Assembly: GCA_028283655.1 (NCBI GenBank)
Contig: JAPWKE010000003.1
Span: 2,232,001 to 2,296,000, forward strand
DNA from: Acidobacteriaceae bacterium
GTDB taxonomy: Bacteria; Acidobacteriota; Terriglobia; Terriglobales; Acidobacteriaceae
DNA length: 64,000 nucleotides
Direction: 5' to 3'
The notes under the pieces were generated by a model. The model saw nothing but the letters and a program-made list of their open reading frames with translations. It was not told where the DNA came from and did no database searches. Below, piece after piece: positions 1 to 64,000 of this stretch. Each line of letters opens with the position of its first letter. Positions within the stretch are counted from its first letter, which is position 1. The position numbers were made by a program, and so were the translations under genes.

Positions 1-1181
1 CGATGCTGAAGGTCGAAAGCCCTGCGATTCAGCAGGCAATTGAACTCATCAAGACCGCGAAGAAGCCCGTGATCCTCGCAGGCCACGGCATCGTCGAAAG
101 CGGAGCGCAGGCCGAGGTGCTCGCGCTCGCAGAAGCGTTGCAGATTCCGATTGCGAGCACGCTGCTCGGCCTCGGAGCTATTCCTGCGGCGCATCCGTTG
201 CAGCTTGGCATGATGGGCATGCATGGTGAGTCGTGGGTGAACACCGCGATTCAGGAAGCAGATCTTCTGCTCGCACTCGGTATGCGCTTTGATGACCGCG
301 TGACCGGCAACCTCGCCAGCTACGCGCCGAACGCGAAGAAGATTCATGTCGAGATTGACCCGAGCGAGATCAACAAGAACGTTCGCGTTGACGTTGCGTT
401 GATCGGCGACCTGAAGGAAGTGCTGCAACTCATCCTGCCCGAAGTGCCAAAGAGCAGCGACACCGCATGGCTGCGCGAGATCAATGCCAGCAAGGGCACC
501 GCCGCGGTGCGCGACATCATCAACCTGCCCGACACAGGCCATCTTTATGCCGCGCATGTGATCCACGACATCTGGCAGGAGGCCAAGGCGGCTGGCCGTC
601 TCGAACAGACGATCATCGTCACGGATGTAGGCCAGCACCAGATGTGGGAAGCGCAGTACTTCAAGCACGAAGCGGCTCGTTCACTTGTCACTTCTGGTGG
701 CCTTGGGACGATGGGTTTTGCGCTGCCTGCAGCGATCGGCGCGAAGTTCGCCTGCCCCGAGAAGGATGTCTGGGTGATCGCCGGTGATGGCGGCTTCCAG
801 ATGACGGCCTCGGAGCTTTCGACCATCGTGCAGGAGAAGCTCGCGATCAACATCGCGGTGATCAACAATGGCTTCCTCGGCATGGTGCGCCAGTGGCAGG
901 AGACGTTCTATGACAAGAATTACTCGGCCTCTCCGATTCTTTCGCCGGACTTTGTGATGCTCGCCGCAGCCCATGGCATTGCGGGCGCGAATGTTTCGGA
1001 GCGCCCGAACGTTATTCCGACCGTGACGAAGTCGCGCACCAGCGGCAAGGCGTTCCTGACGAACTTCCAGGTCATCAAGGAGGACGGCGTGTATCCGATG
1101 ATCGCTCCGGGCGCCGCGCTGCATGAGATGGTACGCAGACCAAGCAAGGATCCCTTGCTCGAGACGGCGGAGGACGAGTAA
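1..1181 (+). CDS. ilvB: Acetolactate synthase large subunit, C-terminal part (5' end outside window)
   Basis: Catalytic subunit of acetohydroxyacid synthase, which condenses pyruvate with pyruvate or 2-oxobutyrate in the first common step of valine, leucine and isoleucine synthesis. The visible 392 residues hold the central domain (starting near KKPVILAGHG) and the C-terminal ThDP-binding domain with GDGGF followed about 25 residues later by INN, the ThDP/Mg motif. The N-terminal PYR domain lies upstream of the window; the frame is open at base 1, so the first ATG at 3 is not the real start. It ends two bases before a lipoprotein gene, with ilvN and ilvC following, as expected for an ilv cluster. 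Confidence 0.93.
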   Translation, partial: MLKVESPAIQQAIELIKTAKKPVILAGHGIVESGAQAEVLALAEALQIPIASTLLGLGAIPAAHPLQLGMMGMHGESWVNTAIQEADLLLALGMRFDDRVTGNLASYAPNAKKIHVEIDPSEINKNVRVDVALIGDLKEVLQLILPEVPKSSDTAWLREINASKGTAAVRDIINLPDTGHLYAAHVIHDIWQEAKAAGRLEQTIIVTDVGQHQMWEAQYFKHEAARSLVTSGGLGTMGFALPAAIGAKFACPEKDVWVIAGDGGFQMTASELSTIVQEKLAINIAVINNGFLGMVRQWQETFYDKNYSASPILSPDFVMLAAAHGIAGANVSERPNVIPTVTKSRTSGKAFLTNFQVIKEDGVYPMIAPGAALHEMVRRPSKDPLLETAEDE

Positions 1182-1183
1182 CC

Positions 1184-1732
1184 GTGAGTTCTGCGTCGCA
1201 GAAATTTGTCTCCCAGACCAGCACGAAAGGTCTGCTTGTCGCCTGCGCGACCGCAGCCCTCTGCGCTGCAACAATACTGGGTTGCAAATCTCCCAAGCCG
1301 CTACAGAAACCCATAAAGACTGGGGCAACGGTGCAGTACCCCGTGCGCCCGGCTATAGCGCCACCGACGTTCAAGCTCTTCCACCAGACCGACAACTCGC
1401 TCACGCTCGTTACGGATGAGCACGCGAGCAACGACCAGATCGCCGCTATTCTTTGGCAGCTTCACGATACGGCGAAGACCGATAGCTTCGGCCCGCTTGG
1501 CCTGCCGCAGAGCTTCATCGACAAGCGCGATCCTATCGTCTGGTTTCACATTTATCGTGGCGCAAAGTGCGCGAGCGAAAAATATACCGAGGGCAAGTAT
1601 CCCTGTGGCGCGAGCTATCACGGGGCTGGCGACTATACCCTCGGCAGCTTCTCCAACAAGAACTACGACGACGCCGTCCTCATCACCAACGGCAAAGAAA
1701 CGCATCTTTGGGACACCAACACTCAACACTAA
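1184..1732 (+). CDS. Putative lipoprotein between ilvB and ilvN
   Basis: Unrecognised 182-residue protein. The GTG start lies two bases after the ilvB stop, so it is probably cotranscribed. The N-terminus has polar residues and a hydrophobic stretch (LLVACATAALCAATILGC) ending in a lipobox-like LGC, which suggests lipid attachment and export. The rest is soluble, with two cysteines (around KCASEKY and YPCGASY) that could form a disulfide in the periplasm. No domain is recognised. It is odd that an exported protein separates the two subunit genes of a cytosolic enzyme; the function is unknown. Confidence 0.75.
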   Translation: MSSASQKFVSQTSTKGLLVACATAALCAATILGCKSPKPLQKPIKTGATVQYPVRPAIAPPTFKLFHQTDNSLTLVTDEHASNDQIAAILWQLHDTAKTDSFGPLGLPQSFIDKRDPIVWFHIYRGAKCASEKYTEGKYPCGASYHGAGDYTLGSFSNKNYDDAVLITNGKETHLWDTNTQH

Positions 1733-1777
1733 CCGGCCGCCTTCTGGACCCTGACCCTGGAACCTGGACCTTCGCTT

Positions 1778-2416
1778 ATGCTGCACACATTTATCGCACT
1801 CGTTGACGACAAGCCCGGCGTGCTGACGCGCGTCGCTTCTCTCTTTCGCCGTCTCAGCATCAACATCGTCTCGCTTACCGTCGGCGAGAGCGAACGCAGC
1901 GATGCTTCGCGCATGACCATCGTCTGCGAAGCGCCCGAAAACGCAGCGCACCGCATCCGCGCTTCGCTCTACAAGCTCGAGACGACTATCCATGTCGATG
2001 AGGTCAACCGCTCCGAGGCTGTTGTCCGCGAGCTTTGCCTCATCAAGGTGGCTGCCGGCCCCAACCAGCCGCACGGGGTCCACTCACGCTCGCAGATCTT
2101 TGAGCTTGCAGGCGTCTTCCGCGCACGCATCGTCGACCTTGCTCCCGAGAGCATCATGCTCGAGATGACCGGCTCGGCGTCGAAGATCGAAGGTCTGCTG
2201 CAGGTGCTACGCGAGTCTGCTTATGAGGTTCTCGAAGTCTCGCGCACCGGCCGCATGGCCATGCGCCGCGGACACCACGGCGGTCGCGTCTTCAAGGCGC
2301 TTGGCGTCAAGACAGCTGACGTTGTCTCGCCTGCAGACTTCCCCGACTTCGACCACGACGTCGACCCCGGCGCACTGCCCGAGGACGAAACGCTTCCCAA
2401 CCAGTTCGACGAGTAA
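1778..2416 (+). CDS. ilvN: Acetolactate synthase small (regulatory) subunit
   Basis: Regulatory subunit of acetohydroxyacid synthase, which stimulates the large subunit and gives valine feedback inhibition. The N-terminal ACT domain is clear (HTFIALVDDKPGVLTRVASLF, then NIVSLTVG), followed by the usual second ACT-like half (ELCLIKVAA, IVDLAPESIMLEMTG). At 212 residues it is longer than the usual 160-175; the extra 40 or so residues are an acidic C-terminal tail beginning after GRMAMRRG and rich in Asp, Glu and Pro. It lies downstream of ilvB and the lipoprotein gene and upstream of ilvC. Confidence 0.95.
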   Translation: MLHTFIALVDDKPGVLTRVASLFRRLSINIVSLTVGESERSDASRMTIVCEAPENAAHRIRASLYKLETTIHVDEVNRSEAVVRELCLIKVAAGPNQPHGVHSRSQIFELAGVFRARIVDLAPESIMLEMTGSASKIEGLLQVLRESAYEVLEVSRTGRMAMRRGHHGGRVFKALGVKTADVVSPADFPDFDHDVDPGALPEDETLPNQFDE

Positions 2417-2426
2417 ATACAAAGCC

Positions 2427-3602
2427 ATGGAACATCTTCCCTTTCGCATTTTCACGTTCGTCCTCACGCTGGCCGGTATCGCTACCGTCTACGTGGTGGG
2501 CGGACGTGTGCGAAAGGTGGAACTGAAGCGGCAAGAAAAGATCACGTTCGAAAGCAATTCTTTACCAGCATCTGAAATCACACCACCTTGGGCGCGCGGG
2601 ACACACGTCGCGATTGGCCTTGCAGCGTTTTATCTGATCCTCTTCCGGCTCGTCAGTTTCACACCGCCATTTGCATGGGAGCAGCATGGTGGTCCAATTC
2701 TTATGAGCCTGTCGTTCCTTTTCCTGGGCCCGTTTATCGCTGGTTTCATCACCGTTTCTCAATCACAAAAACGAACATCGTGGCCGTTTCGCTTCTGGAT
2801 TCTCGCCCCATGGATCCCCGTCGCAGTCAACATTCTTCTTGCAATCAGCTTCGCGTGGGAAGGTGTCATCTGCGTTATTTTCACCATTCCACCTGCTTTC
2901 ATTTCGTCCTCTCTAGGGGGCATCGCTGCGGGGCTTCTTCACGAGCGCGCTCAGAAGCGCATCAAGAATCGAACGTTGTACTGTGCCGCAGCTTTTCCAA
3001 TCCTTCTAGCGGTTGCAGAAACCTATATTCACCAGCCGCTTCAAACACGAACCGTAGATACGTCGATCGTCATCCACGCTCCGCTTGAGACTGTTTGGAA
3101 AAATATTGAACGTGTACCTGCGATTGCGCCCAAAGAGTTGCGGAGTTCATGGGCCAACGCCATTGGCTTCCCTCGCCCAGTCGAAGCAACTCTCTCTTAT
3201 GAAGGAGTCGGTGGCGTACGAAACGCCAGCTTCGAGCATGGCCTGAACTTCACAGAGACCATCACCGAGTGGGTACCCAACCAACGTATCGTCTTCACGA
3301 TCAAGGCTGACACTGCGGCAATTCCTAACACCACACTCGATGAGCATGTGACCGTCGGCGGACGTTTCTTCGACGTGCTTACCGGCGAATACGATCTTCA
3401 CCCCATGGCTAATGGTGATGTGCTGCTTCATCTCAGCAGCCGCGAAAGACTTTCCACAGACTTCAACGCATACGCTGCGCTCTGGTCAAACGCTGTGATG
3501 CGTGACATGCAGTCGAACATCCTTCACGTGATTCGCAATCGCTGCGAATCCACAACTTCGGAAGCAATGGTTGGGGTTCACACCCACCCTGCGCTTCGAT
3601 AA
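2427..3602 (+). CDS. Polytopic membrane protein with C-terminal SRPBCC (START-like) domain
   Basis: Unrecognised 391-residue protein. The ATG at 2427 is chosen because it follows the ilvN stop by ten bases and the first membrane segment starts at once. About six hydrophobic segments are visible (near residues 7-25, 61-78, 91-110, 122-145, 147-172 and 182-199), followed by a soluble domain from about 210 beginning DTSIVIHAPLETVWKNI, which is typical of polyketide-cyclase/SRPBCC folds that bind hydrophobic ligands. The reading frame appears less GC-rich than the flanking ilv genes, so it may be an insertion into the cluster. A role in branched-chain synthesis is not implied. Confidence 0.75.
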   Translation: MEHLPFRIFTFVLTLAGIATVYVVGGRVRKVELKRQEKITFESNSLPASEITPPWARGTHVAIGLAAFYLILFRLVSFTPPFAWEQHGGPILMSLSFLFLGPFIAGFITVSQSQKRTSWPFRFWILAPWIPVAVNILLAISFAWEGVICVIFTIPPAFISSSLGGIAAGLLHERAQKRIKNRTLYCAAAFPILLAVAETYIHQPLQTRTVDTSIVIHAPLETVWKNIERVPAIAPKELRSSWANAIGFPRPVEATLSYEGVGGVRNASFEHGLNFTETITEWVPNQRIVFTIKADTAAIPNTTLDEHVTVGGRFFDVLTGEYDLHPMANGDVLLHLSSRERLSTDFNAYAALWSNAVMRDMQSNILHVIRNRCESTTSEAMVGVHTHPALR

Positions 3603-3634
3603 ACTAAACACTAACCACTGTAGAAAGAGAAAAC

Positions 3635-4657
<1,023 letters not shown>

Positions 4658-4676
4658 CAACGAACCAACTCAGCGG

Positions 4677-4697
4677 GGCCCGGCATGCTGCCGGGCC
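4677..4697 (+). terminator. Rho-independent-type terminator of ilvC
   Basis: A 9-bp GC-rich stem (GGCCCGGCA/TGCCGGGCC) with a 3-base loop is followed by TTGTTGTTT, 20 bases after the ilvC stop. Confidence 0.85.
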
Positions 4698-4772
4698 TTG
4701 TTGTTTGCGGAATACACTGTCTCTCAAACGTCATGAGCTCGCAAGCGTCTATTACGTATCAGGAGATTTTCC

Positions 4773-5318
4773 ATGCGCCTCGCCCTTGCAGTTGCGCTTC
4801 TCAGCATGTCCGGCTTCGCTCACGCCCAGGCCACCACCTGGCACAACCTTCACTTCGGCGAAACGCGCGACCAGGTTCGCACCGACCTCACCGCACAAGG
4901 CATTCCGGTGGAGTCTTCCGCGGAAGGTGCGCTGCAATCGACCTCCGACTATGACCTCTTTCTTCCCGGACTCACCAACACACTTCCACTTCGGTCCAGC
5001 TATCACTTCACTCCCAATGGCGGCCTCATGGACGTTACGCTGACACTCGATCTCCCGGCGATGCGTCGCAACTTCGCGGAGCTGGCCTCAGACGATGCGC
5101 TCATACGCTTTGCCAGTGACGCCATGGCAGGAGCTCTTGCAGGCCGCTACGGCGCGCCCATCTACCGCTCGCCGGCCTGCGAGGGCGAGTCAAAGGAAGC
5201 CAATACCTGCGCGATCTTCTGGAACGGTTCCGAGCAATCGATCCTGCTCGAACGCACAGCTTCACCACGCGGACAGCACCTGCTTCTCCGCTACCAGATG
5301 CTCACGTCAGACCTCTAA
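4773..5318 (+). CDS. Exported hypothetical protein
   Basis: Unrecognised 181-residue protein with a classical signal peptide (MRLALAVALLSMSGFAHAQA, probable cleavage after AHA). GGAG lies upstream of the ATG. The mature part starts TTWHNLHFGETRDQVRTDL, a pattern seen in small periplasmic proteins that compare sequence-to-sequence increments, and carries two cysteines (SPACEGES, NTCAIFW) that could form a disulfide. It is followed after 60 bases by a lipoprotein gene in the same direction. Periplasmic location is inferred; the function is unknown. Confidence 0.7.
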   Translation: MRLALAVALLSMSGFAHAQATTWHNLHFGETRDQVRTDLTAQGIPVESSAEGALQSTSDYDLFLPGLTNTLPLRSSYHFTPNGGLMDVTLTLDLPAMRRNFAELASDDALIRFASDAMAGALAGRYGAPIYRSPACEGESKEANTCAIFWNGSEQSILLERTASPRGQHLLLRYQMLTSDL

Positions 5319-5381
5319 CCACCGCATTGATAACCTGAGATGGCGCCAGCAGAAACGCCATCCTCTTTTGGAGCCACAGGC

Positions 5382-5858
5382 ATGTTTGATCTTCGTCGCA
5401 CACTTCTCGCAGGCTGCCTTGCAGCTACGCTGCCGCTTGCCGGATGCAACTACACAGGGATGGCCGACACGCGCGTCAAGGACGAGCAGACCATTCGCAT
5501 CCTCGACGGGAAGTGGTCGATCGCCGCAGGCGAGCACAACCTTGACGGTGTCGTGGCACCATATGCAGACGACGCCGTACTGCTGCCCGCCAATGCGTTT
5601 GTTGCCAACACGCCATCAGCCATCCGCGCGTCGTGGCAAGGAACGTTTCAAACGCTCACGGCAATCTCCTGGGAGATCACAACGATCAAAATCGCACGCT
5701 CCGGCGACCTGGCCTATCTCACCGGAAAATGGAGCGCGATGCCCAAAGGTTCAAGCTCACAGATCACCGGCAAAATGCTCGAGGTCTGGGGTAAGCAGAC
5801 GGACGGAACATGGAAGTGCATTGCCGACACCTATAACGACGACGCGCCTGCCAAGTAG
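5382..5858 (+). CDS. Putative lipoprotein with SnoaL/DUF4440-like (NTF2 fold) domain
   Basis: A 158-residue protein. The ATG at 5382 is preferred to an upstream in-frame ATG at 5340 because GGAG lies eight bases before it and the signal sequence begins there (MFDLRRTLLAGCLAATLPLAGC, lipobox LAGC). The mature domain (EQTIRILDGKWSIAAGEHNLDGVVAPYADDAVLLPAN ...) has the helix, 'W..A...D....Y.DDA' and strand pattern of DUF4440/SnoaL-like NTF2-fold proteins, which bind small ligands or act as enzymes. The specific substrate is unknown. Confidence 0.78.
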   Translation: MFDLRRTLLAGCLAATLPLAGCNYTGMADTRVKDEQTIRILDGKWSIAAGEHNLDGVVAPYADDAVLLPANAFVANTPSAIRASWQGTFQTLTAISWEITTIKIARSGDLAYLTGKWSAMPKGSSSQITGKMLEVWGKQTDGTWKCIADTYNDDAPAK

Positions 5859-5937
5859 CCAAACGCCCTATCGTAAGACTCTCCTAAGACATAAGGAACT
5901 TCGCGTCGCGGCCATCACGCGACGCATCGAATAGATC

Positions 5938-6957
5938 ATGAGCACTGCACGCGCACTTCGTCTTCACAGCTTTGGTTTCGAGAATCTTGTTCTCGAAGAG
6001 ATTGAACTTCCAGCCCTCGGGCCTAACGATGTGCACGTGCGCTTTCACGCTGCCTCGCTCAACTATCGCGACCTGATGGTCGTACGGGGGGAGTACAACC
6101 CGAAGCTCGCGATGCCACGCATTCCCGGCTCGGACGCTGCAGGCGAAGTGGTTGCCGTCGGCCACGCCGTCACGGCTCTGAAGTCCGGCGACCACGTCGC
6201 TTCGCTGTTCTTCCAGGAGTGGGAAGAGGGTGAGATCACCCCGGCGACGGGCAAGACCGCACTCGGTGGTCCCATCGACGGCGTATTCGCGACCGAGCAG
6301 GTGCTGCCCGCATCCGGCCTCATCAAACTACCCACAGCGCTCTCCTGGGACGCTGCCGCGACGCTTCCCTGCGCCGCGGTCACGGCCTGGAACGCGCTCG
6401 TCGAGAAGGGCAACCTTCGCGCCGGGCAGACCGTGCTGATCCTCGGCACCGGCGGCGTCAGCATCTTCGCGCTGCAGATCGCCAAGGCCTTCGGCGCACG
6501 CGTCATCCTCACCAGTTCGTCGGACGAAAAGCTCGCACGCGGCAAGGCGCTCGGCGCAGATGAGCTCATCAACTATCGCACCAACCCCGACTGGGAGCTC
6601 GAAGTCATCCGCCTGACCGGCGGCGTTGGCGTCGACCACGTTGTCGAGGTCGGCGGCGCAGGGACGCTCGCCAAATCGCTGAAAGCTGTCCGCGTAAGCG
6701 GCCACGTTCACCTTATTGGTGTGCTCACGGGCAAGGGCGCGACGATCGATCCTACGATCATCCTCGGTCGGTCTATTTATCTCAATGGCGTCTACGTCGG
6801 GAGCCGCGGCATGTTCAGCCGTCTGCTCGCAGCCACCACGCAGAACCGTATCGAGCCGATCGTCGACCGAGTTTTTCCGCTCGACGACTATCGAGCCGCC
6901 TTCGAATATATGCAAAGCGGCTCGCACTTCGGCAAAGTCGTCCTGTCGCTGGCGTAG
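5938..6957 (+). CDS. Zinc-independent NAD(P)H:quinone oxidoreductase-like MDR protein
   Basis: A 339-residue medium-chain dehydrogenase/reductase. The GroES-like N-terminal half (IELPALGPNDVHVRF ... NYRDLMVVRGEY) has NYRD where zinc alcohol dehydrogenases have a Cys ligand, and the structural-zinc cysteine cluster is absent, so it belongs with the zinc-free quinone-oxidoreductase-like branch. The nucleotide-binding motif GTGGVSIFALQIAKAFGA is intact. It probably reduces a quinone or enone with NADPH; the substrate cannot be named. It stands alone, with exported-protein genes on both sides. Confidence 0.85.
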   Translation: MSTARALRLHSFGFENLVLEEIELPALGPNDVHVRFHAASLNYRDLMVVRGEYNPKLAMPRIPGSDAAGEVVAVGHAVTALKSGDHVASLFFQEWEEGEITPATGKTALGGPIDGVFATEQVLPASGLIKLPTALSWDAAATLPCAAVTAWNALVEKGNLRAGQTVLILGTGGVSIFALQIAKAFGARVILTSSSDEKLARGKALGADELINYRTNPDWELEVIRLTGGVGVDHVVEVGGAGTLAKSLKAVRVSGHVHLIGVLTGKGATIDPTIILGRSIYLNGVYVGSRGMFSRLLAATTQNRIEPIVDRVFPLDDYRAAFEYMQSGSHFGKVVLSLA

Positions 6958-7110
6958 TTGCAAAGAGCCTGGTCATTTCACCCTGCGCCCACCGGCGCAG
7001 GGTTTCTGCTTTCTGCACCTCGACTTCCGCGCGACTTCTCCCTCGAAACGTTGTTTACTAAGAAGCAACCGGCTTTCGCCGAACTGCTTCACTTTTCGGA
7101 GGCTGTCCCG

Positions 7111-7923
7111 ATGCGCGTCCTGATCTTTGTTCTTGCTTTTAGCCTCACGCTGCCTGCCCTCGCGCAGACGGCCACGGCGCCCGTGGTGACAGACGCGAAC
7201 GGACGCAAGCTGGTGCCGGCTCGCCACTGCCTCGTCTACGAAGACGACCCCGAGGCTGCAAACTACAAGCCTGCCCCAGCCGCGCCCAAGACGCCGACCA
7301 AGGTGGCCGCGTCGCATCCCATTGTGCTGGCGAAGCCACATAGCGCCTCCACGTACGCCCCGGCAAAGACTGCTGCAGTGACCGCCGCACGAAGCGCGAA
7401 GCCGCTCCCCGCAGCCAAATCCAGCTCAGCTAAATCCATCTCAACCAAGCCAGTGCTCACCGCCTCCGTCAGCGTCCCTCCGCGCCCGGTCGCTGAAGCC
7501 AACGTAGCCCCTGCACCCTACTCGGAGAACCCCATCCAGCAGCTTCGCGGCAACGCCCGCGTGCTGCTTATCTTTGCGCCTTCGGCAGAGACGCCCGTCA
7601 TGCAGGAAGAGATGCTCATGGTGGAGCGTCACCAGCTTGAGTTCACGCAGCGCAACACCGTTGTCGTGCCGATCCTCAACCCCAACGACTCACGCAACTT
7701 CGAGTTCAACGGCGAGCATCTCGACTCCGGCACGGCCGCTGACCTGGCCTCGGCACGGCAGAAGTTTGGCATCAAGCCAGACCAGTTTGCCATCGTCCTG
7801 CTCGACGATCAGGGCATCGAGCGCACCCGCTGGACGCAGCCCGTCTCTGCCAGCGACCTTGACGACCAGATCGACGCCATCGACGACGACAGCGTAATCG
7901 TTCACAATCTCAACGTGAAGTAA
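7111..7923 (+). CDS. Exported protein with Ala/Lys/Pro-rich linker and DUF4174 domain
   Basis: A 270-residue protein. The ATG at 7111 follows CGGAGG and begins a signal peptide (MRVLIFVLAFSLTLPALAQ). Residues of about 50-130 are a low-complexity Ala/Lys/Ser/Pro linker. The C-terminal 120 residues (IQQLRGNARVLLIFAPS ... FAIVLLDDQGIERTRW) match the DUF4174 pattern: a thioredoxin-like fold without a CxxC motif, known also from eukaryotic CCDC80. The next gene encodes a shorter paralogue of the same domain. It is likely periplasmic and perhaps linked to the envelope; the activity is unknown. Confidence 0.78.
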   Translation: MRVLIFVLAFSLTLPALAQTATAPVVTDANGRKLVPARHCLVYEDDPEAANYKPAPAAPKTPTKVAASHPIVLAKPHSASTYAPAKTAAVTAARSAKPLPAAKSSSAKSISTKPVLTASVSVPPRPVAEANVAPAPYSENPIQQLRGNARVLLIFAPSAETPVMQEEMLMVERHQLEFTQRNTVVVPILNPNDSRNFEFNGEHLDSGTAADLASARQKFGIKPDQFAIVLLDDQGIERTRWTQPVSASDLDDQIDAIDDDSVIVHNLNVK

Positions 7924-7966
7924 GCAGGAAACGCCCGAGACGAGTGTTTCGGCATCATAGAACTCT

Positions 7967-8431
7967 ATGAAGATTGCATCGATTCTTCTGGCCGCTGCGA
8001 CTCTTTCCCCCGCGCTCGCCCTCACGGCTTACTCGCAAACCGTGCAGCCCGCTGGCCTAACGAGCCTGCAAGACCTCCATGACCGCGCACGCGTGCTTCT
8101 GGTGTTCGCGCCTCGCCCCGACGACCCGCAACTGCAAATCCAGCTACGCAGCCTCAACGAACAGGCTGCCGAAGCCACCGACCGTGAGCTTGTCACCGTC
8201 GCTCTGCCGTACAACGCTCCCTCGCCGACACCGGCAACCTTCCCCGCGCAGGAAGCTTACAACGCTCGCCGACGCTTCCAGATCGCTCCCGGAGATTTCA
8301 CCGTCGTGCTGATCGGTAAAGACGGTGGAGAAAAGCTGCGCGCGCACAAGCCGCTTTCCATGCGTGAGTTGAACGACACGATTGACAGCATGCCCATGCG
8401 TCAGCACGAAGTGGCCGCGCGCCACAAATAA
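7967..8431 (+). CDS. Exported DUF4174 domain protein
   Basis: A 154-residue protein with a signal peptide (MKIASILLAAATLSPALALTAYSQ) and then a single DUF4174 domain (LQDLHDRARVLLVFAPRPDD ... FTVVLIGKDGGEKLRA). It resembles the C-terminal domain of the preceding gene but lacks its long linker, so the two look like a tandem duplication. It ends about 50 bases before another exported protein in the same orientation. The function is unknown; the absence of a CxxC argues against disulfide exchange. Confidence 0.78.
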   Translation: MKIASILLAAATLSPALALTAYSQTVQPAGLTSLQDLHDRARVLLVFAPRPDDPQLQIQLRSLNEQAAEATDRELVTVALPYNAPSPTPATFPAQEAYNARRRFQIAPGDFTVVLIGKDGGEKLRAHKPLSMRELNDTIDSMPMRQHEVAARHK

Positions 8432-8480
8432 CTCCGGTCCATCAGGGAACCACACTCCGCACGTTGGCGTATAAAGCTTC

Positions 8481-9449
8481 ATGCTCCTCCGCGCCTTTGC
8501 CTCCCTCAGCCTCTTCGCGGCCCTGTCTGCAGCCGCACAGCAGCCGCTGACCGCCGACGAAATCATGCAGCGCGTTGCCACCAACCAGGACGCTGCAGCC
8601 GCCATGCGCACCCACTTCGTCTACACGCAACACGCGCGCACGATCTCCCGCAAAGGCAAAACCATCCGCTGCGAAGAGACCACGGACTATCGCATTACGC
8701 CGACAGCTACCGGCAGCGATAAGCAACTGCTCAAGCTCGACGGCCGCGTTTTCTACAAAGGTAAGTACATCGCCTACGATTCGCTGAAGGGCCCCGCAGA
8801 CATCCGGCCGACGAATTACGACGACAAAGACGATGCCAGCCTGCTCCATGCCAGAGAAGCCCTGAAGAAGGCGGATGACGATACCGAGACCGACCGCAAC
8901 CTCGTGGAAAACATGCGCGATGGGCTCACCAGCGACAAGAAGTCCCGCGACGGCGTCAGCGCGAACCTCTTTCCGCTCACCAGCAAAGAGCAGAAGGACA
9001 TGATCTTCCATCTGCTCGGGCACGAGTTGAAGAACGGCCGCGACACCTTCCATATCCACTTTGAACCAAAGGACAAGGACGACATCGGCTGGAAGGGCGA
9101 TGCGTGGATCGACGTGAACGAGTTCCAACCAGTCGTCATCCAAACCGCCCTGTCGCGGCAACTGCCGTTTGCCGTCCGCGGGCTGCTCGGGACGAACCTG
9201 CCCGGCCTCGGCTTCACCGCCACCTACGCTCCGCAGCCGTCCGCGAACGCCCCCGGCGCCGTCTGGTTTCCGGAGAGCTTCGGGACGGAGTTCAAGATCA
9301 AGCTGCTTTTTGTCTTCAGCCGCGAGATCATCCTCTCCGTCGCCAACCGCGACTTTGAACAGACCCATACCGGCGCTCGTATCGTCGAGGTTGACGGAGC
9401 CACCACCTCCATCGACGTCCCGAAAACAGTCGAGACACCCAAGCCCTAA
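8481..9449 (+). CDS. Exported hypothetical protein, possibly lipoprotein-carrier-like beta fold
   Basis: An unrecognised 322-residue protein with a signal peptide (MLLRAFASLSLFAALSAAAQQ). The mature part alternates charged and beta-prone stretches, with phrases such as TDYRITPTATGSDKQLLKLDGRVFYKGKYIAYD and DAWIDVNEFQPVVIQTAL that recall LolA/LolB-like or 'outer membrane lipoprotein-sorting' beta barrels; this is a weak resemblance. A TATAAA box lies just upstream of the ATG. The gene closes a run of four same-strand exported-protein genes and is followed by a strong hairpin. Confidence 0.68.
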   Translation: MLLRAFASLSLFAALSAAAQQPLTADEIMQRVATNQDAAAAMRTHFVYTQHARTISRKGKTIRCEETTDYRITPTATGSDKQLLKLDGRVFYKGKYIAYDSLKGPADIRPTNYDDKDDASLLHAREALKKADDDTETDRNLVENMRDGLTSDKKSRDGVSANLFPLTSKEQKDMIFHLLGHELKNGRDTFHIHFEPKDKDDIGWKGDAWIDVNEFQPVVIQTALSRQLPFAVRGLLGTNLPGLGFTATYAPQPSANAPGAVWFPESFGTEFKIKLLFVFSREIILSVANRDFEQTHTGARIVEVDGATTSIDVPKTVETPKP

Positions 9450-9505
9450 GCTATCGTCCCGCCCCTGCCACGTATTTGGACCCGAATGAAATGGGCCCAA
9501 ACGAA

Positions 9506-9533
9506 GATGGCCCCCGCCAATGCGGGGGCCATC
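9506..9533. terminator. Bidirectional terminator hairpin between convergent genes
   Basis: A perfect 12-bp stem (GATGGCCCCCGC and its complement) with a CAAT loop lies between the convergent 8481-9449 and 9548-9832 genes. T-runs are weak on both sides. Confidence 0.75.
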
Positions 9534-9547
9534 TCAAAGTGCTGAAA

Positions 9548-9832
9548 CTAAGCGGTTACTTCTACGCCACGCCAGAACGCCACATGGTGCTTCACAACCC
9601 GAGCTGCAGGCTTGGGGTCGGGGTAGAACCAGGCGGCATCGGGGTTTTCCTGCCCGTCAACCAATACGGTGTAGTAGCGAGCGCGCCCTTTGCTTGGGCA
9701 GCTTGAGCTCGTCGAACTTGTCCGCAAAAACGTGCGGTTTACGGTCTCCTCGGGGAAGTACACGTTGCCGTCAATCGTTTGAATCTTGTCGCTTTCTGCG
9801 AGGGTCTGACCGTTCCAAATTGCTTTTGCCAT
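9548..9832 (-). CDS. DUF427 family protein
   Basis: A 94-residue protein (MAKAIWNGQTLAESDKI ...). The tail RARYYTVLVDGQENPDAAWFYPDPKPAARVVKHHVAFW is the hallmark of the DUF427 family, small beta-rich proteins of uncertain enzymatic role. Of two adjacent ATG codons, the second (9832) is chosen because GGAAGG lies six bases before it and only three before the other. A CxxK-like pair in SCPSKGRARYY fits the family pattern. It is monocistronic, convergent with the upstream exported-protein gene. Confidence 0.85.
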   Translation of the reverse strand: MAKAIWNGQTLAESDKIQTIDGNVYFPEETVNRTFLRTSSTSSSCPSKGRARYYTVLVDGQENPDAAWFYPDPKPAARVVKHHVAFWRGVEVTA

Positions 9833-10027
9833 CATCCGCCTTCCAGTCGTGCAAGAGATAGCGGGTGTCACCCGGAGCATCCGGCAAAATCGCTGCTAAA
9901 TGGCTCATGCAGCGTCGGTTGCAATCCGGCCCGTAAACCATAGTAACATGCTTCTACCAAATTTGGGAAGTCGCAAATTCGGTTCTCCGTTTCCCCATAG
10001 CCTGCTCGCGCGAAGCTTGAGTCCAAC

Positions 10028-10912
10028 TCACTCCGAAAGACGCAGTGCGGCGATCAACGCCGCCAGCGCTGCCGGTTGGTTCCTCCGGCTGGGGTAGTAC
10101 AGGAAGAAGCCCGGGAAGACCGGGCACCACTCGCGCAGCACCTGCACCAGCTTCCCTTCTGCCACCAGTTTCGCGACCATCTGCTCCATCGCCATCCCGA
10201 TGCCGACGCCACGTAATGCGGATTCCACCACCAGTTCGGGGTCGTTCACGACGATCGGCCCCTGGGGGGCGAAGGTCATCGCGCGACTGCCTTTTTCGAA
10301 CTCCCAGCGGTAGACGCCAGAGCTGAAGCGGAACGCCACGCAGGCATGCTCCTTCAGGTCGCGAGGCGTACGCGGAGGCTTATGCCGCGCAAAGTACTCC
10401 GGCGACGCAAACGCAGCCAGTCGCATGTCCTCGCTGACGCGGACGGCGATCATCTCCTGCTGGATGAACTCGCCGATCTGGATCCCGGCGTCGAACTCGC
10501 CCGCCACCAGGTCCACGGGGTCGTTCGACGCCGTTATCTCCAGCACAATCTCGGGGTACTCCCGAACAAATCGCTCCAACTTCGGCAGCAGCACGAGATG
10601 CGCGGCCGTGCGCGACAGTACCAGCCTGATCCGTCCGGCTGGCTGCTCGCGCAGCTGGCGCACCTCGCCGAGCGAGCGTTCGATGCGCTGTAGCGCGGGG
10701 GTGAGGTCTTTCAGCAGCGCAGCGCCCGCCGCCGTAGGCGAAACGCTCCGCGTCGTCCTGGCCAGCAACTGCAGCCCCAGACGCTTCTCCAGCCCTCGCA
10801 TACTGTGGCTTAGGGCCGACTGCGATACACCCAACCGCGACGCCGCGCGTGTGAAGCTGCGCTCCTCCGCCACCACCGCAAATGCTGAAAGTTCGCCAAG
10901 ATCGTTTCGCAT
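10028..10912 (-). CDS. LysR-family transcriptional regulator
   Basis: A 294-residue LysR-type regulator. The N-terminal winged helix (LSAFAVVAEERSFTRAASRLGVSQSALSHSMRGLEKRLG) is textbook; the remaining 200 residues form the periplasmic-binding-like effector domain (RIRLVLSRTAAHLVLLP, DAGIQIGEFI). It is divergently transcribed from the aldo/keto reductase at 11021 with 108 bases between starts, the classical arrangement in which the LysR protein controls both genes. A 12-bp palindrome and a direct repeat lie in that gap, next to its own start codon. The effector is unknown. Confidence 0.93.
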   Translation of the reverse strand: MRNDLGELSAFAVVAEERSFTRAASRLGVSQSALSHSMRGLEKRLGLQLLARTTRSVSPTAAGAALLKDLTPALQRIERSLGEVRQLREQPAGRIRLVLSRTAAHLVLLPKLERFVREYPEIVLEITASNDPVDLVAGEFDAGIQIGEFIQQEMIAVRVSEDMRLAAFASPEYFARHKPPRTPRDLKEHACVAFRFSSGVYRWEFEKGSRAMTFAPQGPIVVNDPELVVESALRGVGIGMAMEQMVAKLVAEGKLVQVLREWCPVFPGFFLYYPSRRNQPAALAALIAALRLSE

Positions 10913-10938
10913 GATTCATGAATCTTACTCATCTTACT
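10913..10938. promoter_or_regulatory. Candidate LysR operator: palindrome plus tandem repeat
   Basis: GATTCATGAATC (10913-10924) is a perfect 12-bp palindrome abutting the LysR start codon. It runs into two copies of ATCTTACT (10922-10929 and 10931-10938) at 9-base spacing. The position in the divergent gap suggests autoregulation, but no T-N11-A box was established. Confidence 0.4.
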
Positions 10939-10981
10939 ATCCAAGTCAAACCCACTACCGCTCATAAACAAACAAGCCTAA

Positions 10982-12013
<1,032 letters not shown>

Positions 12014-12032
12014 CGCCTCATCCACAAATGCG

Positions 12033-12060
12033 AAAGGCGACGGAATCATCCGCCGCCTTT
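12033..12060. terminator. Terminator hairpin between convergent genes
   Basis: Stem AAAGGCG-a-CGGA / TCCG-c-CGCCTTT with a 4-base loop, followed by TTGCTGTTT. It lies between the converging aldo/keto reductase and OsmC genes. Confidence 0.7.
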
Positions 12061-12093
12061 TGCTGTTTCAATCTTCGTTGTTTCAGTCTTTGT

Positions 12094-12501
12094 CTATGCC
12101 CAGCTGATTTCGATCGGCGCATCCACCTCAGGATGCAGGCTCCGATGCACCGGGCAGGTGTGCGCCGCGCGCTCCAGCTTCACGCGGTTCAACTCGTCCA
12201 CCGGCTTTGTGATCTGCACCTTCACCGCCAGACGGGCGATCTTGCGCGGAGGCGCGGCAGACATTTCCTTCTCCACCGTTGCCGTCGCGCCGTCCATGTC
12301 GATACCCAGCGTGCGTGCCTGAATCGCCATCGTCGTCAGGATGCAGCTCGCAAGTCCCGTTGCGACCAGGTCCGTCGGGGAAAAGCTCTCGCCCAACCCC
12401 TGATTGTCCTTCGGTGCATCCGTGAAGAGCACCGTACCGGAAGGCTCATGCACGGTCTTGCAGTGCAGTTGGCCTTCGTACTCCAGCGAAATCTTTACCA
12501 T
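12094..12501 (-). CDS. OsmC/Ohr family protein
   Basis: A 135-residue OsmC-superfamily protein. The two reactive cysteines are visible in ATGLASCILTTM and AAHTCPVHRSL; in this family they reduce organic hydroperoxides in a homodimer. The second motif resembles the YhfA/OsmC branch more than Ohr. Its start lies eight bases after the topA stop on the same strand, so it is probably the second gene of a topA operon. Peroxide-detoxifying activity is inferred from the family only. Confidence 0.9.
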   Translation of the reverse strand: MVKISLEYEGQLHCKTVHEPSGTVLFTDAPKDNQGLGESFSPTDLVATGLASCILTTMAIQARTLGIDMDGATATVEKEMSAAPPRKIARLAVKVQITKPVDELNRVKLERAAHTCPVHRSLHPEVDAPIEISWA

Positions 12502-12509
12502 CGTTTCCT

Positions 12510-15428
12510 CTACGCCAACGCCACCGGGCGCGTCTTCTCAGGGTCCGGTTTGGCGAGCTCTTCCTTCACCTTCGGCGGACCAATCTTCTTCTCGAACGAG
12601 CACTCCGGCGTGGTCTGCACCACCTCGGCCTCACCCTTCTTTGCGCGACGCTTCGGCATCTTCTCCGAGTTGTTCGGGCAGACGAGGAACGTTCCCTCGC
12701 TGTTCGACACCTCGACCAGGTACGCCGAGTCGCACTGCGGGCAAGTCTCGTTCACGAGCTTCTGATTGCTCGTGAAGTCGCACTTCGGATAGCGCGTGCA
12801 GCCGTAGAACGTATCGCCGCGACGGTTCTTACGCACCGCCACTTCGCTGCCGCACTTCGGGCAAGGCACGTCGAGCAGCTCCTGCTTCACGTACTTGCAC
12901 TTCGGATAGCCAGAGCACGCAATGAACTCACCGTACTGACCATCACGCTGCAACAGCGGCTTGCCACACTTTGGGCACGGCTCCTCAAGCTGCACCGGAG
13001 GCTTCGACTGCACCTTCTGCGTGAGCTTGCGGATGGTCTTGCACGGGGGATCTTCGTTGTAGCCGGGGCAAGCCATGAACGGCCCCCAAGGCCCGTTGCG
13101 CAACACCATCGTGCGGCCGCAGTTGTCGCAGGCTTCTTCCTGTTCGTCGGCAGCGTCCGCACCCGGAACCGTGAGGTCGGGCTTAGCCTCGATGTTTTCC
13201 TTCGTGAAGTCGCAGCTGTCCGGGTCGACAACAACCTTCTTCCACTGCTTGATCGCTGTCTGCAGCGTAGCGCCCAGCTTGCTGCGGTCGCTGACGTCCA
13301 CATGCTGCTCGTCGCCGTCCTCATCCAGACCGCGGACGACAACGTCCATCGGGCCAAACTTGTCTTCGACCTTCTGGAGCACCGCCTGAACGTCCTTCTT
13401 CATCGCCGCGGCGCTCACCGCTACCGGCTTCTCCTTCGAGAAGTTTGAGCAGGAGAAGAACGATCCAAACTTGCCCCACTTCAACACCAGCGGAGCGCCG
13501 CACTTCTCGCAAACTTCGCCAGAAGGCTTCTCCCACGCCTTGATGTCTTCCATGTCGTTCTCGGCCACCTTGAGCTCTTTCTCAAGATGCCCGTAGAAGC
13601 CGTTCAGCAGCTCCGTCCACTTCTCCGTGCCAGCTTCCACGGCATCCAACTCGTTCTCGAGCCCGGCCGTGTACTCCACCTTGAAGATATACGGGAAGTT
13701 CTTTACCAGCAGGTCCGTCACGACCATGCCAATCTCCGTCGGCACCAGCTTCGCGCGGATCTTTTTGACATAGTCGCGCTCCTGGATGGTGTTGATGATC
13801 GACGCGTATGTCGACGGGCGGCCGATACCGTTCTCTTCCAACGTCTTCACGAGCGAAGCTTCGTTGAAGCGTGGTGGCGGCTGCGTAAACTTCTGCTGCG
13901 TATCGACCGAGATCTTCCGCAGTGCGGCGCCGTTGTCCAGTGCAGGCAGACGACGGTCCGCCGAGCCTTCTTCGCTCGTCGCATCCTTCGCGGCTTCCGC
14001 ATCCGCATCGCCGTCGGCTGCGCTTTCTGCGGCCTTCGCTTCAAGCTTTGCCGCAGCCTCGGTCGCACGCGTATCGCGTGCCGCCTTGGCCTTCTTCGTC
14101 TCTTCCTCGTACCACAGGAAGCCCGCAAACTTCAGCACCGAACCCGTCGTGCGGAAGTCATAGCTAAGTTCGGCCTTGGCCTGGATATCGACTGTCGTCT
14201 GGTCGAAGACAGCAGGAACCATCTGGCTCGTTACGGCACGCTCCCAGATCAGCGAGTAGAGCCGGAACTGCTCGTCGCTCAGGTACTTGCGCACAAACTC
14301 CGGCGTGTACGTCACGCTCGTCGGGCGGATGGCTTCGTGCGCATCCTGCGCGTCTTTCTTGGACACATAGACGTTCGGCGTCGCTGGAATGTACTGGTCG
14401 CCGAGTTGCTTGCGAACATGCTCACGGATGGCATCAATAGCGTCCGGGCTCATACGCGTCGAGTCAGTACGCATGTAGGTGATCAGACCGACCGTACCTT
14501 CGGCGCCGAGCTCGATACCTTCGTACAAACGCTGCGCCACGCCCATCGTGCGACGTACGCCAAAGCCCAACCGGCCTGCGGCCTGCTGCTGCAGTTGCGA
14601 GGTCGTAAACGGGGCCTTCGGCTTGCGGCGAACTTCCTTCTTTTCGACGGAACGGACGTTCCACGTTGCGCGCTCAAGCTGCGCCAGAACCTCGTCCACT
14701 GCCGCCTTATCGGGCAACGCGTTGGCGATGTACTTGCCCGCTTCCGAGCGGTCTTCCACGCGCACCGGCTGACCGGAAACACCGACCATGCGTGCCGTAA
14801 ACTCTCCGCCACCAGACTGCGGCGTCAGCACCGCATCTATATTCCAGTACTCGGTTTCGGGGAACGCCGCGATAGCCCGCTCGCGCTCCACGATCAGGCG
14901 CAGCGCCACGGTCTGGACGCGGCCAGCGGAGAGCCCACGCTTCACCTTGTCCCAGAGCAGCGGGGAGATCTGATACCCCACCAGACGATCGAGCACACGG
15001 CGCGTCTGCTGGGCGTCCACGCGGTTCTCATCGACCTCGCGTGTGTGCTTGAACGCTTCGTTGACGGCCTTCTTCGTAATTTCGTTGAAGGTCACGCGCT
15101 TAACCGGCGTGTTCTTCTTTACCGCGGGCAGGAGCTGCATCTTCAGATGCGCAGCAATCGCTTCTCCTTCGCGGTCAGGATCGGGCGCCAGGAAGACGGC
15201 GTCAGACTTCGCCGCCAGCTTCTTCAGGCGGTCGACCACCTTCTCTTTGCCCGGCGACACGATCAGCGTCGGCTCAAAGGTGCGGCGCTTCAACTCCACG
15301 CCAATGTCGTTCTTTGGCAGGTCCATGATGTGCCCAATCGAGGCTTCCACCACGTAATCACTGCCGAGATATTTGCCGATCGTCTTCGCCTTTGCCGGCG
15401 ACTCTACGATGACGAGATTCTTTGCCAT
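12510..15428 (-). CDS. topA: DNA topoisomerase I
   Basis: Type IA topoisomerase (972 residues) that relaxes negative supercoils. The Toprim domain opens the protein (VIVESPAKAKTIGKYLG; DPDREGEAIAAHL) and the active-site tyrosine is in LITYMRTDSTR at about residue 318. Five C-terminal zinc-ribbon modules (CEKCG, CDNCG, CPKCG, CPKCG, CPQCD) are present, more than the usual three. A charged Ala/Glu/Asp-rich insertion of roughly 60 residues (from KAKAARDTRATEAA to SADRRLPALD) splits the conserved region ahead of the ALRKISVDTQQKFTQPPPRFNEASLVK motif. AAGGGGA precedes the ATG. Confidence 0.97.
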   Translation of the reverse strand: MAKNLVIVESPAKAKTIGKYLGSDYVVEASIGHIMDLPKNDIGVELKRRTFEPTLIVSPGKEKVVDRLKKLAAKSDAVFLAPDPDREGEAIAAHLKMQLLPAVKKNTPVKRVTFNEITKKAVNEAFKHTREVDENRVDAQQTRRVLDRLVGYQISPLLWDKVKRGLSAGRVQTVALRLIVERERAIAAFPETEYWNIDAVLTPQSGGGEFTARMVGVSGQPVRVEDRSEAGKYIANALPDKAAVDEVLAQLERATWNVRSVEKKEVRRKPKAPFTTSQLQQQAAGRLGFGVRRTMGVAQRLYEGIELGAEGTVGLITYMRTDSTRMSPDAIDAIREHVRKQLGDQYIPATPNVYVSKKDAQDAHEAIRPTSVTYTPEFVRKYLSDEQFRLYSLIWERAVTSQMVPAVFDQTTVDIQAKAELSYDFRTTGSVLKFAGFLWYEEETKKAKAARDTRATEAAAKLEAKAAESAADGDADAEAAKDATSEEGSADRRLPALDNGAALRKISVDTQQKFTQPPPRFNEASLVKTLEENGIGRPSTYASIINTIQERDYVKKIRAKLVPTEIGMVVTDLLVKNFPYIFKVEYTAGLENELDAVEAGTEKWTELLNGFYGHLEKELKVAENDMEDIKAWEKPSGEVCEKCGAPLVLKWGKFGSFFSCSNFSKEKPVAVSAAAMKKDVQAVLQKVEDKFGPMDVVVRGLDEDGDEQHVDVSDRSKLGATLQTAIKQWKKVVVDPDSCDFTKENIEAKPDLTVPGADAADEQEEACDNCGRTMVLRNGPWGPFMACPGYNEDPPCKTIRKLTQKVQSKPPVQLEEPCPKCGKPLLQRDGQYGEFIACSGYPKCKYVKQELLDVPCPKCGSEVAVRKNRRGDTFYGCTRYPKCDFTSNQKLVNETCPQCDSAYLVEVSNSEGTFLVCPNNSEKMPKRRAKKGEAEVVQTTPECSFEKKIGPPKVKEELAKPDPEKTRPVALA

Positions 15429-15803
15429 TGTTCCCCTTCACCACACGCGGCTCACACCGCCTTCGACGTTCCCATCCGCCAGCTGTCACCAGCCATTCGG
15501 TACGTCGGTCACACTTCGAAACGCTTCCGTCAGCACTCCCGGGGGAGTATTGCCGCCAACTTCGGCCAATGAATAAGGAAACTAACACGTCGCTCCGACG
15601 CCAAGTCAATCTCCCTGCTGAAAACTCTTCAGCCAACGACTCCAGTCCCTCCACTAGACGCACGCCCAGCGAATTCGTTGCATCGTGTACCGATAAACGT
15701 TCAGGAATCCCTGCGTTTATTAGCCTTCTGCTCGCTACATTGGTGGCCACGGGACAGGGCAATGGGGGGCGGGTCTCCGATCAAACGACCAAACCACCCC
15801 ACC
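15429..15803. other. 375-base intergenic region between dprA and topA
   Basis: No gene is supported here. A minus-strand open frame spans 15358-15762 but overlaps the topA start and has no recognisable product. The region presumably carries the topA promoter and the dprA 3' end; a CCCGGGGGAGT stretch near 15538 is GC-rich, but I see no convincing terminator or RNA structure. Confidence 0.5.
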
Positions 15804-16979
15804 CTACATTGACCGCAAATAATTCTTCCCGGGCATCTGCCGTACCCTGCCCGCGAGCTCCAACTCAAACAGTGCGGTAAAAATCTCGCCGCTTGCCAGA
15901 GTGCCCGCCAGCGCCTCGATCAGTTCATCCAACTGCACCGGCTCATCCGCGCGCAGACACTCCAGGACGCGCCGCTCATTCTCCCCCAAAGACAGCGCTC
16001 CCTCGCGATCGAACAACGACGGCGCCGTGTCTGCCTTCGCAGCAGAAGAGGAGATCTGCCGGTCTTCCAACTCCACCCGCACCTGCGAGGGCAGGTCCTC
16101 CCACACATCCTCCCAGGTCGCCGTCAGCTTGGCTCCCTGCTTGATGAGCGTGTTCGGTCCCCACGAGTTCTTGTTCGTCACGTTGCCCGGTACGGCGTAC
16201 ACATCGCGGCCCTGCTCCAGCGCGCAACGCGCCGTAATGCGCGTGCCAGAGTACTCCGCGGCCTCGATCACCAGAACGCCGACGCTCATGCCGCTCAGCG
16301 TCCGGTTGCGGATCGGAAAGTTCTGCGGCGCGGGAAAGGTGCCCATTGGGAACTCGCTGAGCAGCGCACCACCGGCGGCCACAATTTCTTCGGCCAGCCG
16401 CTTGTTCTCCTTGGGATAGATCACGTCGATCCCTGTTCCCCAGACGGCAACGGTCTTCCCTTTGGCTTCCAGTGCGCCACGATGCGCGGCCGTATCCACG
16501 CCACGCGCCATGCCGCTGAAGATAGCCACACCGCGGGCAGCCAGATCGCGACTCAACATCTGCGCCATGCCCTGTCCGTAGGGCGAAGGCTGTCTCGTCC
16601 CCACCACGGCAATCCCTGGCGCGTTCAGCACTGCAAGATCGCCCCGCACCCACAACACCGGCGGCGGGTCATAGATCTGCAGAAGCCCGCCGGGATACGC
16701 TTCATCCTCGGGACAAACAATCGCTGCGCCAGAGTCGGTCGCCCTGCCGTACTCCGCCAGCGCCGCCGACCGTGCACGGCCGTCGGCTACGAACTGGGCT
16801 GCTTTTGCCGTCATCCCGGAGCCTTCGAGCTCGGTCAGAGACATGGCAAAAACTCGTTCCGGCTCCACGGCGCGCTGCATCACGCGCCCAATCCTCGTCG
16901 GGCCCATCTCCGGCGACAACGCCAGCGCCAGCCAGGCTAGACGACGCTCCTCCACCACGGCAACACTCACCGCACCCAT
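15804..16979 (-). CDS. dprA: DNA processing protein DprA
   Basis: A 391-residue Smf/DprA protein that loads RecA on incoming single-stranded DNA during natural transformation. It shows an N-terminal SAM-like region, a Rossmann core (VGTRQPSPYGQ; FSGMARGVDTAAHRGAL; VWGTGIDVIYPKEN; LLSEFPMGTFPAPQNFPIRNR; AAEYSGTRITA) and a C-terminal winged-helix domain (LIEALAGTLASGEIFTALFELELAGRVRQMPG). With the type IV pilus genes at the far end of the window it is compatible with competence. It lies upstream of topA on the same strand, a common pairing, and diverges from mqnA. Confidence 0.95.
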   Translation of the reverse strand: MGAVSVAVVEERRLAWLALALSPEMGPTRIGRVMQRAVEPERVFAMSLTELEGSGMTAKAAQFVADGRARSAALAEYGRATDSGAAIVCPEDEAYPGGLLQIYDPPPVLWVRGDLAVLNAPGIAVVGTRQPSPYGQGMAQMLSRDLAARGVAIFSGMARGVDTAAHRGALEAKGKTVAVWGTGIDVIYPKENKRLAEEIVAAGGALLSEFPMGTFPAPQNFPIRNRTLSGMSVGVLVIEAAEYSGTRITARCALEQGRDVYAVPGNVTNKNSWGPNTLIKQGAKLTATWEDVWEDLPSQVRVELEDRQISSSAAKADTAPSLFDREGALSLGENERRVLECLRADEPVQLDELIEALAGTLASGEIFTALFELELAGRVRQMPGKNYLRSM

Positions 16980-17028
16980 ACGCGCAAACCTCTCAGCAGC
17001 GATTCGATGCGGCCAGAGTAACAGAGGG

Positions 17029-17157
17029 GCGAGGGTTTAGGGCGCAGGGTTTAGGGCGCAGAACTCAGAGAGCGGAGAGTTGCCACACCTTGCCCTTTAC
17101 GACGAAAACATCAACGCCGCGGCCCTACACCCTAAATCCTGAGCCCTAAACCCTCGC
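17029..17157. repeat. Long inverted repeat with tandem TTTAGGG-containing units
   Basis: Left arm 17029-17061 and right arm 17125-17157 are inverted copies of one another (29 of 33 positions match), with a 63-base loop. Each arm is GCGAG followed by two units of the form GGTTTAGGG. It lies in the divergent dprA/mqnA gap and resembles in layout the repeat at 43143-43248. Confidence 0.85.
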
Positions 17158-17168
17158 TTCTCCAGGCG

Positions 17169-17174
17169 TATCCT
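17169..17174 (+). promoter_or_regulatory. Candidate -10 box of mqnA (leaderless mRNA)
   Basis: TATCCT ends six bases before the GTG at 17181, and no ribosome site is present. A start of transcription at or next to the start codon is implied. Confidence 0.4.
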
Positions 17175-17180
17175 TAACCC

Positions 17181-18056
17181 GTGCCGTTACGTGTTGCTGC
17201 CATCTCGTTTTTGAATCCTGCTCCGCTCCTGTACAACTTCGAGCACGAGCCCGCCGCCACCGAACTGCATACCCGTTACAAGGTGCGCTACACCGTCCCC
17301 TCGGCCTGTGCGCGGTTGCTACATACGGGCGAGGCCGACCTCGGCCTGATCCCCATCGCAGCCCTTACGCCAGAGCTGGTCGTCGTCCCGGGTTGCACCA
17401 TCGCCTCGCTGCATGATGTTCGCTCGATCCTGCTGCTGGTGAAGAACCCCGACAACCTGCCCGCGCAGGAAGCCCTGCAACGCGTTTGCACCATCGCCGC
17501 CGACAGCGCCTCACGCTCCTCGCAGGCCTACACGCATCTGCTCTTCGAACTTTGGAACGCCACCCGGCCGCACTTCGACGAGGCCTCCGCCGAGCCGCTC
17601 GCCATGCTCGCGCATCACGACGCCGCGCTACTCATCGGCGACCCCGCCCTCCGGGCCCGCGAGCGTCGTACCGCCATCGACCAGGCCCATGGCCGCGAAA
17701 ACCTCCTCTGGCTCGATCTTGCCGAGTTGTGGAACGAGCACACCGGCCTGCCCTGGGTCGCCGCCGTCTGGGCCGCCCGACCCGAAGCACTCGAGCCGAA
17801 CGGCTTCACCCCGGCTTCGCTCACAGCCGACCTGCTGGCCAGCCGCGATGCCGGCATGGCCAACGTCGCTGCGCTCGTCGCCGAATGGGCTCCGCGCCTG
17901 GACCTCCCGCACTCCGTCGTCGAGCATTATCTAACCAAAAACATCCACTACGTTCTCGACGATCGCTGCATCGAAACCATCGGGCTCTTCCGCAAACTCG
18001 CCGCCGAAAACGGTACGCTTCCCCCGCTGCCGGAGCTGCGCTTTCTTGGTGCCTGA
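17181..18056 (+). CDS. mqnA: Chorismate dehydratase MqnA (futalosine pathway of menaquinone synthesis)
   Basis: A 291-residue periplasmic-binding-like fold enzyme that dehydrates chorismate to 3-[(1-carboxyvinyl)oxy]benzoate, the first step of the futalosine route. Family landmarks are AAISFLNPAPLLYNFE at the start, SACARLLHTGEADLGLIPIAAL, a SRSSQAYTHLL motif, and LPWVAAVWAARPEAL. The start is GTG. The organism therefore probably makes menaquinone without the MenFDHCEB route. Other mqn genes are not in this window. It is followed after 57 bases by a VTT-domain membrane protein. Confidence 0.93.
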   Translation: MPLRVAAISFLNPAPLLYNFEHEPAATELHTRYKVRYTVPSACARLLHTGEADLGLIPIAALTPELVVVPGCTIASLHDVRSILLLVKNPDNLPAQEALQRVCTIAADSASRSSQAYTHLLFELWNATRPHFDEASAEPLAMLAHHDAALLIGDPALRARERRTAIDQAHGRENLLWLDLAELWNEHTGLPWVAAVWAARPEALEPNGFTPASLTADLLASRDAGMANVAALVAEWAPRLDLPHSVVEHYLTKNIHYVLDDRCIETIGLFRKLAAENGTLPPLPELRFLGA

Positions 18057-18113
18057 CGATTTGCCTCTCAATCTGCGAGTCTTCCAGCCGCTAATTCGCG
18101 TCCTAACCAGAAC

Positions 18114-18797
18114 GTGATCCATGCGCCCCAAGCCGCGAGCGCTGCTCTCTTCGGTTTCTTTGCCGAGGCCGGGAGTCCCCTGCTTCGAAAACTCTTCCAC
18201 TTCGGCCTCGCCGGTCTCTTCCTCGTCTCTGCCGTGGACAGCTCCTTCGTTCCGCTACCGATTCCCGGCGTCACCGACATCATGCTGCTGCTCTACGCCG
18301 CTGCCAAAAGCAATCCGATCCTGCTGCTCACGCTCAGCACCGCGGGCTCTGCGCTGGGTGGGTTCGTCTCGCACTCGGTGGGCCAGGCGGGCGGCAAGCA
18401 GTTTCTTGAAAAGCACGTCCCTGAGCGCATTCTCGGTCGCGTTACCGGCTGGATGGAGCACAACGCCATCCTCTCCGTCGCGCTGCCCGCGATTCTGCCG
18501 CCGCCGGTTCCGCTCGCGCCCTTCGTGCTCGCCGCAGGTGCGGCACACATGTCGCGCAAACGGTTCATGACGGCCTTTACGATCAGCCGCTGCGCCCGGC
18601 ATGCGATCGCCATCTGGCTTGGCATTTCCTACGGACGCAACGTTCTCCACCTTTGGGACTCCTTCTCAAGCAAGTGGGGAGTCACCATCCTGATCGCCTT
18701 CTGGAGCATCACGCTGCTCTTCACCGGCATCGGCATCTACAAGCTCATCAAGACCTCCCGCGCCGTGAGCCCGCAAAGCAACAAAGCCGCCGCTTAG
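18114..18797 (+). CDS. VTT-domain (DedA/YqaA-like) membrane protein
   Basis: A 227-residue inner-membrane protein. The central VTT/SNARE-associated region is recognisable: FLVSAVDSSFVPLPIPGVTDIMLLL, TLSTAGSALGGFVSHSVGQAGGKQFL and ILPPPVPLAPFVLAAGAAHMSRKRFMTAF. About five membrane segments are visible, ending with one near residues 190-210 and a Lys/Ser-rich cytosolic tail. Members have been linked to lipid scrambling, membrane integrity and proton-motive force; the exact role here is unknown. GTG is used as the start, just ahead of an in-frame ATG-poor N-terminus. Confidence 0.85.
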   Translation: MIHAPQAASAALFGFFAEAGSPLLRKLFHFGLAGLFLVSAVDSSFVPLPIPGVTDIMLLLYAAAKSNPILLLTLSTAGSALGGFVSHSVGQAGGKQFLEKHVPERILGRVTGWMEHNAILSVALPAILPPPVPLAPFVLAAGAAHMSRKRFMTAFTISRCARHAIAIWLGISYGRNVLHLWDSFSSKWGVTILIAFWSITLLFTGIGIYKLIKTSRAVSPQSNKAAA

Positions 18798-18848
18798 CCT
18801 TCTTTGCCCGCTCTACCGCTGGTCCCGACTTTTCCACCCACACCCTGA

Positions 18849-18854
18849 TAGAAT
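18849..18854 (+). promoter_or_regulatory. -10 box of the SRP RNA gene
   Basis: TAGAAT ends seven bases before the first base of the predicted SRP RNA, the normal distance to a transcription start. No good -35 box was found. Confidence 0.55.
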
Positions 18855-18861
18855 CATTCGT

Positions 18862-18961
18862 GTGCCGGGTCCTACGCGACGCGGTCCCGCCAACCCCGCC
18901 AGGTCCGGAAGGAAGCAACGGTAACGGGTCACCACGGGCGCAGTAGGTCAACCCGGCGCAT
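18862..18961 (+). ncRNA. ffs: Signal recognition particle RNA (small bacterial, 4.5S-type)
   Basis: The RNA scaffold of the signal recognition particle, which targets membrane proteins with Ffh. About 100 nt. Both ends pair (GTGCCGGGT...with ACCCGGCGCA) and the apical domain-IV signature is complete: CCAGGTCCGGAAGGAAGCAA near 18898-18917, followed by the complementary ACGGGTCACC side and CGCAGTAGGTC. It sits between the VTT protein gene and fabH with its own -10 box. Exact ends are approximate to a few bases. Confidence 0.93.
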
Positions 18962-19089
18962 ATTTCCATCCCCCTACAACTCATGCTGTGCAAAGCGGTT
19001 ACGGCCTCTGTGCGCGCCGTCACCTCATGACGAAACGCATATCCGCTACAATCCTCCTTGGCCACCGCGCATTTGGAGGAGTTTTCGTT

Positions 19090-20106
19090 TTGAGCCTGCA
19101 GTTGAAGCCCCGCACTACCGTTCGCGCCAAGATTTCGTCCGTCGGAAACTATGTTCCACCGCGCGTACTGACCAACGCAGACCTTGAAAAGATGGTCGAC
19201 ACCAACGACCAGTGGATCACCGACCGCACCGGCATCAAGGAGCGTCATCTCGTCGACGCTGGCGTCGCCACCTCTGACCTCGCTACCGAGGCCGCCAAGG
19301 TCTGCCTCGCCCGCGCTGGCGTCAAGCCGGAAGAGGTCGAGGTCATCATCGTCGCCACGGTCACGCCGGACATGATGTTCCCAGCCACCGCCTGCCTGGT
19401 GCAGAACAAGCTTGGAGCTACCGGCGCCTGGGGCTTTGACCTCTCCGCAGCCTGCTCCGGCTTCCCCTACGCGCTGCAGGTCGGCGCAAAGCTGGTCGAG
19501 TCCGGAGCGCACAAGAAGGTGCTCGTTATCGGCGCCGACGTGATGAGCTCCATCATCGACTACACCGACCGCACCACCTGCATCATCTTCGGCGACGGCG
19601 CTGGCGCCGTGCTGCTCGAGCCCTGCAAAGAAGGTGAGGTCGGCCTTATCGATTTCCACCACGAGATTGACGGCTCCGGCGGCGTTTCGCTGAACATGCC
19701 CGCGGGCGGCTCGTTGCACCCGGCCTCGGCCGAAACCGTCGCGAACAAGGACCACTACGTCCACCAGGACGGCCAGGCGGTCTACAAGTTCGCCGTGCGC
19801 AAGATGTCGGAGTCGACCGAGAACCTGCTCACCCGCAACGGCCTCACGGGCACGGACCTCGGCTGCTTTATCCCGCACCAGGCCAACAAACGCATCATCA
19901 TGTCCACGGCCGAACGCCTCGGGATGCCCGAAGACCGCGTCATCATCAACATCGATCGCTTCGGCAACACGACCGCAGGCACCATTCCGCTGGCGATGAA
20001 CACCGCGCTGGAAGAAGGCCACCTGAAGAAGGGCGACCTCGTTCTGCTGGCCGCCGTCGGCGCAGGCTTCACCGTAGGAGCTACGCTGCTGCGCTGGGAG
20101 TTCTAA
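19090..20106 (+). CDS. fabH: Beta-ketoacyl-ACP synthase III
   Basis: A 338-residue condensing enzyme that starts fatty acid elongation from acyl-CoA and malonyl-ACP. The TTG at 19090 is chosen because GGAGGAG lies eight bases upstream; longer in-frame starts at 18988 and 19027 lack a ribosome site and run into the SRP RNA flank. The catalytic triad is visible: Cys in AACSGF (about residue 122), His in PHQAN (about 263) and Asn in FGNTTAG (about 293). A strong hairpin terminator follows the gene. Confidence 0.95.
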
Positions 20107-20124
20107 CGCGCGGCAACAGCGAAG

Positions 20125-20153
20125 AAAAGCCAAGGCACGCTGCCTTGGCTTTT
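20125..20153 (+). terminator. Rho-independent terminator of fabH
   Basis: A 13-bp stem (AAAAGCCAAGGCA and its complement) with a 3-base loop, ending in TTTTTCTTT. Confidence 0.88.
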
Positions 20154-20202
20154 TCTTTGCAGGAGCGGCGTATTTCCCTTTTGCCCAGGCCCAGCAAAAG
20201 CA

Positions 20203-20231
20203 TTGCGCTGCCTGACGCCTTCCCCTATCCT
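20203..20231 (+). promoter_or_regulatory. Promoter of the first toxin-antitoxin pair
   Basis: TTGCGC (20203-20208), a 17-base spacer and TATCCT (20226-20231). The -10 ends six bases before the antitoxin ATG, which lacks a ribosome site, so a leaderless transcript is possible. Confidence 0.45.
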
Positions 20232-20237
20232 CTCGGT

Positions 20238-20498
20238 ATGCCAGAACAGGCGATCACCGTAAACCTCGCAGAAGAAACCCTTTCCGCACTTGCAGACGCG
20301 GCGCAGCGGGAAGGACTCTCCGTGGAACAACTCGTGCCGTTAGTCCTGGACTCATACCTCGCTGAGATGTTGTCTCTCCAGGAAGATCTGGCAGAAGCCG
20401 ACCGCCAAATCGCTGCGGGCAATACCGTCTCACACGAAGAGATGGTCGCGGAGTTCGAGGCCCGATTTGCCGCACGAAAGAGAACCGAAGCGGCGTGA
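20238..20498 (+). CDS. Antitoxin-like small protein, partner of the RelE/ParE-type toxin
   Basis: An 86-residue protein. The N-terminus (MPEQAITVNLAEETLSALADAAQREGLSVEQLVPLVLDSYL) has the beta-strand/helix/helix outline of a ribbon-helix-helix DNA-binding domain, and the acidic tail (EDLAEADRQIAAGNTVSHEEMVAEFEARFA) resembles the toxin-binding part of ParD/RHH antitoxins. Its stop overlaps the start of the downstream toxin gene by four bases (GTGA). The in-frame ATG at 20145 has no support. It is expected to neutralise the toxin and repress the operon. Confidence 0.8.
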   Translation: MPEQAITVNLAEETLSALADAAQREGLSVEQLVPLVLDSYLAEMLSLQEDLAEADRQIAAGNTVSHEEMVAEFEARFAARKRTEAA

Positions 20499-20776
20499 TC
20501 CGGTGGACGCGGACAGCCATCCGCCATCTCGAGCAAATTCATGACAAGATTGCGGTCGATCAACCTCTAGCAGCAGCAAAACAATGCCGGTTGGTCTACG
20601 AGGCCGTGCAGAATCTCGAAGCATTTCCGCTGCTCGGTGAGATCACCACAGCACCACACGATCGACGAGTCTCTGTCTCAGGCACACCCTATCTTGTCTA
20701 TTACCGAGTGACCCCAGCCGCGATCTATATCCGCGCCGTCTGGCATAGCGCACGTTTACCGCCGTCGCTGCATTAG
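20495..20776 (+). CDS. RelE/ParE superfamily toxin
   Basis: A 93-residue toxin-like protein with the ParE/RelE outline: a helical N-terminus (IRWTRTAIRHLEQIHDKIAVDQPLAAAKQCRLVYEAVQNLEAFPLLGE) and a C-terminal beta sheet (RRVSVSGTPYLVYYRVTPAAIYIRAVWHSAR). The RRVSV...YLVYYRV...I.IRAVWHSAR pattern is typical of the superfamily. Its target, ribosome-bound mRNA (RelE) or gyrase (ParE), cannot be told from the sequence; the SARLPPS end is closer to ParE-like members. GTG start overlapping the antitoxin stop. Confidence 0.85.
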   Translation: MIRWTRTAIRHLEQIHDKIAVDQPLAAAKQCRLVYEAVQNLEAFPLLGEITTAPHDRRVSVSGTPYLVYYRVTPAAIYIRAVWHSARLPPSLH

Positions 20777-20819
20777 CCCGCATTGCCAACCCTTGTCTGA
20801 CAGCTTTACCCTGCTGCAC

Positions 20820-21833
20820 ATGCGCTTCCCCGCCATTGTGCTCGCCATCGCTGCCGTTACGCTGCCCGCAGCAGCCCAGGACATTCACGTCCACGTTGAT
20901 CCGCACGGCGACGGCTCCATCGCCTCCAGCACCGACTACAAGACGATTCAGAACGCGCTGGACCACGCCCCGCAGCCGCCTGCGCCCTATCGCCTCGTCA
21001 TCGAGATCACTCCCGGCACGTACAACGAGCGCGTCAACGTCACCCGGCTTCGCCCGCGCGTCACCCTCCTCGGCATGGGCAAGCAGCCGCAGGACACCGT
21101 CATCACCGCGTCGATGAACGCCAAAGAGGCCGGTGGCACCTACTTCACCGAGACGCTGCAGGTAAACGCAGACGACTTCGCCGCCGACAATCTCACCGTC
21201 GCAAACACCGCAGGCAATACCGGCCAGGCCGTTGCCGCGCTCGTCCGCTCCGACCGCGCCGTGTTCAAGCATGTCCGCTTCCTCGGCAACCAGGACACGC
21301 TCTTCGCCGACTTCGGACGTCAGTATTACCTCGACAGCTATATCGAAGGCGGCGTTGACTTCATCTTCGGCAACGCAACCGCGGTCTTCGACCACAGCGA
21401 GATTCATTCCATCAGCCACGGCTACCTTACCGCGCAGTCGCGCACCGAACCCGACCAAACCACCGGCTACGTCATCACGAACTCAACGGTCACAGCCTCC
21501 GCACCTACACCCCAAGGCACCGGACTCTACATGACGCGACAGGGCTTCTTCCTTGGCCGCCCGTGGCGTCCTTACTCCCGCGTCATCGTCATGCATACCG
21601 AGCTACCCGCCACGCTGCAACCAGCAGGCTGGTCCAAGTGGAAGACCAACGACCCCACACCCAAAGCCTTTTACGCCGAGTATGAAAACTCCGGCCCCGG
21701 CTGGAAGCCCAAAGACCGCGCCTACTGGTCGCACCAACTTACGGCAAAAGAAGCTGCAGCCTTCGAGCCGCAACGCTTCCTCAGCGGCAACGACCGCTGG
21801 GCCCCCATCACGGCAGCCGCCCACCTGCCGTAA
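20820..21833 (+). CDS. Secreted pectinesterase (pectin methylesterase)
   Basis: A 337-residue carbohydrate esterase family 8 enzyme that demethylates pectin. The ATG at 20820 begins a signal peptide (MRFPAIVLAIAAVTLPAAAQ). Family motifs are all present: GQAVAALVRSDRAVF, the catalytic region GNQDTLFADFGRQYYLDSYIEG, VDFIFGNATAVF, GYLTAQSRT and FLGRPWRPYSRVI. This suggests use of plant cell-wall material. No other pectin gene is beside it; a toxin-antitoxin pair lies upstream and an M13 peptidase downstream. Confidence 0.92.
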   Translation: MRFPAIVLAIAAVTLPAAAQDIHVHVDPHGDGSIASSTDYKTIQNALDHAPQPPAPYRLVIEITPGTYNERVNVTRLRPRVTLLGMGKQPQDTVITASMNAKEAGGTYFTETLQVNADDFAADNLTVANTAGNTGQAVAALVRSDRAVFKHVRFLGNQDTLFADFGRQYYLDSYIEGGVDFIFGNATAVFDHSEIHSISHGYLTAQSRTEPDQTTGYVITNSTVTASAPTPQGTGLYMTRQGFFLGRPWRPYSRVIVMHTELPATLQPAGWSKWKTNDPTPKAFYAEYENSGPGWKPKDRAYWSHQLTAKEAAAFEPQRFLSGNDRWAPITAAAHLP

Positions 21834-21880
21834 AACGTTCTCCTGTCCTACAATCCATCGTGGATAGGAGAACCACCCGC

Positions 21881-23926
21881 ATGACGCGTTCCCGCAGCAT
21901 CTTCCTCGCCGCCACGCTCGCCCTCACCGCCAGCGCAGCGCTCGCCCAGGACGGCATCAAGGTTAACGACATCGATCACGGCGTCAAGCCCGGCGATGAC
22001 TTCTACCTCTTCGCCAACGGCAACTGGCAGGCTCGCACCGAGATTCCCGCCGACCGTACCAGCGTTGGCAGCTTCACCATCGTCGCGGACAAGACCGACA
22101 AGCAGCTCAAGACCATCTTCGAGCAGCTCGCTTCCAGCCAGCCTGCTCCCGGCACCGACGCCCGTCGCGTCGCCGACCTCTACGCCAGCTTCATGGATGA
22201 GGCCAGCATTGAGCAGAACGGCAAGAACTCGCCCGCGGTGAAAGAGCGCCTCGCCGCCATCGCCGCCGTCCACGACCGCAACAGCCTCGCCACCATGCTC
22301 GGCCGCATGCTGCGCGCCGACGTGGACCCACTGAACAACACCAACTTCCACACCGCGAACCTTTTCGGCATCTGGGTTGCACCTGGCTTCAACGACTCCG
22401 AACACTACGCGCCGTACCTGCTGCAGGGCGGTGGACTGCTGCCCACTCGCGACTACTATCTCAGCGACAGCGAGCACATGAAGTCCGTGCGCACGGCGTA
22501 CAAGATGCACCTCGCGAAGATGTTCGCACTAGCGGGCTTCAGCGAAGCAGACGTCCGTGCAGAGCGTGTGCTCGCGCTCGAAACAGCGCTCGCCAACGTC
22601 CAGATCTCACTCGCTGAAAGCGAAGAGATCCACCACGCCAATAACGTCTGGACGGCTGCCGACTTCGCCCGCAAGGCACCCGGCCTGAATTGGCCTGCGT
22701 ACTTCGCCGCCGCCAAACTCACCCAGCAGAAGAGCTTCTACGTCTGGCAGCCGACAGCTTTCGCTGGTGAAGCCAAGCTCGTAGCCTCGGAGCCACTCGA
22801 CGCGTGGAAGGACTGGCTCGCGATCCGCGTGATCGAAAGTGAAGCCATCGGCGTCTCTAACGCCATGGCCGAGGAGCGCTTCGCCTTCTTCGGTACTGTG
22901 CTCACCGGCGCACCGCAGCAGCGACCGCGCGAGCAGCGCGGCATCGCTCTCGCCAACGCTATGCTCGGCGACGCCGTCGGCCAGATCTACGTCAAGCAGT
23001 ACTTCTCGCCGGAAGCAAAGGCTCGCGCTCAGGCCATGGTCAAGAACCTGCTCGTGGCTTACCACGCACGCCTCGAGCACCTGGACTGGATGACGCCTTC
23101 GACCAAGGCTGAGGCCCTTCGTAAGCTAGACGCACTGCGCGTCGGCATCGGCTACCCCGACCGCTGGCAATCGTATGCTGGTCTCGAGATCAAGCCCAAC
23201 GACCTCGCCGGCAATCTCTACCGCGCTGCAATCTTCGACTACCACTACAGCCTTTCGCGCATCGGCAAACCCGTCGACCGCAGCGAGTGGTGCATGGAGC
23301 CGCAGACCATTAACGCGGTGAACCTTCCGCTGGACAACGGCCTGAACTTCCCTGCCGCGATTCTGCAGCCGCCGTTCTTTGACGCCAGCGCTCCGGACGC
23401 CGCCAACTACGGCGCCATCGGCACCGTCATCGGCCACGAGATCTCGCATACCTTCGACAGCGAAGGCGCAGCGTTCGACAGCAAGGGCAAGGTGCGCGAC
23501 TGGTGGACACCGGCCGACTTCGACCACTTCAAGAAGGCCACGGCCGCGCTCGCCGCACAGTACGACGCGTATGAGCCCTTTCCCGGAGTTCACGTCAATG
23601 GCAAGCAGACTCTCGGCGAAAACATCGCCGACCTGGGTGGCGTGGCGGCATCGCTTGACGCCTTCCACGCCGCACTGAAGCTCAAGCCCGAGACCAACGT
23701 CGGGCCCTACAACCCCGACCAGCAGTTCTTTCTCGCCTTCGGACAGATCTGGCGCAGCAAGATGCGCGAGGCGACCTATCGCTCACGCATCGTCGGCGAC
23801 CCTCACGCCCCGGGCAACTACCGGGCCGACATCGTCCGCAACTCCGACCTCTGGTACAAGGAGTTCGAGGTGAAGCCGGGCGACAAGCTCTACCTCGCTC
23901 CCGACCAGCGCATTCGCATCTGGTAA
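21881..23926 (+). CDS. M13 family metallopeptidase (neprilysin/PepO-like)
   Basis: A 681-residue exported zinc endopeptidase. The ATG at 21881 follows ATAGGAG and begins a signal peptide (MTRSRSIFLAATLALTASAALAQ). The zinc site GHEISH is at about residues 518-523 (first zinc His about 519), the third ligand is in ENIADLGGVAASLDAF, and the substrate-binding region NAVNLPLDNGLNFPAAILQPPFF is conserved. The C-terminus ends with RIW, close to the usual CxxW end but without the cysteine. A TACAAT box at 21848 may be its promoter. It probably trims peptides in the periplasm. Confidence 0.93.
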   Translation: MTRSRSIFLAATLALTASAALAQDGIKVNDIDHGVKPGDDFYLFANGNWQARTEIPADRTSVGSFTIVADKTDKQLKTIFEQLASSQPAPGTDARRVADLYASFMDEASIEQNGKNSPAVKERLAAIAAVHDRNSLATMLGRMLRADVDPLNNTNFHTANLFGIWVAPGFNDSEHYAPYLLQGGGLLPTRDYYLSDSEHMKSVRTAYKMHLAKMFALAGFSEADVRAERVLALETALANVQISLAESEEIHHANNVWTAADFARKAPGLNWPAYFAAAKLTQQKSFYVWQPTAFAGEAKLVASEPLDAWKDWLAIRVIESEAIGVSNAMAEERFAFFGTVLTGAPQQRPREQRGIALANAMLGDAVGQIYVKQYFSPEAKARAQAMVKNLLVAYHARLEHLDWMTPSTKAEALRKLDALRVGIGYPDRWQSYAGLEIKPNDLAGNLYRAAIFDYHYSLSRIGKPVDRSEWCMEPQTINAVNLPLDNGLNFPAAILQPPFFDASAPDAANYGAIGTVIGHEISHTFDSEGAAFDSKGKVRDWWTPADFDHFKKATAALAAQYDAYEPFPGVHVNGKQTLGENIADLGGVAASLDAFHAALKLKPETNVGPYNPDQQFFLAFGQIWRSKMREATYRSRIVGDPHAPGNYRADIVRNSDLWYKEFEVKPGDKLYLAPDQRIRIW

Positions 23927-23950
23927 GCGCCCGGAAGCTGCACCCAAATC

Positions 23951-23981
23951 AACAGGCTCCCCATCCAATGGGGAGCCTGTT
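23951..23981 (+). terminator. Terminator hairpin after the M13 peptidase gene
   Basis: A 12-bp perfect stem (AACAGGCTCCCC and its complement) with a 7-base loop, 25 bases after the stop. Confidence 0.8.
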
Positions 23982-24032
23982 CAACATCTGGCCGCAACGC
24001 TCTACACTTTAAGCTCGACACCCTCTGCTGCT

Positions 24033-24374
24033 ATGCGCCATATTCTCGTCGCTCTCGAACCCGGTACCGAACCACTCGCTCCCCTGCCTCCGGCGGCTTT
24101 CCACCGCACGCTGGAGGAGCCGATCTACTGCCCGAAGTGCGAGGCCACGTACTACCTGACCGCGGACTACGACTGGGTCACGTCGCGGCACTTCGACGAA
24201 GAATCGCGACGCCACATCTCCATGCTGAAGAAGGCAATCTTTCTCGAACACGGCACGAACCATCGCACCAAGCACTTCGAGACGAACGGGGTGGTGATCG
24301 TCCGACACCAGAAGCCGCGCGAAGAGCCGCTAAACATTCTCGAGATGAAGCCCCTGAATCGTCGCCCGATCTAA
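24033..24374 (+). CDS. Small conserved-looking hypothetical protein with CPKC motif
   Basis: An unrecognised 113-residue protein (MRHILVALEPGTEPLAPLPP ...). It has one CxxC pair, CPKC at about residues 33-36, in EPIYCPKCEATYYLTADYDW, and a His/Arg-rich middle (HFDEESRRHISMLKKAIFLEHG). A single CPKC is not enough to show zinc binding, though a dimer could provide four ligands. It lies between the M13 peptidase terminator and the second toxin-antitoxin pair. The function is unknown. Confidence 0.6.
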   Translation: MRHILVALEPGTEPLAPLPPAAFHRTLEEPIYCPKCEATYYLTADYDWVTSRHFDEESRRHISMLKKAIFLEHGTNHRTKHFETNGVVIVRHQKPREEPLNILEMKPLNRRPI

Positions 24375-24399
24375 CGCAGCCAGCAGGGAATTCTCTGCG

Positions 24400-24405
24400 T
24401 ATAAT
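24400..24405 (+). promoter_or_regulatory. -10 box of the second toxin-antitoxin pair
   Basis: A consensus TATAAT ends seven bases before the antitoxin ATG at 24413, and no ribosome site lies between. The transcript would begin at or next to the start codon. No clear -35 box is seen. Confidence 0.5.
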
Positions 24406-24412
24406 CTGCTGC

Positions 24413-24736
24413 ATGGCGAAAGCGATCAGCATCGACGTCCGCGACATTCACTCCGTCACCGATTTCCAGCGCAACGCGAAGGCCCATATCAGCCGTCTGC
24501 GCAAGACCAAGTCCCCGATGGTGCTCACCGTCAACGGCACGGCGTCGATCGTTGTGCAGGACGCGGAGACGTACCAGGAACAGATGGACCGCCTGGAGCA
24601 GCTTGAGGAAGAGCGCCGCTTTGTTGTCGCGGTCAATGAAGGTCTGGCCGATGTAGAAGCAGGCCGCACTATGTCGCTGGAGCAGTTCCGAACCCGGATG
24701 GAGAAGCTGAAAACGAGATCCGGCCATGCAGCATAA
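24413..24736 (+). CDS. Phd/YefM-like type II antitoxin
   Basis: A 107-residue antitoxin. The N-terminal region (SVTDFQRNAKAHISRLRKTKSPMVLTVNGTASIVVQDAETYQEQMDRLE) follows the Phd/YefM fold: prevent-host-death helix, a VLTVNG strand and the VVQDAETYQ motif. The C-terminal tail is helical and charged and would wrap the toxin. The ATG at 24413 is preferred over longer in-frame starts because a consensus -10 box lies just upstream. It overlaps the toxin gene by eleven bases. Confidence 0.87.
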   Translation: MAKAISIDVRDIHSVTDFQRNAKAHISRLRKTKSPMVLTVNGTASIVVQDAETYQEQMDRLEQLEEERRFVVAVNEGLADVEAGRTMSLEQFRTRMEKLKTRSGHAA

Positions 24737-25058
24737 GCTCCAGTTCACGGAGGGGGCTGCTCAAGACGCGGAAGCGTACCGTGAATACATTCTTTCGCAA
24801 AGCAACGACGACGTTGCGGCAGACACATGGGTTTCCGGCCTTCTCGTCGCAGCCGACTCCTTGAAACAGCTACCTCAACGCTGTGCCCTCATCCCGGAGC
24901 ATAAGAGCTTTCGTTTTGAACTCCGCAGCCTGCTCTACTCCTCGCACCGCATCATCTTTCGTATCGACGGAAACACAGTTCACGTGCTCCGCATCTACCA
25001 CGCAGCGGCACGCCCTTTGCGGTCGCTGCGCCAGCGCCCATCACCGCCGAAGAAGTAA
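24726..25058 (+). CDS. RelE/ParE superfamily toxin
   Basis: A 110-residue toxin-like protein (MQHKLQFTEGAAQDAEAYREYILSQSNDDVAADTWVSGLLVAADSLKQLPQRCALIPEHKSF). The C-terminal sheet RFELRSLLYSSHRIIFRIDGNTVHVLRIYHAAARPL is typical of RelE/ParE toxins. It overlaps its antitoxin by eleven bases, the usual coupling of type II pairs. It ends in a basic tail. A ribosome- or gyrase-directed mode is not decided by sequence. Confidence 0.85.
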   Translation: MQHKLQFTEGAAQDAEAYREYILSQSNDDVAADTWVSGLLVAADSLKQLPQRCALIPEHKSFRFELRSLLYSSHRIIFRIDGNTVHVLRIYHAAARPLRSLRQRPSPPKK

Positions 25059-25071
25059 CCGATAATCGTGC

Positions 25072-25077
25072 TAAAAT
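25072..25077 (+). promoter_or_regulatory. Candidate -10 box of rimO
   Basis: TAAAAT ends eight bases before the GTG start at 25086; no ribosome site is visible, so rimO could be translated from a leaderless message. Confidence 0.35.
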
Positions 25078-25085
25078 GAGAGATT

Positions 25086-26684
25086 GTGAGCCTTTCTTCC
25101 ACTCTCGCGCCCCAGGCAGACAACCAAAACGATAAACCCCGCCCGAAGGTGGGCTTTATCTCGCTCGGTTGCCCCAAGAACCTCGTCGACAGCGAGGTCA
25201 TGATGGGCCTGCTGCATCATGGCGGCGCAGAGATTACGCCGCGTGCGGAAGACGCCGACATCCTCGTCGTTAACACCTGCTCCTTCATCGACTCCGCCAA
25301 GCAGGAGTCCGTGGACACCATCCTCGAGATGGTGAACCACAAGGTCGGCCAGGGTGGACGCGCGCAGAAGCTCATCGTCGCAGGCTGCCTCGTCGAGCGC
25401 TACCGCGACGAAATCCAGAAGAACATTCCCGAAGTCGATGCCGTCGTCGGCACCGGCGAGCTGGAGGCGATCATCGCCGCCGCGGGCCTCAAACGCCCTG
25501 CCCCCGCCGAGCTTGCTCCGTCGCCGTTCAACGTGCTAACGACTGCGCAGATTGAGCGTCACGCCTCGGCCGTAAACCAGCATTCGCGTCCCGAAGGCAC
25601 CGGCGCACAGATTGTGAACGAAGTCGGCAGCCGCCCCGAAGGAGACGCTCGCGAAGCCGCTGGCCGCTTCTCCCGCGAGACCTGGGACGGCGCCACCGCC
25701 GCGCTGCCCACCTATCTCTATACCGCCGAAACGCCGCGCATCCTCGCGACGCCTAAGGCCTCGGCCTACATCAAGATCGCCGAAGGCTGCGACCATCCCT
25801 GCAGCTTCTGCATCATCCCGCAGCTTCGCGGCAAGTTCCGCTCGCGCTCCATCGAGTCTGTGGTGCGTGAGGCGCAGCAGCTCATCGCGCAGGGCGTTCG
25901 CGAGATCACCCTCATCGGCCAGGACACCACCTGCTTCGGCGAGGACATGCCCAAGGACGAAACCACCGGCCGCCGCCCCGAACTCGCCGACCTGCTCGAC
26001 GCGCTCGCACCGCTCCCCGGCCTCAAGTGGCTGCGCTTCCTCTACGCCTACCCGAACAAGATCACCACGCGCCTGCTCGAAGCCATCGCGCGCCACGATA
26101 ACGTCGCCAAGTACCTCGACGTCCCGCTGCAGCACGCCTCGGCCTCCGTCCTACGCCGCATGAAGCGCGGCGGCACCGCTGACCGCTTCCTGCAGATCAT
26201 CGACAAGGCCCGCAGCATCGTCCCTGGCCTCGTGCTCCGCACGAGCTTCATCGTCGGCTTCCCCGGCGAAACCGAAGAGGACTTCGAAGAACTCTGCGCC
26301 TTCGTCACGGCAGCGAAGCTCGACTGGCTCGGCGTCTTCAGCTACTCGGACGAAGAAGGCGCTGGCGCTTTCGACCTCGACCAGAAGGTGCCGAAGCGCA
26401 CCATCGAAGCACGCCGCCGCAAGCTCATGCGCCTGCAGAACAAGATCAGCCGCAAGGCTCGCAAGGCATGGATCGGTCGCGTGGTCGATGTACTGGTCGA
26501 AGGCGAAAGCGAAGAGACCGAACTCCTCTGGCAGGGTCGCACACTCGACATGGCCCCGGAGATCGACGGCAAGGTGCTCATCAACGACTTCGGCCCGCAC
26601 GAAGAGTTGGTTCCCGGCACGTTCTATCGCGCCGAGATCACCGAAGCCCATGATTACGATGTGGTGGCGACGATCCTCGAATAG
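25086..26684 (+). CDS. rimO: Ribosomal protein S12 methylthiotransferase RimO, with extra segment
   Basis: Radical-SAM enzyme that methylthiolates an aspartate of ribosomal protein S12. The N-terminal UPF0004 domain holds one Fe-S cluster (SLGCPKN, NTCSFI, AGCLVE). The radical-SAM motif CxxxCxxC is at residues 235, 239 and 242 (EGCDHPCSFCIIP), and a TRAM domain closes the protein. At 532 residues it is about 90 longer than usual; roughly residues 137-210 form an insertion between the two domains with two SRPEG copies. GTG start, 27 bases after a toxin gene. Confidence 0.93.
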   Translation: MSLSSTLAPQADNQNDKPRPKVGFISLGCPKNLVDSEVMMGLLHHGGAEITPRAEDADILVVNTCSFIDSAKQESVDTILEMVNHKVGQGGRAQKLIVAGCLVERYRDEIQKNIPEVDAVVGTGELEAIIAAAGLKRPAPAELAPSPFNVLTTAQIERHASAVNQHSRPEGTGAQIVNEVGSRPEGDAREAAGRFSRETWDGATAALPTYLYTAETPRILATPKASAYIKIAEGCDHPCSFCIIPQLRGKFRSRSIESVVREAQQLIAQGVREITLIGQDTTCFGEDMPKDETTGRRPELADLLDALAPLPGLKWLRFLYAYPNKITTRLLEAIARHDNVAKYLDVPLQHASASVLRRMKRGGTADRFLQIIDKARSIVPGLVLRTSFIVGFPGETEEDFEELCAFVTAAKLDWLGVFSYSDEEGAGAFDLDQKVPKRTIEARRRKLMRLQNKISRKARKAWIGRVVDVLVEGESEETELLWQGRTLDMAPEIDGKVLINDFGPHEELVPGTFYRAEITEAHDYDVVATILE

Positions 26685-26693
26685 ACTGCTTGG

Positions 26694-26951
26694 ATGACTC
26701 GAGTGAAATCGAAGACACTAGCGGTTCTACTGATCGCAATCGTCGACGCCGTGATTCGCCACACAATGAACGTTCGGCTGTTTCGACTTGGACGGGATGC
26801 TTACCTCGCGAAGCAAGCGCACTACTTTGACACAGTGCTTACCCATCATCATTGGATCACTTCGTTTCTTATTGCCTTCATTGGGATATCGTTGGTCGCG
26901 CTAGCTTACGAGGGCATCCAGTGGCTATTGCCTCGTCCGGACAAGTCATAG
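26694..26951 (+). CDS. Small membrane protein, hypothetical
   Basis: An unrecognised 85-residue protein. Two hydrophobic segments, near residues 8-24 (TLAVLLIAIVDAVI) and 56-78 (HWITSFLIAFIGISLVALAYEGIQWLL), flank a basic and aromatic middle part (MNVRLFRLGRDAYLAKQAHYFDTVLTHHH). It starts ten bases after rimO. Its composition appears less GC-rich than that of rimO and the SDR gene around it. Confidence 0.6.
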   Translation: MTRVKSKTLAVLLIAIVDAVIRHTMNVRLFRLGRDAYLAKQAHYFDTVLTHHHWITSFLIAFIGISLVALAYEGIQWLLPRPDKS

Positions 26952-27001
26952 CTGCATCTTTCCAACCGTACTCGTCATCTCCTCTACTGAAGGAGAACTT
27001 C

Positions 27002-27778
27002 ATGGACCTGCAACTCAAAGGCAAGACCGCGATCGTCACCGGCGGCTCCACTGGCATCGGCCTCGCGATCACCAAAGCCCTCGCCGCCGAAGGCGTGATC
27101 GTTACCGTCCCCGGCCGCTCGAAGGACAAGCTCGAAGCCGCGCTCCAGGGCATTCCGCACGTGCAGCCTCTCGTCGCTGACGCTGCCACGGCAGAGGGCT
27201 GCGACGCCATCATCGCCGCCGTGCCGAACACCAACATCCTCATCAACAACCTCGGCATCTACGAGGCCAAAGAGTTCGCCAAGATCAGCGACGCCGACTG
27301 GCTGAAGCTCTTCGAAGTGAACGTGATGAGCGGCGTGCGTCTCTCGCGCCACTACTTCCCTCTCATGCTCGCGAAGAACGAAGGCCGCATCCTCTTCATC
27401 TCCTCCGAGTCCGGCGTGAAGACGCAGTCCGACATGATCCACTACGGCATGACGAAGTCTGCACAGCTCGCCGTCTCGCGCGGCCTCGCCGAAGCCACCA
27501 AGGGCACGCGCGTCACCGTCAACAGCATCCTGCCCGGCCCCACGCGCTCCGAAGGCATCGTCGGCTTCCTGCAAGGCCTATTCCCCGGCGAAAACCTCAC
27601 CGACGCGCAGGCCGAAAAGAAGTTCTTCGACGTCTACCGCAACACCTCGCTGCTGCAGCGCCTCATCGAAAGCGAGGAGGTCGCCAGCCTCGTCGCCTAC
27701 ATCGCCAGCCCGCTTTCCGCTGCGACCAACGGTGCCGCATTGCGTGTCGAAGGTGGCCTCATTAGCACTATGATTTAG
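27002..27778 (+). CDS. Short-chain dehydrogenase/reductase (SDR)
   Basis: A 258-residue SDR with Rossmann fold. The cofactor motif TGGSTGIG is at about residues 14-21, NNLG follows near 83, and the catalytic Ser-Tyr-Lys is in SSESGVKTQSDMIHYGMTKSA. The ATG at 27002 follows GAAGGAG with suitable spacing. The PGPTRSEGIVGFL segment fits the 3-oxoacyl-ACP reductase-like branch. The substrate is unknown. It is followed after 15 bases by yacG. Confidence 0.9.
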   Translation: MDLQLKGKTAIVTGGSTGIGLAITKALAAEGVIVTVPGRSKDKLEAALQGIPHVQPLVADAATAEGCDAIIAAVPNTNILINNLGIYEAKEFAKISDADWLKLFEVNVMSGVRLSRHYFPLMLAKNEGRILFISSESGVKTQSDMIHYGMTKSAQLAVSRGLAEATKGTRVTVNSILPGPTRSEGIVGFLQGLFPGENLTDAQAEKKFFDVYRNTSLLQRLIESEEVASLVAYIASPLSAATNGAALRVEGGLISTMI

Positions 27779-27793
27779 CTGGAGTCACGCATC

Positions 27794-28021
27794 ATGTCCA
27801 AAGCGCTTTTCTGTCCTACGTGCAAGACAACCGTCCTCGCTGAAAACGAGAACTTCCCTTTCTGTTCCGATCGCTGCCGTTTGATCGACCTGGGCAAGTG
27901 GGCGTCGGGTGACTACAAGGTCTCCTCGCCGATCATGGATCCGGACCTGCTTGAAGAGCTCGAACATCAGCAGCTCAAGTCGGAGCTGAACGGCGACCTC
28001 GACACAAAGTGGAAGAACTAA
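27794..28021 (+). CDS. yacG: DNA gyrase inhibitor YacG
   Basis: A 75-residue zinc-binding protein that binds GyrB and inhibits gyrase. The four zinc ligands are in CPTCK (residues 8 and 11) and CSDRCRLIDLGKW; the RLIDLGKWASGDY segment is diagnostic. Length is in the usual 60-75 range, with an acidic C-terminal tail (PDLLEELEHQQ). A strong terminator follows. Confidence 0.92.
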   Translation: MSKALFCPTCKTTVLAENENFPFCSDRCRLIDLGKWASGDYKVSSPIMDPDLLEELEHQQLKSELNGDLDTKWKN

Positions 28022-28027
28022 AAACAG

Positions 28028-28058
28028 GAAAGCCCTGAGCGCGATGCTCAGGGCTTTC
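28028..28058. terminator. Bidirectional terminator between yacG and the M3 peptidase gene
   Basis: A 13-bp perfect stem (GAAAGCCCTGAGC and its complement) with a 5-base loop, followed by TTCG on the plus side. It lies between converging genes. Confidence 0.85.
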
Positions 28059-28078
28059 TTCGTTGTGACGGATGCGAG

Positions 28079-30205
28079 CTACTGCTTCAGGCCACGCTCT
28101 TCGAGCATGGGCTCCACGTCCGGATGGCTGCCGTGCCAGCGGTCGTACATCGTTTGCAGGTCTTCGGTGTTGCCACGCGAAAGAACCATCTTGCGGAAGC
28201 GCTCGCCGTTCTCGCGCGTCATGCCGCCGTGCTTCTCGAACCAGTCAAACGCTGCATCGTCGAGCATTTCGCTCCACAGATACGCGTAATAGCCAGCCGA
28301 GTAACCGTTCGACCAGATGTGCTGGAAGTAGCTGGAGCGATAGCGCGGCGGCACCTTCGCCATGTTCATGTGCGTACGCGCAAGCGCCTGCTTCTCGAAC
28401 GCATCGACGTCCGTCACATGCGCGTCCGTGCCGATAGTGTGCCATTGCATGTCGAGCTGCGCTGCAGCCAGAAGCTCACCGAACATATAGCCTTCGTTGA
28501 ACTTCGAGGCTGCGTCGATCTTCTTCTTCAACTCTGCAGGCATGGGTGCGCCGGTCTTGTAGTTCTTCGCATAATGCGCGAAGACCGTCGGCTCACTCGC
28601 CCAATGCTCGTTGAACTGCGAGGGAAACTCAACGAAGTCGCGCGGAACGCTGGTGCCGGAGAGCGAAGGGTATTCGCTATCGGCAAACATGCCGTGCAGC
28701 GCGTGGCCGAACTCGTGGAAGAGCGTGCGCACGCCGTCGAAGTCGATCAGCGCAGGCTCGCCAGGGGCAGGCTGCGGCAGGTTCAGCGTGTTCTTCACGA
28801 CAGGTAGAGTGCCGAGCAGCTTTGACTGTCCGACGAAGCTGCTCATCCATGCGCCACCACGCTTGTTATCACGCGCGAAGTAGTCACCATAGAAGAGCGC
28901 GAGCGGCTTGCCGTCCTTATCGAAGACCTCCCAGACGCGAATCTCCGGGCGATAGACGGGGATGTCTTTGCGCTCCTCGAACGTGATGCCGTACATGCGA
29001 TTCGCGGCGTAGAACACGCCATCTTCGATCACTCGATCGAGCAGGAAGTATGGCTTCACCTCAGAGCTATCGAAGCTGTACTTCGCCTTGCGCACCTGTT
29101 CGGAGTAGAACTCCCAGTCCCAGGGCTGAAGCTCGAAGCCACCCTTCTGCTCATCGATCAACGCCTGAATGTCCTTCGCTTCTCCGTCGGCCTTTGCAAC
29201 CGTCGCCGGGACGAGATCGTTCATGAACTTGAGCGCGTTCGCAGGCGTCTTCGCCATCTGATCCTGCAGGTTCCATGCCGCGAAGTTCGGAAAGCCAAGC
29301 AGCTTCGCCTTCTCGGCGCGAAGCTCGGCGAGGCGAAGCACCGTGGCGCGCGTATCGTTCGCGTCGCCATGCTCATTGCGCAGCCAGGAGTTCTCAAAAA
29401 TCTGCTTGCGCGTGTCGCGGTTGGAAAGCTCGGCGAGGTCCGGCTGCTGCGTCGTATTCTGCAGCGGCACCACGTAGCCATCCACCTTGCGCGTCTTCGC
29501 TGCCGTCTGCGCGGCGGAGAGCTGTGCTGGGCTCATGCCCGCGAGTGCGGCCGCATCGGTCGTATGGAAGGCACCGTCCTTCGTGCCTGCAAGCAGCTTC
29601 GTTACGAAGCTTGTCGAAAGCGAAGCAAGCTCTTCGTTGATCTTCTTCAGCTTCTCTTTGTCTTCAGGCGAGAGCTTGGCACCGGCCTTGATAAAGCGCT
29701 GGTACTGCACCTCGAGCAGGCGTTCGCTCTCGGGGTCGAGATTGAGCGTGGCGCGCTCGTTATAGATCGTCTCCACGCGCGCAAAGAGCTTCGGGTTCAG
29801 GTAAATCGAATCGCTCAGTGCAGCCATCTTCGGCGAAGAACGCTTTTCCAACGCCTGCAGTTCGGGGTCGGTGTTCGAACCGGAGAGATCGGAGAAGACA
29901 GCCATCACGCGCTGCAGTAGGCGGCCTGTACGCTCCATGGCGACGAGCGTGTTCGCGAAGGTCGGCGCGGCAGGATCGTTCGCAATCTTCTCCATCTCCG
30001 CACGCTTCTGCGCGATGCCTGCGTCCATCGCCGGTTCAATGTCGCTATCGTGGATGCGATCAAACGGAGGTGCCTGGAACGGCAGCTTGCTCTCTGCATA
30101 GAACGGGTTGTCCGGACCGAACGCCTTCGCGTTGTCCGCTGCCTGAGCGATCACCGTTGCTGATCCCATCGCGATACACACTCCCAGCTTCTTGAGCTTG
30201 TTCAT
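28079..30205 (-). CDS. Exported M3 family metallopeptidase (peptidyl-dipeptidase Dcp-like)
   Basis: A 708-residue zinc peptidase. The ATG at 30205 starts a signal peptide (MNKLKKLGVCIAMGSATVIAQAA) behind a GGAG site; longer in-frame starts to 30427 overlap pgpA and are rejected. The zinc site is HEFGH (about residues 497-501) in RTLFHEFGHALHGMF. The LNL/EWASEPTVFAHYAKN region resembles the dipeptidyl carboxypeptidase branch (E. coli Dcp), which removes C-terminal dipeptides. The start is only 43 bases from the divergent pgpA start. It probably acts in the periplasm. Confidence 0.93.
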   Translation of the reverse strand: MNKLKKLGVCIAMGSATVIAQAADNAKAFGPDNPFYAESKLPFQAPPFDRIHDSDIEPAMDAGIAQKRAEMEKIANDPAAPTFANTLVAMERTGRLLQRVMAVFSDLSGSNTDPELQALEKRSSPKMAALSDSIYLNPKLFARVETIYNERATLNLDPESERLLEVQYQRFIKAGAKLSPEDKEKLKKINEELASLSTSFVTKLLAGTKDGAFHTTDAAALAGMSPAQLSAAQTAAKTRKVDGYVVPLQNTTQQPDLAELSNRDTRKQIFENSWLRNEHGDANDTRATVLRLAELRAEKAKLLGFPNFAAWNLQDQMAKTPANALKFMNDLVPATVAKADGEAKDIQALIDEQKGGFELQPWDWEFYSEQVRKAKYSFDSSEVKPYFLLDRVIEDGVFYAANRMYGITFEERKDIPVYRPEIRVWEVFDKDGKPLALFYGDYFARDNKRGGAWMSSFVGQSKLLGTLPVVKNTLNLPQPAPGEPALIDFDGVRTLFHEFGHALHGMFADSEYPSLSGTSVPRDFVEFPSQFNEHWASEPTVFAHYAKNYKTGAPMPAELKKKIDAASKFNEGYMFGELLAAAQLDMQWHTIGTDAHVTDVDAFEKQALARTHMNMAKVPPRYRSSYFQHIWSNGYSAGYYAYLWSEMLDDAAFDWFEKHGGMTRENGERFRKMVLSRGNTEDLQTMYDRWHGSHPDVEPMLEERGLKQ

Positions 30206-30248
30206 TCTCACAGTCTCCACTTTTGCAGGCCTCGATACAATCGTGTTG

Positions 30249-30800
30249 ATGAAAGAGAATGCAATCAAACGAACGCCGTGGGCGTGGACCATTGGCACTT
30301 TTTTCGGCGTGGGCAATTTAAAGCCCGGCCCGGGCACGTACGGCTCCGTGGCTGCGATGCTGCTGTGGATGCTTGCGGGGCATTTCCTCGTAGTAAGCAA
30401 CGAGCACACCGTAAGCGTGGGCAGCACTACGGTCGTGCTTCACACTCACTTTGTGCTGTTTGCGTTGTTGACCGTTCTCGCGATGATTGCTGTCACGCTC
30501 ATCGGCATTCCGGCCTCAACGATCGTCGCCCGCGAAGCTGGCCGCGAAGACCCTGGCTTTGTGGTCATCGACGAGGTTGCGGGGCAGTTCTTTGCGCTGG
30601 TCGCGCTGGCTCCCTCGTGGAAGCACGCGTTTCTCGGCCTCGCCCTGTTTCGCCTCTTCGACATCTGGAAGCCGTGGCCGATTCGCCGATTCGAAGATTT
30701 GCCCGAAGGTACCGGCATTATGCTCGACGACGTCGTCGCCGGAGCGATTGCCTTCGTGGTGGCACAACTGCTCGTTCACTTCGTTCCTGCTCTGCGGTAG
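30249..30800 (+). CDS. pgpA: Phosphatidylglycerophosphatase A
   Basis: A 183-residue inner-membrane phosphatase that dephosphorylates phosphatidylglycerophosphate to phosphatidylglycerol. Motifs GNLKPGPGTYGSVAAMLLW near the start and VVIDEVAGQFFALVALAPSWKHAFLGLALFRLFDIWKPWPIR are characteristic. About four membrane segments are visible. The ATG at 30249 is chosen because earlier in-frame starts overlap the divergent peptidase gene. It is followed by a beta-propeller protein in the same direction, spaced by 42 bases. Confidence 0.93.
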   Translation: MKENAIKRTPWAWTIGTFFGVGNLKPGPGTYGSVAAMLLWMLAGHFLVVSNEHTVSVGSTTVVLHTHFVLFALLTVLAMIAVTLIGIPASTIVAREAGREDPGFVVIDEVAGQFFALVALAPSWKHAFLGLALFRLFDIWKPWPIRRFEDLPEGTGIMLDDVVAGAIAFVVAQLLVHFVPALR

Positions 30801-30842
30801 TTGCACGCAGAGCGTTGCCGCACTAGCCTTGAGAGACAAGCG

Positions 30843-31922
30843 ATGAGCCTTCTGCACCCATCCCGCACTGCACTGATGCCGCACCTCTCCGCCATCTCAC
30901 CCCACGCGGCCATCCCCGGCGGCGTCTTCGAGGTGCTGGGCGAACACCTGGTGTTGAACACCAACGACGGGCCGCAGATGCCGCTAGCGTACTTCGGCCA
31001 GCTTGCGGCGTCGCTCGACATGGTGCGCCCGACGCGCCTGCTGGCCCGCGTGCCTGAAGGCGCGATTTCGTCTGAGTTCACGCTGCGCACCTCGCCTGAT
31101 GTCAGCAATCATGCGGCGACGTCGAATCCGATCTTCGCCAATATTGGCGTGTCCATGGCCGAGAACCTGCACCTGATCGCGAACCCCTGCGTTGATGCCA
31201 CGGGGAACGTCTATGCAATGGTTTCCGGTTCACGCGGGCAGAAGGTTCCGGTCAGCATCTATCGCATCGACCGCGATATGCAAATGCGTCCGTTTGCGCG
31301 CGACCTGCTGAATGTTTCAGCGCTGGCTATCGGCCCGACCGGAGACCTCTTCGCCAGTTCGCGCTCGGAAGGCACGGTCTACCGCATCACGCCCGAAGGC
31401 CATATCAGCATCTTCGCCGAGGGCATGGGTACAGCCACGGGGCTGGCCTTCGATAGCCAGGGAAACCTGTTTGTCGGCGACCGCTCGGGCACGATCTTCA
31501 AGATCCATCCTGATGGCGAGATCTTCGTCTTCGCCACGCTGGAGCCTTCTGTCGCGGCCTACCACCTCTGCTTCCAGGCCGATGGCGTTCTGCTGGTGAC
31601 GGCCCCCACAACGTCGTCACAGCAAAGCATTCACGCAATCGAGCCGGACGGCACGACGAGCGTTTTTTTTCGCGGACTGGGTCGACCGCAAGGCATGGCG
31701 CTCGATACAGACGGCAACCTCTACGTTGCGGCTTCACTACAGGGTCAGCGCGGCATTGTGCGCATCACACACTCCAAGCAAGCCGAGCTGTTCATCTCCG
31801 GCAACGACCTCGTCGGCATGTGCTTCATGGAAGATGGCTGCGCCGCGTTAGCTACCGCGCACACTCTCTTCTATGTCGATCTTGGTGTCGATGGACGACC
31901 GCTGACGCAGTCTTCTCTGTGA
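30843..31922 (+). CDS. TIG/IPT plus NHL/SMP-30-like beta-propeller protein
   Basis: A 359-residue protein. The N-terminus (LSAISPHAAIPGGVFEVLGEHL ... LLARVPEGAISSEFTLRT) reads like an IPT/TIG immunoglobulin-like domain. The rest is a series of propeller blades with repeated 'D..GNLYVA' patterns (VDATGNVYAM, IGPTGDLFASS, FDSQGNLFVGDRSG, LDTDGNLYVAASLQG). No signal peptide is seen, so it may be cytosolic, which is unusual for this architecture. It shares a four-base GTGA overlap with the next gene. The function is unknown; the blades resemble SMP-30/gluconolactonase but no catalytic metal ligands were identified. Confidence 0.75.
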   Translation: MSLLHPSRTALMPHLSAISPHAAIPGGVFEVLGEHLVLNTNDGPQMPLAYFGQLAASLDMVRPTRLLARVPEGAISSEFTLRTSPDVSNHAATSNPIFANIGVSMAENLHLIANPCVDATGNVYAMVSGSRGQKVPVSIYRIDRDMQMRPFARDLLNVSALAIGPTGDLFASSRSEGTVYRITPEGHISIFAEGMGTATGLAFDSQGNLFVGDRSGTIFKIHPDGEIFVFATLEPSVAAYHLCFQADGVLLVTAPTTSSQQSIHAIEPDGTTSVFFRGLGRPQGMALDTDGNLYVAASLQGQRGIVRITHSKQAELFISGNDLVGMCFMEDGCAALATAHTLFYVDLGVDGRPLTQSSL

Positions 31923-32734
31923 AACGCGAACTCCATCGAGAGCCTTCAGACGCGGAACTGGAGCTTGCCGCACAGCGTCGCAAGCTTCGCGCGTTGCAGA
32001 GAGTCTTTGCAGAGAGCGAACTAGCTCTTGGCGAAGTGCGCGATCAGTTGATGAGCTTTGAAGGACGCTACATTCGCCAGGTCGGACGCTTGTACAAAGA
32101 GCTGGACGAGTGGCACCGCAAGCGCGAAGCGTTGCATAAAAAGCCGGGTAGTGAGGAAGACTTTTCCGACATCGCCGATGAGCCGCTGGAGGCCGAACGC
32201 GTGCAGATTGCGCAGACGATTCGCTCTCTCTTTCGCGAGGTCGCCAAGCGACTGCATCCGGACTTTGCTTCCGATGCGGCGGATGAAGTTCGCCGCACAC
32301 GCCTGATGGCACAAGCCAACGACGCGGCCCGACGTGGCGACCGCGCAGCGTTGGAGCGCATGTTGCGCGGCTTCGAGCTTCCCTTCGCGGCAAACTCCGC
32401 AGAAGCGATGGTAGCCGAGCTGGCGTATCTGAAAGCGCAGACGGAAGAGCTCGCGAACTCCATCGCGAAGGCAGATGCTGAACGCGAGAAGCTGACTCAC
32501 TCCGAGATGGCAGCGTTGCAGCGGCAGTGCATTGCTGCGGCTCTTGAAGGCCGCGACCAGTTGGCCGAAATGGCCGTGCGCGTGAAGGGGCTGATCGGGA
32601 TCGCCATGCGGCAGTACGAACTGGACCTCGACCGCATCAAGCGGCCGCCGCGCGGCGCCATGGCCGAGTCCCTGCTCACGGCTGAAACAGCCACCACGTT
32701 TCGTTTCGTGAACGGCAAACGCCAAAACCGCTAA
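31919..32734 (+). CDS. Coiled-coil protein with J-domain-like HPD motif
   Basis: A 271-residue protein. The GTG at 31919 overlaps the preceding stop by four bases (GTGA), so translation is probably coupled. Residues 10-75 and 165-215 are charged and helical, consistent with coiled coils. The middle segment IRSLFREVAKRLHPDFASDAADEVRRTRLMAQANDAARRGD contains HPD at about residues 113-115 in the context of a DnaJ-like J domain (helix II KRLHPD, then a helix-III/IV-like segment). It would interact with an Hsp70 if active. The partner of the propeller protein upstream is not known. Confidence 0.72.
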   Translation: MKRELHREPSDAELELAAQRRKLRALQRVFAESELALGEVRDQLMSFEGRYIRQVGRLYKELDEWHRKREALHKKPGSEEDFSDIADEPLEAERVQIAQTIRSLFREVAKRLHPDFASDAADEVRRTRLMAQANDAARRGDRAALERMLRGFELPFAANSAEAMVAELAYLKAQTEELANSIAKADAEREKLTHSEMAALQRQCIAAALEGRDQLAEMAVRVKGLIGIAMRQYELDLDRIKRPPRGAMAESLLTAETATTFRFVNGKRQNR

Positions 32735-32774
32735 CACATCCCCACGCGGCGGGCGTACCATCCAAGCTGACAAT

Positions 32775-34028
32775 ATGCTTGCGGAAATCATCGCGATCGG
32801 CAGCGAAATGCTGACGCCGGATCGCCAGGACACGAACTCGCTTTATCTCACGCGCGGCCTTAACGGGCTGGGCGTTTCCGTCGCCTTCAAGACCATCGTC
32901 GGCGACAACCGCCAGCACCTGGCCTATGCGATTCGCATCGCGCTGCGCCGGGCAGACGTTGTTCTTCTTTCGGGCGGTCTTGGTCCCACAGAAGACGACC
33001 TGACGCGCGAGTGCGCCGCCGAAGCTCTGGGCGTTACGCTGCACCGCGACCCTGACCTCATGGTCGCGCTGACTCGGCGCTACGCTGAACGACGCACAAC
33101 GATGCCGACCAACAACGAGCGTCAGACCGAGGTGCTCGACGGCGGTGTCGTGCTGCCGAACGCCAACGGCACGGCACCGGGCCAGTGGCTCGACACGACC
33201 GTGGAAGGGCATCGCAAGATTCTCATCCTGCTGCCCGGACCACCGAAGGAACTGAAGCCGCTCTTCGACACCGAGTGCGTGCCACGGCTAGCGGCGACGC
33301 TGCCGCCGCGCTTTATGGCACGCCGCCAACTGCGCATGGCGCTGATGCCGGAGTCGCAGGTGGACGCCCGCACAGCGCCGATTTACCAGAAGTTCACCGA
33401 CGTAGAGACGACGATCCTGGCCGGTCACGCGGAGATTCAACTGCACTTCGTCTGCTCGAAGCCAACGCAGGAAGAGGCCGACCGCCGCGTCAACGAAGTG
33501 ACGGAGCTGGTCGAGCATGAGATGGGCGATGACATCTTCTCCTCGCACGGCGAGTCGCTCGAAGAGATCGCCATCCTGATGCTTGGCCTGCAGGACATGA
33601 CGCTGTCCGTCGCCGAAAGCTGCACCGGGGGCCTGCTCTCCGAGCGCCTGACCTCGGTGGTCAACGCCTCGCGCAGCTTCTTTGGTGGAGCAATCGTGTA
33701 CTCCAGCGAGCAGAAGACGCGCCTTTGCGGCGTGCCAGCGGAGCTGATCGAAGAGTACGGAGCGGTCTCCGAACCAGCCGCACGGGCGCTCGCCGAGGGT
33801 ATTCGACGCGCTACCGGGAGCACGTTCGGGCTATCGATCACCGGCATCGCCGGACCGGGTCTCATGGACGGCCCGGACGCCGGAAAACCCATTGGCCTGG
33901 TCTATATCGGACTCTCCGACGAGGAAGATACCCAGGTCAAGCAGGTGCAAATTACCGGCGACCGCGAACGTGTCCGCCTGTGGGCGTCCCAGCACGCGCT
34001 GGAGATGCTTCGCAGGCGTTTGCAATAA
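32775..34028 (+). CDS. cinA: CinA family protein (nicotinamide-nucleotide amidohydrolase)
   Basis: A 417-residue two-domain protein. The N-terminal MoCF/COG1058 domain (AEIIAIGSEMLTPDRQDTNSLYL; SGGLGPTEDDLTRECAAEALG) and the C-terminal PncC-like amidase domain (TLSVAESCTGGLLSERLTSV; FFGGAIVYSSEQK; ITGIAGPG) are both intact. It recycles nicotinamide mononucleotide and its deamido form, and has been called competence/damage-inducible. It starts 41 bases after the J-like protein gene and is followed by plsY and gpsA in the same direction. Confidence 0.94.
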   Translation: MLAEIIAIGSEMLTPDRQDTNSLYLTRGLNGLGVSVAFKTIVGDNRQHLAYAIRIALRRADVVLLSGGLGPTEDDLTRECAAEALGVTLHRDPDLMVALTRRYAERRTTMPTNNERQTEVLDGGVVLPNANGTAPGQWLDTTVEGHRKILILLPGPPKELKPLFDTECVPRLAATLPPRFMARRQLRMALMPESQVDARTAPIYQKFTDVETTILAGHAEIQLHFVCSKPTQEEADRRVNEVTELVEHEMGDDIFSSHGESLEEIAILMLGLQDMTLSVAESCTGGLLSERLTSVVNASRSFFGGAIVYSSEQKTRLCGVPAELIEEYGAVSEPAARALAEGIRRATGSTFGLSITGIAGPGLMDGPDAGKPIGLVYIGLSDEEDTQVKQVQITGDRERVRLWASQHALEMLRRRLQ

Positions 34029-34084
34029 CAGTCTAATAACGCACAGATCACCTCACAGGTGCTTGGTACACTCAAACCGACACG

Positions 34085-34699
34085 ATGGCCTGGATACTCA
34101 CGATCGTCTACGCTTACCTGCTCGGGTCTATCCCGTTTGGCTACATTCTCGTTCGCTCGTTTCAGGATGAGGACATTCGCCAGTCGGGCTCGGGCAACAT
34201 CGGAGCGACCAACGTCGCTCGCTCCAACAAGGTGCTTGGCATCGGCACGCTTCTGCTGGACGCCCTGAAGGGCTGGCTCGCCGTTGTGCTGACGCACGTA
34301 GTGGTGAAGGCCTTTCACCTCGGCACGCCGAACCCTGCGATGGACCTGGCCGCACTGGCGGGGCTGATGGCGGTCATCGGGCACATGTTCCCGGTGTGGC
34401 TTGGCTTCCGCGGCGGCAAAGGCGTGGCGACGGCGCTGGGCGTCTTCCTCGCGCTCTCCTGGCCCTCTGCGCTGGCGGCTGTGGCCGTCTTCATCGTCGC
34501 CATGGTGCTCTCCAAGTACGTCTCCGTCGGCTCTATCGTTGCGGCGATTGCTCTGCCGATCTTCGCGTGGCTGCTGACGCCGCACCGCACCGTCTTCTTC
34601 CTGCTGTGCTCCATCCTGATGGCTGTACTCGTCGTCTGGAAGCATTCCTCGAACATCGCTCGCCTGCGCGCGGGCACCGAGAGCAAGTTTCTCCGCTAA
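34085..34699 (+). CDS. plsY: Glycerol-3-phosphate acyltransferase PlsY
   Basis: A 204-residue polytopic membrane enzyme that transfers an acyl group from acyl-phosphate to glycerol-3-phosphate, the first acylation of phospholipid synthesis. The motifs YLLGSIPFGYI, GSGNIGATNVARSN, LLLDALKGWLAV and FRGGKGVATALG are all present. A TACACT box about 12 bases before the ATG could be a promoter. It is followed by gpsA, which makes the substrate, so the two form a short pathway unit. Confidence 0.95.
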   Translation: MAWILTIVYAYLLGSIPFGYILVRSFQDEDIRQSGSGNIGATNVARSNKVLGIGTLLLDALKGWLAVVLTHVVVKAFHLGTPNPAMDLAALAGLMAVIGHMFPVWLGFRGGKGVATALGVFLALSWPSALAAVAVFIVAMVLSKYVSVGSIVAAIALPIFAWLLTPHRTVFFLLCSILMAVLVVWKHSSNIARLRAGTESKFLR

Positions 34700-34739
34700 G
34701 CCACCTTTAGCCATTCGCAACGCCTGGAGTCAGCACGAC

Positions 34740-35735
34740 ATGAGTCGCATCGCCGTTATCGGAGCCGGAAGCTGGGGAACAGCGCTGGCAGTCTCTCTTG
34801 CACGCCGTGGCGGCCATGAGCTGACGCTGTGGGCGCATTCGCCGTCGCACGCAGAAGAACTCGCCGACACGGGAGAAAACACACGATACCTGCCCGGCTT
34901 CATCCTGCCGGCAGACATCCGCGTCACCGCGAAGCTGGAAGAAGCCATTCAAGGTGCAGCAACCATCCTCTGCGCGACGCCCTCGCAGGCGCTGCGCTCG
35001 GTCATGGAGCAGATCGCTTCGTCGCTCACCAAGGACCAGATTCTCCTCTCTGCCTCCAAGGGCATCGAGGAAAAAACCTTCCTGCGCATGTCGCAGATCA
35101 TGTCCGAGTACGCACCCGAGAACCCTATCGGCACGCTCGGCGGCCCGTCCTTCGCACAGGAAGTTGCCGCAGCCATGCCGACCGCAATCACCATCGCGAC
35201 GGACGACACCGTAACCGGCAAGCGTCTGCAGGATGACTTCTCCTCCTCGTCTCTGCGCGTCTATCGCAATGAAGATGTGATCGGTACAGAGCTCGGCGGA
35301 GCGTTGAAGAACGTCATCGCACTGTCTGCAGGCGTCGTCACCGGTCTGGAGCTGGGCAATAACGCTGCGGCTGCGCTCATCACGCGCGGCATGGTGGAGA
35401 TTACCCGGCTCGCCATGGCCTGCGGAGGACGTCGCGAGACACTCAGCGGCCTGAGCGGCATCGGCGATCTCGTGCTTACCTGCACCGGCGGCCTTTCGCG
35501 CAACCGCACCGTGGGCATCGAACTGGGCAAGGGCCGCAAGCTGCCGGAGATTCTCGAATCGCTTAACGGCAAGGTGGCTGAAGGCGTTCGCTCCACCACG
35601 GCTGCGCTTGGCCTGGCCGCACGCTATGGCGTGGAGATGCCGATCACCGAGCAGATGGCCCTGATCCTGCACCAGGACAAGAGCCCCAAGGACGCCATCC
35701 GCGAGCTGATGTCGCGCCCCGGACGCACCGAATAA
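34740..35735 (+). CDS. gpsA: Glycerol-3-phosphate dehydrogenase (NAD(P)+)
   Basis: A 331-residue cytosolic enzyme that reduces dihydroxyacetone phosphate to sn-glycerol-3-phosphate. The Rossmann motif GAGSWGTALAVSLARRG opens the protein. The catalytic Lys is in ELGGALKNVIALSAGVVTGLELGNNAAAAL, and the family segment GLSGIGDLVLTCTGGLSRNR is intact. GGAG precedes the ATG. It lies directly after plsY; its stop abuts the stop of the convergent ATP-grasp gene, with no base between them. Confidence 0.96.
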   Translation: MSRIAVIGAGSWGTALAVSLARRGGHELTLWAHSPSHAEELADTGENTRYLPGFILPADIRVTAKLEEAIQGAATILCATPSQALRSVMEQIASSLTKDQILLSASKGIEEKTFLRMSQIMSEYAPENPIGTLGGPSFAQEVAAAMPTAITIATDDTVTGKRLQDDFSSSSLRVYRNEDVIGTELGGALKNVIALSAGVVTGLELGNNAAAALITRGMVEITRLAMACGGRRETLSGLSGIGDLVLTCTGGLSRNRTVGIELGKGRKLPEILESLNGKVAEGVRSTTAALGLAARYGVEMPITEQMALILHQDKSPKDAIRELMSRPGRTE

Positions 35736-37001
35736 TCACTGCAGATCTTCCGGCAAAACATTCAGCCGCGAGCGTCTCAACATCTCAGCAACCAGCCCCG
35801 GCGCCTCCCACGGTACATCGTGGAATGCGCTGCCGTGGACAAACGCTGACGTGGGGTCGCGCATCAACTCCTGCGGAAACAGAGCGATGGTTTTGTCGTT
35901 CACACGCACGGGCCGATCCTCGACCACAGCGTTCAGCACACCGCGAACAAACTCCGCGACGAGATCGCTTCCCACACCCAGCGGCAGGTGAACAAGCTGT
36001 GTTGGCCGCAGGTTCATCTCCAGGAGCATCTGCTGGCCGGTCACCGGGTCGGGCTTGTAGTCCGCACCGACAAAGCCGCGCAGCTTCAGACGCTCGATCA
36101 TCCAACCCAGTTCGCGTTCGATCGTCGCATCATGCACCAGCCTCAGAACGCTCGCAGCGCCGCGCAGCGCCCAGCTACGAACGACCTCGAAGACCAGGCA
36201 GGCACGCATCTCTCCATCCACGGCCACCGCCATCGCCGTGCGTTCGCCACCGTCTCCGGGAAGACACTTCTGCGCGCTCACCGTGTGTGGCGTGCGCCGG
36301 AGACTCGACAGCACATGGTTCCATTCGTCATCGACGAAGCCGCGCTTCAGCGCACGCACCATGCCCGGAGCGTCATGTAATGCCTTCCATGCCCGTTTGG
36401 CCTCGGACTCCGTATGAGCAATCCGCACCCCTTGTCCGCCAAAGCTGGCATCGGACTTCAGCACCAGTGGAAGCCCCAGGGTACGCACCGCCTCCGCAAC
36501 CGTTTCACAACGAGGCAGCGGCATCATCTGCGGAACGGCAATTCCCAGATCGCGAGCCTCTTCCAGCAACGCATAGCGCGACCCCGCAACACGTTGCGCC
36601 ATGCGGTCTCCAAGGGACCGCGACATCAGGTTTGCCACCTCAGCATCCGTCGAGGCAAGCTCCAGCAGTTGCTCCAGCACAACCTCGTCGCAGGGAATCA
36701 CCGCGTCGTGCGGTGAAGCTCGTACCGCAGTCAGCAACGACCGCTTCGGCTGCAGTGCACGATATGGCGTGAACTGCTTGATGGCATCGGTTACCAGCGC
36801 CGGGTGTCGCGCAGGCCCCACCAGGTCGACGTCACAGCCGAGGGCAGCCAGGCTCAACGCCAGCTTGGCCGTCGACACCCATTCACGGCACGAGGCCAGC
36901 AATACTCGAGGCACCAGTTCATTCTCAGCGGGGAGCACACTGAGAAGTCTACGCAGTGGAAGTGCGCTTGCGGTAAGGAAAGCAGCAAAGCTTTTCAACA
37001 C
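35736..37001 (-). CDS. ATP-grasp domain protein
   Basis: About 421 residues, carboxylate-amine ligase fold. The central ATP-binding motif is ARTLGLPLVLKSDASFGGQGVRIAH with the later LLEMNLRPTQLVHLPLGVGSDL segment, like the metal/ATP end of carbamoyl-phosphate-synthase-type enzymes. The N-terminal Rossmann-like part (RVLLASCREWVSTAKLALSLAALGCDVDLVGPARHPAL) resembles a preATP-grasp domain. The frame extends to an ATG at 37070, but that would overlap the divergent flavoprotein gene, so the GTG at 37001 is preferred, with low certainty. The substrates are unknown. It is divergent from, and only 34 bases from, the flavoprotein gene. Confidence 0.72.
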   Translation of the reverse strand: MLKSFAAFLTASALPLRRLLSVLPAENELVPRVLLASCREWVSTAKLALSLAALGCDVDLVGPARHPALVTDAIKQFTPYRALQPKRSLLTAVRASPHDAVIPCDEVVLEQLLELASTDAEVANLMSRSLGDRMAQRVAGSRYALLEEARDLGIAVPQMMPLPRCETVAEAVRTLGLPLVLKSDASFGGQGVRIAHTESEAKRAWKALHDAPGMVRALKRGFVDDEWNHVLSSLRRTPHTVSAQKCLPGDGGERTAMAVAVDGEMRACLVFEVVRSWALRGAASVLRLVHDATIERELGWMIERLKLRGFVGADYKPDPVTGQQMLLEMNLRPTQLVHLPLGVGSDLVAEFVRGVLNAVVEDRPVRVNDKTIALFPQELMRDPTSAFVHGSAFHDVPWEAPGLVAEMLRRSRLNVLPEDLQ

Positions 37002-37035
37002 GCGTACAATTTCTCTATCGAATCCCTCTGGCCGC

Positions 37036-38250
37036 GTGAACCTCGTTAGCCCTTCCACAACGGTTGCCATTATCGGCGCAGGCCCCTATGGGCTCTCGCT
37101 GGCAGCGCATTTGAATGCTGCCGGTGTGCCCTGCCGCATCTTCGGCACGCCCATGAATACGTGGAAGACGCAGATGCCGGAGGAGATGAAGCTGAAGTCT
37201 GATGGCTTTGCGTCCAATCTCTTTCCCGGGCATGGTCGCGAGTACACCCTGGAGCAGTTCTGCCGCGAGCAGGAGATTCCCTACCATCCCACGCACCTGC
37301 CAGTGGCGCTCAGCACCTTTGTTCGCTACGGAGAAGAGTTCGCGCGCCGGTTTATCCCGCAACTGGAAGAGAAGCAGGTTCTGCTGCTGGCACAGGGCAG
37401 CGAGGGCTTCCTCCTCACGCTCGACAGCCAGGAGACGCTAAGTGCTCGCTTTGTCGTCATCGCCACAGGCCTCAGCGTGAATGAGCATATTCCGAAGGAG
37501 CTGGCGCCTCTGCAGCCGGAACTCGTCAGCCATACCCGGCAACACCGCCGCTTCGAGAGCTTCCTCGGCAAAGACGTTGCCGTACTGGGTCGTGGAGCCA
37601 GCGCCCTGAACGCGGCGGTACTACTGCAGAATGCGGGCGGCCGCCCCGTACTCATTACGCGCAAACGCAAGGTGCACGTCCACACACCGGCCGACGATCA
37701 GCCACGAACGCTCTATCAACGGCTACGAAAGCCGTCTTCCCCGCTAGGTCCGTCGCTGCGCTCGTTCCTCGCGTCCCGCTTCCCCCATCTCTTTCGCACA
37801 CTGCCCGCGGCGCTCCGCCGCTTGCTGGTGTGGAAGCATCTTGGTCCATCCGGAGGAGTTGCGCTTCACGGCCAGCTTCATGGACGCGTAGAGATGTTGC
37901 TTGGCTGGCGTGTGCAAGAGGCCAACCGTACCCTCGACGGACGCGCCCAGGTTTCCCTCGAAAACCTGGCCACTGGAGAAATCTGCCGGAAAACCTTTGA
38001 CCACGTCCTTTGCGGTACGGGTTTTCAACATGAACTTCGCAAACTGCCGTTTTTAGCAGGCGACCTCATTCCACATATCCGCATCGAAGCAGATGGAAGT
38101 CCGAAGCTTGACTCACGCTTCCAAAGTTCCATGCCGGGTCTCTTCTTTGCGGGCCCAGCAGCAGCAGCCAGCTTTGGGCCCTTGCTTCGCTTTGCGGCAG
38201 GCGCATCTTTCGCAGCAGAACAGATTTCTAAAGCACTGGCACAGCCGTAG
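37036..38250 (+). CDS. FAD/NAD(P)-dependent oxidoreductase (flavin-containing monooxygenase-like)
   Basis: A 404-residue flavoprotein. The FAD motif VAIIGAGPYGLSLAAHL opens the protein and a second nucleotide-binding motif VAVLGRGASALNAAVLL follows near residue 180, as in flavin monooxygenases and related hydroxylases. The ATG (TG)-like closing motif SSMPGLFFAGPAAAASFGPLLRFAAGASFAAEQI is the usual C-terminal FAD contact. The GTG at 37036 is the only start that keeps the FAD motif intact; a TACAAT box lies at 37005. Together with the divergent ATP-grasp ligase it may form a small biosynthetic unit; this is inference. Confidence 0.8.
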   Translation: MNLVSPSTTVAIIGAGPYGLSLAAHLNAAGVPCRIFGTPMNTWKTQMPEEMKLKSDGFASNLFPGHGREYTLEQFCREQEIPYHPTHLPVALSTFVRYGEEFARRFIPQLEEKQVLLLAQGSEGFLLTLDSQETLSARFVVIATGLSVNEHIPKELAPLQPELVSHTRQHRRFESFLGKDVAVLGRGASALNAAVLLQNAGGRPVLITRKRKVHVHTPADDQPRTLYQRLRKPSSPLGPSLRSFLASRFPHLFRTLPAALRRLLVWKHLGPSGGVALHGQLHGRVEMLLGWRVQEANRTLDGRAQVSLENLATGEICRKTFDHVLCGTGFQHELRKLPFLAGDLIPHIRIEADGSPKLDSRFQSSMPGLFFAGPAAAASFGPLLRFAAGASFAAEQISKALAQP

Positions 38251-38266
38251 AAGACCAGCTAACTTT

Positions 38267-38575
38267 ATGCCCGTTGCCCTGCTCACTCTTGAACTTGCCA
38301 TCGAACACGCGCATTCGCTCAAGGATCGTCGTCAGGTCGTCCGCTCTCTGAAAGACAAGCTTCGTCACGGTTTTAATGTGTCGATCGCGGAATTGGATGA
38401 GGTAACAGCATGGAATCGAGCCACAATCGGGATCGCAGCGGTGTCTTTCTCGGTACGTTATCTGGCGGGGCAGATGACCAAAGTTCAAGACGCCGCCAAC
38501 CGTCTGGCTGCCGGAATGGGCTGCGAAATACTGGAAAGTTACCTGGAAATGGACGTTCCGTTCGAGTCAGAGTAA
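38267..38575 (+). CDS. DUF503 family protein (YlxP-like)
   Basis: A 102-residue protein (MPVALLTLELAIEHAHSLKDRRQVVRSLKDKLRHGFNVSIAELD ...). The SLKDRRQVVRSLKDKLR and FNVSIAELD signatures define DUF503, often found beside nusA, infB or rbfA. It lies 101 bases before rbfA here, though nusA and infB are about 10 kb away. A ribosome-assembly role is suggested by neighbourhood only. Confidence 0.88.
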   Translation: MPVALLTLELAIEHAHSLKDRRQVVRSLKDKLRHGFNVSIAELDEVTAWNRATIGIAAVSFSVRYLAGQMTKVQDAANRLAAGMGCEILESYLEMDVPFESE

Positions 38576-38676
38576 CCACCCAAAACCGAAGTGTCTAAAG
38601 AAACCAGCACCAAAGTGATGCAGACCAGCACCCTTCCCAGTGCTACCCTTTTGAATCGAAGCCGTTAGATTTAGAT

Positions 38677-39105
38677 ATGCCTGAACAAAGAGCCCGACAG
38701 CACCATCGCGACCGAGTAGCCTCCACCTTTGCCGAAGAAATCACCGCCATGCTGGAGGGTGAGCTTACGGATCCACGGATCGCGCCCTGCCATGTCACCG
38801 AGGTTGTCCTTGCGCCGGGTGGCAAAAGCTGCCGCGTCTTTCTCGCCGTTGTAGGCGGAGAAGCGGAAGAGAACTCCACCCTGGACGCCATGATGACGGC
38901 CAGAAACTTCATTCGCACCGAGATCCGCGACCGCATGGGTGTTCGCCACGTTCCGGAAATCACGTTCGCGATCGATCGCTCCGAAAAAATCAACGCCCGC
39001 ATGGACGAGCTGTTTGGACGGATGGAAAAGCGCCGTGCCAAGGTGGCCAAGCAGGCAAAACCAGCACTTCCCCAGGGGAAGGAAGAGGACAGCAAGCGCT
39101 CCTGA
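38677..39105 (+). CDS. rbfA: Ribosome-binding factor A
   Basis: A 142-residue KH-like cold-shock ribosome maturation factor that acts on the 5' end of 16S rRNA in the 30S subunit. The N-terminus (ARQHHRDRVASTFAEEITAMLEGELTDPRIAPCHVTEVVLAPGG) and the VRHVPEITFAIDRSEK segment fit the family. The C-terminal tail is Lys-rich and disordered. Its last base overlaps the first base of the next gene, so the nrnA-like gene is likely cotranscribed. Confidence 0.94.
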   Translation: MPEQRARQHHRDRVASTFAEEITAMLEGELTDPRIAPCHVTEVVLAPGGKSCRVFLAVVGGEAEENSTLDAMMTARNFIRTEIRDRMGVRHVPEITFAIDRSEKINARMDELFGRMEKRRAKVAKQAKPALPQGKEEDSKRS

Positions 39106-40106
39106 TGGATAGCATTCGCACCCAATCCATAGCCGCCATTCTGGCCGCGCTCGACCAACGCGAGACGTTTCTCGTAACCTCGCATGCGCGTCCGGATGGC
39201 GATGCCATCGGGTCTTCCCTCGCCCTGATGCACCTGCTCGACTCCATGGGCAAGACGGTGTACGCCTGCTTTTCCGACCCCATCCCCCATGCGTACGAAC
39301 GCGTCCCGGGCGTGAAGCGCATCCAGCGCGAACTCCCCTCCGAGCCTGTTGATTGCGCCATTCTGCTGGAGTGCGATGCCGTTCCCCGCACCGGCTACAA
39401 GGCACTGCCTGCGCGTTTTGTCATCAACGTGGACCATCACCTTTCCGGCCGTGCCTTCGCCGACCTGAACTGGATTGACCCCGAAGCTCCTGCTGTCGGC
39501 GCCATGGTGTACGAGATCGCAGTCGCCTCCGGCAAGCCGATCACCGCTGCCATGGCAACCTGCCTCTACACCGCGGTGCTTACCGATACCGGCGGCTTCC
39601 TCTACTCCAGCACCACAGCGTCCACCTTTGCGCTGGCCGAGCATCTCCTGCTAGCCGGAGCAGACGCCCACGGCGTCACCCAGTCCATCTACTTCTCCAC
39701 ACCGCAGAGCAAGATGCGGCTGCTGGGAAAAGTGCTGGAACGCATGAAGATTCAGAACACCGTTGCCTGGAGCTGGGTCACCCAGCAGGACATGAACGAC
39801 GCCGGGGCCTCGCTTGAGGACTGCGAAGGCATCGTGAATTACCTGATTGGTATGGCCGACGTCTGCGCTGCGGTCTTCCTCCGCGAACAGCCCGAAGGCG
39901 GCGATTTCCGCCTCAGTCTGCGCAGTAAGAGCAACGTCGATGTGGCCGAAGTGGCCTCCCGCTTCTCCGGCGGCGGACACCGCAACGCCTCCGGCGGAAC
40001 GGTGGCAGGGCCCCCTGGATCTGGCCGTCAGCCGCGTGGTCGGAGCCTTGGAGCAGGCCTGCGTTGCGACGGTTGGCTAACTCGTTCGGCATCCACATTT
40101 CCCTGA
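39105..40106 (+). CDS. nrnA: DHH/DHHA1 phosphoesterase (NrnA-like oligoribonuclease/pAp phosphatase), 3' frame disrupted
   Basis: A DHH-family enzyme that degrades nanoRNA and may hydrolyse pAp; 333 residues as read here. The DHH motifs are intact: TSHARPDGDAIGSSLALMHLL, CAILLECDAVPR, VINVDHHLSGRAF and AVLTDTGGFLYSSTTAST; the DHHA1 signature is SRFSGGGHRNASGG. After this the frame reads an unusual Gly/Arg/Pro tail ending at 40106. In the +1 frame, beginning at the five-C run 40011-40015, the expected helix LAVSRVVGALEQACVATVG continues to a stop at 40080. Removing one C gives a clean 324-residue protein. Either a true frameshift or an assembly error. Confidence 0.85.
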   Translation: MDSIRTQSIAAILAALDQRETFLVTSHARPDGDAIGSSLALMHLLDSMGKTVYACFSDPIPHAYERVPGVKRIQRELPSEPVDCAILLECDAVPRTGYKALPARFVINVDHHLSGRAFADLNWIDPEAPAVGAMVYEIAVASGKPITAAMATCLYTAVLTDTGGFLYSSTTASTFALAEHLLLAGADAHGVTQSIYFSTPQSKMRLLGKVLERMKIQNTVAWSWVTQQDMNDAGASLEDCEGIVNYLIGMADVCAAVFLREQPEGGDFRLSLRSKSNVDVAEVASRFSGGGHRNASGGTVAGPPGSGRQPRGRSLGAGLRCDGWLTRSASTFP

Positions 40107-40193
40107 TCTGATAGCCTAGGGTCGGCTTTCTTCGGAAATGCCCAACAGCCACCGCACGCACCAGCGGAGTTTTCCGCTGCGGCACGGGGCCGA

Positions 40194-42116
40194 TTGCCAG
40201 AACAAATTTTGAGTTTTTACACCCAAACCGCAAGCGATGCCCACAGCGATGCGCCTGGTGGACGACGACCGCTGCTACGCGCAGTCTTTTCGCGATTGAA
40301 GCCGGCGTACCTTCGCCGGATGCTGCGTACCTCGCCCGGCCGCACTTTCTCTGAGTTCCTGATCCTGCTGCTGGTAGCGGGTTACTTCCTCTGCTTTGGC
40401 CTTGTCCCCTACATCGGTGGAGATCAGCTTGGGCTGGTCGGAGCCGATGAGCCTCGCTACGCCCAGATCGCGCGCGAGATGCTCGAGGCGCACTCCGAAG
40501 ACTGCCATGAGGTGCACGCGCGGGTCATTCCGAACTCGCTGCGCCCCAGCAAGCTCCACGCCAGCTACGTCTGCCTCGTTGGCGGAACGATTACACCGAT
40601 CCTCTACGGCAAGCCGTGGCTGGAGAAGCCTGCGCTCTACTACTGGCGCGCGATGGGCTTCTTCAAGGAGTTTGGTGTCTCCGACTGGTCGGCCCGCTTG
40701 CCGTCGACCTCTGTCGCAGCCGGTCTGCTCATCCTCGCCTTCCTGCATCTCCGACGATTCCGACCCGGAGGCCACCTCGACGCCGCGCTCATCATGGCCT
40801 CCGCCGTCGCCATTGTGGCTTTTGCGAGGGGCGCGTCTACGGACATGCAGTTAGCTGCACCGTTCTGTATAGGAATGCTCGGTTGGTACGCATGGTACGA
40901 AACCGGGCGAAAATTCTGGCTCTTCGATCTTTACTTCTTCAGCGCGTTTGCCACGCTGGCGAAGGGCCCGGTCGCACCGTTCATGGCGCTGTGCATCATC
41001 TGCCTCTTCCTCGGCCTGCGGCGTGAGTGGTCGGCGCTGCGCCGCACCATCTGGATCCCCGGCATCCTGCTGTATCTGGCGATGGTGCTGCCCTGGTACA
41101 TCGCGGTCCAACGACGCAACCCCAGCTTCTTCCGTGAGTTCTTCCTGCAGCACAATCTGGAACGCTACACGTCGAACCTGTACCAGCATCACCAGCCGTT
41201 CTACTACTATCTGGTCGTGCTGATCCTCGGCCTGATGCCCTGGACCGCGCTCTCGTTCCGCGCTCTCGCCGACAGCTTCTCGAACTCGATCACCGAGTGG
41301 AAGGTGCGCAACAACCCGAAGCGCTACGTCGGCCACGTCCGCGCAGGCGATGCCTTCCCCGAGTTCCTGGTCCTCTGGGCGCTCTTCCCCATCGTCTTCT
41401 TCTCGTTCTCCGGCTCCAAGCTTCCGGGTTACGTGCTGCCGGCCATCCCGCCGCTGGCGATTCTTACGGGCGATTACCTCTTCCGCATCCGGCGTATTGG
41501 CATCCCGGACTGGCTGCTGCACATGCACGCTGCGTTCACGAGCATCCTGACGTTCGTCATCCTGCTCTGCCCGCAGTACATGATCTACCAGCGCATCGTG
41601 CCGCAGCCCCGCTACCTGGTCACGGCGCTCGCCGGAGCCCTCTGCGCGTACTCGCTGATCGTGATCGTGACCAAGCGCTACGGTGTGGCCCGCCTGCGCA
41701 CCGTCACGCTGATCCCGCTGGCACTGCTGCTCTTCTTCCTGCTGTTTGTAAACGGCCGCCTGCTCGACCTGAACTACTCTGCCCGCCCGCTGGCGCAGCA
41801 GATCGCCGCGGCCGCACCCAACGAAACCCTCGTTGCGATCCCGGACGTAAGCGGCGCCACCGACGTTGAGCACAAAGATCCTGCGATGATGCCCTTCGGC
41901 GTACATCGCGACATCTTCTACGGCCTGGCGTTCTACCGTAATCAGCCCATCATCAGCTACTCGCAGAACGGTATCCCGACGGAGTCGCACGTTCTTGTGC
42001 TGCCACTGCGCGAAGTCGTGAACCTGCCCCAGTTGCTGCCGGACCGCGTGTATCAGCCGCTCTTCGTCTTCGAGACGCGGGGGCTGGCTGTGTACCGTGT
42101 CTATGCGGCCAACTAG
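40194..42116 (+). CDS. Glycosyltransferase family 39 (ArnT-like) membrane protein
   Basis: A 640-residue polytopic inner-membrane glycosyltransferase of the dolichyl-phosphate-mannose/ArnT superfamily (GT-C). The first large periplasmic loop has the catalytic acidic motif GADEPRYAQIAREMLEAH and the later YGKPWLEKPALYYWRAMGF. A dozen or so hydrophobic segments follow. It probably transfers an aminosugar or hexose from an undecaprenyl carrier to an envelope acceptor such as lipid A. The start is uncertain: TTG at 40194 opens the longest frame; a TTG at 40209 or the ATG at 40320 are alternatives. It is followed by a GNAT gene. Confidence 0.85.
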   Translation: MPEQILSFYTQTASDAHSDAPGGRRPLLRAVFSRLKPAYLRRMLRTSPGRTFSEFLILLLVAGYFLCFGLVPYIGGDQLGLVGADEPRYAQIAREMLEAHSEDCHEVHARVIPNSLRPSKLHASYVCLVGGTITPILYGKPWLEKPALYYWRAMGFFKEFGVSDWSARLPSTSVAAGLLILAFLHLRRFRPGGHLDAALIMASAVAIVAFARGASTDMQLAAPFCIGMLGWYAWYETGRKFWLFDLYFFSAFATLAKGPVAPFMALCIICLFLGLRREWSALRRTIWIPGILLYLAMVLPWYIAVQRRNPSFFREFFLQHNLERYTSNLYQHHQPFYYYLVVLILGLMPWTALSFRALADSFSNSITEWKVRNNPKRYVGHVRAGDAFPEFLVLWALFPIVFFSFSGSKLPGYVLPAIPPLAILTGDYLFRIRRIGIPDWLLHMHAAFTSILTFVILLCPQYMIYQRIVPQPRYLVTALAGALCAYSLIVIVTKRYGVARLRTVTLIPLALLLFFLLFVNGRLLDLNYSARPLAQQIAAAAPNETLVAIPDVSGATDVEHKDPAMMPFGVHRDIFYGLAFYRNQPIISYSQNGIPTESHVLVLPLREVVNLPQLLPDRVYQPLFVFETRGLAVYRVYAAN

Positions 42117-42152
42117 CCTGCGATGCGTCGCCCGTAGATACTGCTAAGACGC

Positions 42153-43142
42153 ATGCCTGAAGCTTCTCAACTCGAAATCCTGGACGTTCGCAGTTTCTCC
42201 GGCCCGCAGCTTGCCCCGCTGCTGCGCGATGAAGCCGCACGCTGGCAACGACGCCTGCGCTGGGATTACGTGCAGGCCATCAACCTGCTGCTCGAGTATC
42301 TGGACGGCCGCGTGCTACCCGGCTTAGTGGCGCTCCGCAAAGATAACAAGCAACTGCTCGGCTACTGCTTCTGCGTCTACGAAGGCAGCAAGGCCGTGAT
42401 CGGCGACATCTACGCCTTCGGCGAGAGCGAGGCACGGAACAACCCCGTCTGCGAGACGCTGCTCGAACACATGCTGGAGATGCTGCAGAACACGCCGGGA
42501 ATCGACCGCATCGAGTCCCAACTGCTGATGTTCCCGGCAGGTTCGTTCCCGCAGCAGTTCCCTGCGCGCGGCTTCCGGTCGTTCCCTCGCCTCTTCCTGC
42601 TCGCAGAGCTCAACGCGCCGGAGTTGCTGAAGCCTGCGCCACCGCTGAAGCTCTCCTCTGCGCTGCGACTCGACTCCTGGAAGCCGGAGTTCCAGAAGCA
42701 GGCTGCCGAGTTGATCCACCGCGCCTACATCGGGCACGAAGACTCGCAGATCAACGACCAGTACCAGAGCGTCTCTGGCGCAGAGCGTTTTCTGCACAAC
42801 ATCATCCGCTTCCCCGGCTGCGGAAACTTCGACGCGGAAAACTCGCTGGTGCTGCACGACCGCCACACGGGCACGCCGCAGGCGATCCTGCTGTGTTCGC
42901 GGATACGCTTTGACACCGCCCACATCACGCAACTTTGCGTCACGCCCTCGCTGCGCGGCTTCGGACTCGGCCATCTGCTGCTGACCCACTGCGCGCAGAA
43001 CCTCCGTGAGCGCGGCCTCACCCACGCCTCACTGACCGTTACTGAAAGCAACGTAAAGGCGCGCAAGCTGTATGAAAAGCTTGGCTTTGGAATGGTCGAG
43101 AGATTCGAAGCGCAGACGTGGAACGCGGAGCAGAGACATTAG
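42153..43142 (+). CDS. Tandem GNAT-fold acetyltransferase
   Basis: A 329-residue protein. The C-terminal half is a clear GNAT domain: AHITQLCVTPSLRGFGLGHLLLTHCAQNLRERGLTHASLTVTESNVKARKLYEKLGFG holds the acetyl-CoA loop (RGFGLG) and the final strand. The N-terminal half (WDYVQAINLLLEYLDGRVLPGLVALRKDNKQLLGYCFCVYEG ... FPARGFRSFPR) looks like a degenerate GNAT fold, as in mycothiol-synthase-like double-domain proteins. It follows the glycosyltransferase gene by 36 bases. The substrate is unknown. Confidence 0.85.
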   Translation: MPEASQLEILDVRSFSGPQLAPLLRDEAARWQRRLRWDYVQAINLLLEYLDGRVLPGLVALRKDNKQLLGYCFCVYEGSKAVIGDIYAFGESEARNNPVCETLLEHMLEMLQNTPGIDRIESQLLMFPAGSFPQQFPARGFRSFPRLFLLAELNAPELLKPAPPLKLSSALRLDSWKPEFQKQAAELIHRAYIGHEDSQINDQYQSVSGAERFLHNIIRFPGCGNFDAENSLVLHDRHTGTPQAILLCSRIRFDTAHITQLCVTPSLRGFGLGHLLLTHCAQNLRERGLTHASLTVTESNVKARKLYEKLGFGMVERFEAQTWNAEQRH

Positions 43143-43248
43143 GCAGGCGAGACATTAGACAAAAAGAAGACATTAGACCGTAGAGAAAAACCTCATGGAG
43201 CGGTTCTTTTCTACGGTCTAATGTCTCCTGGTCTAATGTCTCGCCTGC
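43143..43248. repeat. Long inverted repeat with tandem GACATTAGAC units, between convergent genes
   Basis: Perfect 18-bp outer arms (43143-43160 and 43231-43248) and perfect 17-bp inner arms (43168-43184 and 43210-43226) with small internal loops. Each arm contains two GACATTAGAC cores, the outer preceded by GGCGA. It folds on either strand and lies between the converging GNAT and guaB genes, so it may terminate both. Confidence 0.9.
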
Positions 43249-43255
43249 TCTGTCA

Positions 43256-44776
43256 CTACTCCACGTGGTAGTTCGGGGCTTCGCGCGTGATCACCACATC
43301 GTGCACATGCGACTCGCGAAGGCCAGCGCCGGAGATGCGGATGAACCGGGCGTTCTTCTGCAGCTCTTCGATCGTGTTGCAGCCGAGGTAGCCCATGCCT
43401 GAGCGCAGGCCGCCGACAAGCTGATAGATCATCGCTTCCAACGGTCCGCGATGCGGGACACGGCCTTCAATGCCTTCGGGAACGAACTTCGCGAGGCGGT
43501 TGCCGCCCGGAGGCCCTTCCTTCGCCGTGAGCGAAACACGCTCGCCGGTCTGCATATCGTCCTTGCCCTGAAAGTAACGTTCGCCAGAACCCTGCGCCAT
43601 CGCGCTGAGCGAGCCCATACCGCGATAGGCCTTGAACGAACGGCCCTGGTACAGGATCGTTTCGCCCGGCGACTCATCCACACCCGCAAAGAGCGAACCC
43701 ATCATGCAGACGCTCGCGCCCGCGGCAATTGCCTTGGTCACGTCGCCCGAGTACTTGATGCCGCCGTCAGCGATGATCGCCACGCCGTGCTTGGAAGCAG
43801 CCTTGTAGGCTTCGGCAATCGCCGTCACCTGGGGCATGCCAGCGCCTGTGACCATGCGCGTTGTGCAGATGGAACCGGGGCCGATGCCGACCTTGATCGC
43901 ATCCGCACCCGCATCGATCAGCGCCATCGTTCCGTCGTAGGTCGCGACGTTGCCCGCCAGCAGGTCAACGTTCGGGAAGGCCTTCTTCACTTCACGCACA
44001 GCTTCGAGCACACGCGAAGAGTGTCCATGCGCCGAGTCAATCGCCAGAGCGTCGACGCGTGCCTCTACGAGGGCCGCAGCACGCTCGAGGAAGTCGCCCG
44101 TCGCACCGATAGCCCCGGCAACACGCAGACGGCCCTGCGCGTCCTTCGACGCATTCGGGTACTTCAGCTTCTTCTGAATGTCCTTGACCGTGATCAGGCC
44201 CTTGAGTTCGTACGCGTCGTTGACGACGAGCAGCTTCTCAACGCGGTGCTGATGCAGAATGTCTTCGGCCTGCTCCAGCGTCGTTCCAACCGGCACGGTG
44301 ATTAGGTTTTCCTTCGTCATGACGTCGGCGATAGGAATGTCCGTGCGCGAAACGAAGCGGAGATCGCGATTGGTCAGGATGCCGACAAGCTTGCCGGACT
44401 TCGTGACCGGAACGCCCGAGATCTTGTAGCGGCGCATCATCTCGAGCGCGGCCGAGATAAGCTGCTCCGGCTCGATGGTGATCGGGTCGACGATCATGCC
44501 CGACTCCGAGCGCTTGACCTTGTCGATCTCAATCGCCTGCTGCTCAATCGTGAGGTTGCGATGTACCACACCCATGCCGCCCTGCTGCGCGATTGCGATC
44601 GCCAGGCGCGACTCGGTGACGGTGTCCATAGCTGCGGACATCAAAGGAGTTGTGAGGGTAATGTTCTTTGTGAGCTTCGCCTGCGTGCTCACCTGCGTCG
44701 GCACTACATCGGAATAAGCCGGTACCAGGAGGACATCGTCAAACGTAAGAGCTTCAACCACTGGAAATTCGATCAT
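43256..44776 (-). CDS. guaB: Inosine-5'-monophosphate dehydrogenase
   Basis: A 506-residue enzyme that oxidises IMP to XMP with NAD, the committed step of guanine nucleotide synthesis. The catalytic Cys is at about residue 304 in [20 protein letters not shown]. Two CBS domains sit between the barrel halves ([33 protein letters not shown] and [38 protein letters not shown]). The C-terminal YRGMGSL flap is present. It is divergent from the S9 peptidase gene, with 121 bases between the starts, and ends in the inverted repeat region. Confidence 0.97.
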
Positions 44777-44897
44777 GATTGAAAGTTGATTCTAGGCCTA
44801 GACCTGCCGCTTAGCAAACGCTCTGCTCGTGTATCGTGCATCTGAAGCCAAACAATTCAACCGACGTTCATTCTGAACCATTCCGAGAGAGCTGCTC

Positions 44898-47366
44898 ATG
44901 AAGACCATGTTGCTTGCGGCTGCCGCCGCCGTCACCACCGTCGCCCTGCCTGCCCAGACGGCCATCAAGTACCAGACGCCGCCCGCGCCGATCGAAAAGC
45001 TGGTCAGCGCCAAGCCCCTTCCGGTCGCCTCCACCTCTCCCGACCGCAAACTCCTGCTCATCGAGCAGCCAGCCACCTTCCCGACCATCGCCGAGGTCGC
45101 CGAACCGCGCCTGCGACTCGCCGGTCTGCGCTTCAACCCCGACTCCGCCAGCCCCTCGGTCGACAGCTACGTCGTCGGACTCAGCTTTCAACCGCTCGAC
45201 GGCGGCCCCGCACGCAAAATCAGCGGTTTGCCCACGCCGCTGAAGGTCAGCGACATCCTCTGGGCACCGGACAGCCGCCACATAGCCATCGTTCAACGCA
45301 ATGAAAAGTCCGCAAGAAGCGCCGCCGGGCTGAAGCTCTGGGTGATCGACGTCACCACCGCGGCCGCTCGTCCGCTGGCTCCGGCGATGCGCCTGAACAA
45401 TGTGCTCGACAGCACACCGTGCGAGTGGCTGCCGACCAGCGCGGCGCTCGCCTGCAAGATCGTCCCCCTCGAACGCGGCCCCGCCCCCAAGCTAAGCGAA
45501 GTCCCCACCGGCCCGCACGTCAGCGAAAACCTCGGCAAGGCCACCCCCGCGCCGACGTACGAAGACATGCTCTCGACGCCGGACGACGAAGACCAATTTG
45601 CGTACTACGCGACCGCGCAACTCGCCATCATTCCGCTCACCGGCGCGGCGCATGCCTTGCCCATCAAAGGCATCCTCGACCAGCTTGCTATCTCTCCCGA
45701 CGGCCGCTTCGCGCTGACCAGTATCGTGCACCGCCCGTTCAGCTACACCGTGCCGTATGAGCGCTTTCCGCTGCTCACCGAGGTCGTCACGCTGAAGACC
45801 GGCACGGTCACCAAACTCAACGACCGCCCCGTGATCGACAATCTTCCGATCGTCCGCGACACCGTTGCGCCCGGCCCGCGTGGCTATGAGTGGCGCGCCG
45901 ACGCCCCCGCCACCATCGTCTTCACCGAAGCCGCCGACGGCGGCGATCCCCGCACCAAAGCCGAGATTCGTGATCGCGTAAAGATGCTCGCAGCACCCTT
46001 CACCGGCGAAGCCACGACGCTGCTCGAACTGCCGATGCGCCCCGCAGGTTACCGAGGCGGATCGATCCGCTGGGGCAACGATCACTATGCGGTCGTCTCC
46101 GTCAGCCGCTGGGCCGACCGCAAGACCGCGCTGCTGAGCTTCGACCCGTCTTCCACCGGACCGGCGAAGCTGCACACGCTGTACGAAGGCTCCTCGCAGG
46201 ACCGCTACCACTCGCCGGGTGCGCCGATGCTGGTGCCGAACGCCGCGGGTAAGCGCGTGCTGGCATTCACGCCGGACGGCTCCGCACTCTACTTCGTCTC
46301 GCAGGGAGCCACCCCAAAGGGTGACCAGCCGTTCGTCGCCACCCTGCCCCTTAACGGCGGCGAGGAAACGATCCTCACACGCTCGGCCGATCCGTTCTAC
46401 ACCGAGCCCATCACTCTGCTCGGCGGCGACCGCCTGCTCGTTCGCCGGGAGTCGCAGAACGATCCCCCGAATTACTTCGTCACCAACCTGCGCGGACGCG
46501 TTGCTCCCATCGCCGTCACGCACTTCCCATCGCCGTACGAAGGCATCGCGCTGCCCACCCGGCAACTGCTCCGCTACAAGCGCAGCGACGGCGTCGACCT
46601 GAACGCGGTGCTGTGGACGCCGGCAGGCTACGACAAGAGCCAGGGACCGCTGCCGACGCTCATGGAAGCCTATCCGGCCGAGTTCAAGACCCGCGCGGCC
46701 GCCTCGCAGACCTCCGGCTCGACCAACCGCTTCCCGACCTTCGGCTGGGGCTCGCCCGTCTTCTTCACCCAGACCGGCTATGCCGTGCTGCAGAACACCT
46801 CGATCCCGATCATCGGCGAAGGCAAGGAGCATCCCAACGACACCTACGTCGAGCAGCTCGTCGCCAGCGCCAAGGCCGCGATCGACTACGCCAGTTCGCT
46901 GGGCGTCGTCGACCGTACCCGCGTCGGTGTGATGGGCCACAGCTACGGCGCCTTCATGACAGCCAACCTGCTGGCGCACTCCGACCTCTTCCGCGCAGGC
47001 ATCGCACGCTCGGGAGCCTACAACCGCTCGCTGACCCCGTATGGCTTTCAGAACGAAGACCGCACCTACTGGCAGGCCCCGAAGGTCTACTACGAAATGT
47101 CGCCGTTCTCTTACGCGGACAAGATCAAGACGCCGATCCTGCTCATCCACGGCGAAGCAGACGACAACACCGGCACCTTTCCCATACAGAGCGAGCGTTT
47201 CTACGCTGCCCTGAAGGGCCAGGGAGCCACGGTGCGCCTCGTCTTCCTGCCGCTGGAACCGCACCACTACGGGGCCAAAGAAAGTGTCGACCACATGCTG
47301 TGGGAGATGAGCCGCTGGCTGGATACATACGTCAAGCCCAAGGAGCCTGTCACCGCAGCGAAGTAA
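44898..47366 (+). CDS. Exported S9 family peptidase (prolyl-oligopeptidase-like)
   Basis: An 822-residue serine peptidase. It starts with a signal peptide (MKTMLLAAAAAVTTVALPAQT). The N-terminal 540 residues form a beta-propeller-like region; the C-terminal alpha/beta hydrolase carries the nucleophile Ser in GHSYGAFM (about 682), the Asp in GEADDNTG (about 755-756) and the His in PHHYGAKE (about 789-790). The spacing and the lack of a PepX motif fit the S9 glutamyl/acylaminoacyl branch. It is probably periplasmic. A hairpin terminator follows. Confidence 0.92.
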   Translation: MKTMLLAAAAAVTTVALPAQTAIKYQTPPAPIEKLVSAKPLPVASTSPDRKLLLIEQPATFPTIAEVAEPRLRLAGLRFNPDSASPSVDSYVVGLSFQPLDGGPARKISGLPTPLKVSDILWAPDSRHIAIVQRNEKSARSAAGLKLWVIDVTTAAARPLAPAMRLNNVLDSTPCEWLPTSAALACKIVPLERGPAPKLSEVPTGPHVSENLGKATPAPTYEDMLSTPDDEDQFAYYATAQLAIIPLTGAAHALPIKGILDQLAISPDGRFALTSIVHRPFSYTVPYERFPLLTEVVTLKTGTVTKLNDRPVIDNLPIVRDTVAPGPRGYEWRADAPATIVFTEAADGGDPRTKAEIRDRVKMLAAPFTGEATTLLELPMRPAGYRGGSIRWGNDHYAVVSVSRWADRKTALLSFDPSSTGPAKLHTLYEGSSQDRYHSPGAPMLVPNAAGKRVLAFTPDGSALYFVSQGATPKGDQPFVATLPLNGGEETILTRSADPFYTEPITLLGGDRLLVRRESQNDPPNYFVTNLRGRVAPIAVTHFPSPYEGIALPTRQLLRYKRSDGVDLNAVLWTPAGYDKSQGPLPTLMEAYPAEFKTRAAASQTSGSTNRFPTFGWGSPVFFTQTGYAVLQNTSIPIIGEGKEHPNDTYVEQLVASAKAAIDYASSLGVVDRTRVGVMGHSYGAFMTANLLAHSDLFRAGIARSGAYNRSLTPYGFQNEDRTYWQAPKVYYEMSPFSYADKIKTPILLIHGEADDNTGTFPIQSERFYAALKGQGATVRLVFLPLEPHHYGAKESVDHMLWEMSRWLDTYVKPKEPVTAAK

Positions 47367-47378
47367 AGCACCGTTAAG

Positions 47379-47416
47379 GGCAAGGGCGTAGAGCTTTCTG
47401 CTCTACGCCCTTTGCC
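47379..47416 (+). terminator. Terminator hairpin of the S9 peptidase gene
   Basis: A 15-bp stem with one bulged base (GGCAAGGGCGTAGAG paired with CTCTACGCCCTTTGCC) and a short loop, 12 bases after the stop. Confidence 0.8.
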
Positions 47417-47441
47417 ATTCTCCTCAAGCTGTTAGAAAAGC

Positions 47442-47470
47442 TTGAAATCCCCCGCCGACCGGCCTACACT
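47442..47470 (+). promoter_or_regulatory. Sigma-70-type promoter of the rimP-nusA-infB operon
   Basis: TTGAAA (47442-47447), a 17-base spacer and TACACT (47465-47470). It lies about 150 bases before the rimP ATG, giving a structured leader. Confidence 0.7.
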
Positions 47471-47537
47471 GGATGGAGCAGACGATTCCGTTCTGCCATT
47501 CAGCAGCCGTGAGCGTACCGGCAGATGGCGAACAGGG

Positions 47538-47563
47538 GTGGGCGAGAGCCCACTTTTTCTTTT
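47538..47563 (+). promoter_or_regulatory. Attenuator-like terminator in the rimP leader
   Basis: GTGGGC-GAGA-GCCCAC followed by TTTTTCTTTT, about 60 bases upstream of the rimP ATG and downstream of the promoter. It resembles the terminator half of the described rimP-leader motif. A terminator inside a leader of ribosome-maturation genes suggests regulated readthrough. Confidence 0.6.
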
Positions 47564-47623
47564 GCCCTAAACACGCAGCCAAACTTCGGCCGCCTAACCG
47601 CATCACAACCCGAGTCACTCTGT

Positions 47624-48211
47624 ATGGCACTTCCGCTCGAAACAATTCGCGCCACCGCCGAACGCGTCGCCACGTCGCACGGCCTCGATGTCGTTGAGGT
47701 CGAGTTCGCGGGCGGCGGCAAGCATCGCACACTCCGCGTCTTTCTGGAAAAAGACGAAGCCGGTCGCGCCACCCTGCGCGCACAGGCCGAAGACCCCGAA
47801 CAGGCTGCGCTTCTGCCCAAGGGCATTCCGCTGGAGGCGCTCTCAGGCGTCACCCACGAGGACTGCGCCGCCTTCGCTACCGACTTCGGCACGGTGCTCG
47901 ACGTCGAAGAGCTCATCCCCGGCACGACCGAGTACACGCTCGAAGTCAGCTCCCCGGGTCTGGAACGCAAGCTGCTCAAGCCCGCTGACTGGACCCGCTT
48001 TACCGGCCAGATTGTGAAGCTGCAGACGTTCACCCCGGTCGAAAGCAATCGCCACTTCACAGGCCGCCTGACGGCCTTCGAGGGCACCAACATTACGCTC
48101 GACCTTGCCGCCGTGAAGCAAAAAGGCAAGGCAAAGAAAACGCTCACCGCGCAGACGGTCACCATCGATCTGCCCAACGTCGAAAAGGCGCATCTGGTCG
48201 CCGAAATCTAA
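47624..48211 (+). CDS. rimP: Ribosome maturation factor RimP
   Basis: A 195-residue 30S assembly factor. It has the N-terminal RimP fold (IRATAERVATSHGLDVVEVEFAGGGKHRTLRVFLEKDE), the DCAAFATDFGTVLDVEELIPGTTEYTLEVSSPGLERKL signature and a C-terminal beta domain. A 17-residue segment (AGRATLRAQAEDPEQAA) extends the usual loop. The ATG at 47624 is preferred to 47525, which lies in the attenuator. It is the first gene of the rimP-nusA-infB operon. Confidence 0.95.
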   Translation: MALPLETIRATAERVATSHGLDVVEVEFAGGGKHRTLRVFLEKDEAGRATLRAQAEDPEQAALLPKGIPLEALSGVTHEDCAAFATDFGTVLDVEELIPGTTEYTLEVSSPGLERKLLKPADWTRFTGQIVKLQTFTPVESNRHFTGRLTAFEGTNITLDLAAVKQKGKAKKTLTAQTVTIDLPNVEKAHLVAEI

Positions 48212-48229
48212 TGAAAGGCAGACATCGAC

Positions 48230-48307
48230 GAGGAGATAGTAGGCAGAACAAAGCAGCAACACTCGCCTTTCTCTAATATCTCTCCGGCCGAATGTCTAAT
48301 GTCTCGC
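48230..48307. repeat. Degenerate copy of the TTAG-core inverted repeat before nusA
   Basis: The segment GTCTAATGTCTCGC at 48294-48307 is identical to part of the right arm of the repeat at 43143-43248. It is preceded by CTCTAATATCTCTCCGGCC, a diverged unit; the opposite arm (around 48230-48250) is poorly preserved. Confidence 0.5.
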
Positions 48308-48310
48308 ACT

Positions 48311-49948
48311 ATGGCAAGCCCTCTTTATCAGTCCATCGAAGTTCTCTCGCGCGAAAAAGGCATCGACCCTCAGATCATCGTTACTGCGGTTGAAGATGCG
48401 ATTGCGCTGGCAACACGCAAGTTCTACAAAACGACGGAAAATATGCGCGGCGAGTTCGACCGCGAAACCGGCGACATCCGCGCCTACGTCTACAAGACTG
48501 TCGTCGAGACACCCGAAGAAGTCGAAGACGCCGACAACCAGCTCACCCTGGAGCAGGCCCGCGAGATCGCGCCCGAAGTCGAAGTCGGCGGCGAACTTCG
48601 CTTCTACAAGGACACCTCCCCGCTCGGCCGCATCGCCGCGCAGATGGCCAAGCAGGTCATCTTCCAGAAGGTGCGCGAAGCTGAGCGCGACACAGTGTTC
48701 CTTGAGTACGGCGACAAGGCTGGCGAGATTCTGAATGCCACCGTCAAGCGCCTCGAGCCGATGGACGTCATCTTCGATCTCGGCAAGGCGGAGGCCCGCA
48801 TGCCCAAGCGCGAGCAGTCGCGCCTGGAGCAGTTCGCCATCGGCGAGCGCGTTCGCGTCGTTCTGCTGCGTGTGGACCGCGCTGCAAAGGGCCCGCAGGT
48901 CATCGTCTCCCGCGCCGCTCCGGCGCTGGTGCAGAGCCTCTTCCAGTCCGAAGTGCCGGAAATCTACGACGGCACCGTACAGGTCCGTGCCATCGCCCGC
49001 GAAGCTGGCGAGCGCACCAAGATCGCCGTCCAGAGCCGCGACAAGGACGTCGACCCGGTCGGCGCCTGCGTCGGCATGAAGGGTATGCGCGTGCAGTCGA
49101 TCATCCGCGAACTGCGCGGCGAAAAGATCGACATCATCGAGTACTCGGACGAGATCACGACCTTTGCCGAGAAGGCACTGCAGCCCGCGAAGGTTTCGCG
49201 CGTTTCAATCACCGATCTGGCGGAAAAGCAGCTTGAAGTGATCGTGGACGACACGCAGCTCTCGCTGGCGATCGGCAAGAAGGGCCAGAACGTCCGTCTC
49301 GCAGCCAAGCTGCTGAGCTGGAAGATCGACATCAAGAGCGAAGAAGAGAAGCGTCAGGAAGTCGAGCAGCAGATGCAGGCCATGAGCGGCGGTCCGTCGA
49401 CGCCGATCGAACAGGTGACCGAGCTCGAGCACGGCATCATGGAGAAGCTCATCGCCGCTGGCATCACGACCGTGGAGTCCGTTGCGGACATGACCGAAGA
49501 AGAGCTCGGAGAAGTCCCGGGTATCGGCGAAAAGTCGGTCGAGAAGATCGCGACCGCTGTCCGCCACTACTTCGGCCAGTACGCAGAAGGCGAAGCTCGC
49601 CCCGTGCCGGTTCCTGCCGAGCCGACCCTCGAAGCAGGCGAAGAAGCCATCGCCGCCGCGCCCGCATCCAACGTGGGTGAGGACGAGGAGCATTCCATGA
49701 GCAAGACGCCTGAAGAGATCCTGGCTGCGGAAGGCGCAGCCGCCGGATCGGTGGAAGAAGTCGACAACCTTTCCACCGAAGAGATTGCCGATGCCGAAGA
49801 TGAACTTTCGCGCTTCGATGCCAATGATTCAGCCGACGAGCGCGAAGCGCGAATCGAGCTCGACAACGACACGGTCGATCAACTCGTTGATGACGCGCAG
49901 GAGTTCTCCAGCGAAAACGTCGACAACGACGGCCCCAACCGTGATTAG
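48311..49948 (+). CDS. nusA: Transcription termination/antitermination protein NusA
   Basis: A 545-residue RNA-polymerase-binding factor. It shows the N-terminal domain (ASPLYQSIEVLSREKGIDPQIIVTAVEDAIALATRK), an S1 domain (EILNATVKRLEPMDVIFDLGKAEARMPKREQSRLEQF), two KH domains (VGACVGMKGMRVQSIIRELRGEKIDII and LSLAIGKKGQNVRLAAKLLSWKIDI) and a C-terminal helix-hairpin-helix (ELGEVPGIGEKSVEKI) with an acidic tail. The ATG at 48311 is preferred to 48299 because the latter falls in a repeat-like segment and the family usually begins MAS.LYQSIE; neither has a clear ribosome site. Confidence 0.95.
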   Translation: MASPLYQSIEVLSREKGIDPQIIVTAVEDAIALATRKFYKTTENMRGEFDRETGDIRAYVYKTVVETPEEVEDADNQLTLEQAREIAPEVEVGGELRFYKDTSPLGRIAAQMAKQVIFQKVREAERDTVFLEYGDKAGEILNATVKRLEPMDVIFDLGKAEARMPKREQSRLEQFAIGERVRVVLLRVDRAAKGPQVIVSRAAPALVQSLFQSEVPEIYDGTVQVRAIAREAGERTKIAVQSRDKDVDPVGACVGMKGMRVQSIIRELRGEKIDIIEYSDEITTFAEKALQPAKVSRVSITDLAEKQLEVIVDDTQLSLAIGKKGQNVRLAAKLLSWKIDIKSEEEKRQEVEQQMQAMSGGPSTPIEQVTELEHGIMEKLIAAGITTVESVADMTEEELGEVPGIGEKSVEKIATAVRHYFGQYAEGEARPVPVPAEPTLEAGEEAIAAAPASNVGEDEEHSMSKTPEEILAAEGAAAGSVEEVDNLSTEEIADAEDELSRFDANDSADEREARIELDNDTVDQLVDDAQEFSSENVDNDGPNRD

Positions 49949-49960
49949 TTCCACCAATTC

Positions 49961-49990
49961 GCGGGCGATTCGCACTTTCGAATCGCCCGC
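49961..49990. terminator. Hairpin between nusA and infB
   Basis: GCGGGCGATT...AATCGCCCGC, a 10-bp stem with extra CG pairs in the loop. It lacks a T-run on the plus strand, so it may only stabilise or partially attenuate transcription into infB. Confidence 0.45.
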
Positions 49991-50154
49991 AAAAACATGC
50001 ACTAACAAATTTGCAACGTTCGCGCGATAATCTAAAGAGGCGGGCGTTGTTTGTTACCAACGCCAACCCAAACTCTTCAACGACAAGGTTTCTTATGACC
50101 AGCTAGCGCCGAAGAGTCGGCCTGCGGTGACCCGCCAGGCCAAACAAGGACTGA

Positions 50155-53100
50155 ATGAGCAAAGTTCGCATCAACGATCTGGCCCGTGAGCTTGAAGTCA
50201 AGAGCAAGTCGATTCTCGACGCCTTGACCGCCGTGGGCGTTACAGAAAAGAAGACCCACTCCTCTTCCATCGAAGAGGATGAAGCCGAGAAGGTTCGCAC
50301 CCACCTTACCCGTGGATCGCGTCCTGCCGCCAAACCCGCCGCTCCGACGACGGAAAGAGGCTTCAATCTGGCGAACGTTTCCAAGCCCGGTGACGCCCTG
50401 AAGGCGATTCTGGAGCGCAAACAGGCAGCCGAAGCAGCAAAGCATGCACCTCCGCCGCGTCCTGCTGTCGCCGTTGCGCCTCCTGCACCACGTCCCGCAG
50501 TGGCTGCGCCTCCGGTGGCTCGCCCCGTTGTGGCCGTAGCTCCCCCGGCAACGCCCGTAGTGGTGAAGGCCGCTGCAGCTCCCATCGCAGCGCCGGTTGC
50601 GCCCCCTGCCGTGGTTGCTGCTCCGCCAGCACCGCCCGCAGTGGTTGCCGCACCTCCGGCTCCGGCACCCGTCGTGGCAGCTCCCGCGCCTGTAGCGTCT
50701 GCTCCGGCAACGCCCGCAGCGCCAGGTGCCCCGGCACGCCGCATCATTCTTCCGCAGCAGCGCTCGGCTGGCCCGAACATCGTGGCACCGCCCCCTGCTC
50801 CCGGCGCAAAGTACGGCATTCCGCGTCCCGCAGTGGCAGCCGCTCCGCCGGCAGCACCTGTCGTGGTGAAGCCCGCTGCAGCTCCGGTAGCACCCGTTGC
50901 GGCAGCGGTTCCCGCAGCTGCTCCTGTCGCTACTCCCGCAGCCCCTGCGGTGGAAGCTCCTGCGGCTCCGGCAGCGCCCGTCGTTCCGGCAGCTCCCGTC
51001 CGTCGCGTCATTATGCCGCAGACCGGTCCCCGTCCTACCTACACGGCAGCTCCCGGAGCTGCTGCAGCGGTGCGTCGCCCGATCTTCGAGCGTCCGCGTC
51101 CGCAGGCAGGCGGCCCTGGCGCTGGCAACTTCGCTCCCGGTCAGCGTCCTCCGCTGGCTCCCGGCGCACGTCGTCCGATGCATCCGACGCGTTCGTTCCC
51201 GGGTGGTCCCGGTGGCCCTGGCGGCCCCGGTGGTCGTCCTGGCTTCCCGCCGCGCCCCGGCTTCGGCAACCGTCCCGGATTCGGCCCACGCCCTGGCGTT
51301 GGCCCCGGTGGCCTGCTGCCCCCGGCCGATGCGGGTCCGGCACCAGGAGCACGTCCTGGCCGTCCAGCACAGCGTGGTCGCGGTGGCGCACCTCGCTACG
51401 AAAAGAACAAGGAAGTCGCTCTCAAGGGCTATCAGCCGCGCTTCGGTGCAGCTCAGATTCCCATGGGCGAAATGCCCATCACCAAGCAGATCACGGTGAC
51501 CGAAGGCATCTCGGTGAAGGACCTGGCCGAGAAGCTCGACATTCGCGGTAAGGACCTGATCGCCACGCTCCTCATGCGCGGCGTCATGGTCACGGTGAAC
51601 CAGTCGCTCGACGGCGAGTTGGTCAAGGACGTTGCGCGCCAGTTCGGCGCGGGCGCCACGGTCATCTCGGTCGAAGAGCAGATGGAGAACGAAGCTCTCG
51701 AGACGCTCATCGAGAACACCGAAGGCCTTATCGAAATCACGCGCGCCCCGGTCGTCACGATCATGGGACACGTCGATCACGGTAAGACCTCGCTGCTCGA
51801 CGCGATTCGCTCGACGGACGTGGCAGCTGGTGAAGCCGGCGGCATCACGCAGCACATCGGTGCGTACAAGGTGCACGTCACCAAGCCCGATTCGCCTGCG
51901 TTCGGCCGTGAGATCGTCTTCCTCGATACCCCGGGTCACGAAGCGTTTACCCGTATGCGTGCTCGTGGTGCGAAGATCACCGACATCGTCGTTGTGGTCG
52001 TCGCTGCCGATGACGGCGTGATGCCCCAGACGCTCGAAGCTATCGATCACGCGCGCGCCGCCAAGGTGCCGATGATTGTGGCCGTGAACAAGATCGATAA
52101 GCCGGAAGCAGACCCCTCCAAGGTGATGCAGCAGCTTGCCGCTCGCGGCGTCCAGGCAACCAGCATGGGCGGCGACATCGAGTTCGTCGAAGTTTCGGCA
52201 AAGAAGCGCCTGAACCTCGATGGCCTGGAGGAGATGATCTGCCTCGTTGCCGATACGAACGAGCAGAAGGCCACGCCGGACCGCCCCGCGGTCGGTACGG
52301 TCATCGAAGCCAAGCTCGATCGTGGTCGCGGCGCAGTCGCTTCCATCCTCGTGCAGAACGGTACGCTCAAGTCGGGTGACAGCTTCATCGTCGGCAACAC
52401 GTTCGGCAAGATCCGCGCGATGTTTGACGATCGTGGACGTCCCATCAGTGAAGCCGGTCCTTCGACCCCGGTCGAAATCCTCGGCCTCGAGTCGATTCCG
52501 GACGCTGGCGATACGTTCCTCGTCATGGCCGATCGTGACCGTGCGAAGGAAATCGCCAAGTACCGCAGCATGAAGGAACGCGAAGCGATGCTCGCCAAGA
52601 GCTCGCGAGTCTCCCTCGAAGGCCTTGCCGAACAGATCAAGCAGGCTGGCGTCAAGGACCTCAACCTCATCCTCAAGGGCGACGTGCAGGGCTCGGTGGA
52701 AGTACTCGCCGACAGCCTCAGCCGCATGTCCACCGAGAAGGTGCGCGTCAAGGTGCTGCACTCCGGCGTCGGTGCCATCACCGAGTCCGATGTGCTGCTC
52801 GCGACGGCGTCGAATGCCATCATCATTGGCTTCAACGTTCGCCCGGAGCGCAAGGCACAGGACCTCGCCGATCAGGAAAAGGTCGAAATTCGTCTGCACT
52901 CGATCATCTACGAGTTGCAGGACGAGATGACCAAGGCCATGCTCGGCTTGCTCGATGCGGTCTACAAGGAGAACTACGAAGGCCGCGCTGAAGTGCTCAA
53001 CGTCTTCAAGATCACGAAGGTTGGTCAGATCGCCGGTTCTATCGTCCGCGACGGCCTCATCAAGCGCGACATGGGCGTACGCGTCCTGCGCGGTGGCGAG

Positions 53101-53358
53101 GAAGTCTGGAAGGGCAAGTTCGCCTCACTCAAGCGCTTCAAGGACGACGTCTCAGAAGTCCGCTCGGGTGTGGAGTGCGGTATCGATCTCGCTGGCTTCA
53201 AGGAGATCAAGGTCGGCGACATCATCGAGGCGTACACCACCGAGAAGATGGCTGCCGAGCTTGGACAGAACGTTGCCGAACTCAAGAAGCAGCAGATGGC
53301 CGAACTCGCCAAGGCGAAGGAAGCCGAGAACGAAGCAAAGGCAGCAGCGAACGTATAG
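50155..53358 (+). CDS. infB: Translation initiation factor IF-2
   Basis: A 1067-residue GTPase that positions initiator tRNA on the 30S subunit. The N-terminal IF2_N domain ([31 protein letters not shown]) is followed by an Ala/Pro-rich then Gly/Pro/Arg-rich linker of about 350 residues, a second IF2_N-like domain ([41 protein letters not shown]), and the G domain with GHVDHGKT at about 538-545, DTPGHEAF and NKIDKP. The long low-complexity linker makes it larger than the E. coli protein (890). AGGA precedes the ATG. It ends in a very strong terminator. Confidence 0.97.
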
Positions 53359-53372
53359 TTCACTTCCCTGCT

Positions 53373-53418
53373 CCAAACGTAAAAGGCCGCGACTCATGTC
53401 GCGGCCTTTTACGTTTGG
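53373..53418. terminator. Strong terminator after infB
   Basis: A 21-bp perfect stem (CCAAACGTAAAAGGCCGCGAC and its complement) with a TCAT loop; the stem contains the AAAA and TTTT tracts that act as the T-run. Confidence 0.9.
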
Positions 53419-53500
53419 CTAGAGTTACCAGCACATGAAAAAATAACAGACGCCTAAACCGCAGCATCCGGCTACTATAGCCGTAAGTTTTCAGGAGGCC

Positions 53501-54001
53501 ATGTTGCGCATTTTACGTCTCGCTATTCTTACTACGCTGAGTATTGCTCTTGCAGCCAAAGCTCAGGACGCGACACAAACCCCGTTGCGTTTCCTATCGG
53601 ACCAACCTCTCCCCTTGACGATCACAAACGGCAGCATTCAACCCTTCGGAGATACCTCACAAATTCTTGCAGAAGCAACAGCTCCTAAAGGAAGTGACAT
53701 TTCTTCAGCTGAGTTCTACCTAGTTCAGTACCATGGCGATCAGGTGCTGGGCGGTGAGGGTTGGGTAGAGTCTAGCCCCACTTTTATTAGTCATCAGACA
53801 AAGCTCGCATTTCACAATGGAGACTCCGCCTTCCTCATCGTAGTGAGTGTGAAGACACCAAATCGCACATTCGCTCTATCCAAAAGTGATCTTGGAACGT
53901 ACATCGCACACACCATTCATGGCGAGATAGCAGAGCAGCCAGCGGTGCTGATTTCAAATGTGTACTCTCCCAATCCGACACAGAGCTTAAGGCACAAGTA
54001 A
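53501..54001 (+). CDS. Exported hypothetical protein
   Basis: An unrecognised 166-residue protein with a signal peptide (MLRILRLAILTTLSIALAAKAQ) and a good TCAGGAGGCC ribosome site. The mature domain (PLRFLSDQPLPLTITNGSIQPFGDTSQILAEATAPKGSDISSAEFYLVQYHGDQVLGGEGW) looks beta-rich. The reading frame appears less GC-rich than infB, which could mean recent arrival. It is monocistronic, between the infB and aqpZ terminators. Confidence 0.68.
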   Translation: MLRILRLAILTTLSIALAAKAQDATQTPLRFLSDQPLPLTITNGSIQPFGDTSQILAEATAPKGSDISSAEFYLVQYHGDQVLGGEGWVESSPTFISHQTKLAFHNGDSAFLIVVSVKTPNRTFALSKSDLGTYIAHTIHGEIAEQPAVLISNVYSPNPTQSLRHK

Positions 54002-54186
54002 TTTCTGTTCGGATGCACTCAACAATGCGAAGGGCGCTTCTGAAGTTCAGGGATATCTTCCTTCAACTGCAACGCCTCGACGCAGAGCTATGGGTTCACA
54101 TGCAAGGGAAACACCCCATCCCAGCCATCGCCTGAAACAAATTAGTATCTCCTTCCTGCCTTTACATTCAGTATTACTGACAGAAA

Positions 54187-54224
54187 AAACGAAAACGCCG
54201 CGATTGCTCGCAGCGTTTTCGTTT
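54187..54224 (-). terminator. Terminator of aqpZ
   Basis: Read on the minus strand: a 12-bp stem (AAACGAAAACGC and complement) with a 14-base loop, followed by a T6 run, about 17 bases past the aqpZ stop. Confidence 0.75.
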
Positions 54225-54240
54225 ATATCTTCGACAACAA

Positions 54241-54963
54241 CTAGCGCACATCGCCAGCGATATCAGGATCAGCCGGAATCTTCTCCAGCAGCGCATGGTG
54301 CACGACACCACCCAGAACGCCGCCAAGGATCGGGGCCACCCAGAACAGCCACAACTGGCTAAGTGCCCAGCCGCCAGCGAAGATCGCAACGCCGGTGCTG
54401 CGAGCGGGGTTCACTGAGGTGTTCGTGACCGGGATGCTGATCAGGTGGATCAGCGTCAACCCCAGGCCGATCGCGATCGGAGCAAAGCCCTTCGGGGCGC
54501 GGTCATGGGTTGCACCGAGAATAATGACGAGGAAGGCGAAGGTCATAACGACCTCGCACACAAAACCAGCCATCATCGAATAGTGATCCGGCGAGTGAGC
54601 GCCGTAGCCGTTCGACGCAAAGCCTGCATGAACGTCGAAGCCAGCCTTTCCGCTCGCGATCACATACAGAATCGCTGCGCCAGCCGTTCCGCCAAGCACC
54701 TGAGCGACAACGTACGCGGGAACGTCCTTCCACTGAAAGCGGTTCGCCGACGCCAGGCCAAAAGTGACGGCCGGGTTCAGGTGGCATCCCGAGATATGTC
54801 CGATGGCATACGCCATCGTGAGCACGGTCAAACCAAACGCCAGCGCCACGCCAACAAACCCAATCCCAAGCTGGGGATACGCCGCCGCCAGCACAGCGCT
54901 CCCGCAGCCACCGAGCACGAGCCAGCCCGTACCCAAAAACTCTGCAAATAATTTCTTTCCCAT
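54241..54963 (-). CDS. aqpZ: Aquaporin Z-like water channel
   Basis: A 240-residue major intrinsic protein in the inner membrane. Both pore signatures are present: HLNPAVTFG after GHISGC, and SVNPARSTG. Six membrane segments and the filter pattern of a water-selective AqpZ-like channel are visible (a HisGly-Cys and an Arg after the second NPA). The ATG at 54963 follows AGAAGGG; longer in-frame starts to 55059 run into the Crp/Fnr promoter. It is divergent from the Crp/Fnr regulator gene. Confidence 0.93.
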
Positions 54964-55078
54964 GGCAATCGCCCTTCTTACAAAAATAGAAATGCGCGCT
55001 TCGCCCAGGAGTAGGACAAGACGCGCTTCTGATGTTGGCCCGAGAACTAGCTGGGACAATACACTCTCGGCCCACGAA

Positions 55079-55096
55079 TTGATATCAAAATATCAA
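55079..55096. promoter_or_regulatory. Candidate Fnr-type operator upstream of the Crp/Fnr gene
   Basis: TTGATAT-CAAA-ATATCAA, a perfect 7-bp inverted repeat with a 4-base centre, ending eight bases before the ATG at 55105. It contains the TTGAT/ATCAA half sites of Fnr boxes, although with wider spacing than the classical N4, and it lies in the aqpZ/regulator divergent gap. Confidence 0.55.
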
Positions 55097-55104
55097 CCCC
55101 AAAG

Positions 55105-55854
55105 ATGCGTTCGGTCAGGGAGTACCATGCAGTCAGGAGCCTTTTTACCTTGCCACTTTCCCGCCGCGACTGTCTGACCTGCATTGCCCGCGGCCCGGAT
55201 TGCTTCTGCCATCTGCCCACCGAAGCTCTGCGCGATCTACAGACGCTTGGCCGCGTGGTCAGGCTTAGCCGTGGCCAGCAGTTGCTGCACGAAGGCGACC
55301 CTGCCGACCAGGTCTACATGGTCTGCGAAGGCCACCTGAAGCTCTACGCCTCCTCTCCTGACGGCAAAGTGCTGCTGCTACGCATGGCACAACCCGGCGA
55401 CGTACTCGGGCTGGCCTCTGCCCTGCGCAACACCCGGCAAAAGCTTACCGTCGAAGCGCTCGACCAGTGCGAAGTGAAGTCTGTACGCCGCAACGACTTT
55501 CTGCGCTTTGCCGAGCGATATCGCGAGGTCGGCCAGAACACAGCCACCGCCGCGGCGAAGGAGTACGAGACCGCGCTCGTCAGCGCACGACGACTGGCGC
55601 TCTCCGGCTCGGCAGCCGCAAAACTCGCGAGCCTGCTGGTCGAGCTTGCAGAGCTGAACCTCGGAGCCGAGAAGCAAAAGAGTGTGGAGATTCCCATGCC
55701 GCTCACGCACGAGGAGCTTGGCTCCATGTGCGGCATCTCTCGCGAGACGGTTACGCGAACCCTGACGAAGTTTGCAGCCGCAGGTCTCGTCGAACAGGCT
55801 GTCGGTCGCATCGTCGTAAAAGACCTCGCTGGTCTTGAAGCCGAATTCAACTAA
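55105..55854 (+). CDS. Crp/Fnr family regulator with four N-terminal cysteines
   Basis: A 249-residue cyclic-nucleotide-domain regulator. It shows an N-terminal Cys cluster (C23, C26, C33 and C35 in RRDCLTCIARGPDCFC), the sensor beta roll (RGQQLLHEGDPADQVYMVCEGHLKLYASSPDGKVLLLRM), a dimer helix, and a winged helix with recognition segment CGISRETVTRTLTKF. The SRETVTR helix resembles Crp (which has SRETVGR). The later Cys in LDQCEV aligns with Crp C92, not with the Fnr C122 ligand, so a classic [4Fe-4S] Fnr site is not complete; any cluster would use the four N-terminal cysteines. The next gene, coxA, is convergent. Confidence 0.9.
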   Translation: MRSVREYHAVRSLFTLPLSRRDCLTCIARGPDCFCHLPTEALRDLQTLGRVVRLSRGQQLLHEGDPADQVYMVCEGHLKLYASSPDGKVLLLRMAQPGDVLGLASALRNTRQKLTVEALDQCEVKSVRRNDFLRFAERYREVGQNTATAAAKEYETALVSARRLALSGSAAAKLASLLVELAELNLGAEKQKSVEIPMPLTHEELGSMCGISRETVTRTLTKFAAAGLVEQAVGRIVVKDLAGLEAEFN

Positions 55855-55875
55855 AACAAAAAGATCTCAGAGAGA

Positions 55876-55908
55876 ATCGAGGGCGCGATCTCGCATCGCG
55901 CCCTCGAT
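55876..55908. terminator. Bidirectional terminator between the Crp/Fnr and coxA genes
   Basis: A 14-bp perfect stem (ATCGAGGGCGCGAT and its complement) with a 5-base loop between converging genes. Confidence 0.82.
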
Positions 55909-55913
55909 CTTCG

Positions 55914-57572
55914 TTAGGAAGCAACGAAGCGAGGATCAGGCTGCGGGGCAACCTCGTAGTCATACGCTTCGTGCTCGATGATTGGAACCACGGCGAAGTT
56001 CTCTGTCGGCGGCGGCGAAGTGACCGTCCACTCCAGGCCATACGCTCCCCACGGATTGTTGCCAGCGATCGGCCCCCGGTAGTACGACCAGCCGAGATAG
56101 ATCATCGTCAGCAGATAGCCGCCCCCCATCACCGTTGCACCAGCGGTCGAGAACACATTCAGCGCCTGCCACTCCGGCGGATACATCGCATAGCGGCGCG
56201 GCATCCCCATGTAGCCCAGGATGAACTGCGGGCCGAAGGTGAAGAAGAAGCCGACGAAGATCGTCACCGCCGCGACCTTCGCGGGCAGTTCCGGATACAT
56301 ACGCCCGGTGATCTTGGGCCACCAAAAATGGAGCCCCCCGAGGTAACCCATGATCACCGAGCCGACCATCACGAAATGGAAGTGCGCCACCACGAAGTAC
56401 GTCTCAGTGAGGTGGACATCCATACCCAGCGAGCCAAGGAAGACGCCCGTGCAGCCACCGATCACAAACAGACCGAGGAAGCACATGGCATAAATCATTG
56501 GCGCGGTGAACGTGATGGAACCCTTATAAAGCGTTGCGGTCCAGTTAAAAACCTTGATCGCCGACGGCACGGCAACCAGCATCGTCAGCAACGAAAACAC
56601 TAGCGCCGAATACTGACTGACGCCCATGATGAACATGTGGTGCTCCCACACGAAGAAGCCGAACAAGCAGATGGCCACCGACGAGAACGCCACCGCGGTA
56701 TAGCCAAAGATCCGCTTGCGCGTGAAGCACGCAATGATCTCCGACATCACACCCATCGACGGCAGCAGCATCACGTACACCGCCGGGTGCGAGTAGAACC
56801 AGAAGAGATGCTGAAACAGCAGCGGATCGCCACCCATCTTCGGGTCGAAGATACCGATGCCGATCAGACGCTCAAGCGCCACCAGCACGATCGCAATCGC
56901 CACAACCGGCGTGCCCAGCACCATGATGATCGACGCCGAGTAATTCGCCCAGCAGAAGAGCGGCATCCGGAACCACGTCATACCCGGCGCGCGCATACGG
57001 TGGATCGTCACGATAAAGTTCAGGCCGGTAAAGATCGACGAGAAGCCAGCAACAAATGCCGCGAGGCCCGCAGAGATCACGTTCGTGTTGATGAACTTCG
57101 TGCTCAGCGGCGCGGTGAACGTCCAGCCCGTATCCACGCCGCCCATGATCACGGTGTACAGAAGGATCAAGCCAGCGGTGAGGAAGCAGTACCAACTCAG
57201 CAGGTTGATGCGCGGGAACGCAAGGTCTCGCGCGCCCAGCATCAGCGGTAGAAGGAAGTTACCCAGCACCGCAGGGACAGCAGGGATGAGCACGAAAAAG
57301 ATCATCACCACGCCATGCATGGTGAAGACCTTGTTGTACGTATCCATCGACATCAGGTCTGCGTTGGGAGTCAGCAGTTCCAGCCGAAGAAAGAACGCCA
57401 GCAGTCCGCCGACCACGAAGAAGAACGTGACGCCCATCAGGTAGAGCAACGCGATACGCTTGTGATCCTGCGTCAGAAGCCAGCTTTTGATGCCGCGCGA
57501 CGCGTTCAGATAATTATGTTCAGGCAGACGATCAAGAGGCTGTTGGACGGGGGCTATCGCAGCTGTACTCAC
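55914..57572 (-). CDS. coxA: Cytochrome c oxidase subunit I (A2-type heme-copper oxidase)
   Basis: A 552-residue, 12-helix catalytic subunit that reduces oxygen and pumps protons. The heme ligand His is in [10 protein letters not shown], the Cu-B/active-site region is [15 protein letters not shown] (His about 262), and [12 protein letters not shown] holds the final His pair. The sequence YSHPAV replaces the GHPEV of A1-type enzymes: it lacks the D-channel Glu, as in A2-type oxidases. The GTG start overlaps the stop of the upstream Cys-rich ORF by four bases. No subunit II or III gene is in the neighbourhood, so partners lie elsewhere. Confidence 0.95.
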
Positions 57573-57799
57573 AGAGACACACTCCTTGCATACGCACCGA
57601 AGGCAGGCAGCACCGCAGACGCCAGCGCCTGCATGGCCTGCTCAGCCACCGCGAGCACGATCATCGGCGGGCAGGCTTCCGACGTTCCATACCCGGGGCA
57701 AGGCGCGTCCTTCGGACACACCACAGCCTTGCGCAGAGCGTTGGGGCAGCCAGGGCAGGAGTTCTTGCAAGCGGACTTTTTCTGCAGGATGGTAAACAT
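57569..57799 (-). CDS. Cys-rich small protein, translationally coupled to coxA
   Basis: A 76-residue ORF that I do not recognise. Six cysteines at about positions 11, 15, 18, 28, 34 and 43 include a CxxxCxxC start and several CP pairs ([18 protein letters not shown]). The last 30 residues are hydrophobic ([26 protein letters not shown]), which could anchor it in the membrane. A GAGG site precedes the ATG at 57799. Its TGA overlaps the coxA GTG as GTGA, the usual sign of coupling. It could bind copper or an iron-sulfur cluster and act in oxidase maturation; this is inference. It is short, so coding status is not certain. Confidence 0.6.
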
Positions 57800-57848
57800 C
57801 GTTCTTTCCTCGATTGTTCTGAGGATCGCGCCGTTTGCATTCCTGCGC

Positions 57849-57864
57849 GGTGACGGCCATCACA
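57849..57864. promoter_or_regulatory. Candidate Crp-type site between the Cys-rich ORF and the M24 gene
   Basis: GGTGA-N6-TCACA, one base from the Crp consensus TGTGA-N6-TCACA, in the 118-base divergent gap. It would fit the Crp-like recognition helix of the regulator at 55105. Confidence 0.35.
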
Positions 57865-57917
57865 CGCTTTGTCACGGTTATGTCAGCGAGGCAAAAACGC
57901 GAGATACTGAGCAGGCT

Positions 57918-59093
57918 ATGGATTTGAATGCTCTGCAGGCTGCGCTCAGGGAACAGAAGCTCGATGGCTGGCTGTTCTACGATCACCACCACCGCGACCC
58001 CATCGCCTACCGCATCCTCGGGCTCGACGAAAAGAGCTTCGTCTCGCGGCGCTGGTTCTACTTCGTGCCGGCCTACGGCGAGCCGAAGAAGCTCGTCCAT
58101 CGCATCGAGTCGGGCAAGCTCGACGCGCTGCCCGGCATGAAGGAGCAGTACTCGTCCTGGCAGGAGCTTGAAGCGAAGCTTGCAGCCCTGCTTGGCGGCT
58201 CGCGTACCGTGGCGATGCAGTACTCGCCGCGCAACGCGATCATGTACGTCTCGATGGTCGACGCAGGCACGGTGGAACTCGTGCGCTCCTTCGGCAAGGA
58301 CGTGCGCTCCTCCGCCGACCTCGTCAGCATCTTCGAAGCTGTCCTCAGCGAAGAGCAGATCGCCACCCACTACGTTGCACAACAAAAGCTCGATAGCATC
58401 CTGCAGGCGACATGGAAGCACATCGGCACCGAGGTTCGTGCGGGCCGCGCTATCGGTGAGATGGACGTCGTAAACCTTCTGCTTGCAGGCATGGAGCGCG
58501 AAGGCCTCTGGACCGACCATGGTCCCAACTGCTCGGCAGGGCCTAACTCTGCAGACTCGCACTATGAGCCGACCGCTGAAAGCTCGCGACAGATCCAGCG
58601 CGGAGACTTCGTCCTCATCGACGTCTGGGCCAAGCTCGCCAGCGACCCGAAATCGGTCTGGTACGACATCACCTGGACCGGCGTCGTCGACCGTGAACCC
58701 ACCGAGCGCGAGCAGCTGATCTTCAGCACCGTGCGCGACGCGCGCGACGCCGCCATCAACGCCGTCGAGGCTGCGTACGCAGCAGGCACCGCCATCGCAG
58801 GCTGGCAGGCCGACGACGCGGCACGTAACGTCATCCGCAACGCTGGCTTCGGGGAGTGGTTCACGCATCGCACCGGCCACAACATCGCAGTGGAACTGCA
58901 CGGCAACGGAGCACACCTCGACAACCTGGAGACGCACGACGAGCGTCTGCTGCTGCCCAACACCTGCTTCTCCGTCGAGCCCGGCATCTACTTCCCCGGC
59001 GAGTTCGGCGTACGCAGCGAGGTGAACATGATGACGCGCCCCGGCAAAGCCGAAGTCACCGGCCCTCGCCAGACAGAACTCGTCCGCATCTGA
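57918..59093 (+). CDS. M24 family metallopeptidase (Xaa-Pro aminopeptidase-like)
   Basis: A 391-residue cytosolic peptidase that removes an N-terminal residue preceding proline. The creatinase-like N-terminal domain (LNALQAALREQKLDGWLFYDHHHRDPIAYRILGLDEKSF) precedes the pita-bread domain. The five metal ligands of M24 are in LIDVWAKL and YDITWTG (two Asp), FTHRTGHNIAVELHGNG (His), FSVEPGIYFPGEFGVRSEVNMM (two Glu). The ATG at 57918 gives the shortest intact domain; the open frame runs upstream without support. It is divergent from the coxA unit. Confidence 0.88.
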   Translation: MDLNALQAALREQKLDGWLFYDHHHRDPIAYRILGLDEKSFVSRRWFYFVPAYGEPKKLVHRIESGKLDALPGMKEQYSSWQELEAKLAALLGGSRTVAMQYSPRNAIMYVSMVDAGTVELVRSFGKDVRSSADLVSIFEAVLSEEQIATHYVAQQKLDSILQATWKHIGTEVRAGRAIGEMDVVNLLLAGMEREGLWTDHGPNCSAGPNSADSHYEPTAESSRQIQRGDFVLIDVWAKLASDPKSVWYDITWTGVVDREPTEREQLIFSTVRDARDAAINAVEAAYAAGTAIAGWQADDAARNVIRNAGFGEWFTHRTGHNIAVELHGNGAHLDNLETHDERLLLPNTCFSVEPGIYFPGEFGVRSEVNMMTRPGKAEVTGPRQTELVRI

Positions 59094-59120
59094 TGCGGCT
59101 CAACTGCTAGAATCACACCG

Positions 59121-59540
59121 ATGGCCACTGCGGATTCCAAACAGATCGCCCAGCGTATTCCCGGCGAGAAGTCTTCCCTTCCAACGCTCGCGTTGCTTGC
59201 CGGATGGATCGTACCCGGCGCCGGACACCTCGTGGTGGGCAAGCCCATCCGCGCGGCGCTGCTCTTCGTCTCCATCCTCGGCATGTTCCTCACGGGACTC
59301 GCGCTGGCGGGCAAGATCTACTCTCCCGGCACGGGCGACATTCTCGACATGCTCTGCTTCGCGGGACAGCTTGGCATGGGCCTGCTCTATGCGCTGGCCA
59401 AAGGCCTGGGCTGGGGCGCGACCTCTGCCATCAACACGATGGCCGACTACGGCAGCAAGTTCCTCGTCTGCGCTGGTCTGCTGAACCTGATCGCCGCCGT
59501 CGACGCCTACTCGCTGGCTAACGGAAGGAAGGCTTCGTAA
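59121..59540 (+). CDS. Membrane protein of the TM2/DUF6677-like type, hypothetical
   Basis: A 139-residue protein. Three or four hydrophobic segments are visible: TLALLAGWIVPGAGHLVVG, RAALLFVSILGMFLTGLALAG and, after a Gly-rich stretch, FLVCAGLLNLIAAVDAYSL. The PGAGHLVVGKPIRAALLF motif recalls TM2-like proteins. A TAGAAT box ends seven bases before the ATG with no ribosome site, suggesting a leaderless message. It follows the M24 gene by 27 bases and precedes a second small membrane protein. Confidence 0.75.
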   Translation: MATADSKQIAQRIPGEKSSLPTLALLAGWIVPGAGHLVVGKPIRAALLFVSILGMFLTGLALAGKIYSPGTGDILDMLCFAGQLGMGLLYALAKGLGWGATSAINTMADYGSKFLVCAGLLNLIAAVDAYSLANGRKAS

Positions 59541-59544
59541 ACAC

Positions 59545-59718
59545 ATGCTGAGCCACTTCTCCGCTGTCCTGCTCTTCGCGCTCTTCACCTCGGTTGTCTT
59601 TGGCATCACACAACGTTCGCAGCCCAAGATGATGATCCGCTTCGGCGCTTACTGCTTTATCCTGTTTACCGGCGCGGTCATCCTCGGTAGCTGGATCATG
59701 TTCGCGATCAAACGCTAA
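59545..59718 (+). CDS. 57-residue small membrane protein
   Basis: A short gene. Start MLSHFSAVLLFALFTSVVFG, then ITQRSQPKMMIRFGAYCFI and LFTGAVILGSWIMFAIKR: two hydrophobic segments with a basic loop. It begins four bases after the preceding stop, so the two genes probably form one operon. A GGAAGG site lies before the start. No function is recognised. Confidence 0.65.
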   Translation: MLSHFSAVLLFALFTSVVFGITQRSQPKMMIRFGAYCFILFTGAVILGSWIMFAIKR

Positions 59719-59738
59719 CTCGACTTCGAAGAAAAGCA

Positions 59739-59764
59739 AAGGGCATGGCTTCTGCCATGCCCTT
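59739..59764. terminator. Terminator between convergent genes
   Basis: AAGGGCATGG and its complement form a 10-bp stem with a 6-base loop, between the 57-residue protein and the minus-strand pseudopilin gene. Confidence 0.75.
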
Positions 59765-59791
59765 CGTGCGTCTTCTTCAAAACGCCATGCT

Positions 59792-60685
59792 CTACGGAGT
59801 CGAGCTCGATGAGCCAAAGCTCGATCCAGAGCCAAAACTCGACCCTGATCCAAACGCAGAGCCCGTCGATCCTGTCGCCCCCGTAGATCCAGAGTCCCCT
59901 GTCAAACCAGAGCTACTGCCCAGCCCTGTCGCCGACTGCGAACTCATGCCGCCGCCCAGGATGCTGACCTTCTGCTTCAGCAGTTCAATGCGCGGGTCAT
60001 ACCAGAACTCCCACGTCTCGTAGGTGTCCTGCCCGTTCGGCGTCAGAATCGACGATCCGCTGCGCGACGTGCCGACACCGACGATGATGCCGCCCGTCCC
60101 GTCGCCAAACATACCTGTTCCCGAACTGCCCGATGCTCCACTGGCTCCAGTAGATCCCGTCGAGCCGGACGTTCCACCGATCGTCGCCTGATCAAAGCCG
60201 CCCGCAAGACCGCCCGCGCTGATCGTGGTGGACGAGGTACCGCCCACCGGGGAAGAAATTCCCGCAGCCGACCCCATCCCGCCGCCACCGCCCGCGATGC
60301 CCGTAAGCTCCTTGCCAAAGAAGCCCTTGATCGTCGTCTTCTGCTCGCCCTGGTGGATCAGCCGCCAATCGTCTTTGCCCGTCAGCGGATCAACGTACTT
60401 CTGCCGCAGGTAGCGCACGTTGTTGGTGTTTTCCAGCACCTTGATCGACGCCGGATAGGTATTGTTCTTGCGGTAATAAAGCTGGATCGCGCGCACGTAC
60501 TCATTGGCACGGTGCACACTTTCTACTTCCTTATCGCGGCGCAGGTCCTTGGCAATAATCGGTGCAGCCACCGAAAGCGCAATCAAAATCACAGCCGCCA
60601 TCACGATCACCGCCAGCAGCATGAACCCGGCTTCAGGGTTCGAAGCTGTGGATGCGGTAGCGTGTTGGCGATCGTGATGAGCCAT
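59792..60685 (-). CDS. Pseudopilin-like protein with Gly/Ser/Thr-rich C-terminus
   Basis: A 297-residue protein with a prepilin leader: NPEAGFMLLAVIVMAAVILIALSVAAPI has Gly-Phe before a hydrophobic helix, but Ala replaces the usual Glu at mature position 5. A GspG-like segment follows (RAIQLYYRKNNTYPASIKVLENTNNVRYLRQKYVDPLTGKDDWRLI). From about residue 130 the protein is Gly/Ser/Thr-rich (STGSTGASGASGSSGTG, FGSGSSFGSGSSFGSS), atypical of pseudopilins. It is the last gene of the pil operon. Membrane and pilus or secretion pseudopilus location is inferred. Confidence 0.8.
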   Translation of the reverse strand: MAHHDRQHATASTASNPEAGFMLLAVIVMAAVILIALSVAAPIIAKDLRRDKEVESVHRANEYVRAIQLYYRKNNTYPASIKVLENTNNVRYLRQKYVDPLTGKDDWRLIHQGEQKTTIKGFFGKELTGIAGGGGGMGSAAGISSPVGGTSSTTISAGGLAGGFDQATIGGTSGSTGSTGASGASGSSGTGMFGDGTGGIIVGVGTSRSGSSILTPNGQDTYETWEFWYDPRIELLKQKVSILGGGMSSQSATGLGSSSGLTGDSGSTGATGSTGSAFGSGSSFGSGSSFGSSSSTP

Positions 60686-60694
60686 GGCTGACGA

Positions 60695-61375
60695 TTAGTG
60701 CTGCAGCGGCAGGGACTGCGTGTTCTTGTTTTGAAGATCTTCCACCTGAGCAGAGTTCGTGCCGATAGAAACGATCTTGTACTTACGGGCCACAATCTCA
60801 CCCTGATTCGCGAAGTACACATCATCGCCGCCCAGGAAGAACGCGTGCATACTGCCGTCCTCATCCTTCTGCGTGCCAAAGAACTTCAGGTTGATCGGCG
60901 GACACGTCGGTGGGCACGTTGGCGGTGGTGGCGGCGGCCCCGGAGGCGGTGCAGGCGGCAGCTTCACGGCCTTCACAGGACGGGCCGCAGGCACGTCCGT
61001 TGGCAACTCCACGACCGAGTTCAACGAGAAGATGTTGCGCCCCGACCCGGAGTACGCCAGCGACTCCGTACGCAGCATCGCGACCTCATCCAGAGTCGGA
61101 TCGAGTCCCGCCGCGCTGCTCGCAAGCTTCGCGGCAGGAACGCCCGCAGCAGCAGCCGTCGAAGAGCTTCCACGAGGATTGCTCGACGTGGACTTCGAAG
61201 TTGTCGTGGTGCCGCGCGACGGCGTGGCCGCTACAGTCTGCGGATGCGGCTGTGGAGGCGGCGCCGACGATCCCCCGAAGAGCTCGAAGTACGCATAGCC
61301 CACGCAGAGCAACGCGACAGCTCCCAGTGCGCCGGCGGTAATTGTCTTTTTGCGGTTCTCTGCGCCACCCTTCAT
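60695..61375 (-). CDS. PilP-like pilus assembly protein with Pro-rich linker
   Basis: A 226-residue protein with one N-terminal membrane segment (KTITAGALGAVALLCVGYAYFEL), a Thr/Ser-rich spacer, a Pro-rich stretch with two cysteines (PPPGPPPPPPTCPPTCPP) and a C-terminal beta domain (INLKFFGTQKDEDGSMHAFFLGGDDVYFANQGEIVARKYKIVSIGTNSAQVEDLQNK). That domain matches the PilP/GspC-HR outline. It starts by a four-base overlap with the pilO-like gene. It would join the PilNO complex to the outer-membrane secretin. The PilP identity rests on gene order plus the C-terminal domain. Confidence 0.75.
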   Translation of the reverse strand: MKGGAENRKKTITAGALGAVALLCVGYAYFELFGGSSAPPPQPHPQTVAATPSRGTTTTSKSTSSNPRGSSSTAAAAGVPAAKLASSAAGLDPTLDEVAMLRTESLAYSGSGRNIFSLNSVVELPTDVPAARPVKAVKLPPAPPPGPPPPPPTCPPTCPPINLKFFGTQKDEDGSMHAFFLGGDDVYFANQGEIVARKYKIVSIGTNSAQVEDLQNKNTQSLPLQH

Positions 61376-62073
61376 CGCGCACCTCCCGCACTCTTCTTGA
61401 CTTCCGGCTTATCCGTCGTCTCCGGCAGTTCCTTGGTCGACTCTTCGACGTTCGGCTGGCGCAGGTACGTCGTCAACCGGATACGCAGGTTCACCTGCCC
61501 GGTCTGCTGGCCCGTGATGTTGATGCCGCCGATGACAAAGAACATGTGGTCGCGCTCAAGCGAGTTCAGGAACTGCACCACCGGGCGGTAGTCGCCAGAG
61601 ATGCTCGCATCCATCTTGACCTCGGTCAGCGCATCGTTCTTGCCCGTCAGCGCAGGCTGTTGTCCGTACTGCACGCGGGTAAGACGCACGCCAGCCTTCT
61701 TCGAAAGCACGCCCAGCTCGGAAGCCACCTGTGAGTACGCGTATGGCAGACGGTCGGCATAGAAGCTGTCCGCATCCGCCGTCGACTTTACGACCTTGCT
61801 ATCGAGCCCGCGAAGCGGCTGCGCAGCGATCTCGGCAGCACGATACTGCGCCTTCTCCCCGGCAAGCGCCTCGGCGTCATGCGACTTCAACGAGCCCCAC
61901 ACCACGAAGAAGTGCACCAGCAGATACAGAACCACGACAGCCAGTGCGGCGATCCCGGCAAAGTGCAGGTTCAACTCCGTCAGCATGGCGCGCGCCTGAG
62001 CGGTCAGACGTGGAATACGAGACATCACCGAAGAGCTGTTCGGAGGAGGAAGTGCCGGTACAGTTGAGCTCAT
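61372..62073 (-). CDS. pilO: PilO-like type IV pilus assembly protein
   Basis: A 233-residue bitopic membrane protein. A single segment (FAGIAALAVVVLYLLVHFFVVW, about residues 38-60) is followed by a coiled stretch and a ferredoxin-like periplasmic domain (RLPYAYSQVASELGVLSKKAGVRLTRVQYGQQP ... DYRPVVQFLNSLERDHMFFVIGGINITGQQ), the PilO outline. Its start and stop each overlap the neighbours by four bases (ATGA), so translation is coupled through the operon. It forms a heterodimer with PilN in the inner-membrane alignment complex. Confidence 0.82.
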   Translation of the reverse strand: MSSTVPALPPPNSSSVMSRIPRLTAQARAMLTELNLHFAGIAALAVVVLYLLVHFFVVWGSLKSHDAEALAGEKAQYRAAEIAAQPLRGLDSKVVKSTADADSFYADRLPYAYSQVASELGVLSKKAGVRLTRVQYGQQPALTGKNDALTEVKMDASISGDYRPVVQFLNSLERDHMFFVIGGINITGQQTGQVNLRIRLTTYLRQPNVEESTKELPETTDKPEVKKSAGGAR

Positions 62074-62951
62074 CGAGCACCTCCCTGCTGCGGCCCGGGG
62101 CCGCCCTGTCCGTTGTACGGCGGAAGCCTCATCCCATTGCGTGGAAAGCGGCCGTCAGGCCCATGGAAGCCGCCGTTTGGCGCGTTGACGTTGGGTTGGC
62201 TGGACGGCCGAGGCGGTCCAACGAGAGCCGCTCGCGGTGCCTGCGCCGCAGGACGTGCCGGAGGAACCGCCGCTGCACGCGGCACAGGTACCACCGCTAC
62301 GGGCGCGGCCACTTCGCCAAGATGCGGCTTCGGATAGCTGTAAGCCTCGTTCGGCGGCAGCGGGTTGTAGTTCGCGAGGATATCGAACTCTACGCCCGCA
62401 GGAACCGACGGATTCGCCGGACGGCCGTTCGTTCCAGCTTCCTTCGACTGCGTCGCTTCGCCGTTCAGACGAGGCTGCAGGAATCGCCGCGAACGCTCCA
62501 GGTTGCGAACCAGCAGCACGGCGCGGTCACGATCGCCGCCCACGCGAAGCCGGATCACCACGTCGCCTTCCTGCGTTACCTGAGGCTCAATCGCCGTCAC
62601 CTGCACTCCGGTCGGCAGAACCTGCTCAAGGTCCATCATCACCGCGGTCCAGGAAAAGCTCTTGCGCAGGAAGAGGTTGTTCAGGAAGTGAGCACGGTCA
62701 AGCACTTCGGCGTTATCCGGCTGGCGCATCCGAGTTTCAACACGCGTACGTTCCGCCTGCGTCTTCAGCGTCGCCGCATGAACCTTGTCGATCTGTTGCT
62801 CCGCCACACTCAGCTTGCCGGAGAAGATATGCACCGCAACGCCCAGCCCCACAGCCACCAGGGCAAGCAGCGCCATGGCAATACGCAGGCGCAGAAAGAA
62901 CGGGCGCAGTTCAACGTAAGGACGCGTCGCTAGATTGACTTGAATTTTCAT
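62070..62951 (-). CDS. pilN: PilN-like type IV pilus assembly protein
   Basis: A 293-residue protein. The ATG at 62951 overlaps the pilM stop by four bases; the longer in-frame start to 63128 is rejected. The N-terminus MKIQVNLATRPYVELRPFFLRLRIAMALLALVAVGLGVAV carries the INLA-type PilN motif that binds PilM, then one membrane segment. A coiled-coil segment and PilN domain (WTAVMMDLEQVLPTGVQVTAIEPQVTQEGDVVIRLRVGGDRD) follow. The C-terminus is Pro/Arg/Gly-rich and disordered (about residues 230-293), longer than in most PilN. Confidence 0.85.
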   Translation of the reverse strand: MKIQVNLATRPYVELRPFFLRLRIAMALLALVAVGLGVAVHIFSGKLSVAEQQIDKVHAATLKTQAERTRVETRMRQPDNAEVLDRAHFLNNLFLRKSFSWTAVMMDLEQVLPTGVQVTAIEPQVTQEGDVVIRLRVGGDRDRAVLLVRNLERSRRFLQPRLNGEATQSKEAGTNGRPANPSVPAGVEFDILANYNPLPPNEAYSYPKPHLGEVAAPVAVVPVPRAAAVPPARPAAQAPRAALVGPPRPSSQPNVNAPNGGFHGPDGRFPRNGMRLPPYNGQGGPGPQQGGAR

Positions 62952-64000
62952 CCGCGCAACGCTCCTACCACCCCGGCCATCCAGCCGCGCGGGATGCGCG
63001 AGGAAACAGCCTCGGCAGACACAGCTTCCGAAGAAACCAGCTCGCGAACACGCATCCCATTCGCCTCCGCCACGCCCTGCGCCTCCAGCATTCGCTGGAA
63101 CGAGGACGCAGAAAGCGTACCTCCGCAAAGAATCGTGGAAGGCATCTCCGCCAGGGTGTCCTCAAAGTACGCCGCAGCCACGTTCACAGCCTGCGCCACT
63201 TCAAGCGAAAACTCACTCGGCGGCAACGCTTCCCCGGCATGGGACGAGATCGAATCGTCTGTCTCATGATGATGCGATGAAGGCTCAAGATCCGCAAAAA
63301 CCGGAGGCACCGGCAGCGACGTGATGCCGTCAATATTCTGCACAGCGGACTCTTCCTGATCGAACGGTGCGTAAGGATTGCGACCATGCTCGGGCAGGGC
63401 TTCCTGCGCGGCCCACTCGGCCTGAGTATCTTCCAGCGAAACCAGCGGCAACGCCGCGAACTCTGCCGGCAGCGAAGGCTCCAGCAGCTCAGGAGCGATG
63501 TTCATCGGAACGCCTGCCGGCTCTATCTGCAGGTCCACCGTGCGATGCAGCAGCAGCAAGCCATCGCGAGTGATCGCCGTCGTTACGCTCAGTGCGCCTA
63601 CGTTGACGGTCATCGTCGGCGAAGTCTCATCCAGCCCTGCCAGAGACGCCAGCGTGCTCGGCAGCACCGCCCCCGCCTCAAACCCGGCTTCGCGGGCAAT
63701 ATCTTCGTACTCGGCCAGCACGTCGCGCGGAATGGCAACCGCCAGCACGCGCGTAAGCTGCTTGCTGTGGCTCATCACCTGGAACGTCACCATCGCGCTG
63801 TCTGCGTCGAACGGCACCAGCTTCTTCAGGCGGAAACGCACCAGCGGCAGCGCCTCGGACAGCTTGCTGGGCAGCGAATCAAAGTCCAGCAACAACACGC
63901 GGCACGCGCCGTCCGGGATGATGACAGTGACGTCGGAGGTCCGAGTGTTCGGACGTGCGCCAACCTCTTCCATCACCTTGAGAAAGGCAGCGGCAATGGC
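62948..64000 (-). CDS. pilM: PilM-like pilus assembly ATPase-fold protein (5' end outside window)
   Basis: At least 350 residues of an actin-fold cytosolic protein that binds PilN. The frame is open to base 64000, so the N-terminus is missing. The visible part has the PilM pattern: VTVIIPDGACRVLLLDFDSLPSKLSEALPLVRFRLKKLVPFD, then VLAVAIPRDVLAEYEDIAREAGFEAGAVLPSTLASLAGL and TMTVNVGALSVTTAITRDGLLLLHRTVDL. An acidic, disordered insertion separates this from a final segment with ILCGGTLSASSFQRMLEA. It is the first visible gene of the pilMNO operon. Confidence 0.88.
   Translation of the reverse strand, partial: AIAAAFLKVMEEVGARPNTRTSDVTVIIPDGACRVLLLDFDSLPSKLSEALPLVRFRLKKLVPFDADSAMVTFQVMSHSKQLTRVLAVAIPRDVLAEYEDIAREAGFEAGAVLPSTLASLAGLDETSPTMTVNVGALSVTTAITRDGLLLLHRTVDLQIEPAGVPMNIAPELLEPSLPAEFAALPLVSLEDTQAEWAAQEALPEHGRNPYAPFDQEESAVQNIDGITSLPVPPVFADLEPSSHHHETDDSISSHAGEALPPSEFSLEVAQAVNVAAAYFEDTLAEMPSTILCGGTLSASSFQRMLEAQGVAEANGMRVRELVSSEAVSAEAVSSRIPRGWMAGVVGALRG

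Follow-up and report, generated by a model that had tools for sequence, protein, structure and literature searches.

A short, cysteine-rich ORF stands directly in front of a gene for cytochrome oxidase subunit I (coxA) in the 64,000-nucleotide stretch of Acidobacteriaceae DNA that was analysed here (the window), raising the question of whether it encodes a protein and, if so, whether this protein serves the oxidase whose gene it adjoins. A first-pass annotation had proposed a metal-handling maturation factor for that oxidase.

A conserved cysteine-rich mini-protein family

The ORF (57569..57799, minus strand) was identified as the gene of a mini-protein of 76 amino acids with six cysteines (positions 11, 15, 18, 28, 34 and 43), based on the ORF itself, its homologues and purifying selection. 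The first-pass annotation, which gave no strand, had been right that the 76-codon ORF is real and regarding its translation signals: the TGA stop codon (57571-57569) overlaps the GTG start codon of coxA (57572-57570) in the sequence GTGA, and a predicted ribosome-binding site, GAGGAAAG (57804..57811, minus strand), is situated 4 nt before the ATG. Upstream of the ORF and divergent to it, a gene for an M24 peptidase was identified by sequence (57918-59093). The protein had been described as unrecognised, and it has no Pfam or NCBIfam match at E<=1.

Conservation in related genomes, a check named by the first-pass annotation, was observed in a protein search of 61 genomes, with clear relatives at 82% (G024) and 63% (G008) identity and weaker ones elsewhere. 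A common motif was present in 17 of the 22 loci read (L017, L018, L022, L023 and L027 were set aside as it was absent; L020, L021, L024-L026 and L028-L030, all with E>=0.03, were left out of this reading). A profile search within the same bacterial family matched 34 of 250 genomes at E<=0.01 and 26 at E<=1e-5, the eight matches with E>1e-5 being uncounted (two of the eight were read, L095 and L096, and neither has the CPP core). With a larger profile, at least 48 of 298 genomes of the order were found to carry the gene, all in the one family Acidobacteriaceae and with one copy each, along with at least 14 of 396 genomes of the phylum, 12 of the 14 being Acidobacteriaceae; these searches scored the best 19 and the best 14 first-look candidates per genome, respectively, and relatives elsewhere may be missed. 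Named carriers (15 loci) include Terriglobus roseus DSM 18391, Granulicella, Edaphobacter and Silvibacterium bohemicum.

Alignment of 32 members (alignment A2, partly by eye) showed that they have in common C-x-G-Y-G-x4-C-P-P, with single departures, preceded by a cysteine 3 or 5 residues ahead of the C-x-G-Y-G core and followed by a LIVLA-like helix. All 32 possess at least four cysteines, and they span 50-93 amino acids. In the window protein this core reads C-x5-C-x-G-Y-G-x4-C-P-P-M-I-V (codons 28-48; 57656..57718, minus strand), as defined by alignment A2, hmmscan and hhalign. Two traits that had been highlighted in the window protein were found not to extend to the family. The pattern CxxxCxxC is present as C11-x3-C15-x2-C18, but by eye it is restricted to a longer subgroup, and the hydrophobic tail is borderline in the window protein (Kyte-Doolittle 19-residue mean 1.67), with only 12 of the 32 members reaching 1.6; transmembrane-like hydropathy is not a family trait. 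No obvious export signal was seen by eye. AlphaFold (14 rows) predicted a single helix at residues 46-61 and no further fold, with a mean pLDDT of 53.9, a low confidence that may be expected for a small protein folding round a metal or for a disordered one. Searching solved structures gave one match that was not meaningful (E 0.55).

Selection on the protein product, the other check that had been named, was evident from dN/dS values of 0.07-0.52 in 18 of 20 pairs, indicating purifying selection; in the remaining two, synonymous sites were saturated. The comparison between the window and G024 gave 0.07 near saturation (pS 0.70). A chance ORF was ruled out because of the conservation, the dN/dS values and the overlap with coxA. 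Searches of the main text of openly accessible papers brought up none on the ORF, and, judged by sequence, the mini-protein is small and conserved, has no family model and represents an undescribed family.

The core at codons 28-48 resembles the N-terminal Cys motif of DUF2284 (PF10050), a 'predicted metal-binding protein' for which no function was given in the accessible text of the literature mentioning it. DUF2284 carries C-x3-C-x2-Y-G-x4-C-P-P, and many of the mini-proteins have the same spacing in C-x3-C-x-G-Y-G-x4-C-P-P. By eye in alignment A2, the cysteine of this motif is located at -4 in 21 of the 32 members and at -6 only in the other 11, a group that includes the window protein with its C-x5-C in place of C-x3-C, while YG and CP(P) are nearly invariant. 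Using hmmscan against Pfam, DUF2284 was matched by 24 of the 32 members at E<=10 (best E 0.001, below the family cut-off), these being related rather than independent proteins whose matches rest on approximately 23 residues; the only other Pfam family among the 32 at this threshold was Somatomedin_B, with one match. The window protein scored 7.6 bits, short of the Pfam cut-off of 25 bits, and among five members scanned singly the best score was 19.3 bits, with one giving no match. A comparison of the two families with hhalign gave a probability of 89.5% over 23 columns. Conversely, when the family profile was run on 396 phylum genomes (best 14 candidates per genome), it matched two ORFs beyond Acidobacteriaceae, and both, of 186 and 184 residues, are DUF2284-like, one recognised by hmmscan (E 1.5e-43) and the other by pattern.

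DUF2284 differs in having a domain of 161 positions and a second Cys cluster (C126, C129, C132, C138) that is invariant among the seven proteins of alignment A6 and absent from the mini-proteins (19 DUF2284 loci were offered for A6, of which 8 fit the pattern and 7 were aligned, L209 being omitted for masked residues). Since this cluster is missing and scores fall below the cut-off, the mini-protein is described as working like the Cys module of DUF2284 and not as a member of that family, an assignment made from sequence likeness. A search of the window genome yielded no DUF2284 protein, and a DUF2284 protein had no match among solved structures. The earlier suggestion of copper or Fe-S handling survives in part: metal binding is plausible through the DUF2284 likeness, but there is no likeness to a copper chaperone, with Cox17, Sco, Cox11/CtaG and PCuAC domains detected neither in the window protein (E<=1) nor in the 32 members (E<=10). 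A ferredoxin, rubredoxin or known chaperone was ruled out for want of a match, and the DUF2946 domain (CruR/CutF) gave none either.

The orphan coxA and the loci that lack it

The coupled gene (coxA, also ctaD; 55914..57572, minus strand) encodes a subunit I isoform of type A2 of 552 amino acids, identified through PF00115 (E 1.2e-141), the gene copies of the genome, its clade and its ligand motifs. It has no adjoining subunit II and begins with a GTG inside the stop of the mini-protein ORF. Three COX1 and two COX2 genes were found in the window genome, with both COX2 genes adjoining the other COX1 copies. The window CoxA displays the COX1 domain, YSHPxVY and the HFH/HH ligand motifs of an A2-type caa3 subunit I, and its score against the NCBIfam model CtaD_CoxA is 645.8, below the model cut-off of 670.75. 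Orphan CoxA proteins are on average approximately 70% identical to the main A2-type CoxA. In a tree (rooted for drawing only), 19 of them formed one clade with 100/100 support, set against 17 main and three divergent copies. FYSHPAVY was present in all 36 aligned main and orphan sequences, the three divergent COX1 being omitted, and the HH and HFH motifs were inspected in four orphan CoxA and in main copies. The 4-nt overlap with the mini-protein ORF was observed at the start of all 19 aligned orphan coxA genes. Both the tree and this count are without L142 and L146, whose intact coxA surfaced only in the tblastn comparison of 42 loci described below; alignment A5 omits L146, as its start is unclear. 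Such an orphan CoxA (CoxA2) would be a subunit I isoform that borrows its other subunits from elsewhere.

Residue 374 of CoxA2 (window 55914-57572) was noted to be a cysteine in 19 of 19 orphan proteins and leucine or methionine in the 17 main copies, making it a candidate isoform-specific site by sequence.

Comparison with coxA was initially performed on 24 ORF loci and 20 other coxA regions and was repeated on 42 ORF loci using tblastn. The counts given here are taken from the latter because the neighbour tables favour the longest ORFs, so that antisense ORFs conceal certain coxA genes in them (L089, L137). An intact coxA was found in 21 of the 42 loci, fragments in two (residues 1-45 in L082; residues 1-38 and 480-540 in L085) and none in 19, among which L035 retains a degenerate 48-nt block that is 83% identical to the coxA 5' end; the contig downstream of the motif is short in two of these 19 (267 nt in L039 and 1,510 nt in L038). 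The ORF is thus retained in 21 of 42 loci without an intact coxA, which goes against the first-pass proposal of a maturation factor for the coupled CoxA. Since the ORF persists where the intact isoform is missing, a mini-protein dedicated to the coupled CoxA appears unlikely from these sequences. Neighbours in the coxA-less loci included hypF (L077), phosphoketolase (L037, and L036 by clustering) or an FNR-like regulator, and in L092 cydB is nearby together with a CydA-like gene, the latter recognised by eye.

A separate observation concerns eight coxA-less loci of the genus of the window (L034, L035, L038, L039, L041, L044, L045 and L046; for example L041:6896-7048, minus strand), in which a strongly conserved RNA-like element of approximately 150 nt with three hairpins follows the ORF, within approximately 0.5 kb downstream. 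RNAalifold gave a folding energy of -68.75 kcal/mol with weak covariation (two-sided changes in 6 of 53 pairs), and the last hairpin is terminator-like. Of 61 genomes, nine matched a covariance model of the element strongly (E<1e-35) and a tenth gave one weak match (E 0.0026), with none in the window genome; in the ninth genome (G010) the element is on the same contig and strand as a weak ORF match, approximately 60 nt from it. No Rfam match was found in 10 loci, with the element included. The string TTGATCTTCAAACC had raised the suspicion of a tRNA behind the ORF where coxA is missing; this was ruled out, as ARAGORN detected none in 17 loci, and the string is part of the conserved hairpin element. 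By sequence, the element is a candidate small RNA or 3'UTR element of a low-oxygen regulon.

The upstream palindrome, its candidate regulator and the putative regulon

Between the mini-protein ORF and the divergent M24 peptidase gene lies TGTGATGGCCGTCACC (57849..57864, minus strand), which matches the CRP/FNR-type palindrome TGTGA-N6-TCACA at 9 of 10 positions. The upstream palindrome is conserved across ORF loci whether or not coxA is present: matches of at least 9/10 within 300 nt upstream of the motif were identified in 43 of 45 distinct loci, 31 of them perfect, the exceptions being L033 (7) and L093 (8). In dinucleotide shuffles a score of 9 was reached in 1.0% and a score of 10 in none of 4,500. 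This count excludes loci without a match to the regular expression of the motif, for example L142, L145 and L146, which carry the palindrome by eye.

A gene for a CRP/FNR-family regulator (55105..55854, plus strand) is convergent with coxA. Its product possesses the N-terminal sequence CLTCIARGPDCFC, with C-x2-C-x8-C near the N-terminus, and the recognition helix SRETVTRTL, in which SRETVTR contains the RET pattern. FNR binds an Fe-S cluster by N-terminal cysteines, while in CRP the pattern RE..R reads TGTGA, and by analogy with these proteins the window regulator is likely to read the palindrome. E. coli CRP has the same consensus, TGTGA-N6-TCACA, and we therefore only infer oxygen as the signal. 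Of the 25 regulator ORFs in the neighbour table (cut mechanically), 18 contain C-x2-C-x8-C and 16 contain the RET helix pattern. A regulator similar to that of the window occurs somewhere in 30 of the 42 ORF loci. Regulator matches at E<=1e-25 were found in 207 of 250 genomes of the family, against 26 of 250 for the ORF, and a specific pairing between the ORF and the entire family of FNR-like regulators was ruled out, the regulator being far commoner.

Scanning the window genome with the relaxed pattern TGTGAN6TCAC gave 12 + 10 matches versus 7 + 3 for a reversed control (22 versus 10). Single sites in this genome may be chance occurrences, since the relaxed pattern exceeds the control by a factor of only about two. 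Of the 15 sites read among these 22, several are inside genes, and one is situated between divergent cydA and phosphoketolase genes. A further site, TGTGATAACCGTCAC (L154; G000:C3:725239), immediately precedes two small genes, named by eye as HMA-like and ccmE-like, and may place the maturation of cytochrome c under this switch as well.

The stricter pattern TGTGAYN4RTCACA was found at nine sites in G006, three in G015, seven in G001, two each in G239 and G082 and three in G179, with the control giving none in the first five genomes and one in G179. Of these 26 sites, all exact matches, twelve loci were read besides the ORF promoters. They adjoin a NiFe hydrogenase small subunit gene (L223) and, by eye, genes for a phosphoketolase (L226), a Usp-like protein (L225) and FNR-like regulators (L229, L238). 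Some of the strict sites mark places that are not oxygen-specific, namely a fumarase gene with a citrate-synthase-like gene (L231), a purB-like gene (L232), a permease gene (L237) and a position with no clear gene (L236). Two perfect palindromes 187 nt apart are located between the ORF and a divergent sucA-like gene in L224 (G015:C19:85018 and 85205); a sucA-like gene is the divergent neighbour of the ORF in several genomes and may be under the same control. As a side observation, six perfect palindromes lie within 26 kb in G006 (G006:C1:3599218-3625325).

G082 and G239 contain only two perfect sites each, namely that of the ORF promoter and a second palindrome (G082:C2:1166521 and G239:C1:4845551; L228, L233) before a multihaem cytochrome gene of an apparent ACIII-caa3 operon. 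The main coxA follows this cytochrome gene in the same orientation at a distance of 11-12 kb. The cytochrome is QrcA-like (80 bits, below cut-off) and is tentatively read as ActA of alternative complex III. The arrangement suggests one regulator for both oxidase loci in these genomes. Taken by their sequences and neighbours, the palindrome sites at the cydA/phosphoketolase, hydrogenase, FNR-like regulator and ACIII-caa3 promoters probably constitute a low-oxygen regulon, among which the mini-protein ORF is placed by its own upstream palindrome (9/10 in the window).

Possible roles of the mini-protein and comparison with known systems

T. roseus DSM 18391, which we take to be the same strain as KBS 63, carries the palindrome, the ORF (50 codons) and coxA (L141). 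According to the accessible text of Trojan et al. 2021 (PMC8407424), soil Acidobacteria use 'low-affinity' oxidases to respire O2 at nanomolar levels. In T. roseus, the single ctaD was up-regulated at nanomolar and no oxygen, and at 0.001 uM O2 it was up together with the ACIII-A2 caa3 operon; strain KBS 83 differed, its ACIII-A2 caa3 operon being lower at 0.001 uM O2 (PMC8407424). The main text of that paper does not contain the terms CRP, FNR, 'regulator', 'hypothetical' or 'small protein', and CRP and FNR are not mentioned in the accessible text of PMC11636273. Low-oxygen induction of the mini-protein would fit these published T. roseus data for the coupled ctaD.

The explanation that we consider rather probable is that the mini-protein is a low-oxygen-induced metal (Fe-S or Zn) helper of a respiratory switch that is broader than CoxA2. 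Low oxygen would activate the FNR-like regulator, which would bind TGTGA-N6-TCACA upstream of the ORF and turn the transcript on. The mini-protein would be translated first, with ribosomes passing into coxA2 through the stop-start overlap where this is present, and in half of the 42 loci the transcript would also carry the alternative subunit I CoxA2, which would take the place of the standard CoxA in the caa3 oxidase. Probably cytosolic, the mini-protein would bind an Fe-S cluster or Zn by four or more cysteines and act as a metal/redox helper for the maturation of the oxidase or of other metalloenzymes at low oxygen.

Ranked next is a general helper role at low O2, in which the mini-protein would assist caa3 oxidases of both kinds, the main ACIII-caa3 enzyme and the form with CoxA2. 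This is possible, if doubtful: the only perfect sites of G082 and G239 are those of the ORF promoter and upstream of the main coxA, and G082 keeps the ORF with only a remnant of coxA2, but the same palindrome marks hydrogenase, phosphoketolase and other genes, so that co-regulation alone is no pointer to the oxidase. Behind it comes a regulatory partner that senses redox state or metal via its Cys centre and modulates the adjoining FNR-like regulator in a feedback. That a similar regulator accompanies the ORF with or without coxA in most of the 42 loci speaks for such a partner, while the wide occurrence of these regulators in genomes of the family speaks against it, and the proposal is regarded as unlikely. 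Lower still stands an assembly factor that delivers copper to CoxA2 or otherwise matures it. It draws on the invariable overlap in the 19 aligned operons and on their single clade, and also on the single ORF copy in each of the 48 genomes (best 19 candidates per genome), which leaves the main coxA without a detectable copy of its own. Retention of the ORF in half of the 42 loci without an intact coxA, including those with the remnants in L082 and L085 and the degenerate piece in L035, weighs more heavily, as does the lack of likeness to any known copper chaperone in Pfam or NCBIfam, making this role improbable.

CruR/CutF (DUF2946) is a short, Cys-containing copper uORF before a metal-enzyme operon, an arrangement that is likewise encountered here. 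Cys-rich uORFs controlling translation are described in the accessible text of PMC9426467, PMC9973294 and PMC8456105, and the ORF, being small, Cys-rich and overlapping the next gene, could on that model control the translation of coxA by metal. This is the least probable of the readings weighed, as there is no sequence match between the mini-protein and CruR/CutF, no obvious export signal was seen by eye, the mini-protein persists without a coupled coxA, and the dN/dS values fit selection on the protein product.

A bolder version of the favoured metal helper would be a new class of low-oxygen mini-metalloproteins that retain just the N-terminal Cys module of DUF2284 and allow the ordinary low-affinity caa3 oxidase, main or CoxA2, to be built or kept active at nanomolar oxygen. 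We regard it as speculative and unlikely; if true, it could contribute to explaining the respiration of trace O2 by Acidobacteriaceae whose oxidases are of low affinity. The family also points to the Cys motif of DUF2284 as a free-standing module, and its putative small regulon and deletable gene are offered for testing how nanomolar-O2 respiration is sustained.

A parallel to a lone oxidase subunit comes from Pseudomonas aeruginosa, in which orphan CcoN proteins form isoforms of a complex encoded elsewhere; we know of no Cys-rich mini-protein in front of their genes. The cbb3 oxidases of P. aeruginosa belong to the C-type class, whereas the window coxA is of the A2 type. What is shared, according to the accessible text of PMC5697931, is that the catalytic subunit stands alone in a partial ('orphan') operon. 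The single (orphan) ctaD of Acidobacteriaceae, as presented in the accessible text of PMC8407424, is of the same type as the window coxA, namely an A2 subunit I that stands alone, with no subunit II of its own. This induced gene is now linked to a promoter element, to a mini-protein that had been overlooked (19 of 19 aligned operons) and to a regulator that is likely of the FNR type.
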